From a virus, in the IMG/VR virus record IMGVR_UViG_3300036791_000688, positions 1 to 44,674 of that record: a stretch of DNA of 44,674 bases. One strand, given 5' to 3'. Numbering within the stretch: position 1 is the stretch's first letter; every line of letters starts with the position of its first letter. The translations under genes were made by a program, and so were the position numbers. The notes under the pieces are model-generated. The model worked only from the letters and a program-made list of their open reading frames with translations, did no database searches and was not told where the DNA came from. Positions 1 to 44,674 of this stretch are shown here, in pieces.

Positions 1-192
1 CGCGCATAACGGTCGAGCCGCATCTCTTCCGGCGGCACGCCCTCAATTCTGATCAGTGGCTTCTTCACCTCATACGCCATCACAACCCGATCGTAGATCG
101 CGATCGGCGGCATCTGAGGCGGCGGTGAAGCCCCTGGAGGCGGGCCGGGAGGCGGGGGCCCCATAGCCCCCATAGGCGGCCCCTGCGGCGGG
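1..192. repeat. Left copy of 192-bp terminal direct repeat (contig circularisation overlap)
   Basis: These bases repeat at 44483-44674. The only difference I find is A at 128 versus G at 44610. The repeat lies inside the portal reading frame, and the frame continues exactly across the joined ends, so this is most simply the overlap of a circular assembly rather than a physical end. On the minus strand the mismatch changes one codon in the Pro/Gly-rich portal segment: TCA (Ser) here, CCA (Pro) at the right end. Confidence 0.95.
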
Positions 193-1004
193 CCGGGAGG
201 CGGCGCCGCGCCGCCAGGAGGCGCTCCTGGCGGGCCCATCGGCGGCTGCGCGGTGGGAGGAGGCGCTCCGCCACCGAGAGGAGCTCCGCCCAGGCCGGGA
301 ATCGGGCCTGGCGGCGGCTGCATTTGAGGCGGAAGCGGCGGCGGAGGAATCGGCTTCCCGATCTCGACCAGTTTCGCGCTCGGGTCTTCGGTCAAAATCT
401 GCTGAATCTGTTGCGCGGTGATGTAGGTAAAAGTCTTGCGCCGAAACTCCTTGCGCGTATCCGTCCACCACTTGAGGAAACCGGTGCGAACGGTGAGCGC
501 GTCCTTGAACGCCCCGTAGAGCTTCAAGAATCCCTGATTGTCGTTCCAGAACGTGTAGTTGACGTAAGCCGTTGCTTGGCTCGCCATATCGCTCTCAGCC
601 GCGCTGCGCGGTACGAGCTCGACCGGAGATTCCGATGCGCCGAACAGCCGAATCAGACTCGGCAGCATCAGCATCACCGCATCGCGCACGTCGGTCGAAA
701 CAAACTTCGACCGGTTGACCGAATCTTGCGTGTCGCCCGAGACTTCCGCATAAGTCGCGTTGGGGTCTTGGACGATCGTCGTGTCGGAATACGGATTGTC
801 GTCGTTGCCGTCTATAGATGGGAGGAGGCCGTAATAGTACTTTTGAGCATAGTCCCTATCGCCGGCGAGTGTCGAGCCTTCGTAATCTCTTGAGTCAGCG
901 ATCAGCGCCTGAATATAATGATTATAGCTCTCTGGATCATCTGGATCGTAGACCCCGGTATTTGATCCTCCACTATCTTTGAAGCTCGCGAACAGCCTTT
1001 CCAT
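1..1004 (-). CDS. Portal protein, N-terminal part (gene continues at 44482 of the circle)
   Basis: Portals form the dodecameric DNA channel at one capsid vertex. This piece starts at ATG 1004 (GAGGAG lies about 14 nt upstream, inside the end of the HNH gene) and runs off the left edge. It joins in frame to 43003-44674, giving about 827 residues, longer than the roughly 725 of P22 portal. Typical portal features are visible: a segment with SKFVSTDVRDAVMLMLPSL, then QATAYVNYTFWNDNQGFLKL, then a kDaLxvRtGflKWW-like strand. Residues about 218-297 are an unusual Pro/Gly-rich insert. The call rests on family pattern, position between terminase and scaffold, and size. Confidence 0.88.
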   Translation of the reverse strand, partial: MERLFASFKDSGGSNTGVYDPDDPESYNHYIQALIADSRDYEGSTLAGDRDYAQKYYYGLLPSIDGNDDNPYSDTTIVQDPNATYAEVSGDTQDSVNRSKFVSTDVRDAVMLMLPSLIRLFGASESPVELVPRSAAESDMASQATAYVNYTFWNDNQGFLKLYGAFKDALTVRTGFLKWWTDTRKEFRRKTFTYITAQQIQQILTEDPSAKLVEIGKPIPPPPLPPQMQPPPGPIPGLGGAPLGGGAPPPTAQPPMGPPGAPPGGAAPPPGPPQGPPMGAMGPPPPGPPPGASPPPQMPPIAIYDRVVMAYEVKKPLIRIEGVPPEEMRLDRYA

Positions 1005-1009
1005 GACGA

Positions 1010-1483
1010 TTACTTGTGCTCCTCATACCATTTGAGGTTTCTTTCTTTTGCACAAGCGACACAAATCGTACTTTTAGTATAACGCGGAGAGTCGTGCCCA
1101 TTTTTGCATGTGGTTTCAAGAAAATAAATCTTTTCTCCCGCTATATACGCATCATAGCGCGCCCCTCGTCTCGCGTTTTTTGTCCTTATCCATAAAGGAA
1201 CATCCATCATATTTTCGCTGCGTGTTGCCCAGCGCAGGTGAGCGCCATTCACGCAAGATGGGCCAACGCATCCGCTAGGGGTTGCATGCGCCGCATCATG
1301 TTTTGAAGTTGGTGGAGGACCGTGTGTTTCCTCGCAGACTAAGCGGGAAACCTGAGCCGTCCTTCCGTCTTTTCTTCCACCTACGTGGACAACCGGACGC
1401 CCCTTATTGAAAGCGGCGGTCCAAATAAAACAACCTGTCGCCGTATCTGGCGTCCACTTATCGGAATGACGGTCGAGTATCAC
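1010..1483 (-). CDS. HNH endonuclease with C-terminal CxxC zinc ribbon
   Basis: A predicted free-standing HNH nuclease of 157 residues. The core shows a His followed by TPSGCVGPSC and then HLRWAT-SEN, the usual layout of phage HNH proteins in which Cys residues hold the fold and a His-Asn pair binds the metal. The last 40 residues carry CKNGH...CVACAKERN, a zinc-ribbon-like tail also found in other HNH genes of this genome. It begins with GTG and has no good Shine-Dalgarno site. It sits immediately upstream of the portal start (5-nt gap), and its sequence looks more AT-rich than its neighbours, as expected of a mobile insertion. No intron structure is evident around it. Confidence 0.75.
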   Translation of the reverse strand: MILDRHSDKWTPDTATGCFIWTAAFNKGRPVVHVGGRKDGRTAQVSRLVCEETHGPPPTSKHDAAHATPSGCVGPSCVNGAHLRWATRSENMMDVPLWIRTKNARRGARYDAYIAGEKIYFLETTCKNGHDSPRYTKSTICVACAKERNLKWYEEHK

Positions 1484-1513
1484 GCGCGCCGGCCCTATCC
1501 CCCGGCGCGGGAT

Positions 1514-1635
1514 CTATTCCGAAATTTTCAATTTCGTCAAATAATCGTTAGCAAATTTTAACGCTTCGTGTTTGGATTTGAAGTAAGCGAGTACGCAAAA
1601 CGCCCGTAGACTACGGAGTAGGTCCACGTCTCCAT
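1514..1635 (-). pseudogene. Possible frameshifted small gene remnant
   Basis: Two overlapping minus-strand frames look like halves of one small protein. The frame from ATG 1635 reads METWTYSVVYGRFAYS and stops at 1558. The next frame carries AYFKSKHEALKFANDYLTKL and stops at 1514. Joining them near 1590 would give a compact protein of about 40 residues with a natural amphipathic end. Neither half has a convincing ribosome site. It may be a decayed gene, a sequencing indel, or chance. Confidence 0.3.
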
Positions 1636-1684
1636 TGCACACTTGAATTTCTCGATACGAACCTCATTTAGACTCTTCAGGAGC

Positions 1685-1727
1685 GGGATCGGGCGCTTCG
1701 CAGTGCTATTCACCAACGCCCGATCCC
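1685..1727 (-). promoter_or_regulatory. Strong hairpin downstream of the PEP-CTERM gene
   Basis: Perfect 11-bp inverted repeat (GGGATCGGGCG at 1685-1695, CGCCCGATCCC at 1717-1727) with a 21-nt loop, starting 16 nt after the stop of the PEP-CTERM gene in the direction of transcription. No T-run follows on the minus strand, so it is not a standard intrinsic terminator. It could be an RNA 3'-end stabiliser, a processing site or a protein-binding site. The rest of 1484-1742 shows only the possible gene remnant. Confidence 0.6.
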
Positions 1728-1742
1728 TATCCGCGGCTTCTC

Positions 1743-2468
1743 TTAGGGGGTTAAAGGAATCCGCGAATTGCGGCGCCAACCGATCCAACCAAGTATGCCG
1801 AACCCAAGCCCTATCATAACCCAAGTCGAGGGCTCGGGAATAATCCCGGCGCTCGTCATCGATTGATTGAACCCCGTGATCGAACCGCCGCTCACGAGAT
1901 TCAAGCTCGCGCCCTCCGTCATGCTGAAGGGAGCAAGCGCCGCGAACGCCGTCGTATGCGTGCCAGAAAAACTGTCGGGATTGGTCACCGGCACGCCAGT
2001 CACCGTGTCGAGAAGAACGCCAGGCGTATTCGCCGGATTCGCACCCTGAACGTTCGCCGGATCGGCCCAGAATTGCAACGTGCTCGCGGTCGAGCCCACC
2101 GCATCGTTGAAGGTCAAACTGGCCGACTCGTGAATCGCGGCGACCGGCGGAACGAAGTTCGTGTCGGACGCTATCAGCTTGATGGTGATCGAAGCGCCGC
2201 TCTCGTTGACGATGGATGAAGTCGACAACTGAAGCGAATCCGGCGCTCCGAAAGTGCTCTGAGTCAGCGCAATCTCGACGAACGCGCCGCCGACGCTGGT
2301 GTTGACCAGGAGGAGGTTGTTCGCTCCTCCAGATTGATCGCAACCAAGTTGTCCGTCGAAGCACGTAAACGTCGCTCCGTTGGCGCCGATCGAGATCTGC
2401 AAACGCGCGTCAGCTGGCGCCGCGCCCAACGCGGCGAATAGCGCCGCGCCCAAAATCCCCCGATTCAT
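1743..2468 (-). CDS. Secreted PEP-CTERM sorting-signal protein
   Basis: A 241-residue predicted exported protein. Residues 1-21 (MNRGILGAALFAALGAAPADA) are a signal peptide ending in an A-x-A-type site. The middle is a Thr/Ser/Ala/Asn-rich beta-type ectodomain with one close Cys pair (residues about 36-43). The C-terminus is a textbook PEP-CTERM tripartite signal: IPEPSTW at 210-216, a hydrophobic helix to about 231, then RRNSR. In bacteria such signals are processed by exosortase (EpsH/XrtA-type) and the proteins go to the exopolysaccharide-linked surface. ATG 2468 has a perfect AGGAGGT ribosome site. It lies in the late unit between a Pro-rich structural-type gene and an HNH gene. The surface-modifying role is inference. 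Confidence 0.85.
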   Translation of the reverse strand: MNRGILGAALFAALGAAPADARLQISIGANGATFTCFDGQLGCDQSGGANNLLLVNTSVGGAFVEIALTQSTFGAPDSLQLSTSSIVNESGASITIKLIASDTNFVPPVAAIHESASLTFNDAVGSTASTLQFWADPANVQGANPANTPGVLLDTVTGVPVTNPDSFSGTHTTAFAALAPFSMTEGASLNLVSGGSITGFNQSMTSAGIIPEPSTWVMIGLGFGILGWIGWRRNSRIPLTP

Positions 2469-2477
2469 CTTGACCTC

Positions 2478-2906
2478 CTATGCTGACGGCGTCGGAACCG
2501 GCGCCTCTGGCGTGATAATGCCAACCGTCACCCAACCCTGTTCTTGAGTCCAGCCCGACTTCCATTCAATCCGGCTCGTGTCCGTTGGCGGATCGACCGG
2601 CGGACTGTTCGGCGGGAAGTAGATCGGCGGCGTCGGGCGCGGATCGGTCGGGCCCCAGATTCCCGGCGGCTGGCCCCCGCCGCCCGGAGGCGGATAGTGG
2701 ATCGGCGGCATCACCCATGGCGGCAACGAACCGGGACCGCCAGAAATAACCGGCGGCTGACCGCCGCCGCCAGAGCCAGGAGGCATCGGCCCGCCGCCAA
2801 CGCCGATGCCAGTGTAGGTCGCCTCACCAATGAGAACCACTTGCTGCGACGTGCGAGCGAGCTTGTCGTACAAAACGCCAGTGATGGTGATCTCTGCTGC
2901 TGCCAT
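2478..2906 (-). CDS. Pro/Gly-rich late protein, unknown function
   Basis: A 142-residue protein. Residues 1-33 form a short beta-type region (ITITGVLYDKLARTSQQVVL). The centre is a long Pro/Gly-rich tract with PPW, PPIHYPPP and PPIYFPP repeats. The end (EWKSGWTQEQGWVTVGII) is folded-looking. ATG 2906 has a strong AGGAGGG ribosome site. It lies 9 nt upstream of the PEP-CTERM gene and is presumably co-transcribed. No catalytic motif is seen; a virion or decoration role is possible but not shown. Confidence 0.75.
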   Translation of the reverse strand: MAAAEITITGVLYDKLARTSQQVVLIGEATYTGIGVGGGPMPPGSGGGGQPPVISGGPGSLPPWVMPPIHYPPPGGGGQPPGIWGPTDPRPTPPIYFPPNSPPVDPPTDTSRIEWKSGWTQEQGWVTVGIITPEAPVPTPSA

Positions 2907-2915
2907 GCTTCCCTC

Positions 2916-3113
2916 CTACGAGCCTTTTGTGACGCCATCAGCAAGACGCGCGTCAACCGGCGTCAAATACGCGCCGCGCGTTTCGTCAATCAAACGCCGA
3001 ATGATGTCCGATACGGAAACGTTGCGTTGCTTGGAGATCTCGTTGAGCCATCCGATTTGGGCCTCAGAAAACTTGATCGTCACTTTGTGGACGGTGACGC
3101 CACGAGAGCTCAT
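2916..3113 (-). CDS. Ribbon-helix-helix DNA-binding protein
   Basis: A 65-residue protein with the Arc/MetJ-like pattern: a beta strand (VHKVTIKFSEAQIGWLNEI), a short turn, then a second helix with VSVSDIIRRLIDE. Such proteins bind operators as dimers. Its ATG overlaps the stop of the preceding HTH gene (ATGA at 3110-3113), so the two regulators are translationally coupled and probably act together on phage transcription. The target is unknown. Confidence 0.75.
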   Translation of the reverse strand: MSSRGVTVHKVTIKFSEAQIGWLNEISKQRNVSVSDIIRRLIDETRGAYLTPVDARLADGVTKGS

Positions 3114-3562
3114 GCCTGTTCAGGGGAGCATGAAATGCGGTCACATGCAAGCCCTCTTTTCTCGCGCCACCCGCCTAAACCCGCTTCTCGCAAAATCTTG
3201 CTCACCGTCCCCTGCGCCAATCGCAACTCAACCGCGATCTCCATCTGCCCCCAGCCCGCAAGACGCAACGCTTTCGTTTGCTCGATCAAGCTCGCCTCGA
3301 CCGGCCGCCCACGCTTCACAAGCGCCGCCAAGATCGCACGCCGCCGCTCCGCCTGCCTCCGATTGGCGACCCTGCTCTTCGCCCGCCGCGCCGCACAGAG
3401 CGGACACTGACCCACCGCCGCTTGCCGCAACACCGCGTTGTCGTCAAGCAACTGCTTGATCCGACCCCGCAGAATGGCAACCTCATCAATCAAACCAAGT
3501 CCCGATCTGCTAGGATAGACGGGACGGTCAGCGTTTGCATCCGCTGAGCCGTCCCTAAACAC
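3110..3562 (-). CDS. HTH protein with N-terminal coiled coil and CPLC motif
   Basis: Up to 150 residues from GTG 3562, or shorter if translation starts near the TTG in LIDEVAILRG. Visible parts are an alpha-helical segment (IDEVAILRGRIKQLLDDNAVL), a single CPLC pair, a basic stretch (KSRVANRRQAERRR), and a C-terminal helix-turn-helix (LRLAGWGQMEIAVELRLAQG then TVSKILREAG). It is coupled to the downstream ribbon-helix-helix gene. It is a likely late-gene regulator or a small DNA-binding partner of terminase. The start is uncertain because a hairpin (3521-3555) lies in the first codons. Confidence 0.65.
   Translation of the reverse strand: MFRDGSADANADRPVYPSRSGLGLIDEVAILRGRIKQLLDDNAVLRQAAVGQCPLCAARRAKSRVANRRQAERRRAILAALVKRGRPVEASLIEQTKALRLAGWGQMEIAVELRLAQGTVSKILREAGLGGWREKRGLACDRISCSPEQA
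3521..3555. promoter_or_regulatory. 13-bp hairpin between divergent HTH and HNH genes
   Basis: GGGACGG-TCAGCG (3521-3533) pairs with CGCTGA-G-CCGTCCC (3542-3555), leaving one bulged G and an 8-nt loop. It sits between a plus-strand HNH start (3586) and the minus-strand HTH gene. There is no flanking T-run on either strand. It could be an operator or a site tied to HNH insertion, or it could mark that the HTH gene starts downstream of it. Confidence 0.5.
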
Positions 3563-3585
3563 AACGACCTTCTGGAGAGGCCGGC

Positions 3586-4065
3586 ATGTCTAAGCTCATC
3601 GATATCACAGGGAAGAAATTCGGGCGATTGACCGCGCTCGAGGTCGACGGCGGCAATCTCCGCCACGGCCACACGCTAAGCTGCGGATGCTTGCAGCGTG
3701 AGAGGGCCGCTGCGGCAAGCCTCACGCACGGCCATGCTCGTAAGCGGACCTCCGCCTATCGCCGCTGGAAGCATGCCCGCGGGCGTTGTCTCAATCCAAC
3801 CGACGCCGCCTATCCCGAATATGGCGGACGCGGGATTCCCTTCAGCGCCATATGGGACGATTTCGCTGTATTCCTGGCGGAAATGGGCGAGCCGCCGCCA
3901 GGAACAACCTTAGACCGGATCGATAACGATCGGGGCTACGAACCAGGGAACTGCCGCTGGGCCTCGAGGAAGGAACAAGCGAACAACCGCCGACCTCGCC
4001 GCTGGGGCAAACGCCCGTCACACAAGGCCGCGGATGCGTCTCCGAAGTCGCCCACCAAAGCTTAG
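3586..4065 (+). CDS. HNH endonuclease, plus-strand insertion in the late unit
   Basis: 159 residues with the common phage HNH plan: GKKFGRLTALEV at the start, then SCGC, SAYRRWKHARGRCLNP, YPEYGGRGI, IWDDFAVFLAEMG, LDRIDNDRGYEPGNCRW and EQANNRR. The usual first Cys pair of the N-terminal zinc module is missing: only about seven residues separate FGRLTALEV from the GHTLSCGC part, so about 25 residues appear deleted. It is encoded against the surrounding late genes and overlaps the 3' end of terL by 48 nt, tail to tail. A GGAGAGG-like ribosome site precedes ATG 3586. Confidence 0.85.
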   Translation: MSKLIDITGKKFGRLTALEVDGGNLRHGHTLSCGCLQRERAAAASLTHGHARKRTSAYRRWKHARGRCLNPTDAAYPEYGGRGIPFSAIWDDFAVFLAEMGEPPPGTTLDRIDNDRGYEPGNCRWASRKEQANNRRPRRWGKRPSHKAADASPKSPTKA

Positions 4066-5349
4066 CGCCGAGGAAAGCGAAGTAACAAGGTTCAATCCAG
4101 TTGCGATCGTCTTCATAGCATCTGCGCCGTGTGACGCATCATCATGCACTGGAGTTCCGAATTTGCTTTTCTTGTAGCCTCTTAGCCTCGCCAATCCTCG
4201 TCTACACTTATGCTCGTCGAAAAAGGCGATGCCGAGAATCCCTCGCACCGCGGCTATCCCGTCTGGATCGCTAACACGAGGCGCGGTCAAGATGGGAACG
4301 TTGGTCGAATTCATCATAGTAATTCGCCGACTTTCGCCTGTTGTGAATTCACGAGCTTCAATGTCGTGGGGCAGGATGTGCGCTCTAAACGACGTTCCCC
4401 AGGATTTACCCTTTTTGTCGAGAAGATCTAAATAGTATTCAGCCTTCTTGCCACGGTCTTCTACATAATCTACGAAGTGAAGTTCTTTTCCTGCGATCTG
4501 AAATATCCAGATACAAGTAAAATCGTGGACTCCAACGTCCCAGCCGGTGATGAGCGGCTGGCTAAGATCGACAGGAACGCTAGTTATACGCTTCTGACTA
4601 GCGATGGCATTCATCGCATCTACGTAATACGCGCCCTCAACGGGAGCGTCGAAAGCGTTTTCCATTTCTCTGGCGAATTCGTCTGGCGGCATGTCGCGCG
4701 TAAGCTCCGCTTGCTCCTCAAGACTGAGGGCTGCGGTCCCAGTATTGCTTAACCGAATGTCGAATACATCCCAGGCCTCGTCGCCCTCCGCGCGCAGCTT
4801 CAAGGCATGGAAATGGTCGTCGCCATTGCTGGTGCCACTGATCACAGCGAATCCCCGATAATCAGCCAAGGTGGGGCGAACAACAGCCGTCCAAGCGCGA
4901 GGATTTAAAAGCGGATACTCATCCAAAATTGCCCCATCAAGATAGATGCCCCTAATTCTTTCGTAGGCTTGGCCGCCACCGTAGAGACGTATAGTAGCGC
5001 CAGTTGGGAATATCACGGTTAGTTCGCCTTCAAGAAAGCGAACACCTGGATAATTTCCCGCATAATGCTTCAAATAACCCCAACAAAGATCCTTGGCCTG
5101 TTCGAACGATGGGGCGAGATAAGCAAATCTAGGCGGTGGATGCTTGCGAGGGTTGGTCAAAGCAGCGCGAATCAATTGGTTTACAAGAGCTACAGTTTTT
5201 CCCGCTCGTCTGTGCGCTACAATAAACATCCATCTCTTGGTGGAAGCATGCAAAGCCCGAAAATGAGGCCGCGGTACATAGGGAATAACCGTCAAAGACT
5301 CAGCCGGCGCCGGCGCGTCCTCAAAATCGTAGTCAACCTCACTCGCCAT
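4018..5349 (-). CDS. terL: Terminase large subunit
   Basis: The ATP-driven DNA-packaging motor and nuclease. In 443 residues it shows Walker A AHRRAGKT (45-52), Walker B AILDEY (140-145), a coupling-motif region SGTSNGDD, and a C-terminal RNase H-type nuclease with WDVG (D271) and HDDASHGADAM (acidic residues 403/404 and 410). Length and motif order fit a full-length terL. It overlaps terS by 11 nt at its start, and the antisense HNH gene overlaps its last 48 nt. Confidence 0.96.
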   Translation of the reverse strand: MASEVDYDFEDAPAPAESLTVIPYVPRPHFRALHASTKRWMFIVAHRRAGKTVALVNQLIRAALTNPRKHPPPRFAYLAPSFEQAKDLCWGYLKHYAGNYPGVRFLEGELTVIFPTGATIRLYGGGQAYERIRGIYLDGAILDEYPLLNPRAWTAVVRPTLADYRGFAVISGTSNGDDHFHALKLRAEGDEAWDVFDIRLSNTGTAALSLEEQAELTRDMPPDEFAREMENAFDAPVEGAYYVDAMNAIASQKRITSVPVDLSQPLITGWDVGVHDFTCIWIFQIAGKELHFVDYVEDRGKKAEYYLDLLDKKGKSWGTSFRAHILPHDIEAREFTTGESRRITMMNSTNVPILTAPRVSDPDGIAAVRGILGIAFFDEHKCRRGLARLRGYKKSKFGTPVHDDASHGADAMKTIATGLNLVTSLSSALSFGGRLRRRIRGLV

Positions 5350-5812
5350 CAGGCTTGGCCGAAGGCGTCAAATCAATCAACGGAGGCCCCCCCGCTTGAG
5401 GCGACGTCAACGGCGTTCCGTCCGCCCACGTCACACTCGGAAGCGTGATGCTAATCGACGGCGCCCGCAACGCATCTTGCGCATCCGCCGCCGAACTCCA
5501 ACCCAAAGCCTGCGCGTTCTTGCTGTTCAAAATATACCGAACCGCCCAGTCCTGCCGCCGAGCGTCCGGATCACGGAGGGCGGCCCGAAGCGTGCTCTGT
5601 GCCTCGTCCGCAAGAAGAAGCGCCAGTTCCCGGATCACCGCTCGCGCGCGAGAGCTGCGCTCAATGAACTTCCGAAGAATCAAGGTGCCAACCTTCAGAC
5701 GCTCAGCCGCTACGCGAAGATCCCCCTCGCTGTGACAAAGCGCCGCGCAAACCTCGTCAACCGTCAGAGGATTATCGTCCGGACGCGTGTCCCACGGATA
5801 CGCAGGTAACAT
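5339..5812 (-). CDS. terS: Terminase small subunit
   Basis: 157 residues, first gene of the late unit. The N-terminal half is helical and HTH-like (LTVDEVCAALCHSEGDLRVA then AERLKVGTLILRKFIE), as expected for pac/cos recognition. A helical oligomerisation region follows (residues about 55-105), then a Pro/Thr-rich tail that may contact terL. It overlaps terL (ATG within the last 11 nt). Upstream is GAGGGG about 11 nt before ATG 5812. The call depends partly on position. Confidence 0.85.
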   Translation of the reverse strand: MLPAYPWDTRPDDNPLTVDEVCAALCHSEGDLRVAAERLKVGTLILRKFIERSSRARAVIRELALLLADEAQSTLRAALRDPDARRQDWAVRYILNSKNAQALGWSSAADAQDALRAPSISITLPSVTWADGTPLTSPQAGGPPLIDLTPSAKPDGE

Positions 5813-6280
5813 TACTTTAAAAACCCCTCGTAACCCGCTGAAGTTTGAAAATGGGCCCTTTTCTCCCGATTGTTGGCACTTTTCTCCTATTTTTCAAAGG
5901 ACGTTTTTCGGGGGTAGATTGCGTTTGGGGGTTCCAAGCCGGGAGGTGACTGCGCCCCGATGGGACCCACCAGAAATTGTCGAGGGGGGCTTTATGAAAA
6001 TCAGCAGCTATGCCCATCGGGCGCGAGGTTGGCGGATACACACACCGCCATACATGCGTGCTAACGTATTGATATTGTTGCACTATCACTCATCGCATGG
6101 CTCACGGCCCTAACTCCGGCCCTAGTCTATGCGGCCGCGAGACTCGCGCGAGCATGGTGCGGGTATGCAGCGAGTGCATAGCGAGGAATGTGTCGGAGTC
6201 GCCTGATTATTATCATCGATAACGCTCTTGATAAACACCCGATAAGCTCCCATGTTATTGATAACAGAGGAGTTAATCAA
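5813..6280. promoter_or_regulatory. Divergent control region between late and early units
   Basis: About 470 bp with no convincing gene. It contains several inverted repeats: TGGCGG/CCGCCA at 6030-6050, CGCGAG-A-CTCGCG at 6136-6148, and TATGCA/TGCATA with a 5-nt loop at 6164-6180. At its right end is a GATAA-box cluster: TTATC-ATC-GATAA at 6210-6222, GATAA at 6230 and 6241, and TGTTAT-TG-ATAACA at 6253-6266. A possible rightward promoter is TTGATA (6229-6234), an 18-bp spacer, then TGTTAT (6253-6258), overlapping the GATAA sites. It is the best candidate for control of both units and possibly for the origin. Confidence 0.6.
5854..5887. repeat. 21-bp-spaced direct repeat upstream of terS
   Basis: GGCCCTTTTCTCC (5854-5866) and GGCACTTTTCTCC (5875-5887) differ by one base and start exactly 21 bp (about two helical turns) apart, in the leader of the late operon. 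On the minus strand both read GGAGAAAAG. They could be binding sites for a regulator of late transcription or packaging; no protein is assigned. Confidence 0.55.
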
Positions 6281-6871
6281 GTGTACGCCCGCGATATGCC
6301 GCTCATGCGCGCTCACGCGCTCTCGAGCCCCCAAGGATTCACCGATGTCATCGGGTTTGTCCTGTCGACCATCCAGCAGCCGTTGCAATCGTGCAAGGCG
6401 CAAATGGCCGAGCTCCGCGCCCACGGCGCTGCAAGCAAATACCTCTTCGGCTCGAAACGCGCTGGCTATGCCTACGCACTCGAGCACAGCGAAGTCTTGT
6501 TTGCTGCGATCACCAAGGCTGTCGAGGTTAACGACACCATTGGTGCAGTCGACGTCCTGTCAACGATCCCTGGACTCGGGATCGTCAAGGCTGCGTTTGT
6601 CGCGCAGATCATTGGCCTCGAGGCCTCATGCCTGGATGGGCATAACCTCAAGCGACTCGGACTGAGTGAAGAGGCGTTCAAGCTCAAAAAATCACTCAAG
6701 CCGGAGACCAAGCGCGCCAAGATTGCTAAGTATTTGTCGCTGTGTGCTCGCACTGGCGGCGCTGAATACTGGTGGAATACTTGGTGTGAGTTCGTCGCTG
6801 GCAATAAAGCTAATCGCAAACTCAGTAACGCTGACATGGTGTCGGCGTATCATGTGGAGTGTCTGGTATGA
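6281..6871 (+). CDS. HhH-GPD-like protein (DNA glycosylase-fold), first early gene
   Basis: 196 residues from GTG 6281, chosen because GAGGAG stands 8 nt upstream. Longer versions would start inside the operator cluster. Residues 95-122 read STIPGLGIVKAAFVAQIIGL...CLDGHN, matching a helix-hairpin-helix followed by the Asp-containing loop of HhH-GPD base-excision glycosylases (D119). The lysine (K103) is one position off that of EndoIII. Lacking a visible FeS cluster, it may be a glycosylase, a modified-base sensor, or only a DNA-binding relative. It is first behind the early promoter, so it probably acts early. Confidence 0.6.
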   Translation: MYARDMPLMRAHALSSPQGFTDVIGFVLSTIQQPLQSCKAQMAELRAHGAASKYLFGSKRAGYAYALEHSEVLFAAITKAVEVNDTIGAVDVLSTIPGLGIVKAAFVAQIIGLEASCLDGHNLKRLGLSEEAFKLKKSLKPETKRAKIAKYLSLCARTGGAEYWWNTWCEFVAGNKANRKLSNADMVSAYHVECLV

Positions 6872-6960
6872 TTTGGTTGCACGGATTCTGTATGGGCCTT
6901 TGTTTCTGGGTCATCGTCGCTTGCGGCGCGCTCTTGGCCGGCGATTTTGGTTTGGTGTGA
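6868..6960 (+). CDS. 30-residue membrane peptide
   Basis: ATG 6868 overlaps the stop of the HhH gene (ATGA). The peptide is almost entirely one hydrophobic helix (MGLCFWVIVACGALLAG) with two short polar ends. Translational coupling and the clear membrane character support it, but at this size it could be chance. Function unknown; small early phage membrane peptides often act in host takeover or exclusion. Confidence 0.4.
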   Translation: MIWLHGFCMGLCFWVIVACGALLAGDFGLV

Positions 6961-7254
6961 GATAGTCTCTTGACAAATCGAGGGCGTTAGGCGTTCGCTA
7001 TTTGCCTGGCGTTTTGAGCGCGCTCCGCCTCCTATTTGGTTATAAACCAAACTAGGCCAATACTGTTTCTCACCATCAGTTTCGACTCCGGCATCATAGG
7101 GATTTTTTTGTTTGGTACATACAACGTACCGAGTATGGCACTTTTTTGAAGTTTTGTTTTTTCTCGCGCAGATGCCGTCCCCTTGACTGATGGCCATGAA
7201 CAGTATTGACATACATAGGCCTATCTTCTCTTTCTTCTCTATTGGAGGAAAAAT
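6961..7254. promoter_or_regulatory. Intergenic region with palindromic operator-like sites
   Basis: 294 bp, AT-richer than the flanks, with no supported gene. Palindromes: TTTGGTT-ATA-AACCAAA at 7035-7051 (perfect), GGTAC/GTACC at 7115-7131, and ATAGGCCTAT at 7215-7224. TTGACA boxes occur at 6970-6975 and 7206-7211, without a good -10 at standard spacing. TTGGAGG just before ATG 7255 is a strong ribosome site. The region likely controls the 7255 gene. Confidence 0.5.
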
Positions 7255-7860
7255 ATGGAAAATCCCTTTGCGGAGGCTCTATCTGATCTGAAAGAGCCAA
7301 ACTACAAAATCTTACCGTTCGAGCAACAATGCGGATATTACGCTGCTCTTTTGATGGATGTTCCACACTCAGTGGTTGCATCTGTCTCAGGCTTAAAACA
7401 GCCAGTTGTATCGCATCTTTCGCGGGCGGGTCGCGTGATATCGGGCCGGGTTCGCTATCCTCGTGTGGCGCGCGAGTACCGCGCGCTGGGTCACGAGGGG
7501 TTTATCCACCGCTATTTGACTGCCAAGATTTACGAGGATTGCCTTTACGGCATTGCTGAGAGGAAGCGGGTTCGCGAGGCCAAGCGGGCTCAGAGTGACG
7601 GGATTCCGGCCAATGTGATGCGTTATTGCCGGCGTTACGAGTGGCCGAAGACGGAGCTTGGGATGCACGTGATCTTCCGCATTGAGCAGCATGCGGACGG
7701 GTTTTTGTGGCGCAATCTCAAGCCGTTTCAGCGTGAGCCCGAAGTCCCTCCCGAGGAGCAGAACCGCATCGCGTTGCGTGGCGACGACGCCGATCATCCT
7801 TTCAAGACGCCGATCGATTGCTTTCGGTTTCTGAAAGAGAAATTCCAACCGATTCGCTAA
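7255..7860 (+). CDS. HTH-containing early protein, possible regulator
   Basis: 201 residues. Residues 20-62 form a helix-turn-helix (YYAALLMDVPHSVVASVSG then LKQPVVSHLSRAG), followed by VAREYRALGHEGFIHRYLT. The rest is mixed and basic. The HTH plus Y-x-x-LG-x-E motif recurs in a weaker form in the 9693 gene, so the two are probably distant paralogues. ATG 7255 has a strong TTGGAGG site. Palindromes upstream could be autoregulatory. No enzyme motif is visible. Confidence 0.7.
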   Translation: MENPFAEALSDLKEPNYKILPFEQQCGYYAALLMDVPHSVVASVSGLKQPVVSHLSRAGRVISGRVRYPRVAREYRALGHEGFIHRYLTAKIYEDCLYGIAERKRVREAKRAQSDGIPANVMRYCRRYEWPKTELGMHVIFRIEQHADGFLWRNLKPFQREPEVPPEEQNRIALRGDDADHPFKTPIDCFRFLKEKFQPIR

Positions 7861-7873
7861 AGGACAGCGCAAA

Positions 7874-8062
7874 ATGGCTGATCCGCGCAAATGGAATCAT
7901 CGGATTGGGATGTCGACCCGGCTTGGCGGACCTGTTCCGATCAAACCCAAACCATCGGCGCGGACGATTCGGAAAGCGCTTTTGCAAGCGGAGTGCGACG
8001 AGTGGAATCGGCGTTACCGGGCAAAAATCTTGCGTGACGAAGAGGAAAAACCGCTAAAATAA
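7874..8062 (+). CDS. Small basic protein, unknown
   Basis: 62 residues, rich in Arg/Lys (ADPRKWNHRIGMSTRLGG, SARTIRKALLQAE). AGGA lies 9 nt before ATG 7874, 13 nt after the HTH gene, so it is likely in the same transcript. No recognisable family. It could be a small nucleic-acid-binding or ribosome-associated peptide, but nothing proves that. Confidence 0.6.
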   Translation: MADPRKWNHRIGMSTRLGGPVPIKPKPSARTIRKALLQAECDEWNRRYRAKILRDEEEKPLK

Positions 8063-8075
8063 TCTCATCTCACTC

Positions 8076-8103
8076 TTGTATTCCTCGCAATCCACTCTAT
8101 ATT
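8076..8103 (+). promoter_or_regulatory. Promoter candidate A (diverged copy of repeated element)
   Basis: TTGTAT (8076-8081), 16-bp spacer, TATATT (8098-8103). The spacer includes GCAATCCACTC (8087-8097), identical to bases 9102-9112 of promoter candidate B. It lies in the 140-bp gap before the 8205 gene, whose leader (GGAGCCAACGCAC before ATG) also resembles the leader after candidate B. The remainder of the gap shows nothing clear. Confidence 0.5.
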
Positions 8104-8204
8104 CACTCTACGCGATCGGACTGGCCCCAACGCAGACCAACAACAGGGCCCGCAACGTCCGACGCCGACTCCCAGGACGGGCGGGAGCCATGGAGCCAAC
8201 GCAC

Positions 8205-8441
8205 ATGAAAACCATTGCTAAGAATCGACTCGCGGCATTCATGCCTAAAATCACTCAAGCGAAATCCTACCGGCTCGACAACAATTTTTCCGGCGAGTCT
8301 GTGCCCAATCTAAGCGCAATGGCGGACTTCGCTCTTCGCATGGGCGCCAACGCTCGCATTGACCCGGAAACCTGCACCGGTCGAATCACCTACCATAGCA
8401 ACCATTGGGTTGAGTTCACTTATGACGGCGCCTTGTCATGA
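8205..8441 (+). CDS. Small early protein, unknown
   Basis: 78 residues from ATG 8205, chosen over the in-frame ATG at 8190 because GGAG at 8192-8195 is correctly spaced for 8205. Content is mixed: MKTIAKNRLAAFMPKITQAK at the start and RITYHSNHWVEFTYDG at the end. It is the first of four overlapping small genes (8205-9085) behind promoter candidate A. No family recognised. Confidence 0.6.
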   Translation: MKTIAKNRLAAFMPKITQAKSYRLDNNFSGESVPNLSAMADFALRMGANARIDPETCTGRITYHSNHWVEFTYDGALS

Positions 8442-8650
8442 ACGCGTTTCAACGCAAGGCCTTTGACGCCTATGAAGCGTGGTGCAAGGCCGATCATCCA
8501 CCGGTCGATCTGCGCGCCACCTTGGCTTTAACGATTGGCTACATGGTCAGCATGACCGATGGGCGTCCCGACGCTGACGAACTCGCGCTCATGCGGGCAA
8601 TCGTCAAGCACACGCACCCCACCAAGGAGCCGGCCAATGACCAAGCTTAG
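8438..8650 (+). CDS. Small helical early protein, unknown
   Basis: 70 residues; the ATG overlaps the previous stop (ATGA), indicating coupled translation. It is predicted mostly helical (FQRKAFDAYEAWCKAD, LRATLALTIGYMVSM). It has no catalytic motif and no known family. It belongs to the small-gene cluster 8205-9085, a typical site for phage host-takeover proteins. Confidence 0.6.
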   Translation: MNAFQRKAFDAYEAWCKADHPPVDLRATLALTIGYMVSMTDGRPDADELALMRAIVKHTHPTKEPANDQA

Positions 8651-8870
8651 CGAGGTTGCCGGCTACGGCCCTCTCCATCGTTCGCTTGAAAGCGTGCGCA
8701 GCTACTATTTTCGCGCTCATTGCGCTCAGATTGATCGCGACCAGCGCGAGTATGGCGGGCGTTCGCTCGACGATTACACCTTGGAGGATTTTCGCATCAT
8801 TTTTGCTGCGGCGACCAGCCAAGCGATCGCTTGGAAGCGCTCGGCGCTGCGTCCATGGAGGGCGAAATGA
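8637..8870 (+). CDS. Small early protein, unknown
   Basis: 77 residues from ATG 8637, overlapping the upstream gene by 14 nt, with AAGGAG 5-11 nt upstream. Aromatic and Arg-rich (SVRSYYFRAHCAQIDRDQRE, LEDFRIIFAAATSQA). The longer in-frame version from 8559 was set aside because it lies inside the upstream gene with no ribosome site. No family recognised. Confidence 0.6.
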   Translation: MTKLSEVAGYGPLHRSLESVRSYYFRAHCAQIDRDQREYGGRSLDDYTLEDFRIIFAAATSQAIAWKRSALRPWRAK

Positions 8871-9085
8871 ACATCACCGACGCCGAATCTCCCATCGAGG
8901 CCGCTTACATCAAGCTGGTCAAAACGTGCGCGCGGCTTCAGCGCGCCGCCAAGGACGCCGCCTTTCCCGACCCGGACTATCCTGAATCCCCTATCTACCT
9001 GGCGAACAGCGTCAACGACGGCGCGCATGAGATTCTCGACCTCGCGCATGACCTCCTCCATGCCCTCAAGGATCGCGCGAAATAG
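8867..9085 (+). CDS. Small helical early protein, unknown
   Basis: 72 residues; the ATG overlaps the preceding stop (ATGA at 8867-8870), and GGAGGGCG lies just upstream. It is helical throughout (IEAAYIKLVKTCARLQRAAK, AHEILDLAHDLLHALKDRAK), with a Pro/Asp-rich turn in the middle. Likely a four-helix or coiled dimer. It is the last gene of the small cluster. No function assigned. Confidence 0.6.
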   Translation: MNITDAESPIEAAYIKLVKTCARLQRAAKDAAFPDPDYPESPIYLANSVNDGAHEILDLAHDLLHALKDRAK

Positions 9086-9099
9086 GCAAAACTACCCAC

Positions 9100-9128
9100 T
9101 TGCAATCCACTCGATAACGCACTAGATA
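9100..9128 (+). promoter_or_regulatory. Promoter candidate B (repeated promoter/leader element)
   Basis: TTGCAA (9100-9105), 17-bp spacer, TAGATA (9123-9128). The spacer contains ACTCGATA and is followed by GACAATCGA. Candidate C at 25730 has the same -35/-10 spacing, CTCGATA and CACTAGATAGA at matching positions. Both are followed by a leader with CTCGAAAGGA and CAACGCA just before the start codon. This is probably a phage-specific early or middle promoter. Confidence 0.65.
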
Positions 9129-9171
9129 GACAATCGAGCGCATCGGTTCGCTGCTCGAAAGGAAACAACGC

Positions 9172-9426
9172 ATGTCTAACCAAACCACTATCAAGGAAAC
9201 AACGGAGGTGAAGGACGCCTTCTTGCGCGAGTCGCTCGCCATTCTGGTGCGCAACCACGGGCCCGACGATATCGTTCAGATTCTCTCCGAGGTCCTCGAC
9301 GATTACGCGATGACCTATGCGCGCCGCACCGGCGACTATGACGGCGCCTCGTCAATGAAGATCATCGCTGCTTATCTCTCCAAGCTTGAGCGCATGCTCG
9401 CCAACTATGATGGAGCGGAGGACTGA
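9172..9426 (+). CDS. Small acidic early protein, unknown
   Basis: 84 residues, from ATG 9172 behind an AAAGGA ribosome site in the repeated leader. It is helical (VKDAFLRESLAILVRNHG, DDIVQILSEVLDDYAMTYAR, MKIIAAYLSKLERMLANY) and acidic. Being the first product of promoter candidate B suggests regulated early expression. No known family. Confidence 0.65.
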   Translation: MSNQTTIKETTEVKDAFLRESLAILVRNHGPDDIVQILSEVLDDYAMTYARRTGDYDGASSMKIIAAYLSKLERMLANYDGAED

Positions 9427-9614
9427 TGCCTTTCGAGGCCATTATCAAAGACGCCGTGAAAGACGCTTTCGGCGCAACCCTTGCGGTAGAAATTCAAGAC
9501 GCCGTTGCTAAGGAAACACGCCGCGCTCTGCGCGAGCACGAAGAGGAATTCACTCATTTGGTGCGCAGCGCAGTCAGCGCCGCCATCAGCGAAATATTTG
9601 AGGAAGCAAAATGA
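9426..9614 (+). CDS. Small helical early protein, unknown
   Basis: 62 residues; start and stop overlap with the previous gene (TGATG at 9424-9428). Helical and amphipathic (FEAIIKDAVKDAFGATLAVE, RREALREHEEEF-like middle, VSAAISEIFEEAK end), which suggests an oligomeric coiled coil. No family recognised. A coupled 21-codon frame follows at 9611-9676 but is too short to support. Confidence 0.55.
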   Translation: MPFEAIIKDAVKDAFGATLAVEIQDAVAKETRRALREHEEEFTHLVRSAVSAAISEIFEEAK

Positions 9615-9692
9615 TGACCCGAGTTGTTCACATGATCGGGAGTTGGGTAGAAACGCCTATGCAATCGCCTCGATGAGAGTTAGGTATGTCTC

Positions 9693-10130
9693 ATGACCCT
9701 ACTCGATGAAGACGCGCTCGCCGGCCTGAAGACCATCTCGCGCGAACGCAAACTGTCGACCGCCGAGCGCATCGCTATCTACGCTTTCCACCTCAAAGGC
9801 GTGCCGGCGAAGCTGATCGCGCGCACCTTCGACGTCAGGCCCAATGCGGTCTATTACATCACCAACTGGACCCACACTGCCGCGCATGACAACGTGAAAA
9901 ACGCCTATGAACAAATGGGCGAGGAAAAGGTCTGGGCCGAAATTGTCACCCCGGCGCAGACCGAATCGATTAATGAAGGCATGCACAAACTCCTACGAGG
10001 AAAACCGCTCCATGACCGCCGAAATCGCCGGATCAATCGCCGTAGCCCTGGCCCTCGACGAGCCAGAGCAACTGTTGAATTACCTCAAGAGCCAAGCGAT
10101 GACGCGGGCGGAGGCCCTCAAGCCGATTGA
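9693..10130 (+). CDS. HTH protein, distant paralogue of the 7255 gene
   Basis: Residues 1-100 look real: LSTAERIAIYAFHLKGVPAK then LIARTFDVRPNAVYYITNW form an HTH, followed by VKNAYEQMGEEKVWAEIVT, matching the layout in the 7255 protein. From about residue 107 the sequence becomes a basic Pro/Arg-rich string (DRRNRRINRRSPGPRRARA) that overlaps another likely gene in a different frame. So either the tail is a true overlap product or a frameshift has altered the end. Only a weak ribosome site (TAGGT) precedes ATG 9693. Confidence 0.6.
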   Translation: MTLLDEDALAGLKTISRERKLSTAERIAIYAFHLKGVPAKLIARTFDVRPNAVYYITNWTHTAAHDNVKNAYEQMGEEKVWAEIVTPAQTESINEGMHKLLRGKPLHDRRNRRINRRSPGPRRARATVELPQEPSDDAGGGPQAD

Positions 10131-10224
10131 CGAGTTTTTATATGACAAATGGACAGAGGTCGCTGAAGGCTTGGCGGAACTCGAATTGAAGCTTGCCGAT
10201 ATTAAGCGCCGGCCTGTCGTTTAA
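10012..10224 (+). CDS. Small helical protein, unknown (overlaps upstream gene)
   Basis: 70 residues from ATG 10012, with GAGG about 11 nt upstream. Natural-looking helical sequence (IAGSIAVALALDEPEQLLNY, KPIDEFLYDKWTEVAEGLAE, LELKLADIKRR). It overlaps the 9693 gene by 119 nt in another frame and its stop overlaps the start of the next HNH gene (TAATG at 10222-10226). No function known. Confidence 0.6.
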   Translation: MTAEIAGSIAVALALDEPEQLLNYLKSQAMTRAEALKPIDEFLYDKWTEVAEGLAELELKLADIKRRPVV

Positions 10225-10586
10225 TGGCTCTCAGCAGAGGCTACAAAACGTGGAAAATCAAAGGGCGCATGCGCTTGGAGCATCGCCTTATTTATGAACG
10301 CCATTTTGGTCCAGTTCCGCCAGGTTACGACGTTCACCACAAGGATGGTGACCGGCTGAACAACGACCTGTCGAATTTGGAACTTCTGTCCAAACTTGAT
10401 CACGCTCGAATACATGCTGGTTGGAAATCGATTGACGGAGAATGGCTGAAACCATGCTCACGATGCGGCGGATTCAAACCGCTGGCAGCGTTTCACAAAA
10501 GGCCAAACAACAATGGAAGCGCCTATTGCAAACCCTGCCACGCCGCCGATTGCAGAGAATACTACGCCAAAGCGAAGACGGAGTGA
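10224..10586 (+). CDS. HNH endonuclease with C-terminal zinc ribbon
   Basis: 120 residues. The HNH core is MRLEHRLIYERHFGPVPPG, then DVHHKDGDRLNNDLSNLELL and HARIHAG, the HNH_3-type motif with the catalytic His pair. The tail CSRCGGFKPLAAFHKRPNNN then YCKPCHAADC is a CxxC...CxxC ribbon like those in the 20812 and 16604 HNH genes. Its start overlaps the upstream stop, and its end overlaps the next small gene by 74 nt, suggesting insertion at a gene boundary. Confidence 0.85.
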   Translation: MALSRGYKTWKIKGRMRLEHRLIYERHFGPVPPGYDVHHKDGDRLNNDLSNLELLSKLDHARIHAGWKSIDGEWLKPCSRCGGFKPLAAFHKRPNNNGSAYCKPCHAADCREYYAKAKTE

Positions 10587-10773
10587 TTATTGGCAATTTT
10601 ACCGTGGTCGGTGCCGGAAATTAGCTCCACGTACAATCGATTGGGATTGTCATGCGTTTGAGGACACCCTCGCGCTTCTGATGCTCGATTACCCACAAAA
10701 GACTGAGGCCGAGTGCGTCATTGCGCTCGCCAAGATGGAATTGTACGCGCCCCTCACGGGGCCGCGAGGATAG
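10513..10773 (+). CDS. Small protein, unknown, N-terminus overlapped by HNH gene
   Basis: 86 residues from the only in-frame ATG (10513), which lies inside the HNH gene and has no ribosome site. The last 60 residues (SDYWQFYRGRCRKLAPRTID, FEDTLALLMLDYP, VIALAKMELYAPL) look like a genuine small protein. The first 24 residues are Pro/Thr-rich and may be an artefact of the HNH overlap. The original start may have been lost. The 52 bp that follow hold only the ribosome site of the helicase gene. Confidence 0.5.
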   Translation: MEAPIANPATPPIAENTTPKRRRSDYWQFYRGRCRKLAPRTIDWDCHAFEDTLALLMLDYPQKTEAECVIALAKMELYAPLTGPRG

Positions 10774-10825
10774 CGGGGATAAACTGTTCGTGGTGGCTTG
10801 AAGTGCGCGCGGGCTGGGGAGCATC

Positions 10826-13501
10826 TTGCCCAACGCTAAGCGTGACGCTCCCCCAAAACCCGAGCCCCGCGAGGAACAGGCTTTGTCCCGCAAATCTAAC
10901 GCGCCGCCTCCTCACTTACAACCCGTTGCGGACGAAGCGTTCTACCTCGATATTCCTGACGATCAAAAGCCGCCGATCATGGATCAGCGGCTGTACACCA
11001 CAACCGCATGGCGCCAGCTAGGCTCGGCGGTCCACTACTGCCTTCCTCGTGGCGACAAGGGCATCGACGACGACGAAGGCGAAGAGCTCCACGTCACCGA
11101 TCCGGATCTCGCCATTTGGCGCCAAGATCCGCGCAAGCAGAAGCTCAACGCCGCGATTTTTCTTCAGCAAGGCGTGGTCGAGGTCACCTTCTTCGGGCCC
11201 GATCAAAGCCTGAACGAATGTTTCTTCCAGGCGTGCGTCAAGCTCGGCATCGCTCCCCGCTTCGCCATTGGCCGGCGCTCGTGCGCCGTCGCGACGTCGA
11301 TTCTCTTCAAGCTGCGCGACGACGAGGCCAAGCGGCTCGACGACGAATATGTGAGCTTCAAGCCGAAGGCGTTCACGCTGGGCGACGAGCGCCGCGGCAT
11401 CATCATCAAATATGCGCCGCCGATCAAACGCGGCTCGAAGGCCCACCAGGTTACGACGTTGCTCCCTGGCTCGCTTCTGTGGGCGCCGGATGGGAAGTAC
11501 GATTTACTCGAGTGGCGCGACGAGAGCGGCGCGGGGCTTGGCAAGCCACAAAAGACCTCGATCCAGACTCTCGACTTCTTTCAGTTGGTGCGCGCCGCGG
11601 CGCTCGCCTCAATCCTCGCCATCATTCCGGACAAGACCTGGCAGAGTCAGATCGCGCCACGCGCCTTTGCCGAGTGGCTCGCCCGCGTAGTCCGCGATGG
11701 GCAAGCGATCAACGCTAACGTGATTTTCGCGAAGGCCTCGCGCGCGATCATCGCTGAACCGGTTCATGCCGAAGCTCTGCTCGGCCTGATCTGCCAGAAA
11801 CGCTGTGCGCCGGCGGAGGCGGCGTCAACCCAGAGCTTCTGCCTCGAGACATTCCAATTCGCTCGCAAGCGGCTCGACGCCGATCCGACGCGGCTCGACG
11901 TCACCGGCTGGTCCAGCATTGCGCGGATCTTTGGCGAAGAAGCCTCACGGGCGTTTCGCGCCGTGCTCAACGTTGGCGCCGACTCAACGCTCTTAGAAGA
12001 CTTTGCGGAGCGATATCTGTTTCATTCTAGCTGCGGTGAATTCGTAGATCGCCAAGCCTTCAAAGAGGGCCAGGCGAATTTCATCATCGGGAAAGACAGC
12101 CTGACGCTTCGCCACGCGCCGCAACAGATCATGACCAAGAAGAAGCCGCTTGAGGCATTCCCAATCTTTATGAAGTCGAAGCTGCGCCAGGACATCACCG
12201 ACGTCGAAACTTACCCTGACCATGCGCCAGGCTCCATCATTCGCGTGACCCGCGAGGGCGCGACAATTCCGGACAACGATTATGCGCCCGAGCACTCGCG
12301 TCTGATCTTCAATGAATGGCGCGGGCTTTACGTCAAGCCGGCTAAGACTATTGATGCTGCGCTGAGAGTTGAGTGCGCTGACAAGCTCGACTACATGCTG
12401 AGCTTAGTCACCAACCGCAAGCCGGCACGCATGGCTTGGATCAAGGCGCATCTCGGCTGGACGCTCAAGCATCCAGGCAAGAAGCAGCAAGTCGCCTTGG
12501 TTTGCACCGGCGATCAGGGCACCGGCAAGAGCTTCCTTTGCACGATCTTCGCCCAGGCGATCTTCGGGCGTTACGCTGATACAGCGTCGGTGCGCGCCCT
12601 CAGTGGGCAATTCTATATCGCCGGTTACAAAGGCAAGCTTTGGGTCAGCCACGACGAGTTCATTTCCAATTACGAGAACGGCGAGATTCTCAAGACGCTG
12701 ATTCGCGGCACTCGTGTCTCAGGTGAGATCAAAGGGAAGGATACGGCGACTTACACGATCTTCGCTCGGCTAGCGTTTACGTCGAATGAACTGAATCCCG
12801 GCATTTCGCGTGGGCGTGACGATCGCGGGCTATTCCAAGTCACCAGCATCACGGCAACGGGCCAGGATGTCCTTCCCGGCGTTTTCCAGAGCCGGATGAA
12901 GAAAGAGGTCGCGCCGTTCTACGAGAGCTTCGCCGCCTTCCTCGAGCGTGACGCCGTTCGCCAGGCTTACGTCAGCATGCTGATCGACTGCGCGCCCGAT
13001 AAGATCAGCGAGGTTGAGGATCTGACCCATTCGGCCATGCGTGACGAAGATGTTGCGCGCTCTCATCTGACCAATGCGCAATTGGTGGCGAAGCTTATCC
13101 TCGAGATCGGCACAATTCACAGCGGCTACGATGTTTCCATGCCTTTTCGCGACGAGAATCTCTATGGGCGCGTGCAGAGCTTGACCAAGGAAGCAGGGAT
13201 TCGCGGCTTACAACCAATGGCGGTCCTCGCAGAGTTCTTTAACGCTGGGATTTTAGGACAGATGGAAAACGGCGGAGCCTATCTTTTTAAGTGGAAAATT
13301 GGTGGACTCCAACGTCTCTATGGAGTCTATTTAGGCGTCCGATTAAACCCTCGATGGTCCATCGAGCCAAATGACGATCGCCCGAACGACTACAAGGATG
13401 GGGATCCGATGGAGCTGTGGAAAGGGCGCAATCGTAACGACGACCGTAACGATTCCCGTAACGATTACGGTCGCCGCGACGACGACGAGCCCGTATGGTG
13501 A
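10826..13501 (+). CDS. Replication helicase, DUF5906/SF3-like
   Basis: 891 residues from TTG 10826 (GGGGAG 4-5 nt upstream; the next in-frame Met is about 50 residues in). The C-terminal half is an SF3-type AAA+ helicase of the kind in NrS-1-like replication proteins: Walker A GDQGTGKS (562-569), Walker B LWVSHDEF (D610, E611), a middle segment TLIRGTRVSGEIKGKDTATY, sensor TSNE (652-655) and an Arg-finger region RGRDDRGLF. The N-terminal about 500 residues show no clear PrimPol DxD motif. The tail is Asn/Asp/Arg repeats (NRNDDRNDSRND). It is the likely replicative helicase of the phage. Confidence 0.82.
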   Translation: MPNAKRDAPPKPEPREEQALSRKSNAPPPHLQPVADEAFYLDIPDDQKPPIMDQRLYTTTAWRQLGSAVHYCLPRGDKGIDDDEGEELHVTDPDLAIWRQDPRKQKLNAAIFLQQGVVEVTFFGPDQSLNECFFQACVKLGIAPRFAIGRRSCAVATSILFKLRDDEAKRLDDEYVSFKPKAFTLGDERRGIIIKYAPPIKRGSKAHQVTTLLPGSLLWAPDGKYDLLEWRDESGAGLGKPQKTSIQTLDFFQLVRAAALASILAIIPDKTWQSQIAPRAFAEWLARVVRDGQAINANVIFAKASRAIIAEPVHAEALLGLICQKRCAPAEAASTQSFCLETFQFARKRLDADPTRLDVTGWSSIARIFGEEASRAFRAVLNVGADSTLLEDFAERYLFHSSCGEFVDRQAFKEGQANFIIGKDSLTLRHAPQQIMTKKKPLEAFPIFMKSKLRQDITDVETYPDHAPGSIIRVTREGATIPDNDYAPEHSRLIFNEWRGLYVKPAKTIDAALRVECADKLDYMLSLVTNRKPARMAWIKAHLGWTLKHPGKKQQVALVCTGDQGTGKSFLCTIFAQAIFGRYADTASVRALSGQFYIAGYKGKLWVSHDEFISNYENGEILKTLIRGTRVSGEIKGKDTATYTIFARLAFTSNELNPGISRGRDDRGLFQVTSITATGQDVLPGVFQSRMKKEVAPFYESFAAFLERDAVRQAYVSMLIDCAPDKISEVEDLTHSAMRDEDVARSHLTNAQLVAKLILEIGTIHSGYDVSMPFRDENLYGRVQSLTKEAGIRGLQPMAVLAEFFNAGILGQMENGGAYLFKWKIGGLQRLYGVYLGVRLNPRWSIEPNDDRPNDYKDGDPMELWKGRNRNDDRNDSRNDYGRRDDDEPVW

Positions 13502-13545
13502 GGCAGCGCCCGCGCCGCTTTGGATACCGACTGAAGGAGATTCCT

Positions 13546-14127
13546 ATGATCGCTAAGCCAATGTGGACGATTCCCTTCTTCACCGCGGAGGTTAGCGGAG
13601 TCGCCAAGATCTTCAAATGGTATGCAAATCGAGCGGCTGAACTCAACGCAATCGCCACGGCGCTCGGCACGGATCCGACGACGCACGACAGGACGATGCA
13701 ATATGCGCCGGCAGGCTTGCGCCCGGGCGCGGTGACCAACACCAAATTCACCAACGCCGTCTTGACTATCGTCAACCGCGGCAAGGCCGGCAACCTGACG
13801 CCGGCGTCGATGGGCTCGGCGATCACCAGCGGAATAGCGGGCTTTTTGCCGCCGACAAACACCGCGACGCCGGTCGCAAGTGCAACCAATCTCTCGGTCG
13901 CAAGTGCGGGCGTCGCCTCAGTCACCACCGGGACGTGGAATGGCGCGCCCACAGAGTACCAATATCAATGGCTGCGCTCGGGCGCTCCGATCTTTGGCGC
14001 AACGACGAATTCGCATGCGCTGGTCGCGGCGGACGTCGGATTTAATCTTGCATGCCAAGTCATAGCGTTCAACGCGGGCGGCTCGACGCCTAAGACATCA
14101 AACACCATCGGGCCAGTGACCGCATAA
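13546..14127 (+). CDS. Protein with C-terminal Ig-like domain
   Basis: 193 residues from ATG 13546, which has a clear AAGGAG site (frames starting earlier lie inside the helicase gene). The N-terminal 100 residues are Thr/Ala-rich and unassigned. Residues about 120-190 match the phage Ig-like pattern: YQYQWLRSGAPIFGATTNSH, then ADVGFNLACQVIAFNAGGS, with the core Trp, Cys and G-x-x-x-x-C-x-V strand. Such domains decorate virions and bind sugars weakly. Encoding on the early strand is unusual for a virion protein. Confidence 0.7.
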   Translation: MIAKPMWTIPFFTAEVSGVAKIFKWYANRAAELNAIATALGTDPTTHDRTMQYAPAGLRPGAVTNTKFTNAVLTIVNRGKAGNLTPASMGSAITSGIAGFLPPTNTATPVASATNLSVASAGVASVTTGTWNGAPTEYQYQWLRSGAPIFGATTNSHALVAADVGFNLACQVIAFNAGGSTPKTSNTIGPVTA

Positions 14128-14309
14128 TGCCCAAGATCCTCGACGCCGCAGTCAAGCGGATCAAAGCGAAGGGCGCTTCGACCTCGAGCGCCTACGCAAT
14201 AGCGACGAGCGCTCTCCAGAAGGCCGGCGAGCTCAAGGCGCACTCGAATAAGCCGACAGCCAAAGGGATCAAGCGCGGCAACATGACCAGGGCGCAGCGA
14301 AACAAGTGA
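14127..14309 (+). CDS. Small conserved-type phage protein (KGASTSSAYAIATSAL)
   Basis: 60 basic residues; ATG 14127 overlaps the preceding stop by one base. The sequence KRIKAKGASTSSAYAIATSA followed by a Lys/Arg-rich tail resembles a small protein I have seen repeatedly near structural genes of phages; its function is unknown to me. The pattern suggests DNA or capsid binding. Confidence 0.65.
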   Translation: MPKILDAAVKRIKAKGASTSSAYAIATSALQKAGELKAHSNKPTAKGIKRGNMTRAQRNK

Positions 14310-14521
14310 CCATGGTTTTACTCTGGGTCATCGCCTTCGGCGTTCTCTGGTGCGCCGGCTTTTTGATCGCACTCGTCTGGCAGAATCTCCGAATGATGGG
14401 CGCGGTGCGAATTCAGTTGCAAGGCTTAGCCGAGATTCACCGGCTTGGACTCGAAGTGTTGACGAGTCGTTGCGACCGGCTCGAAAAGCGGATCATAGAA
14501 GTCGAGGACATGGTACTGTGA
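14306..14521 (+). CDS. Single-span membrane protein with coiled-coil tail
   Basis: 71 residues. Residues 3-27 form a strong transmembrane helix (VLLWVIAFGVLWCAGFLIAL); the rest is an amphipathic coil (HRLGLEVLTSRCDRLEKRII). The start overlaps the previous stop (ATGA) and the end overlaps the next GTG (GTGA). This topology and the secreted protein that follows suggest a lysis or spanin-like pair, but no direct motif shows it. Confidence 0.6.
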   Translation: MTMVLLWVIAFGVLWCAGFLIALVWQNLRMMGAVRIQLQGLAEIHRLGLEVLTSRCDRLEKRIIEVEDMVL

Positions 14522-14871
14522 GCTTGCAGGGGCCAGCGCGACGGCGCTGTGTGCGGAGGGGCCGCTTTGTCGGTAGTGCCCACCTCCGCCGCCCCTGCAT
14601 CCTGATTTTGGCCGTTTTGGCGGCAAGTCCTGCTACTGCGAAATGCCGCCTATTTAGCCGCTGGTATTACCCTTGGCCGCAACACTGTGTGTCAGCTTCA
14701 CTCCAGCGTGTGTCAGCTTTCGCCCCGCTTCCACCAGAACGACAAGAACGGATCGAGATTCCCCTCCCCGCATTGGACGATATCATTTGGGGAGAGTCGG
14801 GTCCGGACACACTCCGCGGTCTTGCCCTTTTACGCAGCTTCATGGATGCTTCCCCGGCAAACCCGCGATAG
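14518..14871 (+). CDS. Probable exported small protein
   Basis: 117 residues from GTG 14518, which overlaps the upstream stop (GTGA). A basic N-terminus is followed by a hydrophobic stretch and cleavage-like end (CILILAVLAASPATAKC), then RLFSRWYYPWPQHC with a Cys pair, then a Pro-rich acidic tail. Likely exported to the periplasm. Its coupling to the membrane protein before it suggests they act together. An out-of-frame overlap upstream makes the start less certain. Confidence 0.5.
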   Translation: MSLQGPARRRCVRRGRFVGSAHLRRPCILILAVLAASPATAKCRLFSRWYYPWPQHCVSASLQRVSAFAPLPPERQERIEIPLPALDDIIWGESGPDTLRGLALLRSFMDASPANPR

Positions 14872-14882
14872 CGAGGATCCTC

Positions 14883-15254
14883 ATGGCCACAACCCCACAG
14901 CCGCCCCCGAAGCCACAGCAACCGCCGCCTTTGCGCAATCCCGCTGAAGGCAAGTCACCGGCAATCGGCGGAGGTCACCTCACCAGGCAAGGCGAAGAGG
15001 CGCGCGCGCATGAGCATCGCGATGCCCCCGAAGGCTACAGACCGACAATTGGCGTCAAGGGGGAGCCAATCGACGACGGTGAGCGCGATCCGGACACGAT
15101 CGCCGAGGAACAGCGCAGGCGCTCGGCCGAGATGGAGGCGAAGGGCGTCGAGGCCTGGAAGGCCGAGCACGACGAGCGCACGCCCGAACAGAAGGCCGAA
15201 GCTCTGAAGGTCGCCGGCGCGCAGCCTCGCATCGAAAGCCACAAGGCGCCCTAA
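14883..15254 (+). CDS. Pro-rich, then charged disordered protein
   Basis: 123 residues from ATG 14883, with GAGG nearby. Residues 1-25 are Pro-rich (TTPQPPPKPQQPPPLRNP). The remainder is strongly charged (RQGEEARAHEHRDAPEG, EEQRRRSAEMEAKGVEAWKA), probably disordered or a long helix. No family recognised. It is directly followed by a second Pro-rich gene. Confidence 0.65.
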   Translation: MATTPQPPPKPQQPPPLRNPAEGKSPAIGGGHLTRQGEEARAHEHRDAPEGYRPTIGVKGEPIDDGERDPDTIAEEQRRRSAEMEAKGVEAWKAEHDERTPEQKAEALKVAGAQPRIESHKAP

Positions 15255-15255
15255 C

Positions 15256-16023
15256 ATGAGCAACGTCTACGGCGCCGGCGCACCTGGAAACGTCGATCAG
15301 AATCTGTTTCAGAGGATCTTCGGCTACATAAATCCGATCGGCTCGGCGAACGCTGCGGAAGTCGATCCGGACGCTGCGGCGCGCGCTAAGGCGCTCGCTG
15401 ACGCGCAAGCGCAACTCGCTGCCGGCAACACTAGAAGCAGCAATGCGCCGTCGACTCTGGGGCCGGTCGCGCCGATTCAGAGCGCGGCGACAATTCCGCC
15501 GATTTTTCCGCCGACTGCGGCGCCGCCCGCAGCCGCGCCATTCCAGCAACCGGCTCATCCTTCGACGATGCGTTTTCCTATGTGGCCGACGCCGCCCGCG
15601 CCCATAGCAGCATCTCCGACGCCGCCGGCTCGTCCTGTGACGCCGACGCCAGCGACTGCTTATCCGGCTCCGACGCCGCCGGCCCGTCCTGTGACGCCAA
15701 CGCCAGCGACTGCTTATCCGGCTGGGACCTCCTTTGGCGGGATTGACCGGCAGAATCTCTCCGCTACGGGATACAATCCTGGCACGCGCATGGGGACGGC
15801 GCTCGATCTTTCCGGCCTCTTTGGAATGCCGAGCGACGTGAATCCCCCGGCGACCGCTCAGCCGGTCAGGGGCGGCGTGCTCTCCAAGGCTGGCACGAAG
15901 GGCCTGTTGAAGTCGGCGCCGCTTCCGCCGGTTATGCCTGCCGACATCCGTCGCAAGCGGGCCCTCGAAGCCAGCCAGGGCAACACCGCGACAGGCTACG
16001 GCAACTCGACGCTCTGGGGCTGA
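15256..16023 (+). CDS. Ala/Pro-rich protein with tandem repeat
   Basis: 255 residues. The first 45 are helical (ARAKALADAQAQLAAGN), then a long Ala/Pro/Thr-rich tract with an 18-residue unit (TPPARPVTPTPATAYPAP) twice in tandem, and finally a Gly/Thr region and a basic end (PADIRRKRALEASQGN). Resembles structural tail or head accessory proteins, yet lies on the early strand. No catalytic motif is seen. Confidence 0.7.
   Translation: MSNVYGAGAPGNVDQNLFQRIFGYINPIGSANAAEVDPDAAARAKALADAQAQLAAGNTRSSNAPSTLGPVAPIQSAATIPPIFPPTAAPPAAAPFQQPAHPSTMRFPMWPTPPAPIAASPTPPARPVTPTPATAYPAPTPPARPVTPTPATAYPAGTSFGGIDRQNLSATGYNPGTRMGTALDLSGLFGMPSDVNPPATAQPVRGGVLSKAGTKGLLKSAPLPPVMPADIRRKRALEASQGNTATGYGNSTLWG
15614..15721 (+). 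repeat. 54-bp tandem repeat, two copies
   Basis: Units 15614-15667 and 15668-15721 differ at two bases I can see (near 15684 and 15700). Each encodes the 18-residue Pro/Thr/Ala unit of the surrounding gene. The near identity suggests recent duplication, so copy number may vary between strains. Confidence 0.85.
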
Positions 16024-16112
16024 CAGTTCCGAGGTTGACAAAATAGGGCCGAGTAGCTACCTGTCTGCTTAGCGAATCCAAGAACGGATTCTGCAAAGCA
16101 CAGGAGCAACGA
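16024..16112 (+). promoter_or_regulatory. Intergenic region with inverted repeat before SSB-like operon
   Basis: TTGACA at 16035-16040 is a good -35, but the -10 at 17-bp spacing (TACCTG, 16058) is weak. GAATCC-AAGAAC-GGATTC (16074-16091) is a perfect inverted repeat that could be an operator or RNA hairpin; no T-run follows. AGGAG at 16101-16105 is the ribosome site of the 16113 gene. Confidence 0.45.
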
Positions 16113-16607
16113 ATGAACCCCGCCACGACCGCGGCATGCGAAGCTGCATTGTCCGCCCTCGCCGCCGCTAGAAACCTTCTCGATCTCGAAGGCCGCGAGG
16201 CAATCGCCAAAGACGATCCCGCTGAACTCGTCCGCACGTATGCCGACTTGCGTGAGCAAGCCGAAGCGCTGCGCGACTCTGTCGCTGACTTCAGCAAAAT
16301 GGAGCAAGCGCTCTCCTACGATATCATCCCTCTCAGTTTCGACCGCGCCGGCATCAGTCAGGTCCGCGTCATCGGCTACGGAACAGTCGGCCTGACGCGC
16401 CGCTGGGCGTGCTCGATGATCAACAAGGAAGCGGGGCTCGCCTACCTTCGCAATGTCGGCCAAGGCGGCATGATCATCGAAACCGTGCCCGCCCCAACGT
16501 TGGGCGTCTGGGCGCGCGAGGAAACCGAAGAGAAGGGTAAAGAACCGCCCGACTCGATTTTTAAAACATCCATTGCTCGTTCAGTTTCTTTGCGGAGGTC
16601 GAAATGA
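16113..16607 (+). CDS. Phage protein preceding SSB-like gene, unknown
   Basis: 164 residues from ATG 16113 (AGGAG 7 nt upstream). A helical first half (LVRTYADLREQAEALRDSVA) is followed by a beta region (QVRVIGYGTVGLTRRWACSM, LRNVGQGGMIIETV) and the tail PPDSIFKTSIARSVSLR. This ending (IFKTS then S-x-R) reminds me of a phage protein family often next to ssDNA-binding genes, which fits its position; I cannot name it. The basic tail is probably its true C-terminus rather than a truncation. Confidence 0.65.
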   Translation: MNPATTAACEAALSALAAARNLLDLEGREAIAKDDPAELVRTYADLREQAEALRDSVADFSKMEQALSYDIIPLSFDRAGISQVRVIGYGTVGLTRRWACSMINKEAGLAYLRNVGQGGMIIETVPAPTLGVWAREETEEKGKEPPDSIFKTSIARSVSLRRSK

Positions 16608-17032
16608 CTGTTTGCAAAGGATGCAAAAGAGAACTGAACGAAGATCAGTTCTATCGCCAAGCGACGATGGCCACGGGACGCCTTTTGTTCTGCAAGGAAT
16701 GCGTTAGAGGCAGAGCGAAAAAATATTACCAAGAAAACAAGGAACGAGCTGCGAAACGTCAAGCAGAGTACGCCGCTAAAAACCCCGACGTAATAGCAAG
16801 GTCGAGGTCTAGTTGGGCTACTAAAAATCCAGAAAAACGCAGGGCGCACAGTGCTCTCAATCACGAAGTGCGCCGTGGAAGAACTGTAAAGCCAAAAAGC
16901 TGTGAGGTTTGCGGCGCGCAAGAGCCACTTCATGCGCACCACGATGATTATTCAAAACCTCTCGAAGTTCGTTGGCTGTGTCAACGTCACCACGTTGAGA
17001 TTCATCGTATGGCGCGCGAGGCGGCAAAATGA
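16604..17032 (+). CDS. HNH endonuclease with N-terminal zinc ribbon
   Basis: 142 residues. Residues 1-32 are a CxxC...CxxC ribbon (CKGCKRELNEDQFYRQATMA, CKEC), followed by a basic linker (KKYYQENKERAAKRQAEYAA). The HNH part is KSCEVCGAQEPLHAHHDDYS then KPLEVRWLCQRHHVEIH. The last 60 residues match the 17959 protein closely in spacing (KP-x-x-C, HAHH-x-DY, KPLEV-x-WLC). GGAGG precedes ATG; ATGA overlaps are present at both ends. It lies just upstream of the SSB-like gene. Confidence 0.85.
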   Translation: MTVCKGCKRELNEDQFYRQATMATGRLLFCKECVRGRAKKYYQENKERAAKRQAEYAAKNPDVIARSRSSWATKNPEKRRAHSALNHEVRRGRTVKPKSCEVCGAQEPLHAHHDDYSKPLEVRWLCQRHHVEIHRMAREAAK

Positions 17033-17955
17033 ACTCCGCCAAGCCCCGCTACATCCTCCGAGATGGGAAACCTGTCATGGCCCAAGACGTCACGCCGGCG
17101 AGCAAATTCGCTCTGCCGGCTCATCTGCAAGGAAAACCGAAAGTGGAAAGCTGGGGAGATATCGATCCCAAGCAGCGCATGCTGCCGCGCATCAAGCTCC
17201 TCCAAGCGACCAACCCTGAATGCGCCGACTATCCCGGCGAGGCTCGGCCAGGCGAATTCTGGCACACGACGCTCACCACAAGCTTGGGTCCGGAGATCAT
17301 CGGGGTGCCGATCATGCGCCGCCAGAGCTACGTGCTCTGGACGCCGCGTGGCGTTCCTGGCCAGGAGGGAGGGATCCTGGCTAGGGCGCGCGACTACATC
17401 CATTGGGATCCTCCGGATGGGGTCTTCCAGGTTCGATTCCCGATGAACCCGAAGACTTACACCTGGCGCACTAAGCGCACGGTGCGGGAGAGCGGCCTCG
17501 ACGCCTTTGGCTCCTCACAAGACGACGATCCGAAGAGCAAGCCGGCGGCGACCTTAACCTTCGAGGTTCTCTGGTTTCTGCCCGACTACAACATGCTGGC
17601 GCTCACGCTTAATTCGCGCGGCGGCGTGCAAGAGGCGAAGAAGCTCTTTGCCATGGTCGACGCTAAGCCGGTGAGCGCCTTCAACCAGAGGTACCGGATC
17701 TGCGCTCAGCGACGCCCAGGCCCGTCTGGCGAGAGCTACTTTGGCTACATCTATCGGGGCGACGGCTACTGTTCCGCAGAGCTCTCCGCTATCACCGAGC
17801 CGCTGTTCAACCAGTGGAAAGACGTAGCTTTTGCGACTGTCGACGAGAGCGAGGAGGACGAAGCGCCGCCGCGCGCAACGACGTCGAGTTGGGAGCCGCC
17901 GCCGTCCGAGCCGCAAGGCAAAGCGGGCGTCATCGACGACGACATTCCGTTTTGA
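17029..17955 (+). CDS. ssDNA-binding-like protein with SSB-type acidic tip (DDDIPF)
   Basis: 308 residues. The C-terminus ends GVIDDDIPF, the acidic-aromatic tip through which bacterial SSB recruits replication proteins. It is preceded by a disordered Ser/Pro/Glu linker (SWEPPPSEPQGKAG), as in SSB. The body begins LPRIKLLQATNPECADYPGE and contains beta-rich segments (FEVLWFLPDYNMLALTLNS); I do not recognise a classic OB fold by eye. Position with the helicase and nuclease supports a replication or recombination role. ATG 17029 overlaps the HNH stop, with GAGG upstream. Confidence 0.75.
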   Translation: MNSAKPRYILRDGKPVMAQDVTPASKFALPAHLQGKPKVESWGDIDPKQRMLPRIKLLQATNPECADYPGEARPGEFWHTTLTTSLGPEIIGVPIMRRQSYVLWTPRGVPGQEGGILARARDYIHWDPPDGVFQVRFPMNPKTYTWRTKRTVRESGLDAFGSSQDDDPKSKPAATLTFEVLWFLPDYNMLALTLNSRGGVQEAKKLFAMVDAKPVSAFNQRYRICAQRRPGPSGESYFGYIYRGDGYCSAELSAITEPLFNQWKDVAFATVDESEEDEAPPRATTSSWEPPPSEPQGKAGVIDDDIPF

Positions 17956-17958
17956 GCT

Positions 17959-18321
17959 GTGAAAGATCGAGAGAAACAGCTAGCCGCGAAGAAACGATAT
18001 CGGGAGAAAAATCGTGAAAGGCTCAACGTACAAAACAGAGCTTATCGAAAGGCTAATAAAGAAAAGACCAAAGCTTACTACGAAGCGAACCGGGATCGTT
18101 TTGCTAAACTGAGCGCAGCTTGGAAAAAACGTAATCCTTTAAAACGAGCGGCGCAAAATGCTCTCAACAATGCAATTCGCGATGGCAAATTAATGAAGCC
18201 GTCTATTTGTCAGCGATGCGACGTACAAGGTAGAATTCAGGCACATCATCCTGATTATACGAAGCCGCTCGAGGTCGAGTGGCTTTGTATTGAATGTCAT
18301 GCAGCGGAACATACTGCATGA
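17959..18321 (+). CDS. HNH endonuclease, paralogue of the 16604 gene
   Basis: 120 residues from GTG 17959, 3 nt after the SSB-like stop, with a weak ribosome site. The first 60 residues are a Lys/Arg/Tyr-rich helix (KKRYREKNRERLNVQNRAYR). The rest (KPSICQRCDVQGRIQAHHPD, TKPLEVEWLCIECHAAEH) shares the C-terminal HNH module of the 16604 protein, but the N-terminal CxxC ribbon is absent. It is coupled to the next gene (ATGA at 18318). Confidence 0.85.
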   Translation: MKDREKQLAAKKRYREKNRERLNVQNRAYRKANKEKTKAYYEANRDRFAKLSAAWKKRNPLKRAAQNALNNAIRDGKLMKPSICQRCDVQGRIQAHHPDYTKPLEVEWLCIECHAAEHTA

Positions 18322-18506
18322 CATCGGAAACACCTCCGGATCGTCCAACAAGAGCTAGACTCGAAAAGTTAATTGCTCTTGCGGATGATTCGAGGGGGGA
18401 TCCGATGATGCGGCGCGCGGCCAAGCGGAAGCTTGCCCTATATGCCCGATTTTTCCCGTCTTTGGTGAAGCGAAAAGAGACCTCAACGAAAGCTGAAAGG
18501 CGATGA
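18318..18506 (+). CDS. Small basic protein, unknown
   Basis: 62 residues from ATG 18318, overlapping the HNH stop. Charged and helical (RARLEKLIALADDSRGDPMM, RRAAKRKLALYARFFPSL), ending with a Lys/Arg-rich tail. No family recognised; it is the first of a run of five overlapping small genes up to 19666. Confidence 0.55.
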   Translation: MTSETPPDRPTRARLEKLIALADDSRGDPMMRRAAKRKLALYARFFPSLVKRKETSTKAERR

Positions 18507-18688
18507 CCGAACCAACTCTAGAATTTATTGGGCAACGTTTGAAGGCTGTTCAAGACGAGCAGCACGGAATGCGTTCTGACCTTCGAGTCATAATGTCTCG
18601 ACTGGATTCGATGGTCGATAGGATGGACCGGATTAACGATCGTATGGAGATGATACTTCAATTGTTAGAACGGATGCTTGTCAGATGA
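18503..18688 (+). CDS. Coiled-coil small protein
   Basis: 61 residues, ATGA overlap at both ends. Nearly continuous coiled coil (RLKAVQDEQHGMRSDLRVIM, SRLDSMVDRMDRINDRMEMI) with heptad-spaced Leu/Met/Ile. It resembles small self-associating phage proteins, but no specific role can be given. Confidence 0.6.
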   Translation: MTEPTLEFIGQRLKAVQDEQHGMRSDLRVIMSRLDSMVDRMDRINDRMEMILQLLERMLVR

Positions 18689-19278
18689 TCATCGCAAAGA
18701 TCGATGACGAGGGATTTCTCGACATTGTGCGCAACGCCCGCACGATTGCGTTCCAGCGGCTCGAATTTGGCTACGCCGTCGCCGCGCCGCTCGTCGCTTT
18801 CTATGCGCCCATCAGTCATCCCGGCGGCGGCAATCTGAACGATGAATTCGCCGCACGCCTGGCGGAGACGGCGCTATGGCGCATCAGCGAGCCGCATCTG
18901 CGCACGCTGCGCCCGACGTCGAAACCGATTCCGACTGAAGCTTTGCGCAAGTATCTCATGGATGCCTTCTTCGCCGGTGTCGCTGAACCGATGGCTGACT
19001 ATCCGAAGGCGCGCGGCGACCATCCTGCGGTGATCGAATCCGAATGCCAGGTCGTCATTCAGGCGATCGAGGAATACGGGCGTCCGGACCTCAAGGAGGC
19101 GATGAAGCCGGCCAGGCGCGACATGATGAGTGATGCGCTCGACCTGGTGATCGATCACTCCGAATCGGCGCGCGAGCTTTGCGAAGTGGGCGACGAAAAG
19201 CCGGCGCTGCTCAAGATGCACGTGCTGCAAGCGACGACGGCGCTGAAGACCTGTCTCGAGATGTTTCTGAAGCCATGA
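18685..19278 (+). CDS. Unknown early protein
   Basis: 197 residues, coupled to the preceding gene (ATGA). Soluble mixed protein: IIAKIDDEGFLDIVRNARTI then AFQRLEFGYAVAAPLVAFYA near the start, long helices toward the end (DMMSDALDLVIDHSESAREL, LQATTALKTCLEMFLKP). No motif recognised. It belongs to the recombination-type gene run around the SSB-like and nuclease genes. Confidence 0.6.
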   Translation: MIIAKIDDEGFLDIVRNARTIAFQRLEFGYAVAAPLVAFYAPISHPGGGNLNDEFAARLAETALWRISEPHLRTLRPTSKPIPTEALRKYLMDAFFAGVAEPMADYPKARGDHPAVIESECQVVIQAIEEYGRPDLKEAMKPARRDMMSDALDLVIDHSESARELCEVGDEKPALLKMHVLQATTALKTCLEMFLKP

Positions 19279-19469
19279 AAGCCAAAGATCTAAAAGCAAA
19301 AGCCACCAGAGAGGCGTTGCAGCCACTCATTATAATGCTCGCTGAAACTATTGCGGCAAAGATAAAGGCAGAATGCCCTGCTGACCTGGAAGCTCGAGCA
19401 GAGAAATTGATGGAGGAAGTCTGCGATGATTTGCTTGATCACGTTTTAAAACGATTTGACCGGCCATGA
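19275..19469 (+). CDS. Small helical protein, unknown
   Basis: 64 residues from ATG 19275 (overlap with the previous stop). Fully helical with two segments (LQPLIIMLAETIAAKIKAEC, ARAEKLMEEVCDDLLDHVLK). AT-richer than its neighbours. No family recognised. Confidence 0.55.
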   Translation: MKAKDLKAKATREALQPLIIMLAETIAAKIKAECPADLEARAEKLMEEVCDDLLDHVLKRFDRP

Positions 19470-19666
19470 GCCTCGAGGAGTTTCTCGCTCGGGCGCTCGC
19501 GGCCCGCAAAATGAAGCTGATCACGGATCCGCAAGGGATTCTCTTGCCGGAAGACCTCTGGCGTCAGGCCTTGCCCGAAGCTGAATTCATCGTCGGCGCA
19601 ATCAAGGCATACGAGCTTCGGAAAACAGTTCTCAGCTTTTACGAAGTGGAGGACGAGGGCGAGTGA
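19466..19666 (+). CDS. Small protein, unknown
   Basis: 66 residues; ATG 19466 overlaps the previous stop (ATGA). Sequence MSLEEFLARALAARKMKLIT then PEDLWRQALPEAEFIVGAIK looks helical with an acidic tail (YEVEDEGE). Coupled to the nuclease gene that follows (GTGA at 19663). Confidence 0.55.
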   Translation: MSLEEFLARALAARKMKLITDPQGILLPEDLWRQALPEAEFIVGAIKAYELRKTVLSFYEVEDEGE

Positions 19667-20049
19667 ATCTCGAGAGCAAATACAAGACCGAGCTCGTGGC
19701 CGATTGCCGCAAGCTTGGCGCCTACGCCCGCCGGCTCGAAGACCGCTACGCGATCGGGCTCCTCGACCTGACGATCAAGTTCCCGGGCTACCCGCATCTT
19801 CTTGCTGAGGGCAAGCTGGTTGCGCACCAGTCATTCGCGCCGACGCTTCGTCAATACGAGGAAGGGCGCAAATACATCGACGCTGGCGGACTCTGTTGCC
19901 TGATCGGCTGGTCGAAACTGGATAAGAAAATGTTCGTTCACCGCTGGGCCAAGACGGCGACCAAGGCGGAATCCTTCCCCCCCGGCGGCTCCACCAAGGA
20001 GCACGCCCAAACCTTACTGGAATGGCTGGTATGGCAGACGATAAAGTAA
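19663..20049 (+). CDS. PD-(D/E)XK nuclease, VRR-NUC/Holliday-resolvase type
   Basis: 128 residues from GTG 19663. The core reads GLLDLTIKFPGYPHLLAEGK: D35, then E49-G-K51, the PD-(D/E)XK triad, with an upstream helix glutamate (E10) and a following TLRQYEEGRKYIDAGG helix. This is the compact layout of VRR-NUC-like and junction-resolving nucleases. In context with the SSB-like protein and SNF2 helicase it may process recombination intermediates or prepare concatemers for packaging. Confidence 0.75.
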   Translation: MNLESKYKTELVADCRKLGAYARRLEDRYAIGLLDLTIKFPGYPHLLAEGKLVAHQSFAPTLRQYEEGRKYIDAGGLCCLIGWSKLDKKMFVHRWAKTATKAESFPPGGSTKEHAQTLLEWLVWQTIK

Positions 20050-20360
20050 AGACGCATGGCGATTTCGCGCTCGCCGCGACGCTGGCGACTGGCCTCAAGG
20101 AACGCATTCATTTCGCCGCTGGCGAGGACAAGCTCGATCCGGTTTCACGTGAAACGCTCGACCAGATTCTGACCCGCATCGCTCGCATCGTTTACGGCGA
20201 AGCTGAGCACGCCAAGCATTGGCTCGACATCATCGGATTCTGTCAGGCCAGGTTCGACGTGATTGTGCGGCATGAAGTCAAGGAAGCCAAAGTGCCGCTC
20301 GAGCTTGAGCGCGAGATCCGCAGCATGGTCACGAGGCTGCCGAGAAACGGCGAGGGCTAA
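20031..20360 (+). CDS. DUF6378-like phage protein
   Basis: 109 residues from ATG 20031 (MADDKVKTHGDF...; an ATG at 20022 is possible). The run HGDFALAATLATGLKERI, then SRETLDQILTRIARIVYGEA, then HAKHWLDIIGF fits the phage DUF6378 pattern (HGD-x-A, KIARI, HW-DI-GY) as I remember it. Function unknown in the family. It overlaps the nuclease gene by 19 nt. Confidence 0.65.
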   Translation: MADDKVKTHGDFALAATLATGLKERIHFAAGEDKLDPVSRETLDQILTRIARIVYGEAEHAKHWLDIIGFCQARFDVIVRHEVKEAKVPLELEREIRSMVTRLPRNGEG

Positions 20361-20363
20361 GTG

Positions 20364-20606
20364 ATGAAACAATCCATGCCCTTCAACCTCAATCCGAACA
20401 CGCCTTGGGGCAGAAGCGTCACCAAGGAAGATTTCCATCAAATATGCCAGACGGGCCGGCTTGAGGGCGAGTTGCTCGAGCGCTTTTGGCACATGAACGA
20501 CTTCCAGAGCGAGATGCCGGCTTACATCGAGATTCTGGTGCGGAGAAGCGACGTCGAGAAGCTGGTCCGCAAACTCAAGAAGAAGAGGATGAGGGGGCGG
20601 GAATGA
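20364..20606 (+). CDS. Small protein, unknown
   Basis: 80 residues from ATG 20364. PFNLNPNTPWGRSVTKEDFH at the start, an acidic middle, and a basic end (DVEKLVRKLKKKRMRGRE). The end overlaps the next start (ATGA). No family recognised; it could be a small binding partner of the nuclease or DUF6378 protein. Confidence 0.55.
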   Translation: MKQSMPFNLNPNTPWGRSVTKEDFHQICQTGRLEGELLERFWHMNDFQSEMPAYIEILVRRSDVEKLVRKLKKKRMRGRE

Positions 20607-20815
20607 AGCTGACGATCCTAATCTGCGCGATCAGCCTTTCTCGCTACGAATGCGCGCCGGAAACAGCGTTCAGCATTACGAAGATGGAAACTGACGTCAG
20701 CATGGGCGCGTGTGGGTTAGTTGCTGAACAGACACTAGCGTCGATGCCGGAAATGCTCGATGCGGATGGCGACGGAATCCCCGAAGCCTACGCTAAGATT
20801 TTGTGCCGGCAATGA
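20603..20815 (+). CDS. Small possibly exported protein
   Basis: 70 residues from ATG 20603 (overlap with the previous stop). The first 12 residues (MKLTILICAISL) are hydrophobic but short for a signal peptide. It has four Cys residues (C8, C17, C37, C68) and an EF-hand-like turn DADGDGIPEAY. The stop overlaps the HNH start. Unassigned. Confidence 0.45.
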   Translation: MKLTILICAISLSRYECAPETAFSITKMETDVSMGACGLVAEQTLASMPEMLDADGDGIPEAYAKILCRQ

Positions 20816-21228
20816 AGCTACCGCTCGACAAAGACGGATATCACCGCGTGTGGCTTGGCGAGGTTGATGGCGTCAAATGCTATGACGTGAAGCATCGAAT
20901 GGTTTGGCGGGAGCACTACGGCGAGATTCCGCCTAGAAAACACGTTCACCACAAAGATGGCGATAAACTAAATAATCACATAAACAATCTAGAATTGATA
21001 GATCCGACTCCTCATGCTCGCATGCACCGCCGCGAGATGGTTGGCGGCTATTCGGTTATCGACGGCGTTGATCATAAGATTTGCCGACAATGCCTTAAAA
21101 CATTCCCCATCGATAGCTTCTACAAAAAGCCTAGTGGCAAGCATGGCAACGTGTCGCATCATTCGTACTGCAAGCCTTGTTATAACGAGAGGGTTATTGA
21201 GCGAAGGCGCCGGAAATGTCTACCTTAG
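20812..21228 (+). CDS. HNH endonuclease with C-terminal zinc ribbon
   Basis: 138 residues from ATG 20812 (the frame extends upstream to a GTG at 20803). The core HVHHKDGDKLNNHINNLELI and PHARMHRREM has the same HNH type and spacing as the 10224 gene, and the tail CRQCLKTFPIDSFYKKP...YCKPCYNERV is the same CxxC...CxxC ribbon. AT-richer than its surroundings. It overlaps the SNF2 helicase start by 13 nt, another boundary insertion. Confidence 0.85.
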   Translation: MKLPLDKDGYHRVWLGEVDGVKCYDVKHRMVWREHYGEIPPRKHVHHKDGDKLNNHINNLELIDPTPHARMHRREMVGGYSVIDGVDHKICRQCLKTFPIDSFYKKPSGKHGNVSHHSYCKPCYNERVIERRRRKCLP

Positions 21229-22664
21229 ATCCGGTGCAAGTTGCCGCCTTAGATTTTGGCAAAGGTAAGAGAGGCGTAGGCTACTTCCTTGAGATGGGGT
21301 TAGGCAAATCCCTACTAGCCTTAGAGGAGTTCCGGCGTTCAGAAGACGCCACGCGCCTTGTCGTGATCTCGCCAAATTCGTTTAAAAAAGGCTGGGCGGA
21401 CGAAATCGAGAAGCACGGATTTGACTTCGACGCGCACGTCTTCGTCTCTGGGGCCAAGGCGAACGATAAGTGGCTGGCTAAACGCTACGATCGCCCGCCC
21501 GTCCTGATCGTCAATTATGAAGCGATCCGCTCGGAGAAAGTGCTCCTCAAAATCTTGGTCTGGATGAAGATCAAGCCAGCGATGCTGGTTTTAGACGAGT
21601 CGATCCAGATTAAGACGCACGATTCCCAGCAAACCAAGGCGGCGCTCAACCTGGCGAAAGAGGCGAGATTCGTTCGTCTTCTGACCGGCAGACCGCAAAC
21701 ACAGGGGCCGGCTGACCTCTATCCGCAATTGCGCGCCATAGGACTATTTTACGGACAGAAATATTGGTCATTCAGGAACACGTTTTGTGTGATGGGCGGT
21801 TGGGAAAATAAGCAGATCGTAGGAGTGAAGAATGCAGGCGCGCTGGCGCGGATTATGGCGCCGGTCGTTTTTCAGGCGCTTAAGGCGGATTGGCTCCCTG
21901 ATCTCCCGCGGAAGGATTTCGCCATTCGCTATTACGAAATGTCGGGAGAGCAAGCTGCGCAATACAAGCAGATGCGCGATGAATTTCTCCTCGAGCTTGC
22001 CAGCCAGGAGGTCGTCACAGTCAACGTCGCCGTCTCCAAATACGAAAAGCTCAGCCAGATTCAGTGCGGCTTCATCCTCAATGAGGAAGGCATACCGCGC
22101 GCTCTCGTCGAGCCCGAGCGCAATCCCCGACTCGCTGCGCTTATGGAGACGCTCGAGGCGATCGAGGGCAAGGCGATTATAATTTACCGGCATCGCTACT
22201 CATTCGAGATTCTCACGCGCGCTTTGGTGGCTATGGAAGTGAAGCGCTTGACTTCCTCAGCAGACCAGGAACGGGAGCCGGAATACTATTCAGCGTACAT
22301 TCAAGGCGGCATGAAACCCGACGAGACGAGCGAGCAAAAGCGGCGCTTCAATGAAGACCCCGACTGTCGCTGGATGCTCGGGCAATGCGATGCAACCAAG
22401 TATGGCCATACTTTGCTGGGCGGCGAGGCGGCGTCTGATCACTGCTCGACGATGATCTTTTTTGAGAACTCCTACAGCCTCGATACACGCACTCAGGTTG
22501 AAGATCGAATTCACCGGCGCGGGCAGCGTGGCGAGAACGTGCTCTACATCGACTTGGCCGGGACGGATCTCGACCGGCGCGTGGTCAGGGCTTTGCAGAA
22601 GAAAGAGGATCTATACGAGGCGGTTTTCTCGAAGCTGAAAATCACGGAGCCGATCGATGGATGA
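21216..22664 (+). CDS. SNF2-family DNA helicase/translocase
   Basis: 482 residues. Motif I EMGLGKS (26-32), motif II VLDES (D127, E128; the usual DEAH is DESI here), TGRP (motif III-like), and at the C-terminus motif VI QVEDRIHRRGQR (427-438). Such proteins translocate on dsDNA and remodel or branch-migrate structures. No accessory domain is seen. The next gene begins 7 nt before its stop. Confidence 0.9.
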   Translation: MSTLDPVQVAALDFGKGKRGVGYFLEMGLGKSLLALEEFRRSEDATRLVVISPNSFKKGWADEIEKHGFDFDAHVFVSGAKANDKWLAKRYDRPPVLIVNYEAIRSEKVLLKILVWMKIKPAMLVLDESIQIKTHDSQQTKAALNLAKEARFVRLLTGRPQTQGPADLYPQLRAIGLFYGQKYWSFRNTFCVMGGWENKQIVGVKNAGALARIMAPVVFQALKADWLPDLPRKDFAIRYYEMSGEQAAQYKQMRDEFLLELASQEVVTVNVAVSKYEKLSQIQCGFILNEEGIPRALVEPERNPRLAALMETLEAIEGKAIIIYRHRYSFEILTRALVAMEVKRLTSSADQEREPEYYSAYIQGGMKPDETSEQKRRFNEDPDCRWMLGQCDATKYGHTLLGGEAASDHCSTMIFFENSYSLDTRTQVEDRIHRRGQRGENVLYIDLAGTDLDRRVVRALQKKEDLYEAVFSKLKITEPIDG

Positions 22665-22869
22665 CAAGGAAGCCTTTGCGATTCGCGCGATTTTCAATGC
22701 GATGTTTGCGGTTGGCGTCACGGCGCGCAACGTGGAGGAGGCCGAACAGGCGATCGACTTGGCGGCGAAAATGCTGAGTTACGCCTTCAAGCGGAATGTC
22801 ACTCCGGAGGAGCTCAGAGAGAAAATGCTCTTGCTCATGGAGGAAAACGAGGGCGGAACGGTGCATTGA
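22657..22869 (+). CDS. Small helical protein, unknown
   Basis: 70 residues, overlapping the SNF2 stop. Helical (FAIRAIFNAMFAVGVTARNV, EEAEQAIDLAAKMLSYAFKR), ending in an acidic tail. It ends this operon; the next 100 bp hold a promoter with operators. Confidence 0.6.
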   Translation: MDDKEAFAIRAIFNAMFAVGVTARNVEEAEQAIDLAAKMLSYAFKRNVTPEELREKMLLLMEENEGGTVH

Positions 22870-22876
22870 CGGCTGA

Positions 22877-22942
22877 TCAACCCCTGGTTGAGTTGAATGC
22901 AATTCTGAGTAGGTTGATTTAATCAACCACATATGGTATCTA
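22877..22942 (+). promoter_or_regulatory. Promoter with two GGTTGA inverted-repeat operators
   Basis: TCAACC-CCT-GGTTGA (22877-22891) and the perfect 17-mer GGTTGATT-T-AATCAACC (22912-22928) share the half-site GGTTGA. The second overlaps a good -35 (TTGATT, 22914-22919), with a 17-bp spacer to TATCTA (22937-22942). Binding there would block polymerase. The promoter drives the 22971 gene. The YdaS-like repressor at 23606 is one candidate regulator. Confidence 0.65.
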
Positions 22943-22970
22943 TTTCCTGCGTAAAACAAGGAGACGGGAA

Positions 22971-23621
22971 ATGGATAGCCTGCCGATCAAATCAACCGAT
23001 GATCTACTTCTCGACCGCGCGCGCGAGGCTCTCAAGCACGTCAAAGACGATGGCTTCTGGCAAACCTGGATCGATGTCGGTCTCGGCGTCCGTATCTGTC
23101 GCGACCGCGCGCTCGAGGCGTCAAACTCGAAGGACATGAACTCTAATCGAGCCAAGAAAGCCATTGCAATCGAACTGAAGAAAGAGAGGCTGGATACGCT
23201 AGATAAGTCTTTGCGCTCCGACCTTTTGACGATCATTGACCACCAGGATGAGATCGAAATGTGGCGTCGCACTCTTGGCGTTAACCAGCGGGAGAAGTGG
23301 ACCTATCCGCGCACGATCTTGAAACAGTGGAAGACGGCTACGGGGGTTTTGGAGAAGGACGGCGAAACCTCAAAGAAGCCCGCGGCGATAACCGCGTTCA
23401 AGGCGGAATGCCAGCGACTCTCGGATGAAAATTCTAAACTCATACAGAAGTTGAAAATCGCGGAGAACAACGATTTCGACGAATTCATGAATAACGATCC
23501 AGTCGACCTCGCAAACATCTATTTTCGTAAGAATCCAACCCGCGCTTCGAAGCTTTATGCCGCGCTTGGTCAGTTGTTGCAGCAGAAGAAGCCCAAGGCG
23601 AAAGCTCAGCCTGGCGGATAA
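22971..23621 (+). CDS. Unknown protein with coiled coil (mobile-element type)
   Basis: 216 residues from ATG 22971 with AAGGAG upstream. A helical region with DGFWQTWIDVGLGVRICRDR, then RSDLLTIIDHQDEIEMWRRT, then a W-x-W-like PRTILKQWKTATG, a coiled coil (ECQRLSDENSKLIQKLKIAE) and a basic tail. I associate this layout with proteins found on alphaproteobacterial mobile elements; function unknown. It is expressed from the operator-bearing promoter and overlaps the repressor gene end by 16 nt. Confidence 0.65.
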   Translation: MDSLPIKSTDDLLLDRAREALKHVKDDGFWQTWIDVGLGVRICRDRALEASNSKDMNSNRAKKAIAIELKKERLDTLDKSLRSDLLTIIDHQDEIEMWRRTLGVNQREKWTYPRTILKQWKTATGVLEKDGETSKKPAAITAFKAECQRLSDENSKLIQKLKIAENNDFDEFMNNDPVDLANIYFRKNPTRASKLYAALGQLLQQKKPKAKAQPGG

Positions 23622-23806
23622 ATATCTGGCCGCAGTTTGCTGCGCGGAACGCCAGTGATTCGCTCGACCGCGAGTACACGCCGCGGCGGGACCTGCGGCC
23701 AACGCTGGATTGCTTGCCAGGAAATACCGAGATGGCGACCAAGGGCGTGAAACCCGCCAGCGCGCTCGATCGCCTCTTTTAAAGACTCATTTCGCATTGG
23801 AGCCAT
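23606..23806 (-). CDS. YdaS/Cro-like HTH repressor
   Basis: 66 residues from ATG 23806, chosen because AAAAGG lies just upstream; longer frames include an unlikely 29-residue extension. The core LKEAIERAGGFHALGRHLG then ISWQAIQRWPQVPPRRVLAV is the YdaS/Cro-type helix-turn-helix that binds operators as a dimer. It runs against the early genes, divergent from the 23932 gene, the classic repressor layout of temperate or plasmid-like phages. Confidence 0.75.
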   Translation of the reverse strand: MAPMRNESLKEAIERAGGFHALGRHLGISWQAIQRWPQVPPRRVLAVERITGVPRSKLRPDIYPPG

Positions 23807-23871
23807 AGTGCCTTTTATCAAACCTTTCGCTGATTTGACATCTTTTTGTTGCTTGGGACATGCAAAAGGTG

Positions 23872-23899
23872 TTGACAACCGCAGCGGCACCATTATGTT
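23872..23899 (+). promoter_or_regulatory. Promoter of the 23932 gene
   Basis: TTGACA (23872-23877), 16-bp spacer, TATGTT (23894-23899), 32 nt before ATG 23932. A second TTGACA lies at 23835-23840, and GTTG-A-CAAC is a small palindrome around the -35. The intervening region separates this gene from the divergent repressor gene, so the repressor probably acts here. Confidence 0.6.
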
Positions 23900-23931
23900 G
23901 TCGATCGTTCGAAGAAAAGGGAGGTTGTTTT

Positions 23932-24513
23932 ATGGCGAAAAAGATCAATTGGCTGAAGCATCACCACGGTGATGATGTCACTTTAACGGTATCCGAAGAG
24001 GATCAGCGCCTTGGCGTTCGCGGCAGCAAGTCAAAATGCGCCATCGTCCAGACGCTCTTGCAATCCGCGGCGAATGTCACCCGCGCCGAGGTGAGGGACG
24101 GGAACATCGCCATTTGGGTGACCGATGCTGATGGGACTGAATGGCGCGGGCGCCTGCTCCCAGACAACACTACCCGCGCTTTCGCAATCAAGTATGACTT
24201 GGGCGACGCAGCCGCACCGCCCAAAATTACAGTGCGGATCGATAAGTGGCATGAAGTTGTCCATTACGCGCGGGCTGCAAAGCCTCCTGTTCCGCCAGCC
24301 CCGGAAAACATGGTGTTCCCACTGGAAGATAATGATTCAGCGATCATCGAGCCTGAGGTAATTGCTGACACTTCGGTTGATGAGAATGGCGCGGACAATG
24401 GCACGGCCACAGTGGAAACCCAGACCATCGTAGCTGCGCCTAAGATTCGCGCCAAGAAAAGCCGCTGGGACGTTAGCCACTATCTCGTTCCGGCCAAGCG
24501 CCAAGCCGCCTAG
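23932..24513 (+). CDS. Early protein, unknown
   Basis: 193 residues from ATG 23932 with a GGGAGG ribosome site. It begins MAKKINWLKHHHGDDVTLTV, has a beta-type middle (VTRAEVRDGNIAIWVTDADG) with paired short segments, a Pro-rich acidic linker and a basic end (KIRAKKSRWDVSHYLVPAKR). The N-terminal pattern (DVTLTVSEEDQRLG then SKCAIVQTLL) recalls a phage family I cannot name. It is the first gene under repressor control. Confidence 0.6.
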   Translation: MAKKINWLKHHHGDDVTLTVSEEDQRLGVRGSKSKCAIVQTLLQSAANVTRAEVRDGNIAIWVTDADGTEWRGRLLPDNTTRAFAIKYDLGDAAAPPKITVRIDKWHEVVHYARAAKPPVPPAPENMVFPLEDNDSAIIEPEVIADTSVDENGADNGTATVETQTIVAAPKIRAKKSRWDVSHYLVPAKRQAA

Positions 24514-24533
24514 AGACTTCGGTTCACCGTAAG

Positions 24534-24561
24534 GGGAAGGGCGACGTCCCTTCCCTTTTTT
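24534..24561 (+). terminator. Rho-independent terminator
   Basis: GGGAAGGG (24534-24541), loop CGACGT, CCCTTCCC (24548-24555), then TTTTTT (24556-24561); the stem extends by A-T pairs. It lies 20 nt after the stop of the 23932 gene and only 12 nt before the next start, so the downstream gene is either attenuated or has its own promoter. Confidence 0.9.
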
Positions 24562-24572
24562 CGGAGATGGCG

Positions 24573-24782
24573 ATGCCCGATTTTACTGAGGCGGAATGCG
24601 ACGCGCTTCGCGCCACGATGGGACAGTCCAATCCGCTCTCAACCGCCATTTGGAAAATCATTCGGTGCTTACCGATAGGCGAGCGCTCTTTCCTTGGCGC
24701 AGACCTCGCCAATCTCGCAGTCGGCAGCAATCAATACGTGAAAAGGATCAGGCCTCATAAGGACAGAACCTATGGCCATTAA
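24573..24782 (+). CDS. Small protein, unknown
   Basis: 69 residues from ATG 24573, six nt after GGAG; an ATG at 24567 has no spacing from it. Mixed sequence MPDFTEAECDALRATMGQSN, then LSTAIWKIIRCLPIGERSFL, and a basic tail. It overlaps the ParB-like gene start. The terminator just upstream may limit its expression. Confidence 0.55.
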   Translation: MPDFTEAECDALRATMGQSNPLSTAIWKIIRCLPIGERSFLGADLANLAVGSNQYVKRIRPHKDRTYGH

Positions 24783-25698
24783 ACCGCATCCGGCCTGTGC
24801 CATCTGGCCGAAAATGACAGACGAGGAACTCGTCGCGCTCGCCGAGGACATCCGAGCCCGTGGACTCATTCACCCAGTAACGCTCTATGCGGGCGAAATG
24901 CTCGACGGCAAGAATCGGGAACGCGCATGCGAGATCGCCGGGGTTGAGTTGTGCACTGTCGTCTATGAGGGCGACGATCCAGTCGGCGAATCACTCAGTC
25001 TGAACAAGAACCGCCGCCATCTAACGAAGGCTGAGTTAGGGTTCATCGTATTAGAGCTAGCACCGCTGAAGCACGGTGGCGACCGTAAATCAGGATCAAG
25101 AGCCTCCGAAAAGACCTTGATCGAACTAGGCGCGCGAGTGGGCCTTGGACGGAGCAATATGCAATCGACTCTTACCGTGAAGAAACACGGCGAGCCGAAC
25201 GTAATCGAGATGGTGAAGACTGGAGAGGTTGGTGTCCAGGCCGCAGGGGCATTTGCACACAATACGCCGCGCGAGGGACAGCGCACCGCGACCGTCGAAA
25301 CCGTCAAACGCATCGGCGGCAAACTCAGGCATGGTCATCCCAAGACTATGGGCGATCGCGTGCGTGCGTACAATGAAGCGACGGGGTTTAAAATTATGAG
25401 TATTACAGTCCGCAAGGCCAAGCCGATCGGACGCATGCCAGACGACACGCGGCAGAAAATTGAGGGCCATATTGCCGAGATAAAAAACAGGCAGTTCAAG
25501 CTTGAGGTGTTGCTGGAATATGCGGATCAAATGAGCGAACCGCTGCGCCATGTGTTCGCGGACGAACTGCGAGATCTCCGAGGCAAATTCGACAAACTTG
25601 CACATATTGCCTTGGGCGGAAGCGATCTGCGCAAGATTGACCGCCCTTTGTGCCATGTCGAAATTCCGTTACGGAAGGACGACGAGCCTGCGGCCTGA
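24772..25698 (+). CDS. ParB-like DNA-binding protein
   Basis: 308 residues from ATG 24772 with AAGGA upstream. Residues 12-75 match the ParB/Srx N-terminal domain: LAEDIRARGLIHPVTLYAG, then EMLDGKNRERACEIAGVEL. Next comes LNKNRRHLTKAELGFIVLEL and an HTH-like KTLIELGARVGLGRSNMQST, as in ParB/Spo0J-type proteins. The C-terminal half is helical. ParB-fold proteins partition plasmids or regulate genes; no ParA is seen, so a partition role is unproven. Confidence 0.8.
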   Translation: MAIKPHPACAIWPKMTDEELVALAEDIRARGLIHPVTLYAGEMLDGKNRERACEIAGVELCTVVYEGDDPVGESLSLNKNRRHLTKAELGFIVLELAPLKHGGDRKSGSRASEKTLIELGARVGLGRSNMQSTLTVKKHGEPNVIEMVKTGEVGVQAAGAFAHNTPREGQRTATVETVKRIGGKLRHGHPKTMGDRVRAYNEATGFKIMSITVRKAKPIGRMPDDTRQKIEGHIAEIKNRQFKLEVLLEYADQMSEPLRHVFADELRDLRGKFDKLAHIALGGSDLRKIDRPLCHVEIPLRKDDEPAA

Positions 25699-25699
25699 A

Positions 25700-25722
25700 A
25701 AATTATTCCGGAAATTATTCCG
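25700..25722. repeat. Tandem 12-bp repeat after ParB-like gene
   Basis: AAATTATTCCGG (25700-25711) followed by AAATTATTCCG (25712-25722), and an internal TTCCGGAA palindrome. It lies immediately upstream of promoter candidate C. It could be a binding site for the ParB-like protein or a remnant of duplication. Confidence 0.5.
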
Positions 25723-25729
25723 CCCCCTC

Positions 25730-25758
25730 TTGCATATCGTCTCGATAGACACTAGATA
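25730..25758 (+). promoter_or_regulatory. Promoter candidate C (repeated promoter/leader element)
   Basis: TTGCAT (25730-25735), 17-bp spacer with CTCGATA, TAGATA (25753-25758). It shares CTCGATA, CACTAGATAGA and the following CTCGAAAGGA...CAACGCA leader with candidate B. It precedes the last early gene (25781). Confidence 0.65.
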
Positions 25759-25780
25759 GATACTCGAAAGGACAACGCAG

Positions 25781-25999
25781 ATGTTAACCGAAATTCCATT
25801 TTACGTCGTTATGTTCGGCCCCATTATTCTCTTGATCGTCGCCGCGATGGCTTGGGTGTCTCTCATCGGAAACGTACTCGCCAAACCAAAGCCGCCAGCG
25901 CATGTCGATACGCTGGAAGAAATAGCGGAGCGCAAAGCTCGCGTTTTCAAAATGCTGGCTGAAACGGAAAAATCGCGCTTAGCGGCTCACCACCACTGA
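25781..25999 (+). CDS. Single-span membrane protein
   Basis: 72 residues from ATG 25781, behind AAAGGA. Residues 6-32 are a transmembrane helix (YVVMFGPIILLIVAAMAWVS); the rest is a charged cytoplasmic-type helix (EEIAERKARVFKMLAETEKS) ending in HHH. It is the last early gene, and its end overlaps the last late gene by 13 nt, tail to tail. Role unknown; an exclusion or lysis-timing protein is possible. Confidence 0.65.
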   Translation: MLTEIPFYVVMFGPIILLIVAAMAWVSLIGNVLAKPKPPAHVDTLEEIAERKARVFKMLAETEKSRLAAHHH

Positions 26000-27210
26000 G
26001 CGCCGCCATTATTGGGACGCTCGCCGCCGATCGCGAATTGGCGGACGGCGTCCGCCCAGCCCGACGTGTCGAGCGCCGGATTCTTTTGGGGCCCATACAG
26101 CGCCGGATAAAGCTGATCGAGCGCTTGCCCGACATTGATATTGCGATCGATCGTATTGATTGCCTTGGCGCCAGGAGCGCCAAGCGTGTATCTTGTGACG
26201 CCGCCAGCGGTTAGGCCGCCAATGCCGCCTAAAAGCGCGTAATCGGGAGGCGCTCCGAAAGCCGCGCCCAAAGCTCCCGTCCCGGCGTAAACGGCGTCGG
26301 CCATTCGGCCCGGCTCTACCGACTGATTGAGCGCGGCTTGAGTCCTGGCGAGCGCTGGCTGCGCTGGATCGTCCGACGCTAGCGTTTTTTGATAAAGCCC
26401 CACATCGCCTGGAAGCGTCGGATCGCCCTCGGCGGCGCGCGTGCGCATGTCCCATTTTTCGCCGCCGCGGCCAGGCGAGCCTCTTACATAGTTGGAAACG
26501 TTTCGCATCGCCGCCGCCGCCGCGTCACCCGCTGCTTGCCCGCCAACGCCGAATACTGTGCCTGTCGCAGTATCCTTAGCGACCTTTAAAGGATCGATAT
26601 AACCGCCCGCCTGATGCCCAACGGAGCTTGCCGCGTTGGCTGTTCCGCCCTCGAGCGCGGCGACGCCATAGCGTCCCAAAGCGCCGGCGACTTTCCCTGC
26701 CGCTCCAACTGCCTTCAATCCCTTTGCCACGCCTGTGCCAGGAATGATGTAGGTCGCCGCGTTGACGACAGGCCCCATCGGCCCCATCGCGGTTTGCGCA
26801 TCTTCCGTCTGAGCGCGGAGGTCCGCGATATTCTCGCCGGTGAGCTTAGATCGAGCATAGTCGGCGGTTCCGAAGGAGACATCGTCAAGCGCGGCGCGGC
26901 CAACCTGGCTCGCTGAAGGGCTATAAGTCTTGGTGACCCAGTCGCGCCAAGTCTGGGGCCGATTCAAATCCGCTGGCTGGGGATGAAACGACTCCTTAAG
27001 AGTATCCCAACTCCAGAAGGGCTTGGCTTCGGAAGCGGATACGCCGCTGCTGTAATCCTTGAGTCCAGGGATGCCCGTTTCCTTCCCCGGCTCCCCCGAA
27101 GTTGCCTGACCTCCCTGTGATTTCGGAAATACGGTTTGTTTGGGCGGCGCGTTGTCGCCCTCATCTCCGTAATCAGTAAGACCGGGAATGCCTGGAACTG
27201 CTTTCGGCAT
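25987..27210 (-). CDS. Probable ejection/internal virion protein (Gly/Ala-rich)
   Basis: 407 residues from ATG 27210 (TTG 27216 also possible). Two short repeats (GIPGLTDYG and GIPGLKDYSSG) at the N-terminus, then a Gly/Ala-rich amphipathic middle (VAKGLKAVGAAGKVAGALGR, ATGTVFGVGGQAAGDAAAAA) resembling membrane-inserting segments of podovirus ejection proteins. No enzyme motif is seen. It ends the late unit; I see no convincing terminator there. Confidence 0.6.
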   Translation of the reverse strand: MPKAVPGIPGLTDYGDEGDNAPPKQTVFPKSQGGQATSGEPGKETGIPGLKDYSSGVSASEAKPFWSWDTLKESFHPQPADLNRPQTWRDWVTKTYSPSASQVGRAALDDVSFGTADYARSKLTGENIADLRAQTEDAQTAMGPMGPVVNAATYIIPGTGVAKGLKAVGAAGKVAGALGRYGVAALEGGTANAASSVGHQAGGYIDPLKVAKDTATGTVFGVGGQAAGDAAAAAMRNVSNYVRGSPGRGGEKWDMRTRAAEGDPTLPGDVGLYQKTLASDDPAQPALARTQAALNQSVEPGRMADAVYAGTGALGAAFGAPPDYALLGGIGGLTAGGVTRYTLGAPGAKAINTIDRNINVGQALDQLYPALYGPQKNPALDTSGWADAVRQFAIGGERPNNGGAQWW

Positions 27211-27216
27211 GGTCAA

Positions 27217-28710
27217 TCACCAACTTGAGGGAGACGTACTGCGCAGTTTTGACGTATTTAATCCGCGTTGCTGCCAATTATCAAGCATTTCCTGTTTGAG
27301 GTATGGCTTAGTTTTCAAAAGCTCTTTGCCTTGCGCAATCTCTGAATTGGGAACCGGCTGCGCATCAGGGATGTCGTCGGCGCCGCTGCCTTCCTTGTAG
27401 AGCTGACCGTCCTTCTTGAAAGCATCGTTCAACCAAGGCTTATATTCATCCGGCATATTCTTGACGTTGCCGGTGTTTCCATAGTTTGCCGCGATGGCTC
27501 GCTTAGTCTTGGTTATCGCGTTGTTAACCGCGCCATGAATGTAATCCTCATAGCTCTGGTTGAGGTTTTGCGTCATGGTGATGGCGTCTTTGAGCGGTCC
27601 CACCTCGGCCTGAGTAACGCGCGTGCCGGTGCCCGCCATGCCTCTCATCGCGGTTTCTGTCGTCGCACCGCCGATCCGGCGCAAAAGCGCAACCGCTTTC
27701 GCCTCGTCATTGCTCAATCCCCACCGCGCCATCATCGAGGGAATGTCGGTAGTTGTGCTGTCGTTCATCGCTTTAAGCGCAACGTCCCGCTTGCCGGGGG
27801 TCGTCATAATGCTGTGAAGGCCAGGGGAATCCTTCAGTTCTGACAAATCATCTTTCAAAGTTTGAGTAGCCTCGTTCTTGTCGACGAGCTCCGTGGACGC
27901 CGTCTGACGATCCGTCTCTTTCGCCGCTTCGTTGACTGTGTATTGCTTGTAAGCTGCGAGATTATTCGCCCAAGGCGGAAGTTGCCCGTTATGTGTATCT
28001 TGATAATTCTTTTGATCGGCAATCATCTGCGCGGCTTCGCCGGGGCCTGCAACCTTAGCCATCACCTGATTTGCAATGGCGTTTATGTCGGCTTTATTCG
28101 CGCCTGGCTGACTGCCTAAGAGGCGTTGAAGCTGTTGCAGGCTCGCTAAATCTGTCGTTGGCGTTGCCCCGGCGGCAATGAGGCTCGCCGCCTTCGCTGG
28201 ATCTTGCTTGATCATGAACGCCAGCGCTTGCGGATCCATGTTGAGGCTGTGCGCGATCTGCCCCAACTTATTCGGATCGTTAGCGATGGCGAGAAGCTGA
28301 TTGTTCCGGTCTTGGCCTTGCTGGGCGCTGTTCGCCTCCATGATCGATTGCCCCATCTTGTAAGGGTCGATCGGATTGACGTTGAACATCTTCGAAACCA
28401 TCTCGCGGTCCCGCGGCTGAGCAAACGCCGCGAACCCCATGCCGAGCGCCTGGTTCCAGCCTTGGTTCGCTTGTTCGCGCCGCGCTAGGTCGACCATGAT
28501 CGAGCCCATGTCCTGGGGCGTCTTGGTCGCCTGGGGAGTCTGGTCGGGCGGCAAAATGTTGGGGCCGGTCGGAGCGGCGTTTGGCGCGGCAGGGTTCGAA
28601 GGATCGATCGCCGCGGCGTTCGCCGCCGTCTGGCGGGCGGAATAATCCTTGGCTTCCTGAAGCGGATCGGGAACGCCGAGCGCCCCCATGATCGTATTAA
28701 AGCCTACCAC
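27217..28710 (-). CDS. Probable internal virion/ejection protein
   Basis: 497 residues from GTG 28710 (GGGAGG five nt upstream; ATG 28689 has no ribosome site). Mostly long helices (QGWNQALGMGFAAFAQPRDR, KADINAIANQVMAKVAGPGE) with Gln/Asn-rich stretches, lacking transmembrane segments. This is the size and composition of podovirus DNA-ejection proteins, which are released with the DNA. The call is by context. Confidence 0.65.
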   Translation of the reverse strand: MVGFNTIMGALGVPDPLQEAKDYSARQTAANAAAIDPSNPAAPNAAPTGPNILPPDQTPQATKTPQDMGSIMVDLARREQANQGWNQALGMGFAAFAQPRDREMVSKMFNVNPIDPYKMGQSIMEANSAQQGQDRNNQLLAIANDPNKLGQIAHSLNMDPQALAFMIKQDPAKAASLIAAGATPTTDLASLQQLQRLLGSQPGANKADINAIANQVMAKVAGPGEAAQMIADQKNYQDTHNGQLPPWANNLAAYKQYTVNEAAKETDRQTASTELVDKNEATQTLKDDLSELKDSPGLHSIMTTPGKRDVALKAMNDSTTTDIPSMMARWGLSNDEAKAVALLRRIGGATTETAMRGMAGTGTRVTQAEVGPLKDAITMTQNLNQSYEDYIHGAVNNAITKTKRAIAANYGNTGNVKNMPDEYKPWLNDAFKKDGQLYKEGSGADDIPDAQPVPNSEIAQGKELLKTKPYLKQEMLDNWQQRGLNTSKLRSTSPSSW

Positions 28711-29065
28711 TGAGGCCTCCCGACTTTAGCTTGATGTGCGGCTTCGGCGTCGGCGTCATTCGCATCGGCGACGCCGAGACGTGCGGCTTGAGCCGGATCT
28801 TTAGCTTCTTCTTCGGCGGCGACAGGAGCTTGATCTTCGGCTTGCCGGCCTTCGCCGGCGGCGCCAGCGCGGCGAGCGGGCCAGGCACATTGGGCGTCGC
28901 CGGCTGAACCGGCGGAGCGCCGCCGAGATCCGGCTGCGCGTCGGGCTGAGCTTCCGGACCCCCGGCGAGATTCGCGCCCTGGTCCTGGCCGAGCATCTGC
29001 GAGAGATCGTCCTCCGGATCCGGATCGTCGAGTTTCTGGCTCAAGAGGTCAAACGGCGTCGGCAT
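28697..29065 (-). CDS. Small Pro/Lys-rich late protein
   Basis: 122 residues from ATG 29065 (TGATG overlap with the upstream stop). Acidic N-terminus (KLDDPDPEDDLSQMLGQ), a Pro/Ala linker, and a basic C-terminus with repeats of K-x-K-x-L (KPKIKLLSPPKKKLKIRLK), which could bind DNA in the virion. No family recognised. Confidence 0.6.
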   Translation of the reverse strand: MPTPFDLLSQKLDDPDPEDDLSQMLGQDQGANLAGGPEAQPDAQPDLGGAPPVQPATPNVPGPLAALAPPAKAGKPKIKLLSPPKKKLKIRLKPHVSASPMRMTPTPKPHIKLKSGGLSGRL

Positions 29066-29700
29066 CAGACTTGTCCCTGCAGTGCATTGAAGAAGCCCTT
29101 GTTGTTGTAGTTTCCAGCCCCTTGGGTTTGCCCGCCGCCGGCCTTCCAGTTCGCCAGGAATTGCTGCAGCACGCCCGACTGATTCGACGGCGTCGGCGAT
29201 TGCGCCACGGTCGCCCCAGGCGTTTGAACTTTGCCGGGATTCGCGAGCGCCGCGAGGTAGGCGGCGTTCATGTCGGGACCAGCGGGCGCGGCGGGTTTTT
29301 GTTGCTGCCACGGCGCCATGCCTTGGTTCGTCAGCGCATTCAGGTATTGGCCCTGACCCGCGCCCTGCGCGGCTTGCCAGATTCGGCTGGCTTGCGCCTG
29401 CGAACTGCCAGGGTTCCACGTCTGCCCTTGCTGCCCCGCTTGTGCTGTGGGGTCTATCGTTTGCCAGCCAGGCGTGCCCGTCGCCGGCGTCGAGTTCAGC
29501 GTCACCGGCGGCGCTTGGGCCGGCGGCGCGGCTGCCTGGGCGTCGAGGTAGGACTGAATCGGGCGTCCGAGCGCGTCCGTTGGCGTACCTTGGTACTGCG
29601 CGGGGAACGGAATCGGCTTGCCGGCAAAGGGGGAATATTTGTTTGACCACTGATCCTGAGAGAACATCATTGGATAGGCGGGAATATCGTTGTTAGCCAT
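29065..29700 (-). CDS. Gln/Pro/Ala-rich late protein
   Basis: 211 residues; the start overlaps the peptidoglycan-hydrolase stop by one base. Low-complexity Gln/Pro/Ala sequence (AQAAAPPAQAPPVTLNSTPA, QGQTWNPGSSQAQASRIWQA), with a short helical end (GVLQQFLANWKAGG). Likely an unstructured internal virion component; no motif found. Confidence 0.6.
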   Translation of the reverse strand: MANNDIPAYPMMFSQDQWSNKYSPFAGKPIPFPAQYQGTPTDALGRPIQSYLDAQAAAPPAQAPPVTLNSTPATGTPGWQTIDPTAQAGQQGQTWNPGSSQAQASRIWQAAQGAGQGQYLNALTNQGMAPWQQQKPAAPAGPDMNAAYLAALANPGKVQTPGATVAQSPTPSNQSGVLQQFLANWKAGGGQTQGAGNYNNKGFFNALQGQV

Positions 29701-31022
29701 CAGCCGAACCCAAAGCCTACTGGATTAACCCCATAGCCCAGTCCCGAGGCGTAGGGCTGGAAGCTGTTGAGCGATGTTCCTGGCACTCCGGTAGCCCCCG
29801 TTGGCTGAAGCCCGCTGGCAGGCATCTGTGGGGCTTGGGGAGGGGCGCTATTCCAAGTCAGGGGCTGTAAAAAGGAATTGAGCGTCTGGCCGTAGGTCTG
29901 TTGGATGTTCGCCAGGCCGAGAGAGACGTTCTTCGCCGGCGGCGCGGGCCCGGCCTCATTCCTCACCTGTTCCGGCGCTTGCTCCTCCGCGGCCTCTTTC
30001 GCCTTCTGAGGCGCTCCGGTGAAGGCCGCCGTCGCCGCCTCCATCGGCGACTTGCCGCCGCCTTCAGGCTTCTTGGTCAGCGCGGCGTACCAGGGATCGG
30101 GCGCCGCCGCCGGCGTCGTGGTCGCCGCCGCGGGGGCGCCAGCCGTTCCCCCAGAGCCGCCGCCGTATTTAGCGTCGAGCTCTCCGAGGGTCGCCGTCTT
30201 GTCGAGCGTCGTCCCGTATTGCGCGTTCAGCATCCTGACCGTGCGTCCGCCGAAGCGGCTTAAGGGAATCAGCTTGGCGACTTGCTCTTGCACCTCGCGC
30301 GGCGCCGACATGGCGTTGGGATATTGCTTGAGGTCGATCCCGGCCTGGGCGCCGAACTGTTCCCATGTCGGCGTGTCGATCTGCCAGTGTCCTTGGCTCT
30401 TCGAGCCTGGTCGACCGGCATAATCCTTATCGACCGTCGAGGGGATATTCGAATCGTTGCTCTCGATATTCGCCACCGAACTCATAAAACCGCCGCCCGC
30501 TGGCTTAGCGAGCGCGCCGGCGACCGGAGCGCTCGAGGCGTTGATCGTCGTGCCTGGCGGCGGCTGCACCGCTCCCGCGACGTTGTAGGGCTTGAACGGC
30601 GGGCTGGCGGAGGCGACGGTCGTCGCCGGCGAAGCTTGCGCGTTGAACCCGACTGTCGCCGGCCCGCGATACTCGAAGTGATTCGGATCTTTCGCCCCAA
30701 GCGTGTTCAGCCCAACCTGATTGCCAAGCGTGCGCAGCCGCGCTTGGTCAGCGGGATTATCCGCCACGAGATCGCCCGCGAGGCCGCGTTCATGCAAGGA
30801 CGTGCCAGGCTTGGCCGCCAGCGGCACAGGCCCGCGGTCGGGATAGGGCAGAGGCTTGCCGGCTCGGCCCGCGAGGAAGTTGGCGTAAAGCTGTTCCTGA
30901 TCGTCGGTCGAGCGCACGCCAGAAATGAAATGCGTATGGATGCCAGCCGCCGCGGCGTTGGCTTGAAGCTTGTCGATCCGACTTTGAAACTCAGGATCGA
31001 AGTTGGTGTTAACGCTAGCCAC
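29700..31022 (-). CDS. Bifunctional peptidoglycan hydrolase: M15 peptidase plus transglycosylase-like domain
   Basis: 440 residues from GTG 31022 (GGGAG six nt upstream; TTG 31025 also possible). Residues 33-120 show a D-Ala-D-Ala/M15 peptidase: SGVRSTDDQEQLY, SLHERGLAGD (H77, D84) and NHFEY (H115), the Zn ligands. Residues 180-260 look like a lysozyme/transglycosylase domain: NIESNDSN (E187) then GHWQIDTPTW. The last 130 residues are Ala/Pro-rich. Probably a virion-associated lysin that opens the wall during entry; no separate endolysin is seen. Confidence 0.75.
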   Translation of the reverse strand: MASVNTNFDPEFQSRIDKLQANAAAAGIHTHFISGVRSTDDQEQLYANFLAGRAGKPLPYPDRGPVPLAAKPGTSLHERGLAGDLVADNPADQARLRTLGNQVGLNTLGAKDPNHFEYRGPATVGFNAQASPATTVASASPPFKPYNVAGAVQPPPGTTINASSAPVAGALAKPAGGGFMSSVANIESNDSNIPSTVDKDYAGRPGSKSQGHWQIDTPTWEQFGAQAGIDLKQYPNAMSAPREVQEQVAKLIPLSRFGGRTVRMLNAQYGTTLDKTATLGELDAKYGGGSGGTAGAPAAATTTPAAAPDPWYAALTKKPEGGGKSPMEAATAAFTGAPQKAKEAAEEQAPEQVRNEAGPAPPAKNVSLGLANIQQTYGQTLNSFLQPLTWNSAPPQAPQMPASGLQPTGATGVPGTSLNSFQPYASGLGYGVNPVGFGFG

Positions 31023-32286
31023 CAAGCGCTCCCTTTATCTGGGGAGGCCGGACGCGCCGTCGATGCTGAGTGCGCGATAGCGGCGTCAGCGGCGAGGCGA
31101 TAGCGCCACGCGCGCCCCGCGGAGTCGGCTGGGAGAGCGCGCCGAGCACAAGCGGATGAACGTGCTTGACGCCAGTGATTGGATGGTCTGCGACCGCGCC
31201 AGGCAGAACCTTCTCGACGTCTTGCGCTATCGGGCCTTGCGTCTTCGGCGCCCCGGGTGGCTGGCCTTTCCAGTTGAACTGGTAGACCGGGACGCCAGTA
31301 GGCTTGTGCGTGCCGACGCGTTTGAGGTTCTTCTTCAAGCGCCGATCGGACTTGCCTTCGAAGACCGAGCCGAGCGCGCCGAAGCCGGCGCCAGCGAGCG
31401 CCGCCCAATCGGTTGGCGTTTGCGTCTGAGTATTGCTCTGCCCTGTTGTGGTTTGTCCGTATGGCGTCATGCCGAGCGCGCTCTGCAGAACTCCGAGTTG
31501 CTGTGTCGGGTAGCCCCAGGCTTGCTGGAATTTTTGCATTTGGGCGTTAATCTGGTTTTGCCCCTGCGTCATTTGCTCGAGGCCAGCCTGGTTCTGCATC
31601 GTGTAGGCGTTGTTCGCCAATTGCCCCAAGCCCTGGCCGGCTTGGTTGAGGCCGAGCGAGGCCTGGATGTCGGAATTGATCTTGGCCTGCTGAGCTTGCT
31701 GGTTGCCTTGCTGAGCGGCAAGCGTCCGATTGATGTCGCCAGTGGCCGCGGCTTGGGCTTGGGCGAAGTTCTGGCTGTTCAGGCCTGCTGCCATGTTCGC
31801 CATGCCGAGCGCGCCTTGGGCCTGGGCCGTGCCTTGTTGGACGCCGAATCGTGAGCCGCCGAATGCGCCTTGCTGCTGCGCCGTACCAGCGTTCTGCGAC
31901 AAGGTTTGCCCAAGTTGTTGTTGCATGATTGGCAAGGATGCGTCGATCACGTCCTTTGTGTACGGGTTCATGTACGGATCTAAATTAGTATTAGCGATCT
32001 GCCCCGCAGTAACATTTGTTGGCGTTTGGCCAAGCGCGCCAGCGAAACCGGCGGTTGCGGTATTGTATTGAGGAACACCAGCGTTGCCGGCGGTCGCTGC
32101 AGTATTCCATGCTTGTTGCAATTGAGAAGCGGTGTCAGGGACCATCTGCCCCTGGTATTGCTGTAGCGGTCTGCTGGCTACATTTTGGGCGAATCCGTAG
32201 TTTTGTTGGGCCGCTTCGTTAATCCACGGCGGCAGTTGCGTCGTTTGCTGAGTTTGTTGTTGCTGAGAACCTGTTTGTCCGCCCAT
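31015..32286 (-). CDS. Gln-rich tail protein with S74 chaperone-like end
   Basis: 423 residues from ATG 32286, two nt past the upstream stop. Begins GGQTGSQQQQTQQTTQL and continues Gln/Ala/Asn-rich with helical repeats. Residues about 315-375 match the intramolecular chaperone (peptidase S74): SDRRLKKNLKRVGTHKPTGV, then GPIAQDVEKVLPGAV. Such chaperones fold trimeric fibres and then cleave themselves off. The tail after it is basic. Long upstream frames were rejected because they overlap the previous gene. Confidence 0.75.
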   Translation of the reverse strand: MGGQTGSQQQQTQQTTQLPPWINEAAQQNYGFAQNVASRPLQQYQGQMVPDTASQLQQAWNTAATAGNAGVPQYNTATAGFAGALGQTPTNVTAGQIANTNLDPYMNPYTKDVIDASLPIMQQQLGQTLSQNAGTAQQQGAFGGSRFGVQQGTAQAQGALGMANMAAGLNSQNFAQAQAAATGDINRTLAAQQGNQQAQQAKINSDIQASLGLNQAGQGLGQLANNAYTMQNQAGLEQMTQGQNQINAQMQKFQQAWGYPTQQLGVLQSALGMTPYGQTTTGQSNTQTQTPTDWAALAGAGFGALGSVFEGKSDRRLKKNLKRVGTHKPTGVPVYQFNWKGQPPGAPKTQGPIAQDVEKVLPGAVADHPITGVKHVHPLVLGALSQPTPRGARGAIASPLTPLSRTQHRRRVRPPQIKGALGG

Positions 32287-32287
32287 G

Positions 32288-32764
32288 TCAGAGCTCTTTA
32301 TGATAGAGGTAACTTTGCGTCTTGATCGTCCAGCCGTTCTTGCGCGCGTCCTTAAGCCAGCCGAGACGGCCGTAGGCTGCGACCAGGTCGACGCCCATCT
32401 TATCAGCGAATTTGATGATCTCGTCGTGGAGAATCCGGCAATCCCCAAGATCGCCAACGACCGCGACGATCTCAAGAATCCGGCGTCGCGGGAAAATCGA
32501 GATTTGCGTCACGGCCCAGGAATTTTTCTCCACCCACGACTGCATCGTTCCGTTGGCGATTCGCTCGAGAATATCGTTGAGCGAAAACAGGCCGCCCTGG
32601 CGCGCTAGGGCCCGCGCGAGCTTCGCGTGGTAGGATGATACGCGCGCCGTCGCTGAGCCCCTTCTTCGTTCGGAGGGGTAGGGATAGCCGCTAGGGGCGA
32701 CTCGGGCCTCTGCGCCCGCTACGTCGCCACGGGAAACGGCATCCAGCAAGCGATGCTCACTCAC
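32288..32764 (-). CDS. Conserved-type late protein, unknown
   Basis: 158 residues from GTG 32764, overlapping the preceding stop (GTGA). A basic N-terminus, then LARQGGLFSLNDILERIANG, then WAVTQISIFPRRRILEIVAV, then RILHDEIIKFADKMGVDLVA and a beta end. The layout resembles proteins found beside tail genes in many podoviruses, some annotated as GNAT-like; I do not claim acetyltransferase activity. Confidence 0.6.
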   Translation of the reverse strand: MSEHRLLDAVSRGDVAGAEARVAPSGYPYPSERRRGSATARVSSYHAKLARALARQGGLFSLNDILERIANGTMQSWVEKNSWAVTQISIFPRRRILEIVAVVGDLGDCRILHDEIIKFADKMGVDLVAAYGRLGWLKDARKNGWTIKTQSYLYHKEL

Positions 32765-33036
32765 GGCTTTCCTCCCCCCAACGCCATCTGAGTCGCCACG
32801 ATCGTCCCGTCCGTCTTGACCTGAAGCAGAAATACCGCAGGAATCGTCCCAGCCGGCGCATCATTGGCCTGCAGCATCACTCCAGGCGCCGCCGTCGAAA
32901 CCGACAGCTTGTCGGCAAAACCATGCCGGCACCACAGCGAGAACGTGCGTAGATAACTCGACAGCGTGTCGCTGACGTCAGGCATGTTCGGTAGATCGGG
33001 CGGCGGCTGAAGCGTCCGCGGCTGCTGTTGCGCCAT
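32761..33036 (-). CDS. Small late protein, unknown
   Basis: 91 residues from ATG 33036 (overlaps the tail-hub-like stop). A Gln/Pro-rich start (AQQQPRTLQPPPDLPNMPDV), then beta-type segments (GTIPAVFLLQVKTDGTIVAT). Probably a small structural protein; no family recognised. Confidence 0.55.
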   Translation of the reverse strand: MAQQQPRTLQPPPDLPNMPDVSDTLSSYLRTFSLWCRHGFADKLSVSTAAPGVMLQANDAPAGTIPAVFLLQVKTDGTIVATQMALGGGKP

Positions 33037-34709
33037 CAGCGATCCCCCCTCGGCGCCGAATCAACGAGATGCTGACCAACCGTCACCGGACTTACGCGAG
33101 GGCCGGCAACCTCAATCTTGAGCCGTACATCGCGCCCGGTGACGCGAAAATCGACATAGCCGTCCGCCCGCACCGGCCGCGGCGGACTCTGCTGTTCCTG
33201 AACCAGAATCGGATTGCCGTTCATGTCTGGCGCGACAGACCGGCTACGCCTGTAAAACAGCGAATAAAGGAGGTTCGTAGCATCGCCCTCGATGTCCGGA
33301 ATCATCTGCTTCACCGTGACAAGCTGAGAACCCGACGTAAGGTTGAGGTCGAACGTCTCAGCCCAAGGCAGCGGGACAGTGGCCGGATAAGCAAGCCCAT
33401 CTTCATGCTTATAGGAGACGAGCCCATCCGCCATGATGGTATGGGCAGTGTACGATGCCGTGATGCCAGCCGAGCGGCTCATCTGGCCCTGCGACCACCA
33501 GCCATCCTTGTACGAATAGATCGCAACCCGCGTGTTAAACTTCTGGTTGGATTGTGGAAAAAACCACCAAACCTCGTTGAAATTGCCGACATACACCGCG
33601 CACGCCTGTTCACGCACATTCAGGAGGTCGATGTCGTCGTCGATCCATGGCCGCACCTTGCACTGAATCGGAAGAATCGACGTACCATCGTAGGCAAACG
33701 CGCCTTGCTGCGACATCCAAACGATCATCGACGAGGTCGCCACCATGCTTTGCGGCGACCAAGGCGTACAATTGTTCGACAATTCAACGTAATTAAAGAT
33801 GTAAGGAATCCCGAGAAACTGCGACACGTAAGCTTTTTTGGCGGTCCAGAACACCGTGCCGGTGCGCGTAGCGACTGCGGTGATGATCGGTGAAGCCGGC
33901 TCAATGTCGAGAAAGCCAGCCTGGCTGACGACGTTGGTGTAATCCCAGGCGCCGGGGTTTTCCTGGTCGCACCAAGCAAACCGGCGCGGGCCGCCGCCGC
34001 CTGTCGTGCCGTCACTGTACGAACCGAAAATAACGAGAAAGCGCTCCTGCGTCACCACGAAGCAGCGACCGCGCGGCACCACGCTCGCTGGCGTCGTCGT
34101 TGCCGCCGGTTGCTCAACGGCCTCGCCGCCAACCGCCGGATCCCACATCAAAAGCCGCCCGTCGGGCGACGTCATCGCATAGAGAATCGAGCCGAAGTTA
34201 TCGAGGCTAAACACATCCGGCACGCGATCCAGCAAAAGGTTGTCCGCCTCCGCCCGCGCCGTACCATAAGCCGCATCGCTGTAAAGCCCGTCGCTATAGC
34301 CGCCAGAGCCAAAGAAGGGCGGAATGATCGGTTGCGTGGTTAGGCCGGAATAAAGACCGTCGCTGTAATTACCACTGCCGTAAAGAATGTCGTTCGGCGC
34401 TGTGCCAGGCGAAATGTCGGTAAGCACTCCGCCCACATCGACGTAGAGATGCGCCTCGCACAAATACGCAATACGATAAACCTGATCCAGGCCATACCAA
34501 CCGTGAATGCGCTTGCAACGCGAAGCAAACTTATATGTTTCGACGCCGCTGACGATGTTGCTGTACTGCGACTGACCGCCGACCGGCGCGAGTTGGCCTT
34601 CCACCCACCGACAGAGATTCACTTCAGCCCAATTGCTCGAGCGCATCTGCTTCGTCGGATTGGCGACGACCCCAGGCGGAATCTCGATCGGCCGAAATTG
34701 CGTACTCAT
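33036..34709 (-). CDS. Tail hub/stabilisation-type protein
   Basis: 557 residues from ATG 34709, overlapping the fibre gene stop (ATGA). Beta-rich repeats, many of W/Y-x-G-type: SSNWAEVNLCRWVEGQLAPV, VYRIAYLCEAHLYVDVGGVL, WSQGQMSRSAGITASYTAHT. This resembles podovirus packaged-DNA stabilisation or tail-hub proteins (P22 gp10-like), with which it shares size and the position next to the fibres. No catalytic motif is seen. Confidence 0.7.
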   Translation of the reverse strand: MSTQFRPIEIPPGVVANPTKQMRSSNWAEVNLCRWVEGQLAPVGGQSQYSNIVSGVETYKFASRCKRIHGWYGLDQVYRIAYLCEAHLYVDVGGVLTDISPGTAPNDILYGSGNYSDGLYSGLTTQPIIPPFFGSGGYSDGLYSDAAYGTARAEADNLLLDRVPDVFSLDNFGSILYAMTSPDGRLLMWDPAVGGEAVEQPAATTTPASVVPRGRCFVVTQERFLVIFGSYSDGTTGGGGPRRFAWCDQENPGAWDYTNVVSQAGFLDIEPASPIITAVATRTGTVFWTAKKAYVSQFLGIPYIFNYVELSNNCTPWSPQSMVATSSMIVWMSQQGAFAYDGTSILPIQCKVRPWIDDDIDLLNVREQACAVYVGNFNEVWWFFPQSNQKFNTRVAIYSYKDGWWSQGQMSRSAGITASYTAHTIMADGLVSYKHEDGLAYPATVPLPWAETFDLNLTSGSQLVTVKQMIPDIEGDATNLLYSLFYRRSRSVAPDMNGNPILVQEQQSPPRPVRADGYVDFRVTGRDVRLKIEVAGPRVSPVTVGQHLVDSAPRGDR

Positions 34710-35989
34710 TTCTTCAGCGCTTCAATCTCAGCCTTGAGCTCTTTGACACAATTAACCAGCGCATAAAGGAGCGCGCTCGTATCAACATCACGAATATCGC
34801 TCACCCTTTCGCCATCGATGTAGCCTTCGTGCTTGCTCACCATGTCGGGGAAAATTGTCTCAAGCTCCTGAGCGACGAGACCGACAAATTCCTTCTTCGT
34901 TTCCGCGGCGTGCCGGTGCGGCGACACGCCATCCGCCGTCGCCGTGTCATTGCCGTTGTAGGTGTAAACAACAGGACGGAGCTGAAGCACCTCGTCGAGG
35001 CCAGGCTCATATTCCTCAACCACAGTCTTGACTCGCTCGTCGCTGAGCGATGCCCAAGCGCCGCCGCCAGGCTTGTAGCCGTTGCCAGCCTCGAGCAGGA
35101 AGTTACCGCCGCTACCGGGAATCATGACCCAGTTGCCGCCCGCATCGGTTTGCAGGGATTGGCCTGGCGGAGCGGTGATGTAGCCGCCAGAAGGCAGGCC
35201 TAATTGATTGACGGAGATAGAGCCAGAGAAATTGGCGGTATTACCGGTGAGCTGCCCTGCAAGGGTAATCGTACTATTGAAGCTCGTCGCGCCATTTACG
35301 CCGCCAGCGAACGTCGCCGCGCCGCCCGTCACATTAAGGCCGCCAGCGGAAACAGTGACCCCAGCGCCAAAGACTGCGCTGCCGCTTGTCACGTTGAGGC
35401 CGTTGCTCACTGTCAAGCCACCATTGACGTTCCCAGCGCCCGATACGTGGAGCGTGGTGACGTTGAGCGTGGTGATGGTGGAGGTGGTTGCGTTGAGCGT
35501 GGCGAAAGTCGCGGTGCCGGTTCCGTTAACCGTGACGAAGGTGGCTGTGCCGGTGGAAGTGAGATTAGCGAAGGTCGCTAGGGCCGAAAAGTTGACAGGG
35601 GTCCCGAAAGTGACTGTGCCACTGGCGCGATTGATCGCAATTGGCGTTGAACTCAGAATCCCGCTGTCGTTATAGGCGGCTAGCGACAAATTAGAGCCAG
35701 CGCCGCCACCAGTTTCTGCGCTGGTGCCTTCGGCCAGAACCCACCGCGTCTGCTGCCCTGTCGGAACCGTGGCGTTAATGAAGGTAATCGATCCAGCGAC
35801 TCCCGTCCCAGGGCTGTTGGCTAGAGTGAGTCCGTTAACGTTGAGCGCGCCCGCGCCCAGGAACAATTGCGCGTCGATCTTGTCGAGATCGTCGTTGAGA
35901 GTCGTGCCCCATGTCGTTGCGCTGCCGCCGACGACGGGCTTGATCAAGTTATAATGCGCTGTGGCCGTGCCATCCGTGCCGTTGCTCAT
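34706..35989 (-). CDS. Tail fibre with C-terminal S74 intramolecular chaperone
   Basis: 427 residues from ATG 35989 (a longer frame from 36055 overlaps the preceding gene). N-terminus MSNGTDGTATAHYNLIKPVV attaches; the middle repeats short Thr/Ala-rich beta-helix-like units (LTVSNGLNVTSGSAVFGAG). The C-terminal 140 residues are an S74 chaperone: SDERVKTVVEEYEPGLDEVL, VVYTYNGND, VGLVAQELETIFPDMV, then the end helix CVKELKAEIEALKK. Likely a trimeric fibre that recognises host surface structures. Confidence 0.8.
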   Translation of the reverse strand: MSNGTDGTATAHYNLIKPVVGGSATTWGTTLNDDLDKIDAQLFLGAGALNVNGLTLANSPGTGVAGSITFINATVPTGQQTRWVLAEGTSAETGGGAGSNLSLAAYNDSGILSSTPIAINRASGTVTFGTPVNFSALATFANLTSTGTATFVTVNGTGTATFATLNATTSTITTLNVTTLHVSGAGNVNGGLTVSNGLNVTSGSAVFGAGVTVSAGGLNVTGGAATFAGGVNGATSFNSTITLAGQLTGNTANFSGSISVNQLGLPSGGYITAPPGQSLQTDAGGNWVMIPGSGGNFLLEAGNGYKPGGGAWASLSDERVKTVVEEYEPGLDEVLQLRPVVYTYNGNDTATADGVSPHRHAAETKKEFVGLVAQELETIFPDMVSKHEGYIDGERVSDIRDVDTSALLYALVNCVKELKAEIEALKK

Positions 35990-36032
35990 TTTTTCACTCT
36001 TTCTTCGGGATTTGAGGTGACGAACTGCATGG

Positions 36033-38069
36033 TCAGAAGTCCGAGTCCGCAGCAAAACTGTCGTTAAATCCTCTGCCAGCGCCGGTCGCCGCCGCCGTCC
36101 CGCCCCAAAATACGCCCCGTGTAGGGTTGATCGGAGAAATCGCTAACGCCCTAACGTTTATATTACCATTAGCAGCGCCGCTTTGCGTGATGCTGGTTAG
36201 AACAGGAGTGGCGCGTTTCTCCACAGCATAAGAGACATAACAACCATAGGTGCCAGAGATCGTCGCATCACCAATCCATTGCGCATTACATTTTTCATAG
36301 TACCGCTGGCAGTCGATCAAGTTCTCTGAGTACTTCCGGAACTCAGGCTCGGCGTTGGCCGCCGCCGCGCCAACCATCAACGCCACGCCTGTGATGGAGA
36401 GCGAGTTGTTGACCGCACTCAGTACATTGACCACGCCAGCCGCGCTGATGAAATTCCCCGGTTGCCAAGCATTGAGCGTCGAGGTCTGAGCGGTCGCGCC
36501 GACACAGAGGGATATTCCCAGGACCAGCATTCCCGCATTCGCAGCGACAGCCCAAGTCCCACCAGTGTCGCCAGGAATGTTGACCCGAACCTTCGTCCAA
36601 GTGTTAGCCGGGAGCGTGTAAGTGGCGACATAAGAGCGTGTGGCGGCGTAGTTGTTCACCGAAAAGGCGTAAGTCCCGGCGACGGGCGCATTCGCCCAGA
36701 ACTCGACCACAATCGGCTGCGCCTGTGCTGTTCCCCATTGCGCATCGAGGAAATTGTATCCCTCGATAATGGTAAGAAACCGAATTGCGTCGCTCGCCGC
36801 AGGCGTCGGATAAGCGGTCGATGTTGCGAATTGAAGGCCATAAACCGGAAACCCTGGCGGCGGACTAGCAAGCATTAGCTGACCACAAGACCCTTTCGAC
36901 GCCACCGCGCTGGGATTGTTGAGCTTCCAGCGGTCAATGAGATAGGCGTTGCCAGTCGGCATGGCGACAAGCGAGCCGCCGTTGCGCTGGTCGGCCGTCA
37001 TGTCGCCGTTGATGATCCGGTTGCGATAGCGGATGTTCGTCGCATCGACGTACTGCTTGGTCGCCGGATTGAGCGCGGCGGGAGGATCGTGCGCCAACAC
37101 GATGTCGCCGGTCATCGTTCCGCCCGAGAGCGCTAAGCGAGAAGTATCCGAAGAATGGACATGATCAGCCCGCGCCCAAGTCGTTCCGGTGCCGATGGCG
37201 GCGATGCTATCCATGAGCGGCGGCGTCGAAGAAGCAATTGGAAGCGCCGCCGTGACTTGCGCCGCCGTCTGATAGCCACTTGGGTTGCTCGCTGCATAGC
37301 GGCTAGTGTCAACCGGATGAATATGATCCGCACGCGCCCAAGTTGTTCCGGTTCCAACCGCCGCCGTCGAATTTATTAACGGCAGCGTCGTCGATGCTAC
37401 AGGGACCGCCGAAGTCAGCGCATAAGGCGCGAGCGTCGCCGTCCAGTCGGTGATGTCGGTATGCGCGAGATGCACCCAAGCCGCGCTATTGCGCGCGTAA
37501 GCTGTGCCATCATTCGGAGCGTCGATCATTCCTCCCGGCGAAACTGCCCAAGCCGCACTTTTCCGGGTATAAAATTGCCCATCATTGGGCGCGTCAGCCT
37601 GGATGGGATCCGCCACCCAAGCGGCATTTTGACGACTGTAGATCAATCCACTCGGCGCTTCATGAACGGCGGTGTTATCAACATATTCCTTGGTCGCCGC
37701 GCCAAGTGGCTGAGTCGGATCTGCAGACAGCATCACCGGATCATGGAACGTCACGATTCCGGTCGCCCGCTCCGCGGTGATCGGACTATCGACGAGCGTG
37801 CCCGTGTCGTCGAAGCGATCAAGGCGCATATCATTCGCCGGCGTGCCGTCGCTAAGCACCAAAGACCAAAGCGCCACGCCATCCTTGATCGAAGTGATCT
37901 GGCCTGGCGAGCCGACGAGATTGATCGTGTCAGCGATGACGGCTTGACCAGGCGGCGCGCAGCCACACGAGCCCGCCCACTCGCCAGCAGGAACCGCCGG
38001 AATCTCAGGCTCCCAATCGCTTGGTTGCTGATTGCCCGAGCCGTCAACCCATTCGTTGAAACTAGCCAA
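36033..38069 (-). CDS. Large tail-fibre-type protein with repeated RADH-x-HP-x-DTSR units
   Basis: 678 residues, apparently from TTG 38069 (GGAG only 2 nt upstream; no closer Met). Residues about 230-330 carry two units of GTGTTWARADH then H-x-x-DTSR, a fibre repeat. An N-terminal SCGCAPPGQ, and a C-terminal half starting YRNRIINGDMTADQRNGG that looks like a beta-sandwich receptor-binding domain. Presumably a host-recognition fibre; start is uncertain. Confidence 0.75.
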   Translation of the reverse strand: MASFNEWVDGSGNQQPSDWEPEIPAVPAGEWAGSCGCAPPGQAVIADTINLVGSPGQITSIKDGVALWSLVLSDGTPANDMRLDRFDDTGTLVDSPITAERATGIVTFHDPVMLSADPTQPLGAATKEYVDNTAVHEAPSGLIYSRQNAAWVADPIQADAPNDGQFYTRKSAAWAVSPGGMIDAPNDGTAYARNSAAWVHLAHTDITDWTATLAPYALTSAVPVASTTLPLINSTAAVGTGTTWARADHIHPVDTSRYAASNPSGYQTAAQVTAALPIASSTPPLMDSIAAIGTGTTWARADHVHSSDTSRLALSGGTMTGDIVLAHDPPAALNPATKQYVDATNIRYRNRIINGDMTADQRNGGSLVAMPTGNAYLIDRWKLNNPSAVASKGSCGQLMLASPPPGFPVYGLQFATSTAYPTPAASDAIRFLTIIEGYNFLDAQWGTAQAQPIVVEFWANAPVAGTYAFSVNNYAATRSYVATYTLPANTWTKVRVNIPGDTGGTWAVAANAGMLVLGISLCVGATAQTSTLNAWQPGNFISAAGVVNVLSAVNNSLSITGVALMVGAAAANAEPEFRKYSENLIDCQRYYEKCNAQWIGDATISGTYGCYVSYAVEKRATPVLTSITQSGAANGNINVRALAISPINPTRGVFWGGTAAATGAGRGFNDSFAADSDF
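37140..37410 (-). repeat. Direct repeats within the fibre gene
   Basis: Two imperfect copies, around 37140-37250 and 37305-37410, encode the GTGTTWARADH-type unit; the stretch CGCGCCCAAGT-GTTCCGGT is nearly identical in both. Such duplicated fibre units often vary in number between related phages. Confidence 0.6.
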
Positions 38070-38688
38070 AACTCCGCACCCGTGTTCGCGTGAGCCTCGA
38101 GCCGCTCGCTCTCGCCATTCGGAATTCGTCGTTGAGCTTGTTGATCGTGTCCTCGGTCAATTGCTTAGCGTCAACGGCTTGCGCCTCCTCGCCAACGGCG
38201 TGCATGTACGCATGCATCAAAGCCGCCGAGAGATAGAGATTCGGGTACTTGGTGTAGACCCAGGAGTCGCAGTCGTCGGCAAACACCGGCACTTCGCCGA
38301 AATAGTAGATTTGGAACTGAACGCCCTCGATCGCGTCGGGCGTGCCGCCGAAAAAGATCGTTCGCCCCTCGAGCGTGTAGTAGTTGATCGACCACTTATC
38401 GGGCAGTTGGAAGAATTCGTCGCGCGCCTTGTAACGAATCGGCAACCAGCCGCCTGGCACAGCGGTGTTGGCGATCAAGACCAGATCGAATGCCAGCCAA
38501 TCATCAGGCACGGTCGCGCAACGATCCGTCACCGTATTGATCGCGGTCTTAATCATCCTCGAGACACGGAGCTCGGCGTTGAGCTTCTCCTCCGCCTGGC
38601 GGACGAACGAAGCGACGAGCGTCGGTGAGAAATCCTCGCGGTTGATCCATTCCATTATCTGAGTTGTGAAATCAGCGAAGTCAGTCAT
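38062..38688 (-). CDS. Head-tail adaptor/connector protein
   Basis: 208 residues from ATG 38688. Starts MTDFADFTTQIMEWINREDF, then FVRQAEEKLNAELRVSRMIK and a beta segment FFGGTPDAIEGVQFQIYYFG; ends with a helix and a basic tail. The layout and position between small head genes and the fibres match podovirus adaptor proteins (gp4-like). No motif is specific, so the call is by pattern and position. Confidence 0.7.
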   Translation of the reverse strand: MTDFADFTTQIMEWINREDFSPTLVASFVRQAEEKLNAELRVSRMIKTAINTVTDRCATVPDDWLAFDLVLIANTAVPGGWLPIRYKARDEFFQLPDKWSINYYTLEGRTIFFGGTPDAIEGVQFQIYYFGEVPVFADDCDSWVYTKYPNLYLSAALMHAYMHAVGEEAQAVDAKQLTEDTINKLNDEFRMARASGSRLTRTRVRSFG

Positions 38689-39242
38689 TGGCTCGCCCCC
38701 GTGTAATCCTGCAAGCGCTGCAGGACAGCCGGATCAAGCGCTGGCGTTTGCTGAGGACGACTCCATCCCTGGGGCGAGAAAATAGGCGGCTGTGGGCCCT
38801 GTCCCGCCGGATAGGTTTGCGGATGAGGCCCAGACGGCGAAGGAGGCGTCATCCAACCGGGACTTCCTGGCGTGATTCCATATGGCATTTGCAACGGTTG
38901 AGGCGGCGCCGGATGCGGACCAGACGAGTAATACGGAGACTGCCCATAAGCGCCGGGGAAGCCAGTTTGCACGCGTATCGAAGACAAGTCTTCTGGGCCT
39001 ATGGGCAATGGAGGTCCTAACGGCTCCTGACCGCCAAGAGGAGAGAGAGGATAGTCAGGATATCGCGATGGCATCGGCATCATGCCGCCATTCGGGCTCG
39101 GAGCGCTTTGCGCCATCATTTCTGCAATCGACGAAGGCCTCATTTGAGGCTGAGCGCGCCGATCCTCAATGTTCTTCGAGGTCGGCAGTCGCCGATAGCG
39201 AGCCGGTAAGTTGGTGAAGATATCGTTGCTTTCGCCGGCCAT
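38685..39242 (-). CDS. Pro-rich late protein
   Basis: 185 residues from ATG 39242; the stop overlaps the adaptor start (ATGA). Pro/Gly/Tyr-rich in the middle (RYPDYPLSPLGGQEPLGPP, YYSSGPHPAPPQPLQMPYG), helical ends (SIAEMMAQSAPS, DPAVLQRLQDYTGASQ). Likely an unstructured virion part; unknown. Confidence 0.6.
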   Translation of the reverse strand: MAGESNDIFTNLPARYRRLPTSKNIEDRRAQPQMRPSSIAEMMAQSAPSPNGGMMPMPSRYPDYPLSPLGGQEPLGPPLPIGPEDLSSIRVQTGFPGAYGQSPYYSSGPHPAPPQPLQMPYGITPGSPGWMTPPSPSGPHPQTYPAGQGPQPPIFSPQGWSRPQQTPALDPAVLQRLQDYTGASQ

Positions 39243-39243
39243 G

Positions 39244-39477
39244 TCAGGTCACCAACCCAAGAAACCCGACGCGTCCGAACAGGCCCGCGCACTCAGCCAA
39301 GCGCCAGATGAACAGCAGAATCAGGATCGCGACCACGCCGCCGATCACGATCTGAATCACGTTCCAGTACGGCATCGCGGTGACGTTCGCGAACCACTCG
39401 CCAAAGACGATGCGAAGCAGCGCGAGAACCACCAAGATGACAACGACCGCGATCGCCACCTTGAAAATCAGATCCAT
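39244..39477 (-). CDS. Holin-like membrane protein
   Basis: 77 residues with two strong transmembrane helices (FKVAIAVVVILVVLALLRIV at about 5-24, VIQIVIGGVVAILILLFIW at about 43-62) and short polar ends, as in class II/III holins. It lies near the lipoprotein and secreted genes, supporting a lysis role, though a virion membrane role is not excluded. No good ribosome site is visible (AGGAGG is about 20 nt away). Confidence 0.6.
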   Translation of the reverse strand: MDLIFKVAIAVVVILVVLALLRIVFGEWFANVTAMPYWNVIQIVIGGVVAILILLFIWRLAECAGLFGRVGFLGLVT

Positions 39478-39508
39478 GCCGAAGCCGCAGATTGTCGCCT
39501 CCTATGGT

Positions 39509-39775
39509 TTACCTTCTCGGCGTTTCGCCGCACACAAGCGTACAAGGACCATGCGGCGGCCCGACTCTGTTCCGCACCGTCATGCAATCCTCGTGTACAG
39601 CCGTCGCTTTGCCGCTCACCGTGATGATGATGCAATGCGTTCCCCGCGCGAAATGACCTTCCGGCATAGCGCTGGGTTCGCGGATGCTGGTGATCGTCTC
39701 CGCGTTGAGGTCAATTCGCGCTCCTGTCGGACCCGTGAATTGCACCAGAGCTAAGGCCATCACCATCGCTTTCAT
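39509..39775 (-). CDS. Small exported late protein
   Basis: 88 residues from ATG 39775 (overlaps the lipoprotein stop). Signal-like start MKAMVMALALVQFTGPTGA, then a beta region with Cys residues (GTHCIIITVSGKATAVHEDC, TLVC). Probably periplasmic. Family unknown to me; adjacency to the lipoprotein and holin-like gene suggests a lysis or envelope function. Confidence 0.55.
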   Translation of the reverse strand: MKAMVMALALVQFTGPTGARIDLNAETITSIREPSAMPEGHFARGTHCIIITVSGKATAVHEDCMTVRNRVGPPHGPCTLVCGETPRR

Positions 39776-39954
39776 GGCCTAAATTCTTGAATCAGATCGC
39801 CGCAGGGAACCGCGACTAGGCCACGAAACAGCCGCGCCCGAACCAAGCACAAAGCGCGCGGCGCTTCGACGATCGGCGTCACCGGCGCCGGCGGCGGCGA
39901 TTGAAAGCTTGCCGCGCAGCCGGCGATGGAAAAGGCGAGCATGAAAGCGAGCAT
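39772..39954 (-). CDS. Small lipoprotein, outer-spanin candidate
   Basis: 60 residues from ATG 39954. A lipobox (MLAFMLAFSIAGC) places the mature Cys at residue 13, followed by a Pro-rich segment (SFQSPPPAPVTPIVEAP). Size and Pro content match Rz1-type outer spanins, but no adjacent inner spanin is obvious. The overlap (ATGA) with the next gene indicates coupled expression. Confidence 0.6.
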   Translation of the reverse strand: MLAFMLAFSIAGCAASFQSPPPAPVTPIVEAPRALCLVRARLFRGLVAVPCGDLIQEFRP

Positions 39955-39956
39955 CT

Positions 39957-40253
39957 TCACACACGCCCCGGCGCAGTTCGAAACGGTCGCCCATCGCCGT
40001 TCCACCATTTCTTCCAATCGCCCTCGTCCCATTGCTCGAGGCAAGCGCGCTCCCAGACAGCGACCGGAACGGCGCCGATGCCCCACATGTCGCGCCGCGG
40101 ATCGTGATTGTCGCGCCGCGCCGCCGCGCTCTCGAGAATCGGTTCGACGTCTTGTTCCGTCTGCACGGTGACCTGATCGGGGTCTTCGTCATCCCAATGA
40201 AGCGTGCGGCGAACACCGTCAGCGTCGCGGTAGACCCTGCGGCGCTGGCTCAT
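39957..40253 (-). CDS. Small charged late protein, unknown
   Basis: 98 residues from ATG 40253 (ATGA overlap with the preceding stop). Acidic and Arg/Trp-rich (MSQRRRVYRDADGVRRTLHW, WERACLEQWDEGDWKKWWNG). No membrane segment and no family recognised. It sits between the repeat protein and the lipoprotein. Confidence 0.55.
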   Translation of the reverse strand: MSQRRRVYRDADGVRRTLHWDDEDPDQVTVQTEQDVEPILESAAARRDNHDPRRDMWGIGAVPVAVWERACLEQWDEGDWKKWWNGDGRPFRTAPGRV

Positions 40254-40489
40254 CGCGGCGTGCCTCCGACGCCGCCAAGCCACATCGCAGTCGCCCCCGC
40301 CGTGCCTTTGGGCACAATCCAGACCGCGGTCGCGCCGCCGCGTGGCGCGTTGCCGTACCCGGTAATCCAGGCTGCAGTGGCGGTGATCGAAACCGGCGGC
40401 GCTTTTCCAAACGAAGGGATCCAGATTGCGGTGGCGCCGCCGCGTGGCGCCCCGCCATAGCCGGCAATCCAAATCGCAGTCGAGGCCAC
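40250..40489 (-). CDS. Gly/Trp-repeat protein next to capsid
   Basis: 79 residues from GTG 40489, GGAG nine nt upstream. Built of near-repeats of the type TAxWIxGYGxAPRGGATA (MASTAIWIAGYGGAPRGGAT, TAAWITGYGNAPRGGATAVW). Strong aromatic/Gly repeat suggests beta-solenoid or disordered decoration. Position directly after the capsid gene fits a capsid-associated or decoration role, not shown. Confidence 0.6.
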   Translation of the reverse strand: MASTAIWIAGYGGAPRGGATAIWIPSFGKAPPVSITATAAWITGYGNAPRGGATAVWIVPKGTAGATAMWLGGVGGTPR

Positions 40490-40495
40490 TGAAGT

Positions 40496-40521
40496 AACTC
40501 CGAGTATTTTATTACGGAGTT
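40496..40521 (-). promoter_or_regulatory. Inverted repeat at capsid stop, covers ribosome site of next gene
   Basis: AACTCCG (40496-40502) and CGGAGTT (40515-40521) are perfect 7-bp arms; the loop holds the capsid stop codon. On the minus strand the second arm contains the GGAG of the downstream repeat-protein gene, so an RNA hairpin could hide that ribosome site until ribosomes finish the capsid gene. No T-run for a terminator. Confidence 0.5.
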
Positions 40522-41489
40522 ATGCCATTGAACAAGATATGCGCAAGAGAATTCCGCATCTCCACGCCCCATTCGACGACGATCATACGCGACTCAGCGT
40601 CACCTACTCTTGCCATCAAGTACTGACGGAATGACCGGAAGAACGCTACCGCAGCGTAATCCGGATCAATCAGCAACCCGACGTCTGTTGGAATCCAGCG
40701 CGACGGAATGCACTTCACTCTGCCGAAGTCTGTAGCAATGACGTCGACGGTCGACACAACTTCAGTCTTTCCGACAAGAACTTGCGAGGTTGATCTGCCG
40801 GTAAATGTCGAGACTGTACGCTTAGGCCCCGGCGGAACGACCCATAATGACGGGCTCGCCCCGTTGGTATACGCTTTTTGCATGGCGTCGCCCAACATCT
40901 GTTCTGTCAGTGCGACAGCGGTTGGAGGCGGGAATGCGCCGGTTGCCGTCGTCGGCAAGCCGGTAACTGCGGTGCCGGGCGCGATGGCGCCAGCGACCGC
41001 GGCGTTGCGATCGGTAGCGCGGCCGAGCCAATGGGCGAATCCCTCCGTCACGCGCGCGGTGGGGCCGGTATCATTGCCGTCATTGCGCGGCTGGCGGCTG
41101 CACAGCATCGACTCGAGGTCGGATTTTAAGACCTTGCTCGCCATTGCCATCTGGTGAGCCATCTCGGATCCTTTGCCCGCCGCATCGCTCTCTTCTTGCG
41201 AGCCTGAGACTGTTGCATCTCTCTCAGAGATTTGCGTGACATTATTTTGACGAATCGTCGGTTGTGCCTGCTGGTTAACGAGCAGAAATCCTTCCGCGAG
41301 CGCATTATTGAGATTAACGAGAGGAAGGAACTCCGTTTGCCAGTCGAATAGTCGATTCTTTACGTTACGTCTGCGTATAGCTGACATAACTGGAGTATCG
41401 AACGGGTCTATATTGTATATTGCGTTGCTGAGATCTTCCCTATTACCTACCGCTTGGTAAGTAGTATAAGCATTGGTAACCTTTGCCAT
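40512..41489 (-). CDS. Major capsid protein (SU10/DUF5309 type)
   Basis: 325 residues from ATG 41489, with CGGAG about nine nt upstream; a longer frame from 41603 overlaps the scaffold gene and was rejected. Begins MAKVTNAYTTYQAVGNREDL, then NIDPFDTPVMSAIRRRNVKN, a characteristic SU10-type (DUF5309) capsid start, and continues with TVSGSQEESDAAGKGSEMAH. HK97-fold is expected. The gene follows a scaffold gene, as usual. Confidence 0.9.
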   Translation of the reverse strand: MAKVTNAYTTYQAVGNREDLSNAIYNIDPFDTPVMSAIRRRNVKNRLFDWQTEFLPLVNLNNALAEGFLLVNQQAQPTIRQNNVTQISERDATVSGSQEESDAAGKGSEMAHQMAMASKVLKSDLESMLCSRQPRNDGNDTGPTARVTEGFAHWLGRATDRNAAVAGAIAPGTAVTGLPTTATGAFPPPTAVALTEQMLGDAMQKAYTNGASPSLWVVPPGPKRTVSTFTGRSTSQVLVGKTEVVSTVDVIATDFGRVKCIPSRWIPTDVGLLIDPDYAAVAFFRSFRQYLMARVGDAESRMIVVEWGVEMRNSLAHILFNGITP

Positions 41490-41505
41490 GTGTTGTTTCT
41501 CCGGA

Positions 41506-42732
41506 TCATCTGAGAAGCCTCTGGAAGAAGTTGGTTGCGTCTTCCATTCGTCCTGTGCGGGCGAGTTGCCGCTGGGCTTCATCGACGTTCCGGCGTCCTG
41601 CACTCCCCGAAAGGGGCCTAGCGGAACCAGGTGCCAATGACTTGCCGTTCGGACCAGGCAGGGCCGCTTGGGGTCTTACCGCCATGCCTTGGTCATAGAG
41701 CCAAGCCTTGAGAAGCACATTCAGCATGCGCTTGTCATAGACTCCGGCGACTTCCATCTCGTTGAATCCTTCGGCCAATGCGGTCTTCCGCATGCCGCCG
41801 ATGACCTTCTGCAGAGATGGTTCGTCCTTGATCAGCTTTGTGTGATCTTGGACAAATTGCGTGAATTGCTCGACCGCATATTTCGCGCTAGCGCGGTCTT
41901 GCTCCTCTTGCCTGTTCTGAATCGCCCAGGCCCGATTCGCTCGAATCTGATGTAATTTAGCGTAGATTTCATTGAAGTACTTCTGCTTGCGCCGCGCCTC
42001 AAGCGGATTGATCTCGTATTCCTTGTCCCAATCCGGCTCTTGCGGCGAGAGAAGGCGAATGTCCTCATCGAGGTATTGAAGACCGTTGATGTAGAGATCG
42101 CGCATCTGGCTGACGCGCTGGTTCTCTTGCTCGACGACTTGCCGATGCTCGTTGACCTTGTTCAGCCGGCTGTGAAACGTCGCCGTGCGGATATAACCGT
42201 CGCGGAGCTCGCCAAGCGAGACGGTCTGAGGCTCGCCGTCGACCGTTATTTCATATTGCGCGTTTTCGTCGGCGTCTTCGCCCTCGCCTTCATCGCCGGC
42301 GGCGTCGGCTTCGGCGTCGGCCTCGCGAGTCTCGGCTCTTGCGTGTCCATCGTCGGCATCGGCATCATCGCGCTGCGCGGCGTCGGCATTACGTCGTTCG
42401 CCACCCTCCCCTTCAGCTTCGGTGGACGCTTGGCGGGATTGTGATTGAGCTTCGCGGTGCGCCCTCTCGTCAAACCTACCATCTGCTATCTCCCTTTCGC
42501 GTTGGCTAAGGCGGACATCCTCGCCGCCGTCGCTCGTGTCGCCCGTCTCCGGATCGCCCTCGACCATGCGAATCTGAAAAATCGGTTCGGGCTTCTCCGC
42601 AATCTGAGTGAATCGCCCACTCGTGTCGCGCGGCGCCGACGCCGGCGCGCGCGGCGTCCCTTCGTTCACGGTCTGCGCCGGATCGATCGCCTGTTGAAAC
42701 GCTTCAGCCGCGGTATCAACGCCCTCAGCCAT
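41506..42732 (-). CDS. Capsid scaffold protein
   Basis: 408 residues from ATG 42732. Acidic N-terminal half with Asp/Glu/Ala/Gly runs (ADAEADAAGDEGEGEDADEN), then a helical part (LRDGYIRTATFHSRLNKVNE, MRDLYINGLQYLDEDIRLLS) and a helical end. Composition, size and location between portal and capsid match podovirus scaffold proteins. No protease motif is visible. Confidence 0.78.
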   Translation of the reverse strand: MAEGVDTAAEAFQQAIDPAQTVNEGTPRAPASAPRDTSGRFTQIAEKPEPIFQIRMVEGDPETGDTSDGGEDVRLSQREREIADGRFDERAHREAQSQSRQASTEAEGEGGERRNADAAQRDDADADDGHARAETREADAEADAAGDEGEGEDADENAQYEITVDGEPQTVSLGELRDGYIRTATFHSRLNKVNEHRQVVEQENQRVSQMRDLYINGLQYLDEDIRLLSPQEPDWDKEYEINPLEARRKQKYFNEIYAKLHQIRANRAWAIQNRQEEQDRASAKYAVEQFTQFVQDHTKLIKDEPSLQKVIGGMRKTALAEGFNEMEVAGVYDKRMLNVLLKAWLYDQGMAVRPQAALPGPNGKSLAPGSARPLSGSAGRRNVDEAQRQLARTGRMEDATNFFQRLLR

Positions 42733-43006
42733 TACGCTTATTCCTCAACGCAACCTTGTAATCGATGACGAAAGTCTTCAGCGAATTCGCCACTTCATCC
42801 AAAACCTGAAGCTTGTAAGTGAGGTTGTTCTTCGTCTCCCTGTCATTCGCGTCCATCAGGGCTTGAAACCAACGTTGGCGCACGGTGCGCACGCCGAGCA
42901 TGAACACGCCCTTCGGCTCAAGGAGGCTTCCCGCCTCTTCGCTACGCTCGCGCTTGATCGCCAGATCATCGGGCGCCGCGATCGGTTCTGCGACGTCGTC
43001 GCTCAC
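42725..43006 (-). CDS. Small protein between portal and scaffold
   Basis: 93 residues from GTG 43006, overlapping the portal stop (GTGA). Charged and helical (AIKRERSEEAGSLLEPKGVF, DANDRETKNNLTYKLQVLDE). No family recognised; proteins of this size often follow podovirus portals. Coupled to both neighbours. Confidence 0.6.
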   Translation of the reverse strand: MSDDVAEPIAAPDDLAIKRERSEEAGSLLEPKGVFMLGVRTVRQRWFQALMDANDRETKNNLTYKLQVLDEVANSLKTFVIDYKVALRNKRNG

Positions 43007-44674
43007 GCGCCGCCTCCCTGATCATCCGGCGCAGCCGCCTGCGTATCCGCGATCGCCTGGTCGCTCTCGTTCTGCATTTGCTGAGTGTGCACGTCGACCG
43101 CGCCGTCGTGCGCGGTCTTGAACATGTCCGCCGCCATCTGACCCAGCGTCGACACATGCTGGGCGTGAATCTTGTCGCGCTCGACGTCGAGCTTTTGCTG
43201 GTCATAGAGCGTCTTCTCGCGCAATTGCTGCAGCGCAAGCTCGTGCCGTTGATTCTGGTCCTGCTCCTTGAGTTGCTGATCGCCCAAGGCTTGCGCCGCG
43301 TCAGCCTTGACCTTCTGGTACTGCGCCTGCGCCGCCAGCGTCATCGCATCGGGCTCCTTCGGCGCGCTCAGCAATTGCTGCATCGCATTCGGATCCGGCA
43401 TCTTGAAATATCTCTGAACATTTTTGATGTTCGCTATCGCCAGCATGTCGGTTTGCGTATTCATCATCTCGGGCAGTCCGCAAACCGGATTCGCGAGGCC
43501 CATTTGCGCAACGATCGTTTGCTGATCATTCTTGATCTGCTGCAATGTCATCAGACGGACGGTGTCCGAACCTTTGCCGAGGGTTGGGTTGACCTCTACG
43601 CTCATGGAAGCGTCGAAGGTCGAGGTGTCATAATCGGTCCAACTGCCGTTGATCCGGAGAGTCCGTTGCTGCGCGGGATTCTCGACGACCTCGTTGAAGA
43701 GGCCAGCGAACAAGTCCTTAAAACCCGTCTCAGCAAGAACACGCGCCACAAGCTCCGTGCGCTCCTGGGCCCCGTTTATGACCGCTTCCACCCCAATCAT
43801 GGTGGAGCTCTGCAGGGCTTTCGGATCGAGGCCCTTTGCCGCGTCGCTCAGCCCTGTACGCCGCTGGAGCACGTCGTTGAGGAGCTCAATTATTGGTGTC
43901 ATCTCGGCGCCGAGAAATGGCGTCGACGTGTACATGACCGCCGACGAAGGATCGCCCCGCACGCGAATGACGGCGCCAAGCTCGTCATTCAAGGCATCGT
44001 CGACATTTACGTTAAGCTCATTGATCACCGTCTTGGGATTGATCGACTCCGCGGCTGAATCCAGCATCGCGCGGGTCAAATTCGTCTTGATCCGCTGAAT
44101 GTCCATCACGTAGTCAGCGATCGAATCGCCAACGATCGTGTGCGAAATCGGATCACACGAAAACAGCGCGAACTTGATCCGATTCGCTGGCTCGTCGCTG
44201 AAGATCGTGTGGTTCTCGCCCAGCGTGCAGATCTTGCGAAGCTCGGGGAAGCCGTCGCCGTCCTTGTCAACCTTGATGTACCACTCGCCATAATTGACCC
44301 CGTCGCCGACACGGGTCGACATGATCCGGCCAGGGTTCCTCAGTTGCGCTTCTTGAGTGAATTCCGGCGTCGACTGCGACTGCACGTAGTCGAGAAGGTC
44401 CTCGCGCGCGTAGCCCATCGCAATGAGCTCGTCGACCGGAACAATGCGTTCATGACCGACGATACGCGAATCCATGAATGTACGCGCATAACGGTCGAGC
44501 CGCATCTCTTCCGGCGGCACGCCCTCAATTCTGATCAGTGGCTTCTTCACCTCATACGCCATCACAACCCGATCGTAGATCGCGATCGGCGGCATCTGAG
44601 GCGGCGGTGGAGCCCCTGGAGGCGGGCCGGGAGGCGGGGGCCCCATAGCCCCCATAGGCGGCCCCTGCGGCGGG
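43003..44674 (-). CDS. Portal protein, C-terminal part (continues at 192 of the circle)
   Basis: In frame with the N-terminal piece at 1-1004; together about 827 residues. This part includes the Pro/Gly-rich insert end, then KKPLIRIEGVPPEEMRLDRY, FMDSRIVGHERIVPVDELIA, a helical wing/stem region (FDASMSVEVNPTLGKGSDTV), and a Gln-rich C-terminal barrel-like helix (QYQKVKADAAQALGDQQLKE). The end (AQHVSTLGQMAADMFKTAHD) is a long coil. Typical of P22-type portals. Confidence 0.88.
   Translation of the reverse strand, partial: PPQGPPMGAMGPPPPGPPPGAPPPPQMPPIAIYDRVVMAYEVKKPLIRIEGVPPEEMRLDRYARTFMDSRIVGHERIVPVDELIAMGYAREDLLDYVQSQSTPEFTQEAQLRNPGRIMSTRVGDGVNYGEWYIKVDKDGDGFPELRKICTLGENHTIFSDEPANRIKFALFSCDPISHTIVGDSIADYVMDIQRIKTNLTRAMLDSAAESINPKTVINELNVNVDDALNDELGAVIRVRGDPSSAVMYTSTPFLGAEMTPIIELLNDVLQRRTGLSDAAKGLDPKALQSSTMIGVEAVINGAQERTELVARVLAETGFKDLFAGLFNEVVENPAQQRTLRINGSWTDYDTSTFDASMSVEVNPTLGKGSDTVRLMTLQQIKNDQQTIVAQMGLANPVCGLPEMMNTQTDMLAIANIKNVQRYFKMPDPNAMQQLLSAPKEPDAMTLAAQAQYQKVKADAAQALGDQQLKEQDQNQRHELALQQLREKTLYDQQKLDVERDKIHAQHVSTLGQMAADMFKTAHDGAVDVHTQQMQNESDQAIADTQAAAPDDQGGGA
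44483..44674. repeat. Right copy of 192-bp terminal direct repeat
   Basis: Identical to 1-192 except G at 44610 (A at 128). Removing one copy gives a circle of about 44,482 bp in which the portal frame is continuous. The mismatch lies in a Pro/Gly-rich, low-complexity part of the portal and may record two variants in the sample. Confidence 0.95.

Follow-up and report, generated by a model that had tools for sequence, protein, structure and literature searches.

Why would a phage carry a gene whose product ends in the sorting tail of an exosortase substrate, and what could the phage gain from it? The question is raised by a viral sequence of 44,674 nucleotides (IMG/VR record IMGVR_UViG_3300036791_000688, positions 1 to 44,674, hereafter the window), in which an earlier note, made by a model from the letters alone, had proposed a phage-encoded PEP-CTERM protein at 1743-2468. 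PEP-CTERM proteins pass the inner membrane by the Sec route, wait there by their tails and, once exosortase has acted on them, take up their role at the cell surface or in the exopolysaccharide (EPS) (PMC1569441, PMC12188702, PMC9850573). In one study the loss of an exosortase changed the PEP-CTERM proteins of the exoproteome and impaired adhesion to polysaccharide (PMC12188702), and floc formation has been linked with the exosortase/PEP-CTERM system (PMC9850573). What is known of this system comes mostly from bioinformatics, with a few studies of flocs and biofilms, and most of its substrates have no known role.

The open reading frame was borne out at exactly 1743-2468, on the minus strand (the earlier note had given none), and encodes 241 amino acids from an ATG start. 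The minus-strand letters before this ATG, read directly in the sequence, are AGGAGGTCAAG, and the perfect AGGAGGT described in the earlier note is real. The gene and its signals are as follows:

1743 to 2468, minus strand: PEP-CTERM protein gene, defined by the open reading frame, PF07589 and TIGR02595, an AF2 model, 51 phage homologues and dN/dS
1770 to 1841, minus strand: PEP-CTERM sorting domain PEPSTWVMIGLGFGILGWIGWRR (DNA-level PF07589 search, 32.7 bits, E 5.6e-9)
2473 to 2479, minus strand: Shine-Dalgarno AGGAGGT, a few bases 5' of the ATG, read in the sequence

The protein is laid out as a signal peptide (about residues 1-21), a beta-sandwich ectodomain (about 22-207) and a PEP-CTERM sorting tail (210-235). 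Judged by eye and from the AF2 model (helix 4-14), the first residues, MNRGILGAALFAALGAAPADA, form a typical Sec signal that is cut at ADA, and the alanine of the cleavage motif is conserved in all members of both family alignments. The other elements listed in the earlier note are likewise all present: PEP occupies residues 211-213, a hydrophobic helix spans 213-234, and the basic residues WRRNSR follow it, with RR at the helix end. The profile search that the earlier note had proposed as a check gave matches over the cut-off with both models, PF07589 (28.5 bits against 20.7, residues 210-233) and TIGR02595 (21.0 bits against 16); in 14 control genomes PF07589 matched nothing. The window protein scores below the cut-off of a narrower model, PEPxxWA-CTERM NF035944 (19.2 bits against 35), which two proteins of sister phages reach (35.0 and 36.4 bits). 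Since the PEP-CTERM domain was matched in all 51 aligned homologues (E up to 0.1), which are 28-75% identical to the window protein, the tail lies far beyond what chance would give. Thus, the product is a PEP-CTERM protein.

Does the gene belong to the phage, or was it brought in with host DNA? The features that frame it are:

1 to 192, no strand: terminal direct repeat, equal to 44483-44674 at 191 of 192 positions (blastn of head against tail)
3 to 1004, minus strand: portal protein, N-terminal part (PF23899, E 5.5e-44), wrapping the contig ends to 44655-43003
1010 to 1483, minus strand: HNH endonuclease gene, downstream of the PEP-CTERM gene (phrog_826, E 6.8e-15)
2478 to 2906, minus strand: gene for a Pro/Gly-rich small protein, directly upstream of the PEP-CTERM gene; a phage gene that occurs also without PEP-CTERM genes
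2916 to 3113, minus strand: gene for a ribbon-helix-helix (RHH, CopG-like) protein (PF01402, just over the cut-off)
4018 to 5349, minus strand: terminase large subunit (TerL; phrog_2, E 3.4e-23), 49% identical to TerL of Ochrobactrum phage vB_OspP_OH

The two ends of the window overlap by 192 bases with one mismatch, which makes the window a closed phage genome, assembled as a circle; a circularity test that demands exact repeats could overlook an overlap of this kind. The portal gene spans the joint of the contig (3-1004 plus 43003-44655, minus strand), and the PEP-CTERM gene sits between terminase and portal, with the HNH and RHH genes nearby. Elsewhere the genome encodes a scaffold, a major head protein, an ejection protein, tail fibres, an endolysin, a primase and a helicase. 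Furthermore, relatives of the gene were found on 29 IMG/VR contigs at a first search and on 56 at a later one, the 56 coming from about 39 different IMG datasets as counted from their names. The gene belongs to the phage, and the host chimerism that the earlier note had named as a danger is effectively excluded by the closed genome and the nesting of the gene between terminase and portal.

That PEP-CTERM proteins are otherwise bacterial could still suggest an assembly chimera, or a recently captured host gene that has no function for the phage. Across 84,980 prokaryote species genomes a pattern-based scan found no close relatives of the ectodomain, and in 397 genomes of the Bradyrhizobium order and 376 at class level the profile matches were nearly all confined to the sorting tail. 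Weak ectodomain likeness was seen in two bacterial proteins (E 3.6e-5 and 0.007 over 4005 open reading frames); these remote matches hint at an ultimately cellular origin and are the further point in favour of capture. Set against it are the closed genome, the 56 phage contigs that carry the family, the lack of close ectodomain relatives in the bacterial genomes searched, the purifying selection described below and the replacement of the gene at the same site in a close relative of the phage, and we consider a chimera or an idle captured gene exceedingly improbable. No relatives of the protein were found in 50,697 isolate-phage records, in 72,556 plasmids or in PHROGs. The earlier note also knew of no described phage gene of this type; within our partial coverage of the literature, which leaves priority unproven, no title or abstract describes phage PEP-CTERM proteins. 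The gene is not unique, however, being one of several ectodomain families.

Comparison with related phages indicates how the gene came to occupy its site. In Ochrobactrum phage vB_OspP_OH, the closest phage in culture when TerL, head protein and helicase are compared, TerL abuts portal with no insert. The closest relative of the window phage, L031 (TerL 78%, portal 77% and RHH 57% identical), has a PEP-CTERM gene at the same site beside the conserved RHH gene, and that gene belongs to a different ectodomain family (family 1), its match to the window protein being limited to 25 amino acids of the tail. In other phages PEP-CTERM genes occur at several kinds of site. Some lie between terminase and portal, some follow the helicase where the early module ends, and others stand among further structural genes, near tail collar genes or beside an integrase. 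The last of these slots, in temperate relatives, holds family 0 (the family of the window protein) in five loci and family 2 in three. A tree built from 44 family 0 ectodomains shows at least 11 changes of site, and in three loci the PEP-CTERM gene lies on the strand opposite to the neighbouring portal and terminase genes. The gene is thus inserted between genes that are adjacent in phage OH, is exchanged for another PEP-CTERM gene in L031 and occurs at several sites, as is characteristic of a moron, and on this comparative evidence it is mobile accessory cargo and not a core virion gene.

A pattern scan of IMG/VR for PEP[ST]TWAM-like tails gave at least 120 stretches. Their ectodomains fall into groups that lack clear mutual similarity: family 0 with at least 68 genes (including, as clustered, some divergent members), family 1 with at least 26, family 2 with at least 14, and smaller ones; because some loci share one contig, these figures do not give the number of independent phages. 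Kinship between families 0, 1 and 2 is not claimed, as HHalign probabilities reached 66-68% at best. What goes beyond the earlier note is that many soil phages have cargo sites that are interchangeable and are taken by several apparently unrelated ectodomain families. Two different PEP-CTERM genes, mostly adjacent, occur together in seven loci. A tail ending WGA..R[RK].[VA]R recurs in proteins of different ectodomain families, and this shared ending suggests either tail recombination or a host-specific sorting signal.

The insert region between terminase and portal of the window contains two HNH endonuclease genes (1010-1483 and 3586-4065), which may be homing endonucleases that move or exchange the cargo; the cluster of the first is also found near PEP-CTERM genes in three further loci. 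The Pro/Gly-rich protein encoded at 2478-2906 has PPGIWGG/HPDQGLP-like repeats, ends in GW..VGI...PTPS in the closer relatives of the window, and is widespread and highly variable in these soil phages. It lay within two genes of a PEP-CTERM gene in 24 of 36 cases, but an independent search that started from this protein found a PEP-CTERM gene in the available flanks of only 4 of 35 loci; the enrichment was therefore rejected as sampling bias, and with it the idea of an obligate partner.

The position of the window gene amid head genes raises the possibility that its product decorates the virion and has nothing to do with exosortase, the PEP-CTERM-like tail having arisen by chance. Jelly-roll folds are common among phage structural proteins, and the weak structural matches of the ectodomain, given below, are of this kind. 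Against this, the protein has a Sec signal peptide, and 51 of 51 homologues match the PEP-CTERM domain; the same tail also stands on unrelated ectodomains, and the genome position is not conserved. Taken together, these points make virion decoration very improbable.

What, then, might the ectodomain do? The AF2 model (pLDDT 85) is a beta sandwich (strands within 24-207) set between two hydrophobic helices, one N-terminal (4-14) and one C-terminal (213-234); what separates the signal peptide from the tail is beta strands, with no transmembrane segment among them. Foldseek returned weak jelly-roll matches only, with TM scores (query length) of at most 0.31 in the PDB and 0.39 in BFVD among the matches listed; they include carbohydrate-binding modules, Eph domains and phage receptor-binding proteins. 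The modelled fold fits a binding domain and does not name its ligand, and the matches are a hint of a carbohydrate-binding role. With jelly-roll matches this weak, assignment of a function from the fold was dropped, and the model of the family 1 ectodomain (pLDDT 56.5) was too poor for use.

In a 25-member alignment P211, E212, W216 and G222 are invariant, together with many ectodomain residues, and dN/dS was 0.17 for the ectodomain, 0.39 for the signal peptide and 0.39 for the tail (a Nei-Gojobori script over 34 moderately close pairs, in which synonymous sites are fairly saturated and the values rough). Judged by these ratios, the ectodomain is under purifying selection. This bears on the possibility that the protein is a decoy, which would flood exosortase with substrate, leave host PEP-CTERM proteins unsorted and so weaken the exopolysaccharide layer, aiding adsorption, spread or release. 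The tail is indeed the one part common to unrelated phage ectodomain families, and the presence of two PEP-CTERM genes in some phages would also suit such a role. A pure decoy, however, needs no conserved folded ectodomain, and here it is the ectodomain that changes more slowly than the tail and has many invariant residues; we therefore regard a decoy as improbable.

The sites of the genes bear on another alternative, an accessory role in lysis or release, either as a membrane-anchored protein at the envelope late in infection or by loosening the EPS around the burst cell. In its favour, one group of sites is flanked by a tail collar gene on one side and, on the other, by an M15-peptidase-like gene (assigned by eye) and a small membrane protein, and the window gene is on the same strand as the head and packaging genes around it. 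Most sites, however, lie outside lysis cassettes, and Pfam and PEP-CTERM profile searches found no enzyme domain in the 241-residue protein, so that a part in lysis seems unlikely, to much the same degree as a decoy.

If the protein is sorted, whose exosortase would sort it? The earlier note had relied on that of the host, and the search supports it: no exosortase (PF09721) was found in the window or in 25 other virus records (0 of 26), and a host enzyme would therefore be needed. Among the matches listed, a close form of the signal, VPEPSTWAMM..GF, occurs in public genomes of Bradyrhizobium, other Hyphomicrobiales, sphingomonads and Phenylobacterium; the sole non-alphaproteobacterial record is labelled Frankia and is maybe mislabelled. 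The comparison with host genomes suggested in the earlier note came out in two ways: exosortase is present in 10 of 13 searchable bacterial genomes that bear the signal, but when 150 genomes were sampled across the Bradyrhizobium order, only 11 had it. The host is therefore probably an exosortase-bearing alphaproteobacterium. An attempt to identify it through prophage relatives in Hyphomicrobiales genomes (TerL at most 46%, integrase at most 40%) was not decisive, and the window contains no tRNA and hence no tRNA-based hint. Tails ending R[FLYS]A[VIFLS] made up 24 of 96 in phages and 0 of 167 in bacteria, the bacterial sample having been drawn by a stricter pattern; the contrast may mean that the true host lineage lies outside that sample.

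The explanation that we favour, and hold to be reasonably likely as a whole, is that the phage gene product is a substrate of the host exosortase that remodels the infected cell's surface. Following infection, or within the lysogen in the case of temperate relatives, the protein would be translated and exported by Sec, its C-terminal helix would hold it in the inner membrane, and the host exosortase would recognize the PEP tail and release or attach the beta-sandwich ectodomain at the outer surface or in the exopolysaccharide. That the phage protein is processed by a host exosortase is very probable. The benefit would be the remodelled surface itself, and a function in exclusion or in the EPS is proposed more tentatively: our first choice would be superinfection exclusion, which the earlier note had imagined, with the protein masking a receptor (polysaccharide or protein) or competing for it, and our second a changed adhesion or biofilm of the infected population. 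Replacement of the gene with the tag kept is what would be expected if the site of display stays fixed while the target changes.

The time at which the protein acts may differ between phages. For the copies beside an integrase, lysogenic conversion is plausible. A search of the window for tyrosine integrase (PF00589) gave no match, and the gene is packed within a minus-strand block that runs from terminase to portal; action in the lytic cycle would therefore be likelier in the window phage. No promoter or terminator clearly above chance was found at the gene in the window, so that, given the same-strand packing, a separately controlled lysogenic-conversion gene is unsupported there. A ParB-like protein (phrog_4715) is encoded at 24772-25698, although tyrosine integrase went undetected in this phage.

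Known systems offer several parallels. The bacterial substrates of exosortase (EpsH/XrtA; PF07589, TIGR02595; PMC1569441) have the same signal peptide, variable ectodomain, PEP, helix and basic tail, but they are encoded by chromosomal genes, whereas the window protein is phage-encoded interchangeable cargo, with no exosortase found in the same genome and an ectodomain family seen in cellular genomes only as weak remote matches. The alphaproteobacterial PEPxxWA-CTERM proteins (NF035944) of Bradyrhizobium, sphingomonads and Phenylobacterium share the PEPSTWAM..GF kind of signal, in place of which the window protein has PEPSTWVM; it scores below the cut-off of that model. Phage morons and the surface proteins of superinfection exclusion (lipoproteins such as Ltp or Llp, Cor) are a further parallel. 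The window gene resembles them in encoding a small exported accessory protein, in being inserted between core genes and swapped, and in lying beside the integrase in some temperate relatives; it differs in its predicted exosortase route, which replaces lipoprotein or outer-membrane sorting, and exclusion is in our case only proposed. CwpV of Clostridioides difficile is a cell-surface protein that gives antiphage protection (PMC4737114), and is thus an analogy, for possible function only, of a displayed protein able to change phage infection; it is chromosomal, Gram-positive and not exosortase-sorted, and no homology is claimed. Phage vB_OspP_OH (Wolominvirus, NC_070933) shares the genome plan of the window phage (TerL 49%, MCP 64-67%, helicase 43%) but has neither the PEP-CTERM gene nor any of the others that separate terminase from portal in the window. 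Finally, TIGR03118 proteins, which have a putative exosortase interaction domain, are reported from hot-spring virus contigs (PMC11003980). They are similar in having an exosortase-type C-terminal domain on viral contigs, but are a differently named family, given in the passage concerned as a horizontal-transfer statistic that is not accompanied there by an analysis of sorting; in the literature covered, this statistic is the nearest published precedent.

More generally, soil phages of alphaproteobacteria may share a niche for mobile cassettes, in which exosortase-sorted proteins with interchangeable ectodomains are displayed by way of the host exosortase, reshape the surface or EPS of infected cells, exclude rivals and diversify by gene replacement; we consider this broader picture evenly poised. 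Swapped, phage-borne substrates would show that the exosortase system controls something over which phages compete, most likely the outer surface or the EPS. They would be small and testable, and would make phage-encoded surface proteins of this kind a new class in soil bacteria. Furthermore, with the same tails on unrelated ectodomains it can be tested directly whether sorting depends on the tag and on nothing else. A small putative secreted protein with a Cys...WYYPWPQHC motif (cluster c7, 19 loci), which in the window is encoded at 14518-14871, is also found in many of these phages.
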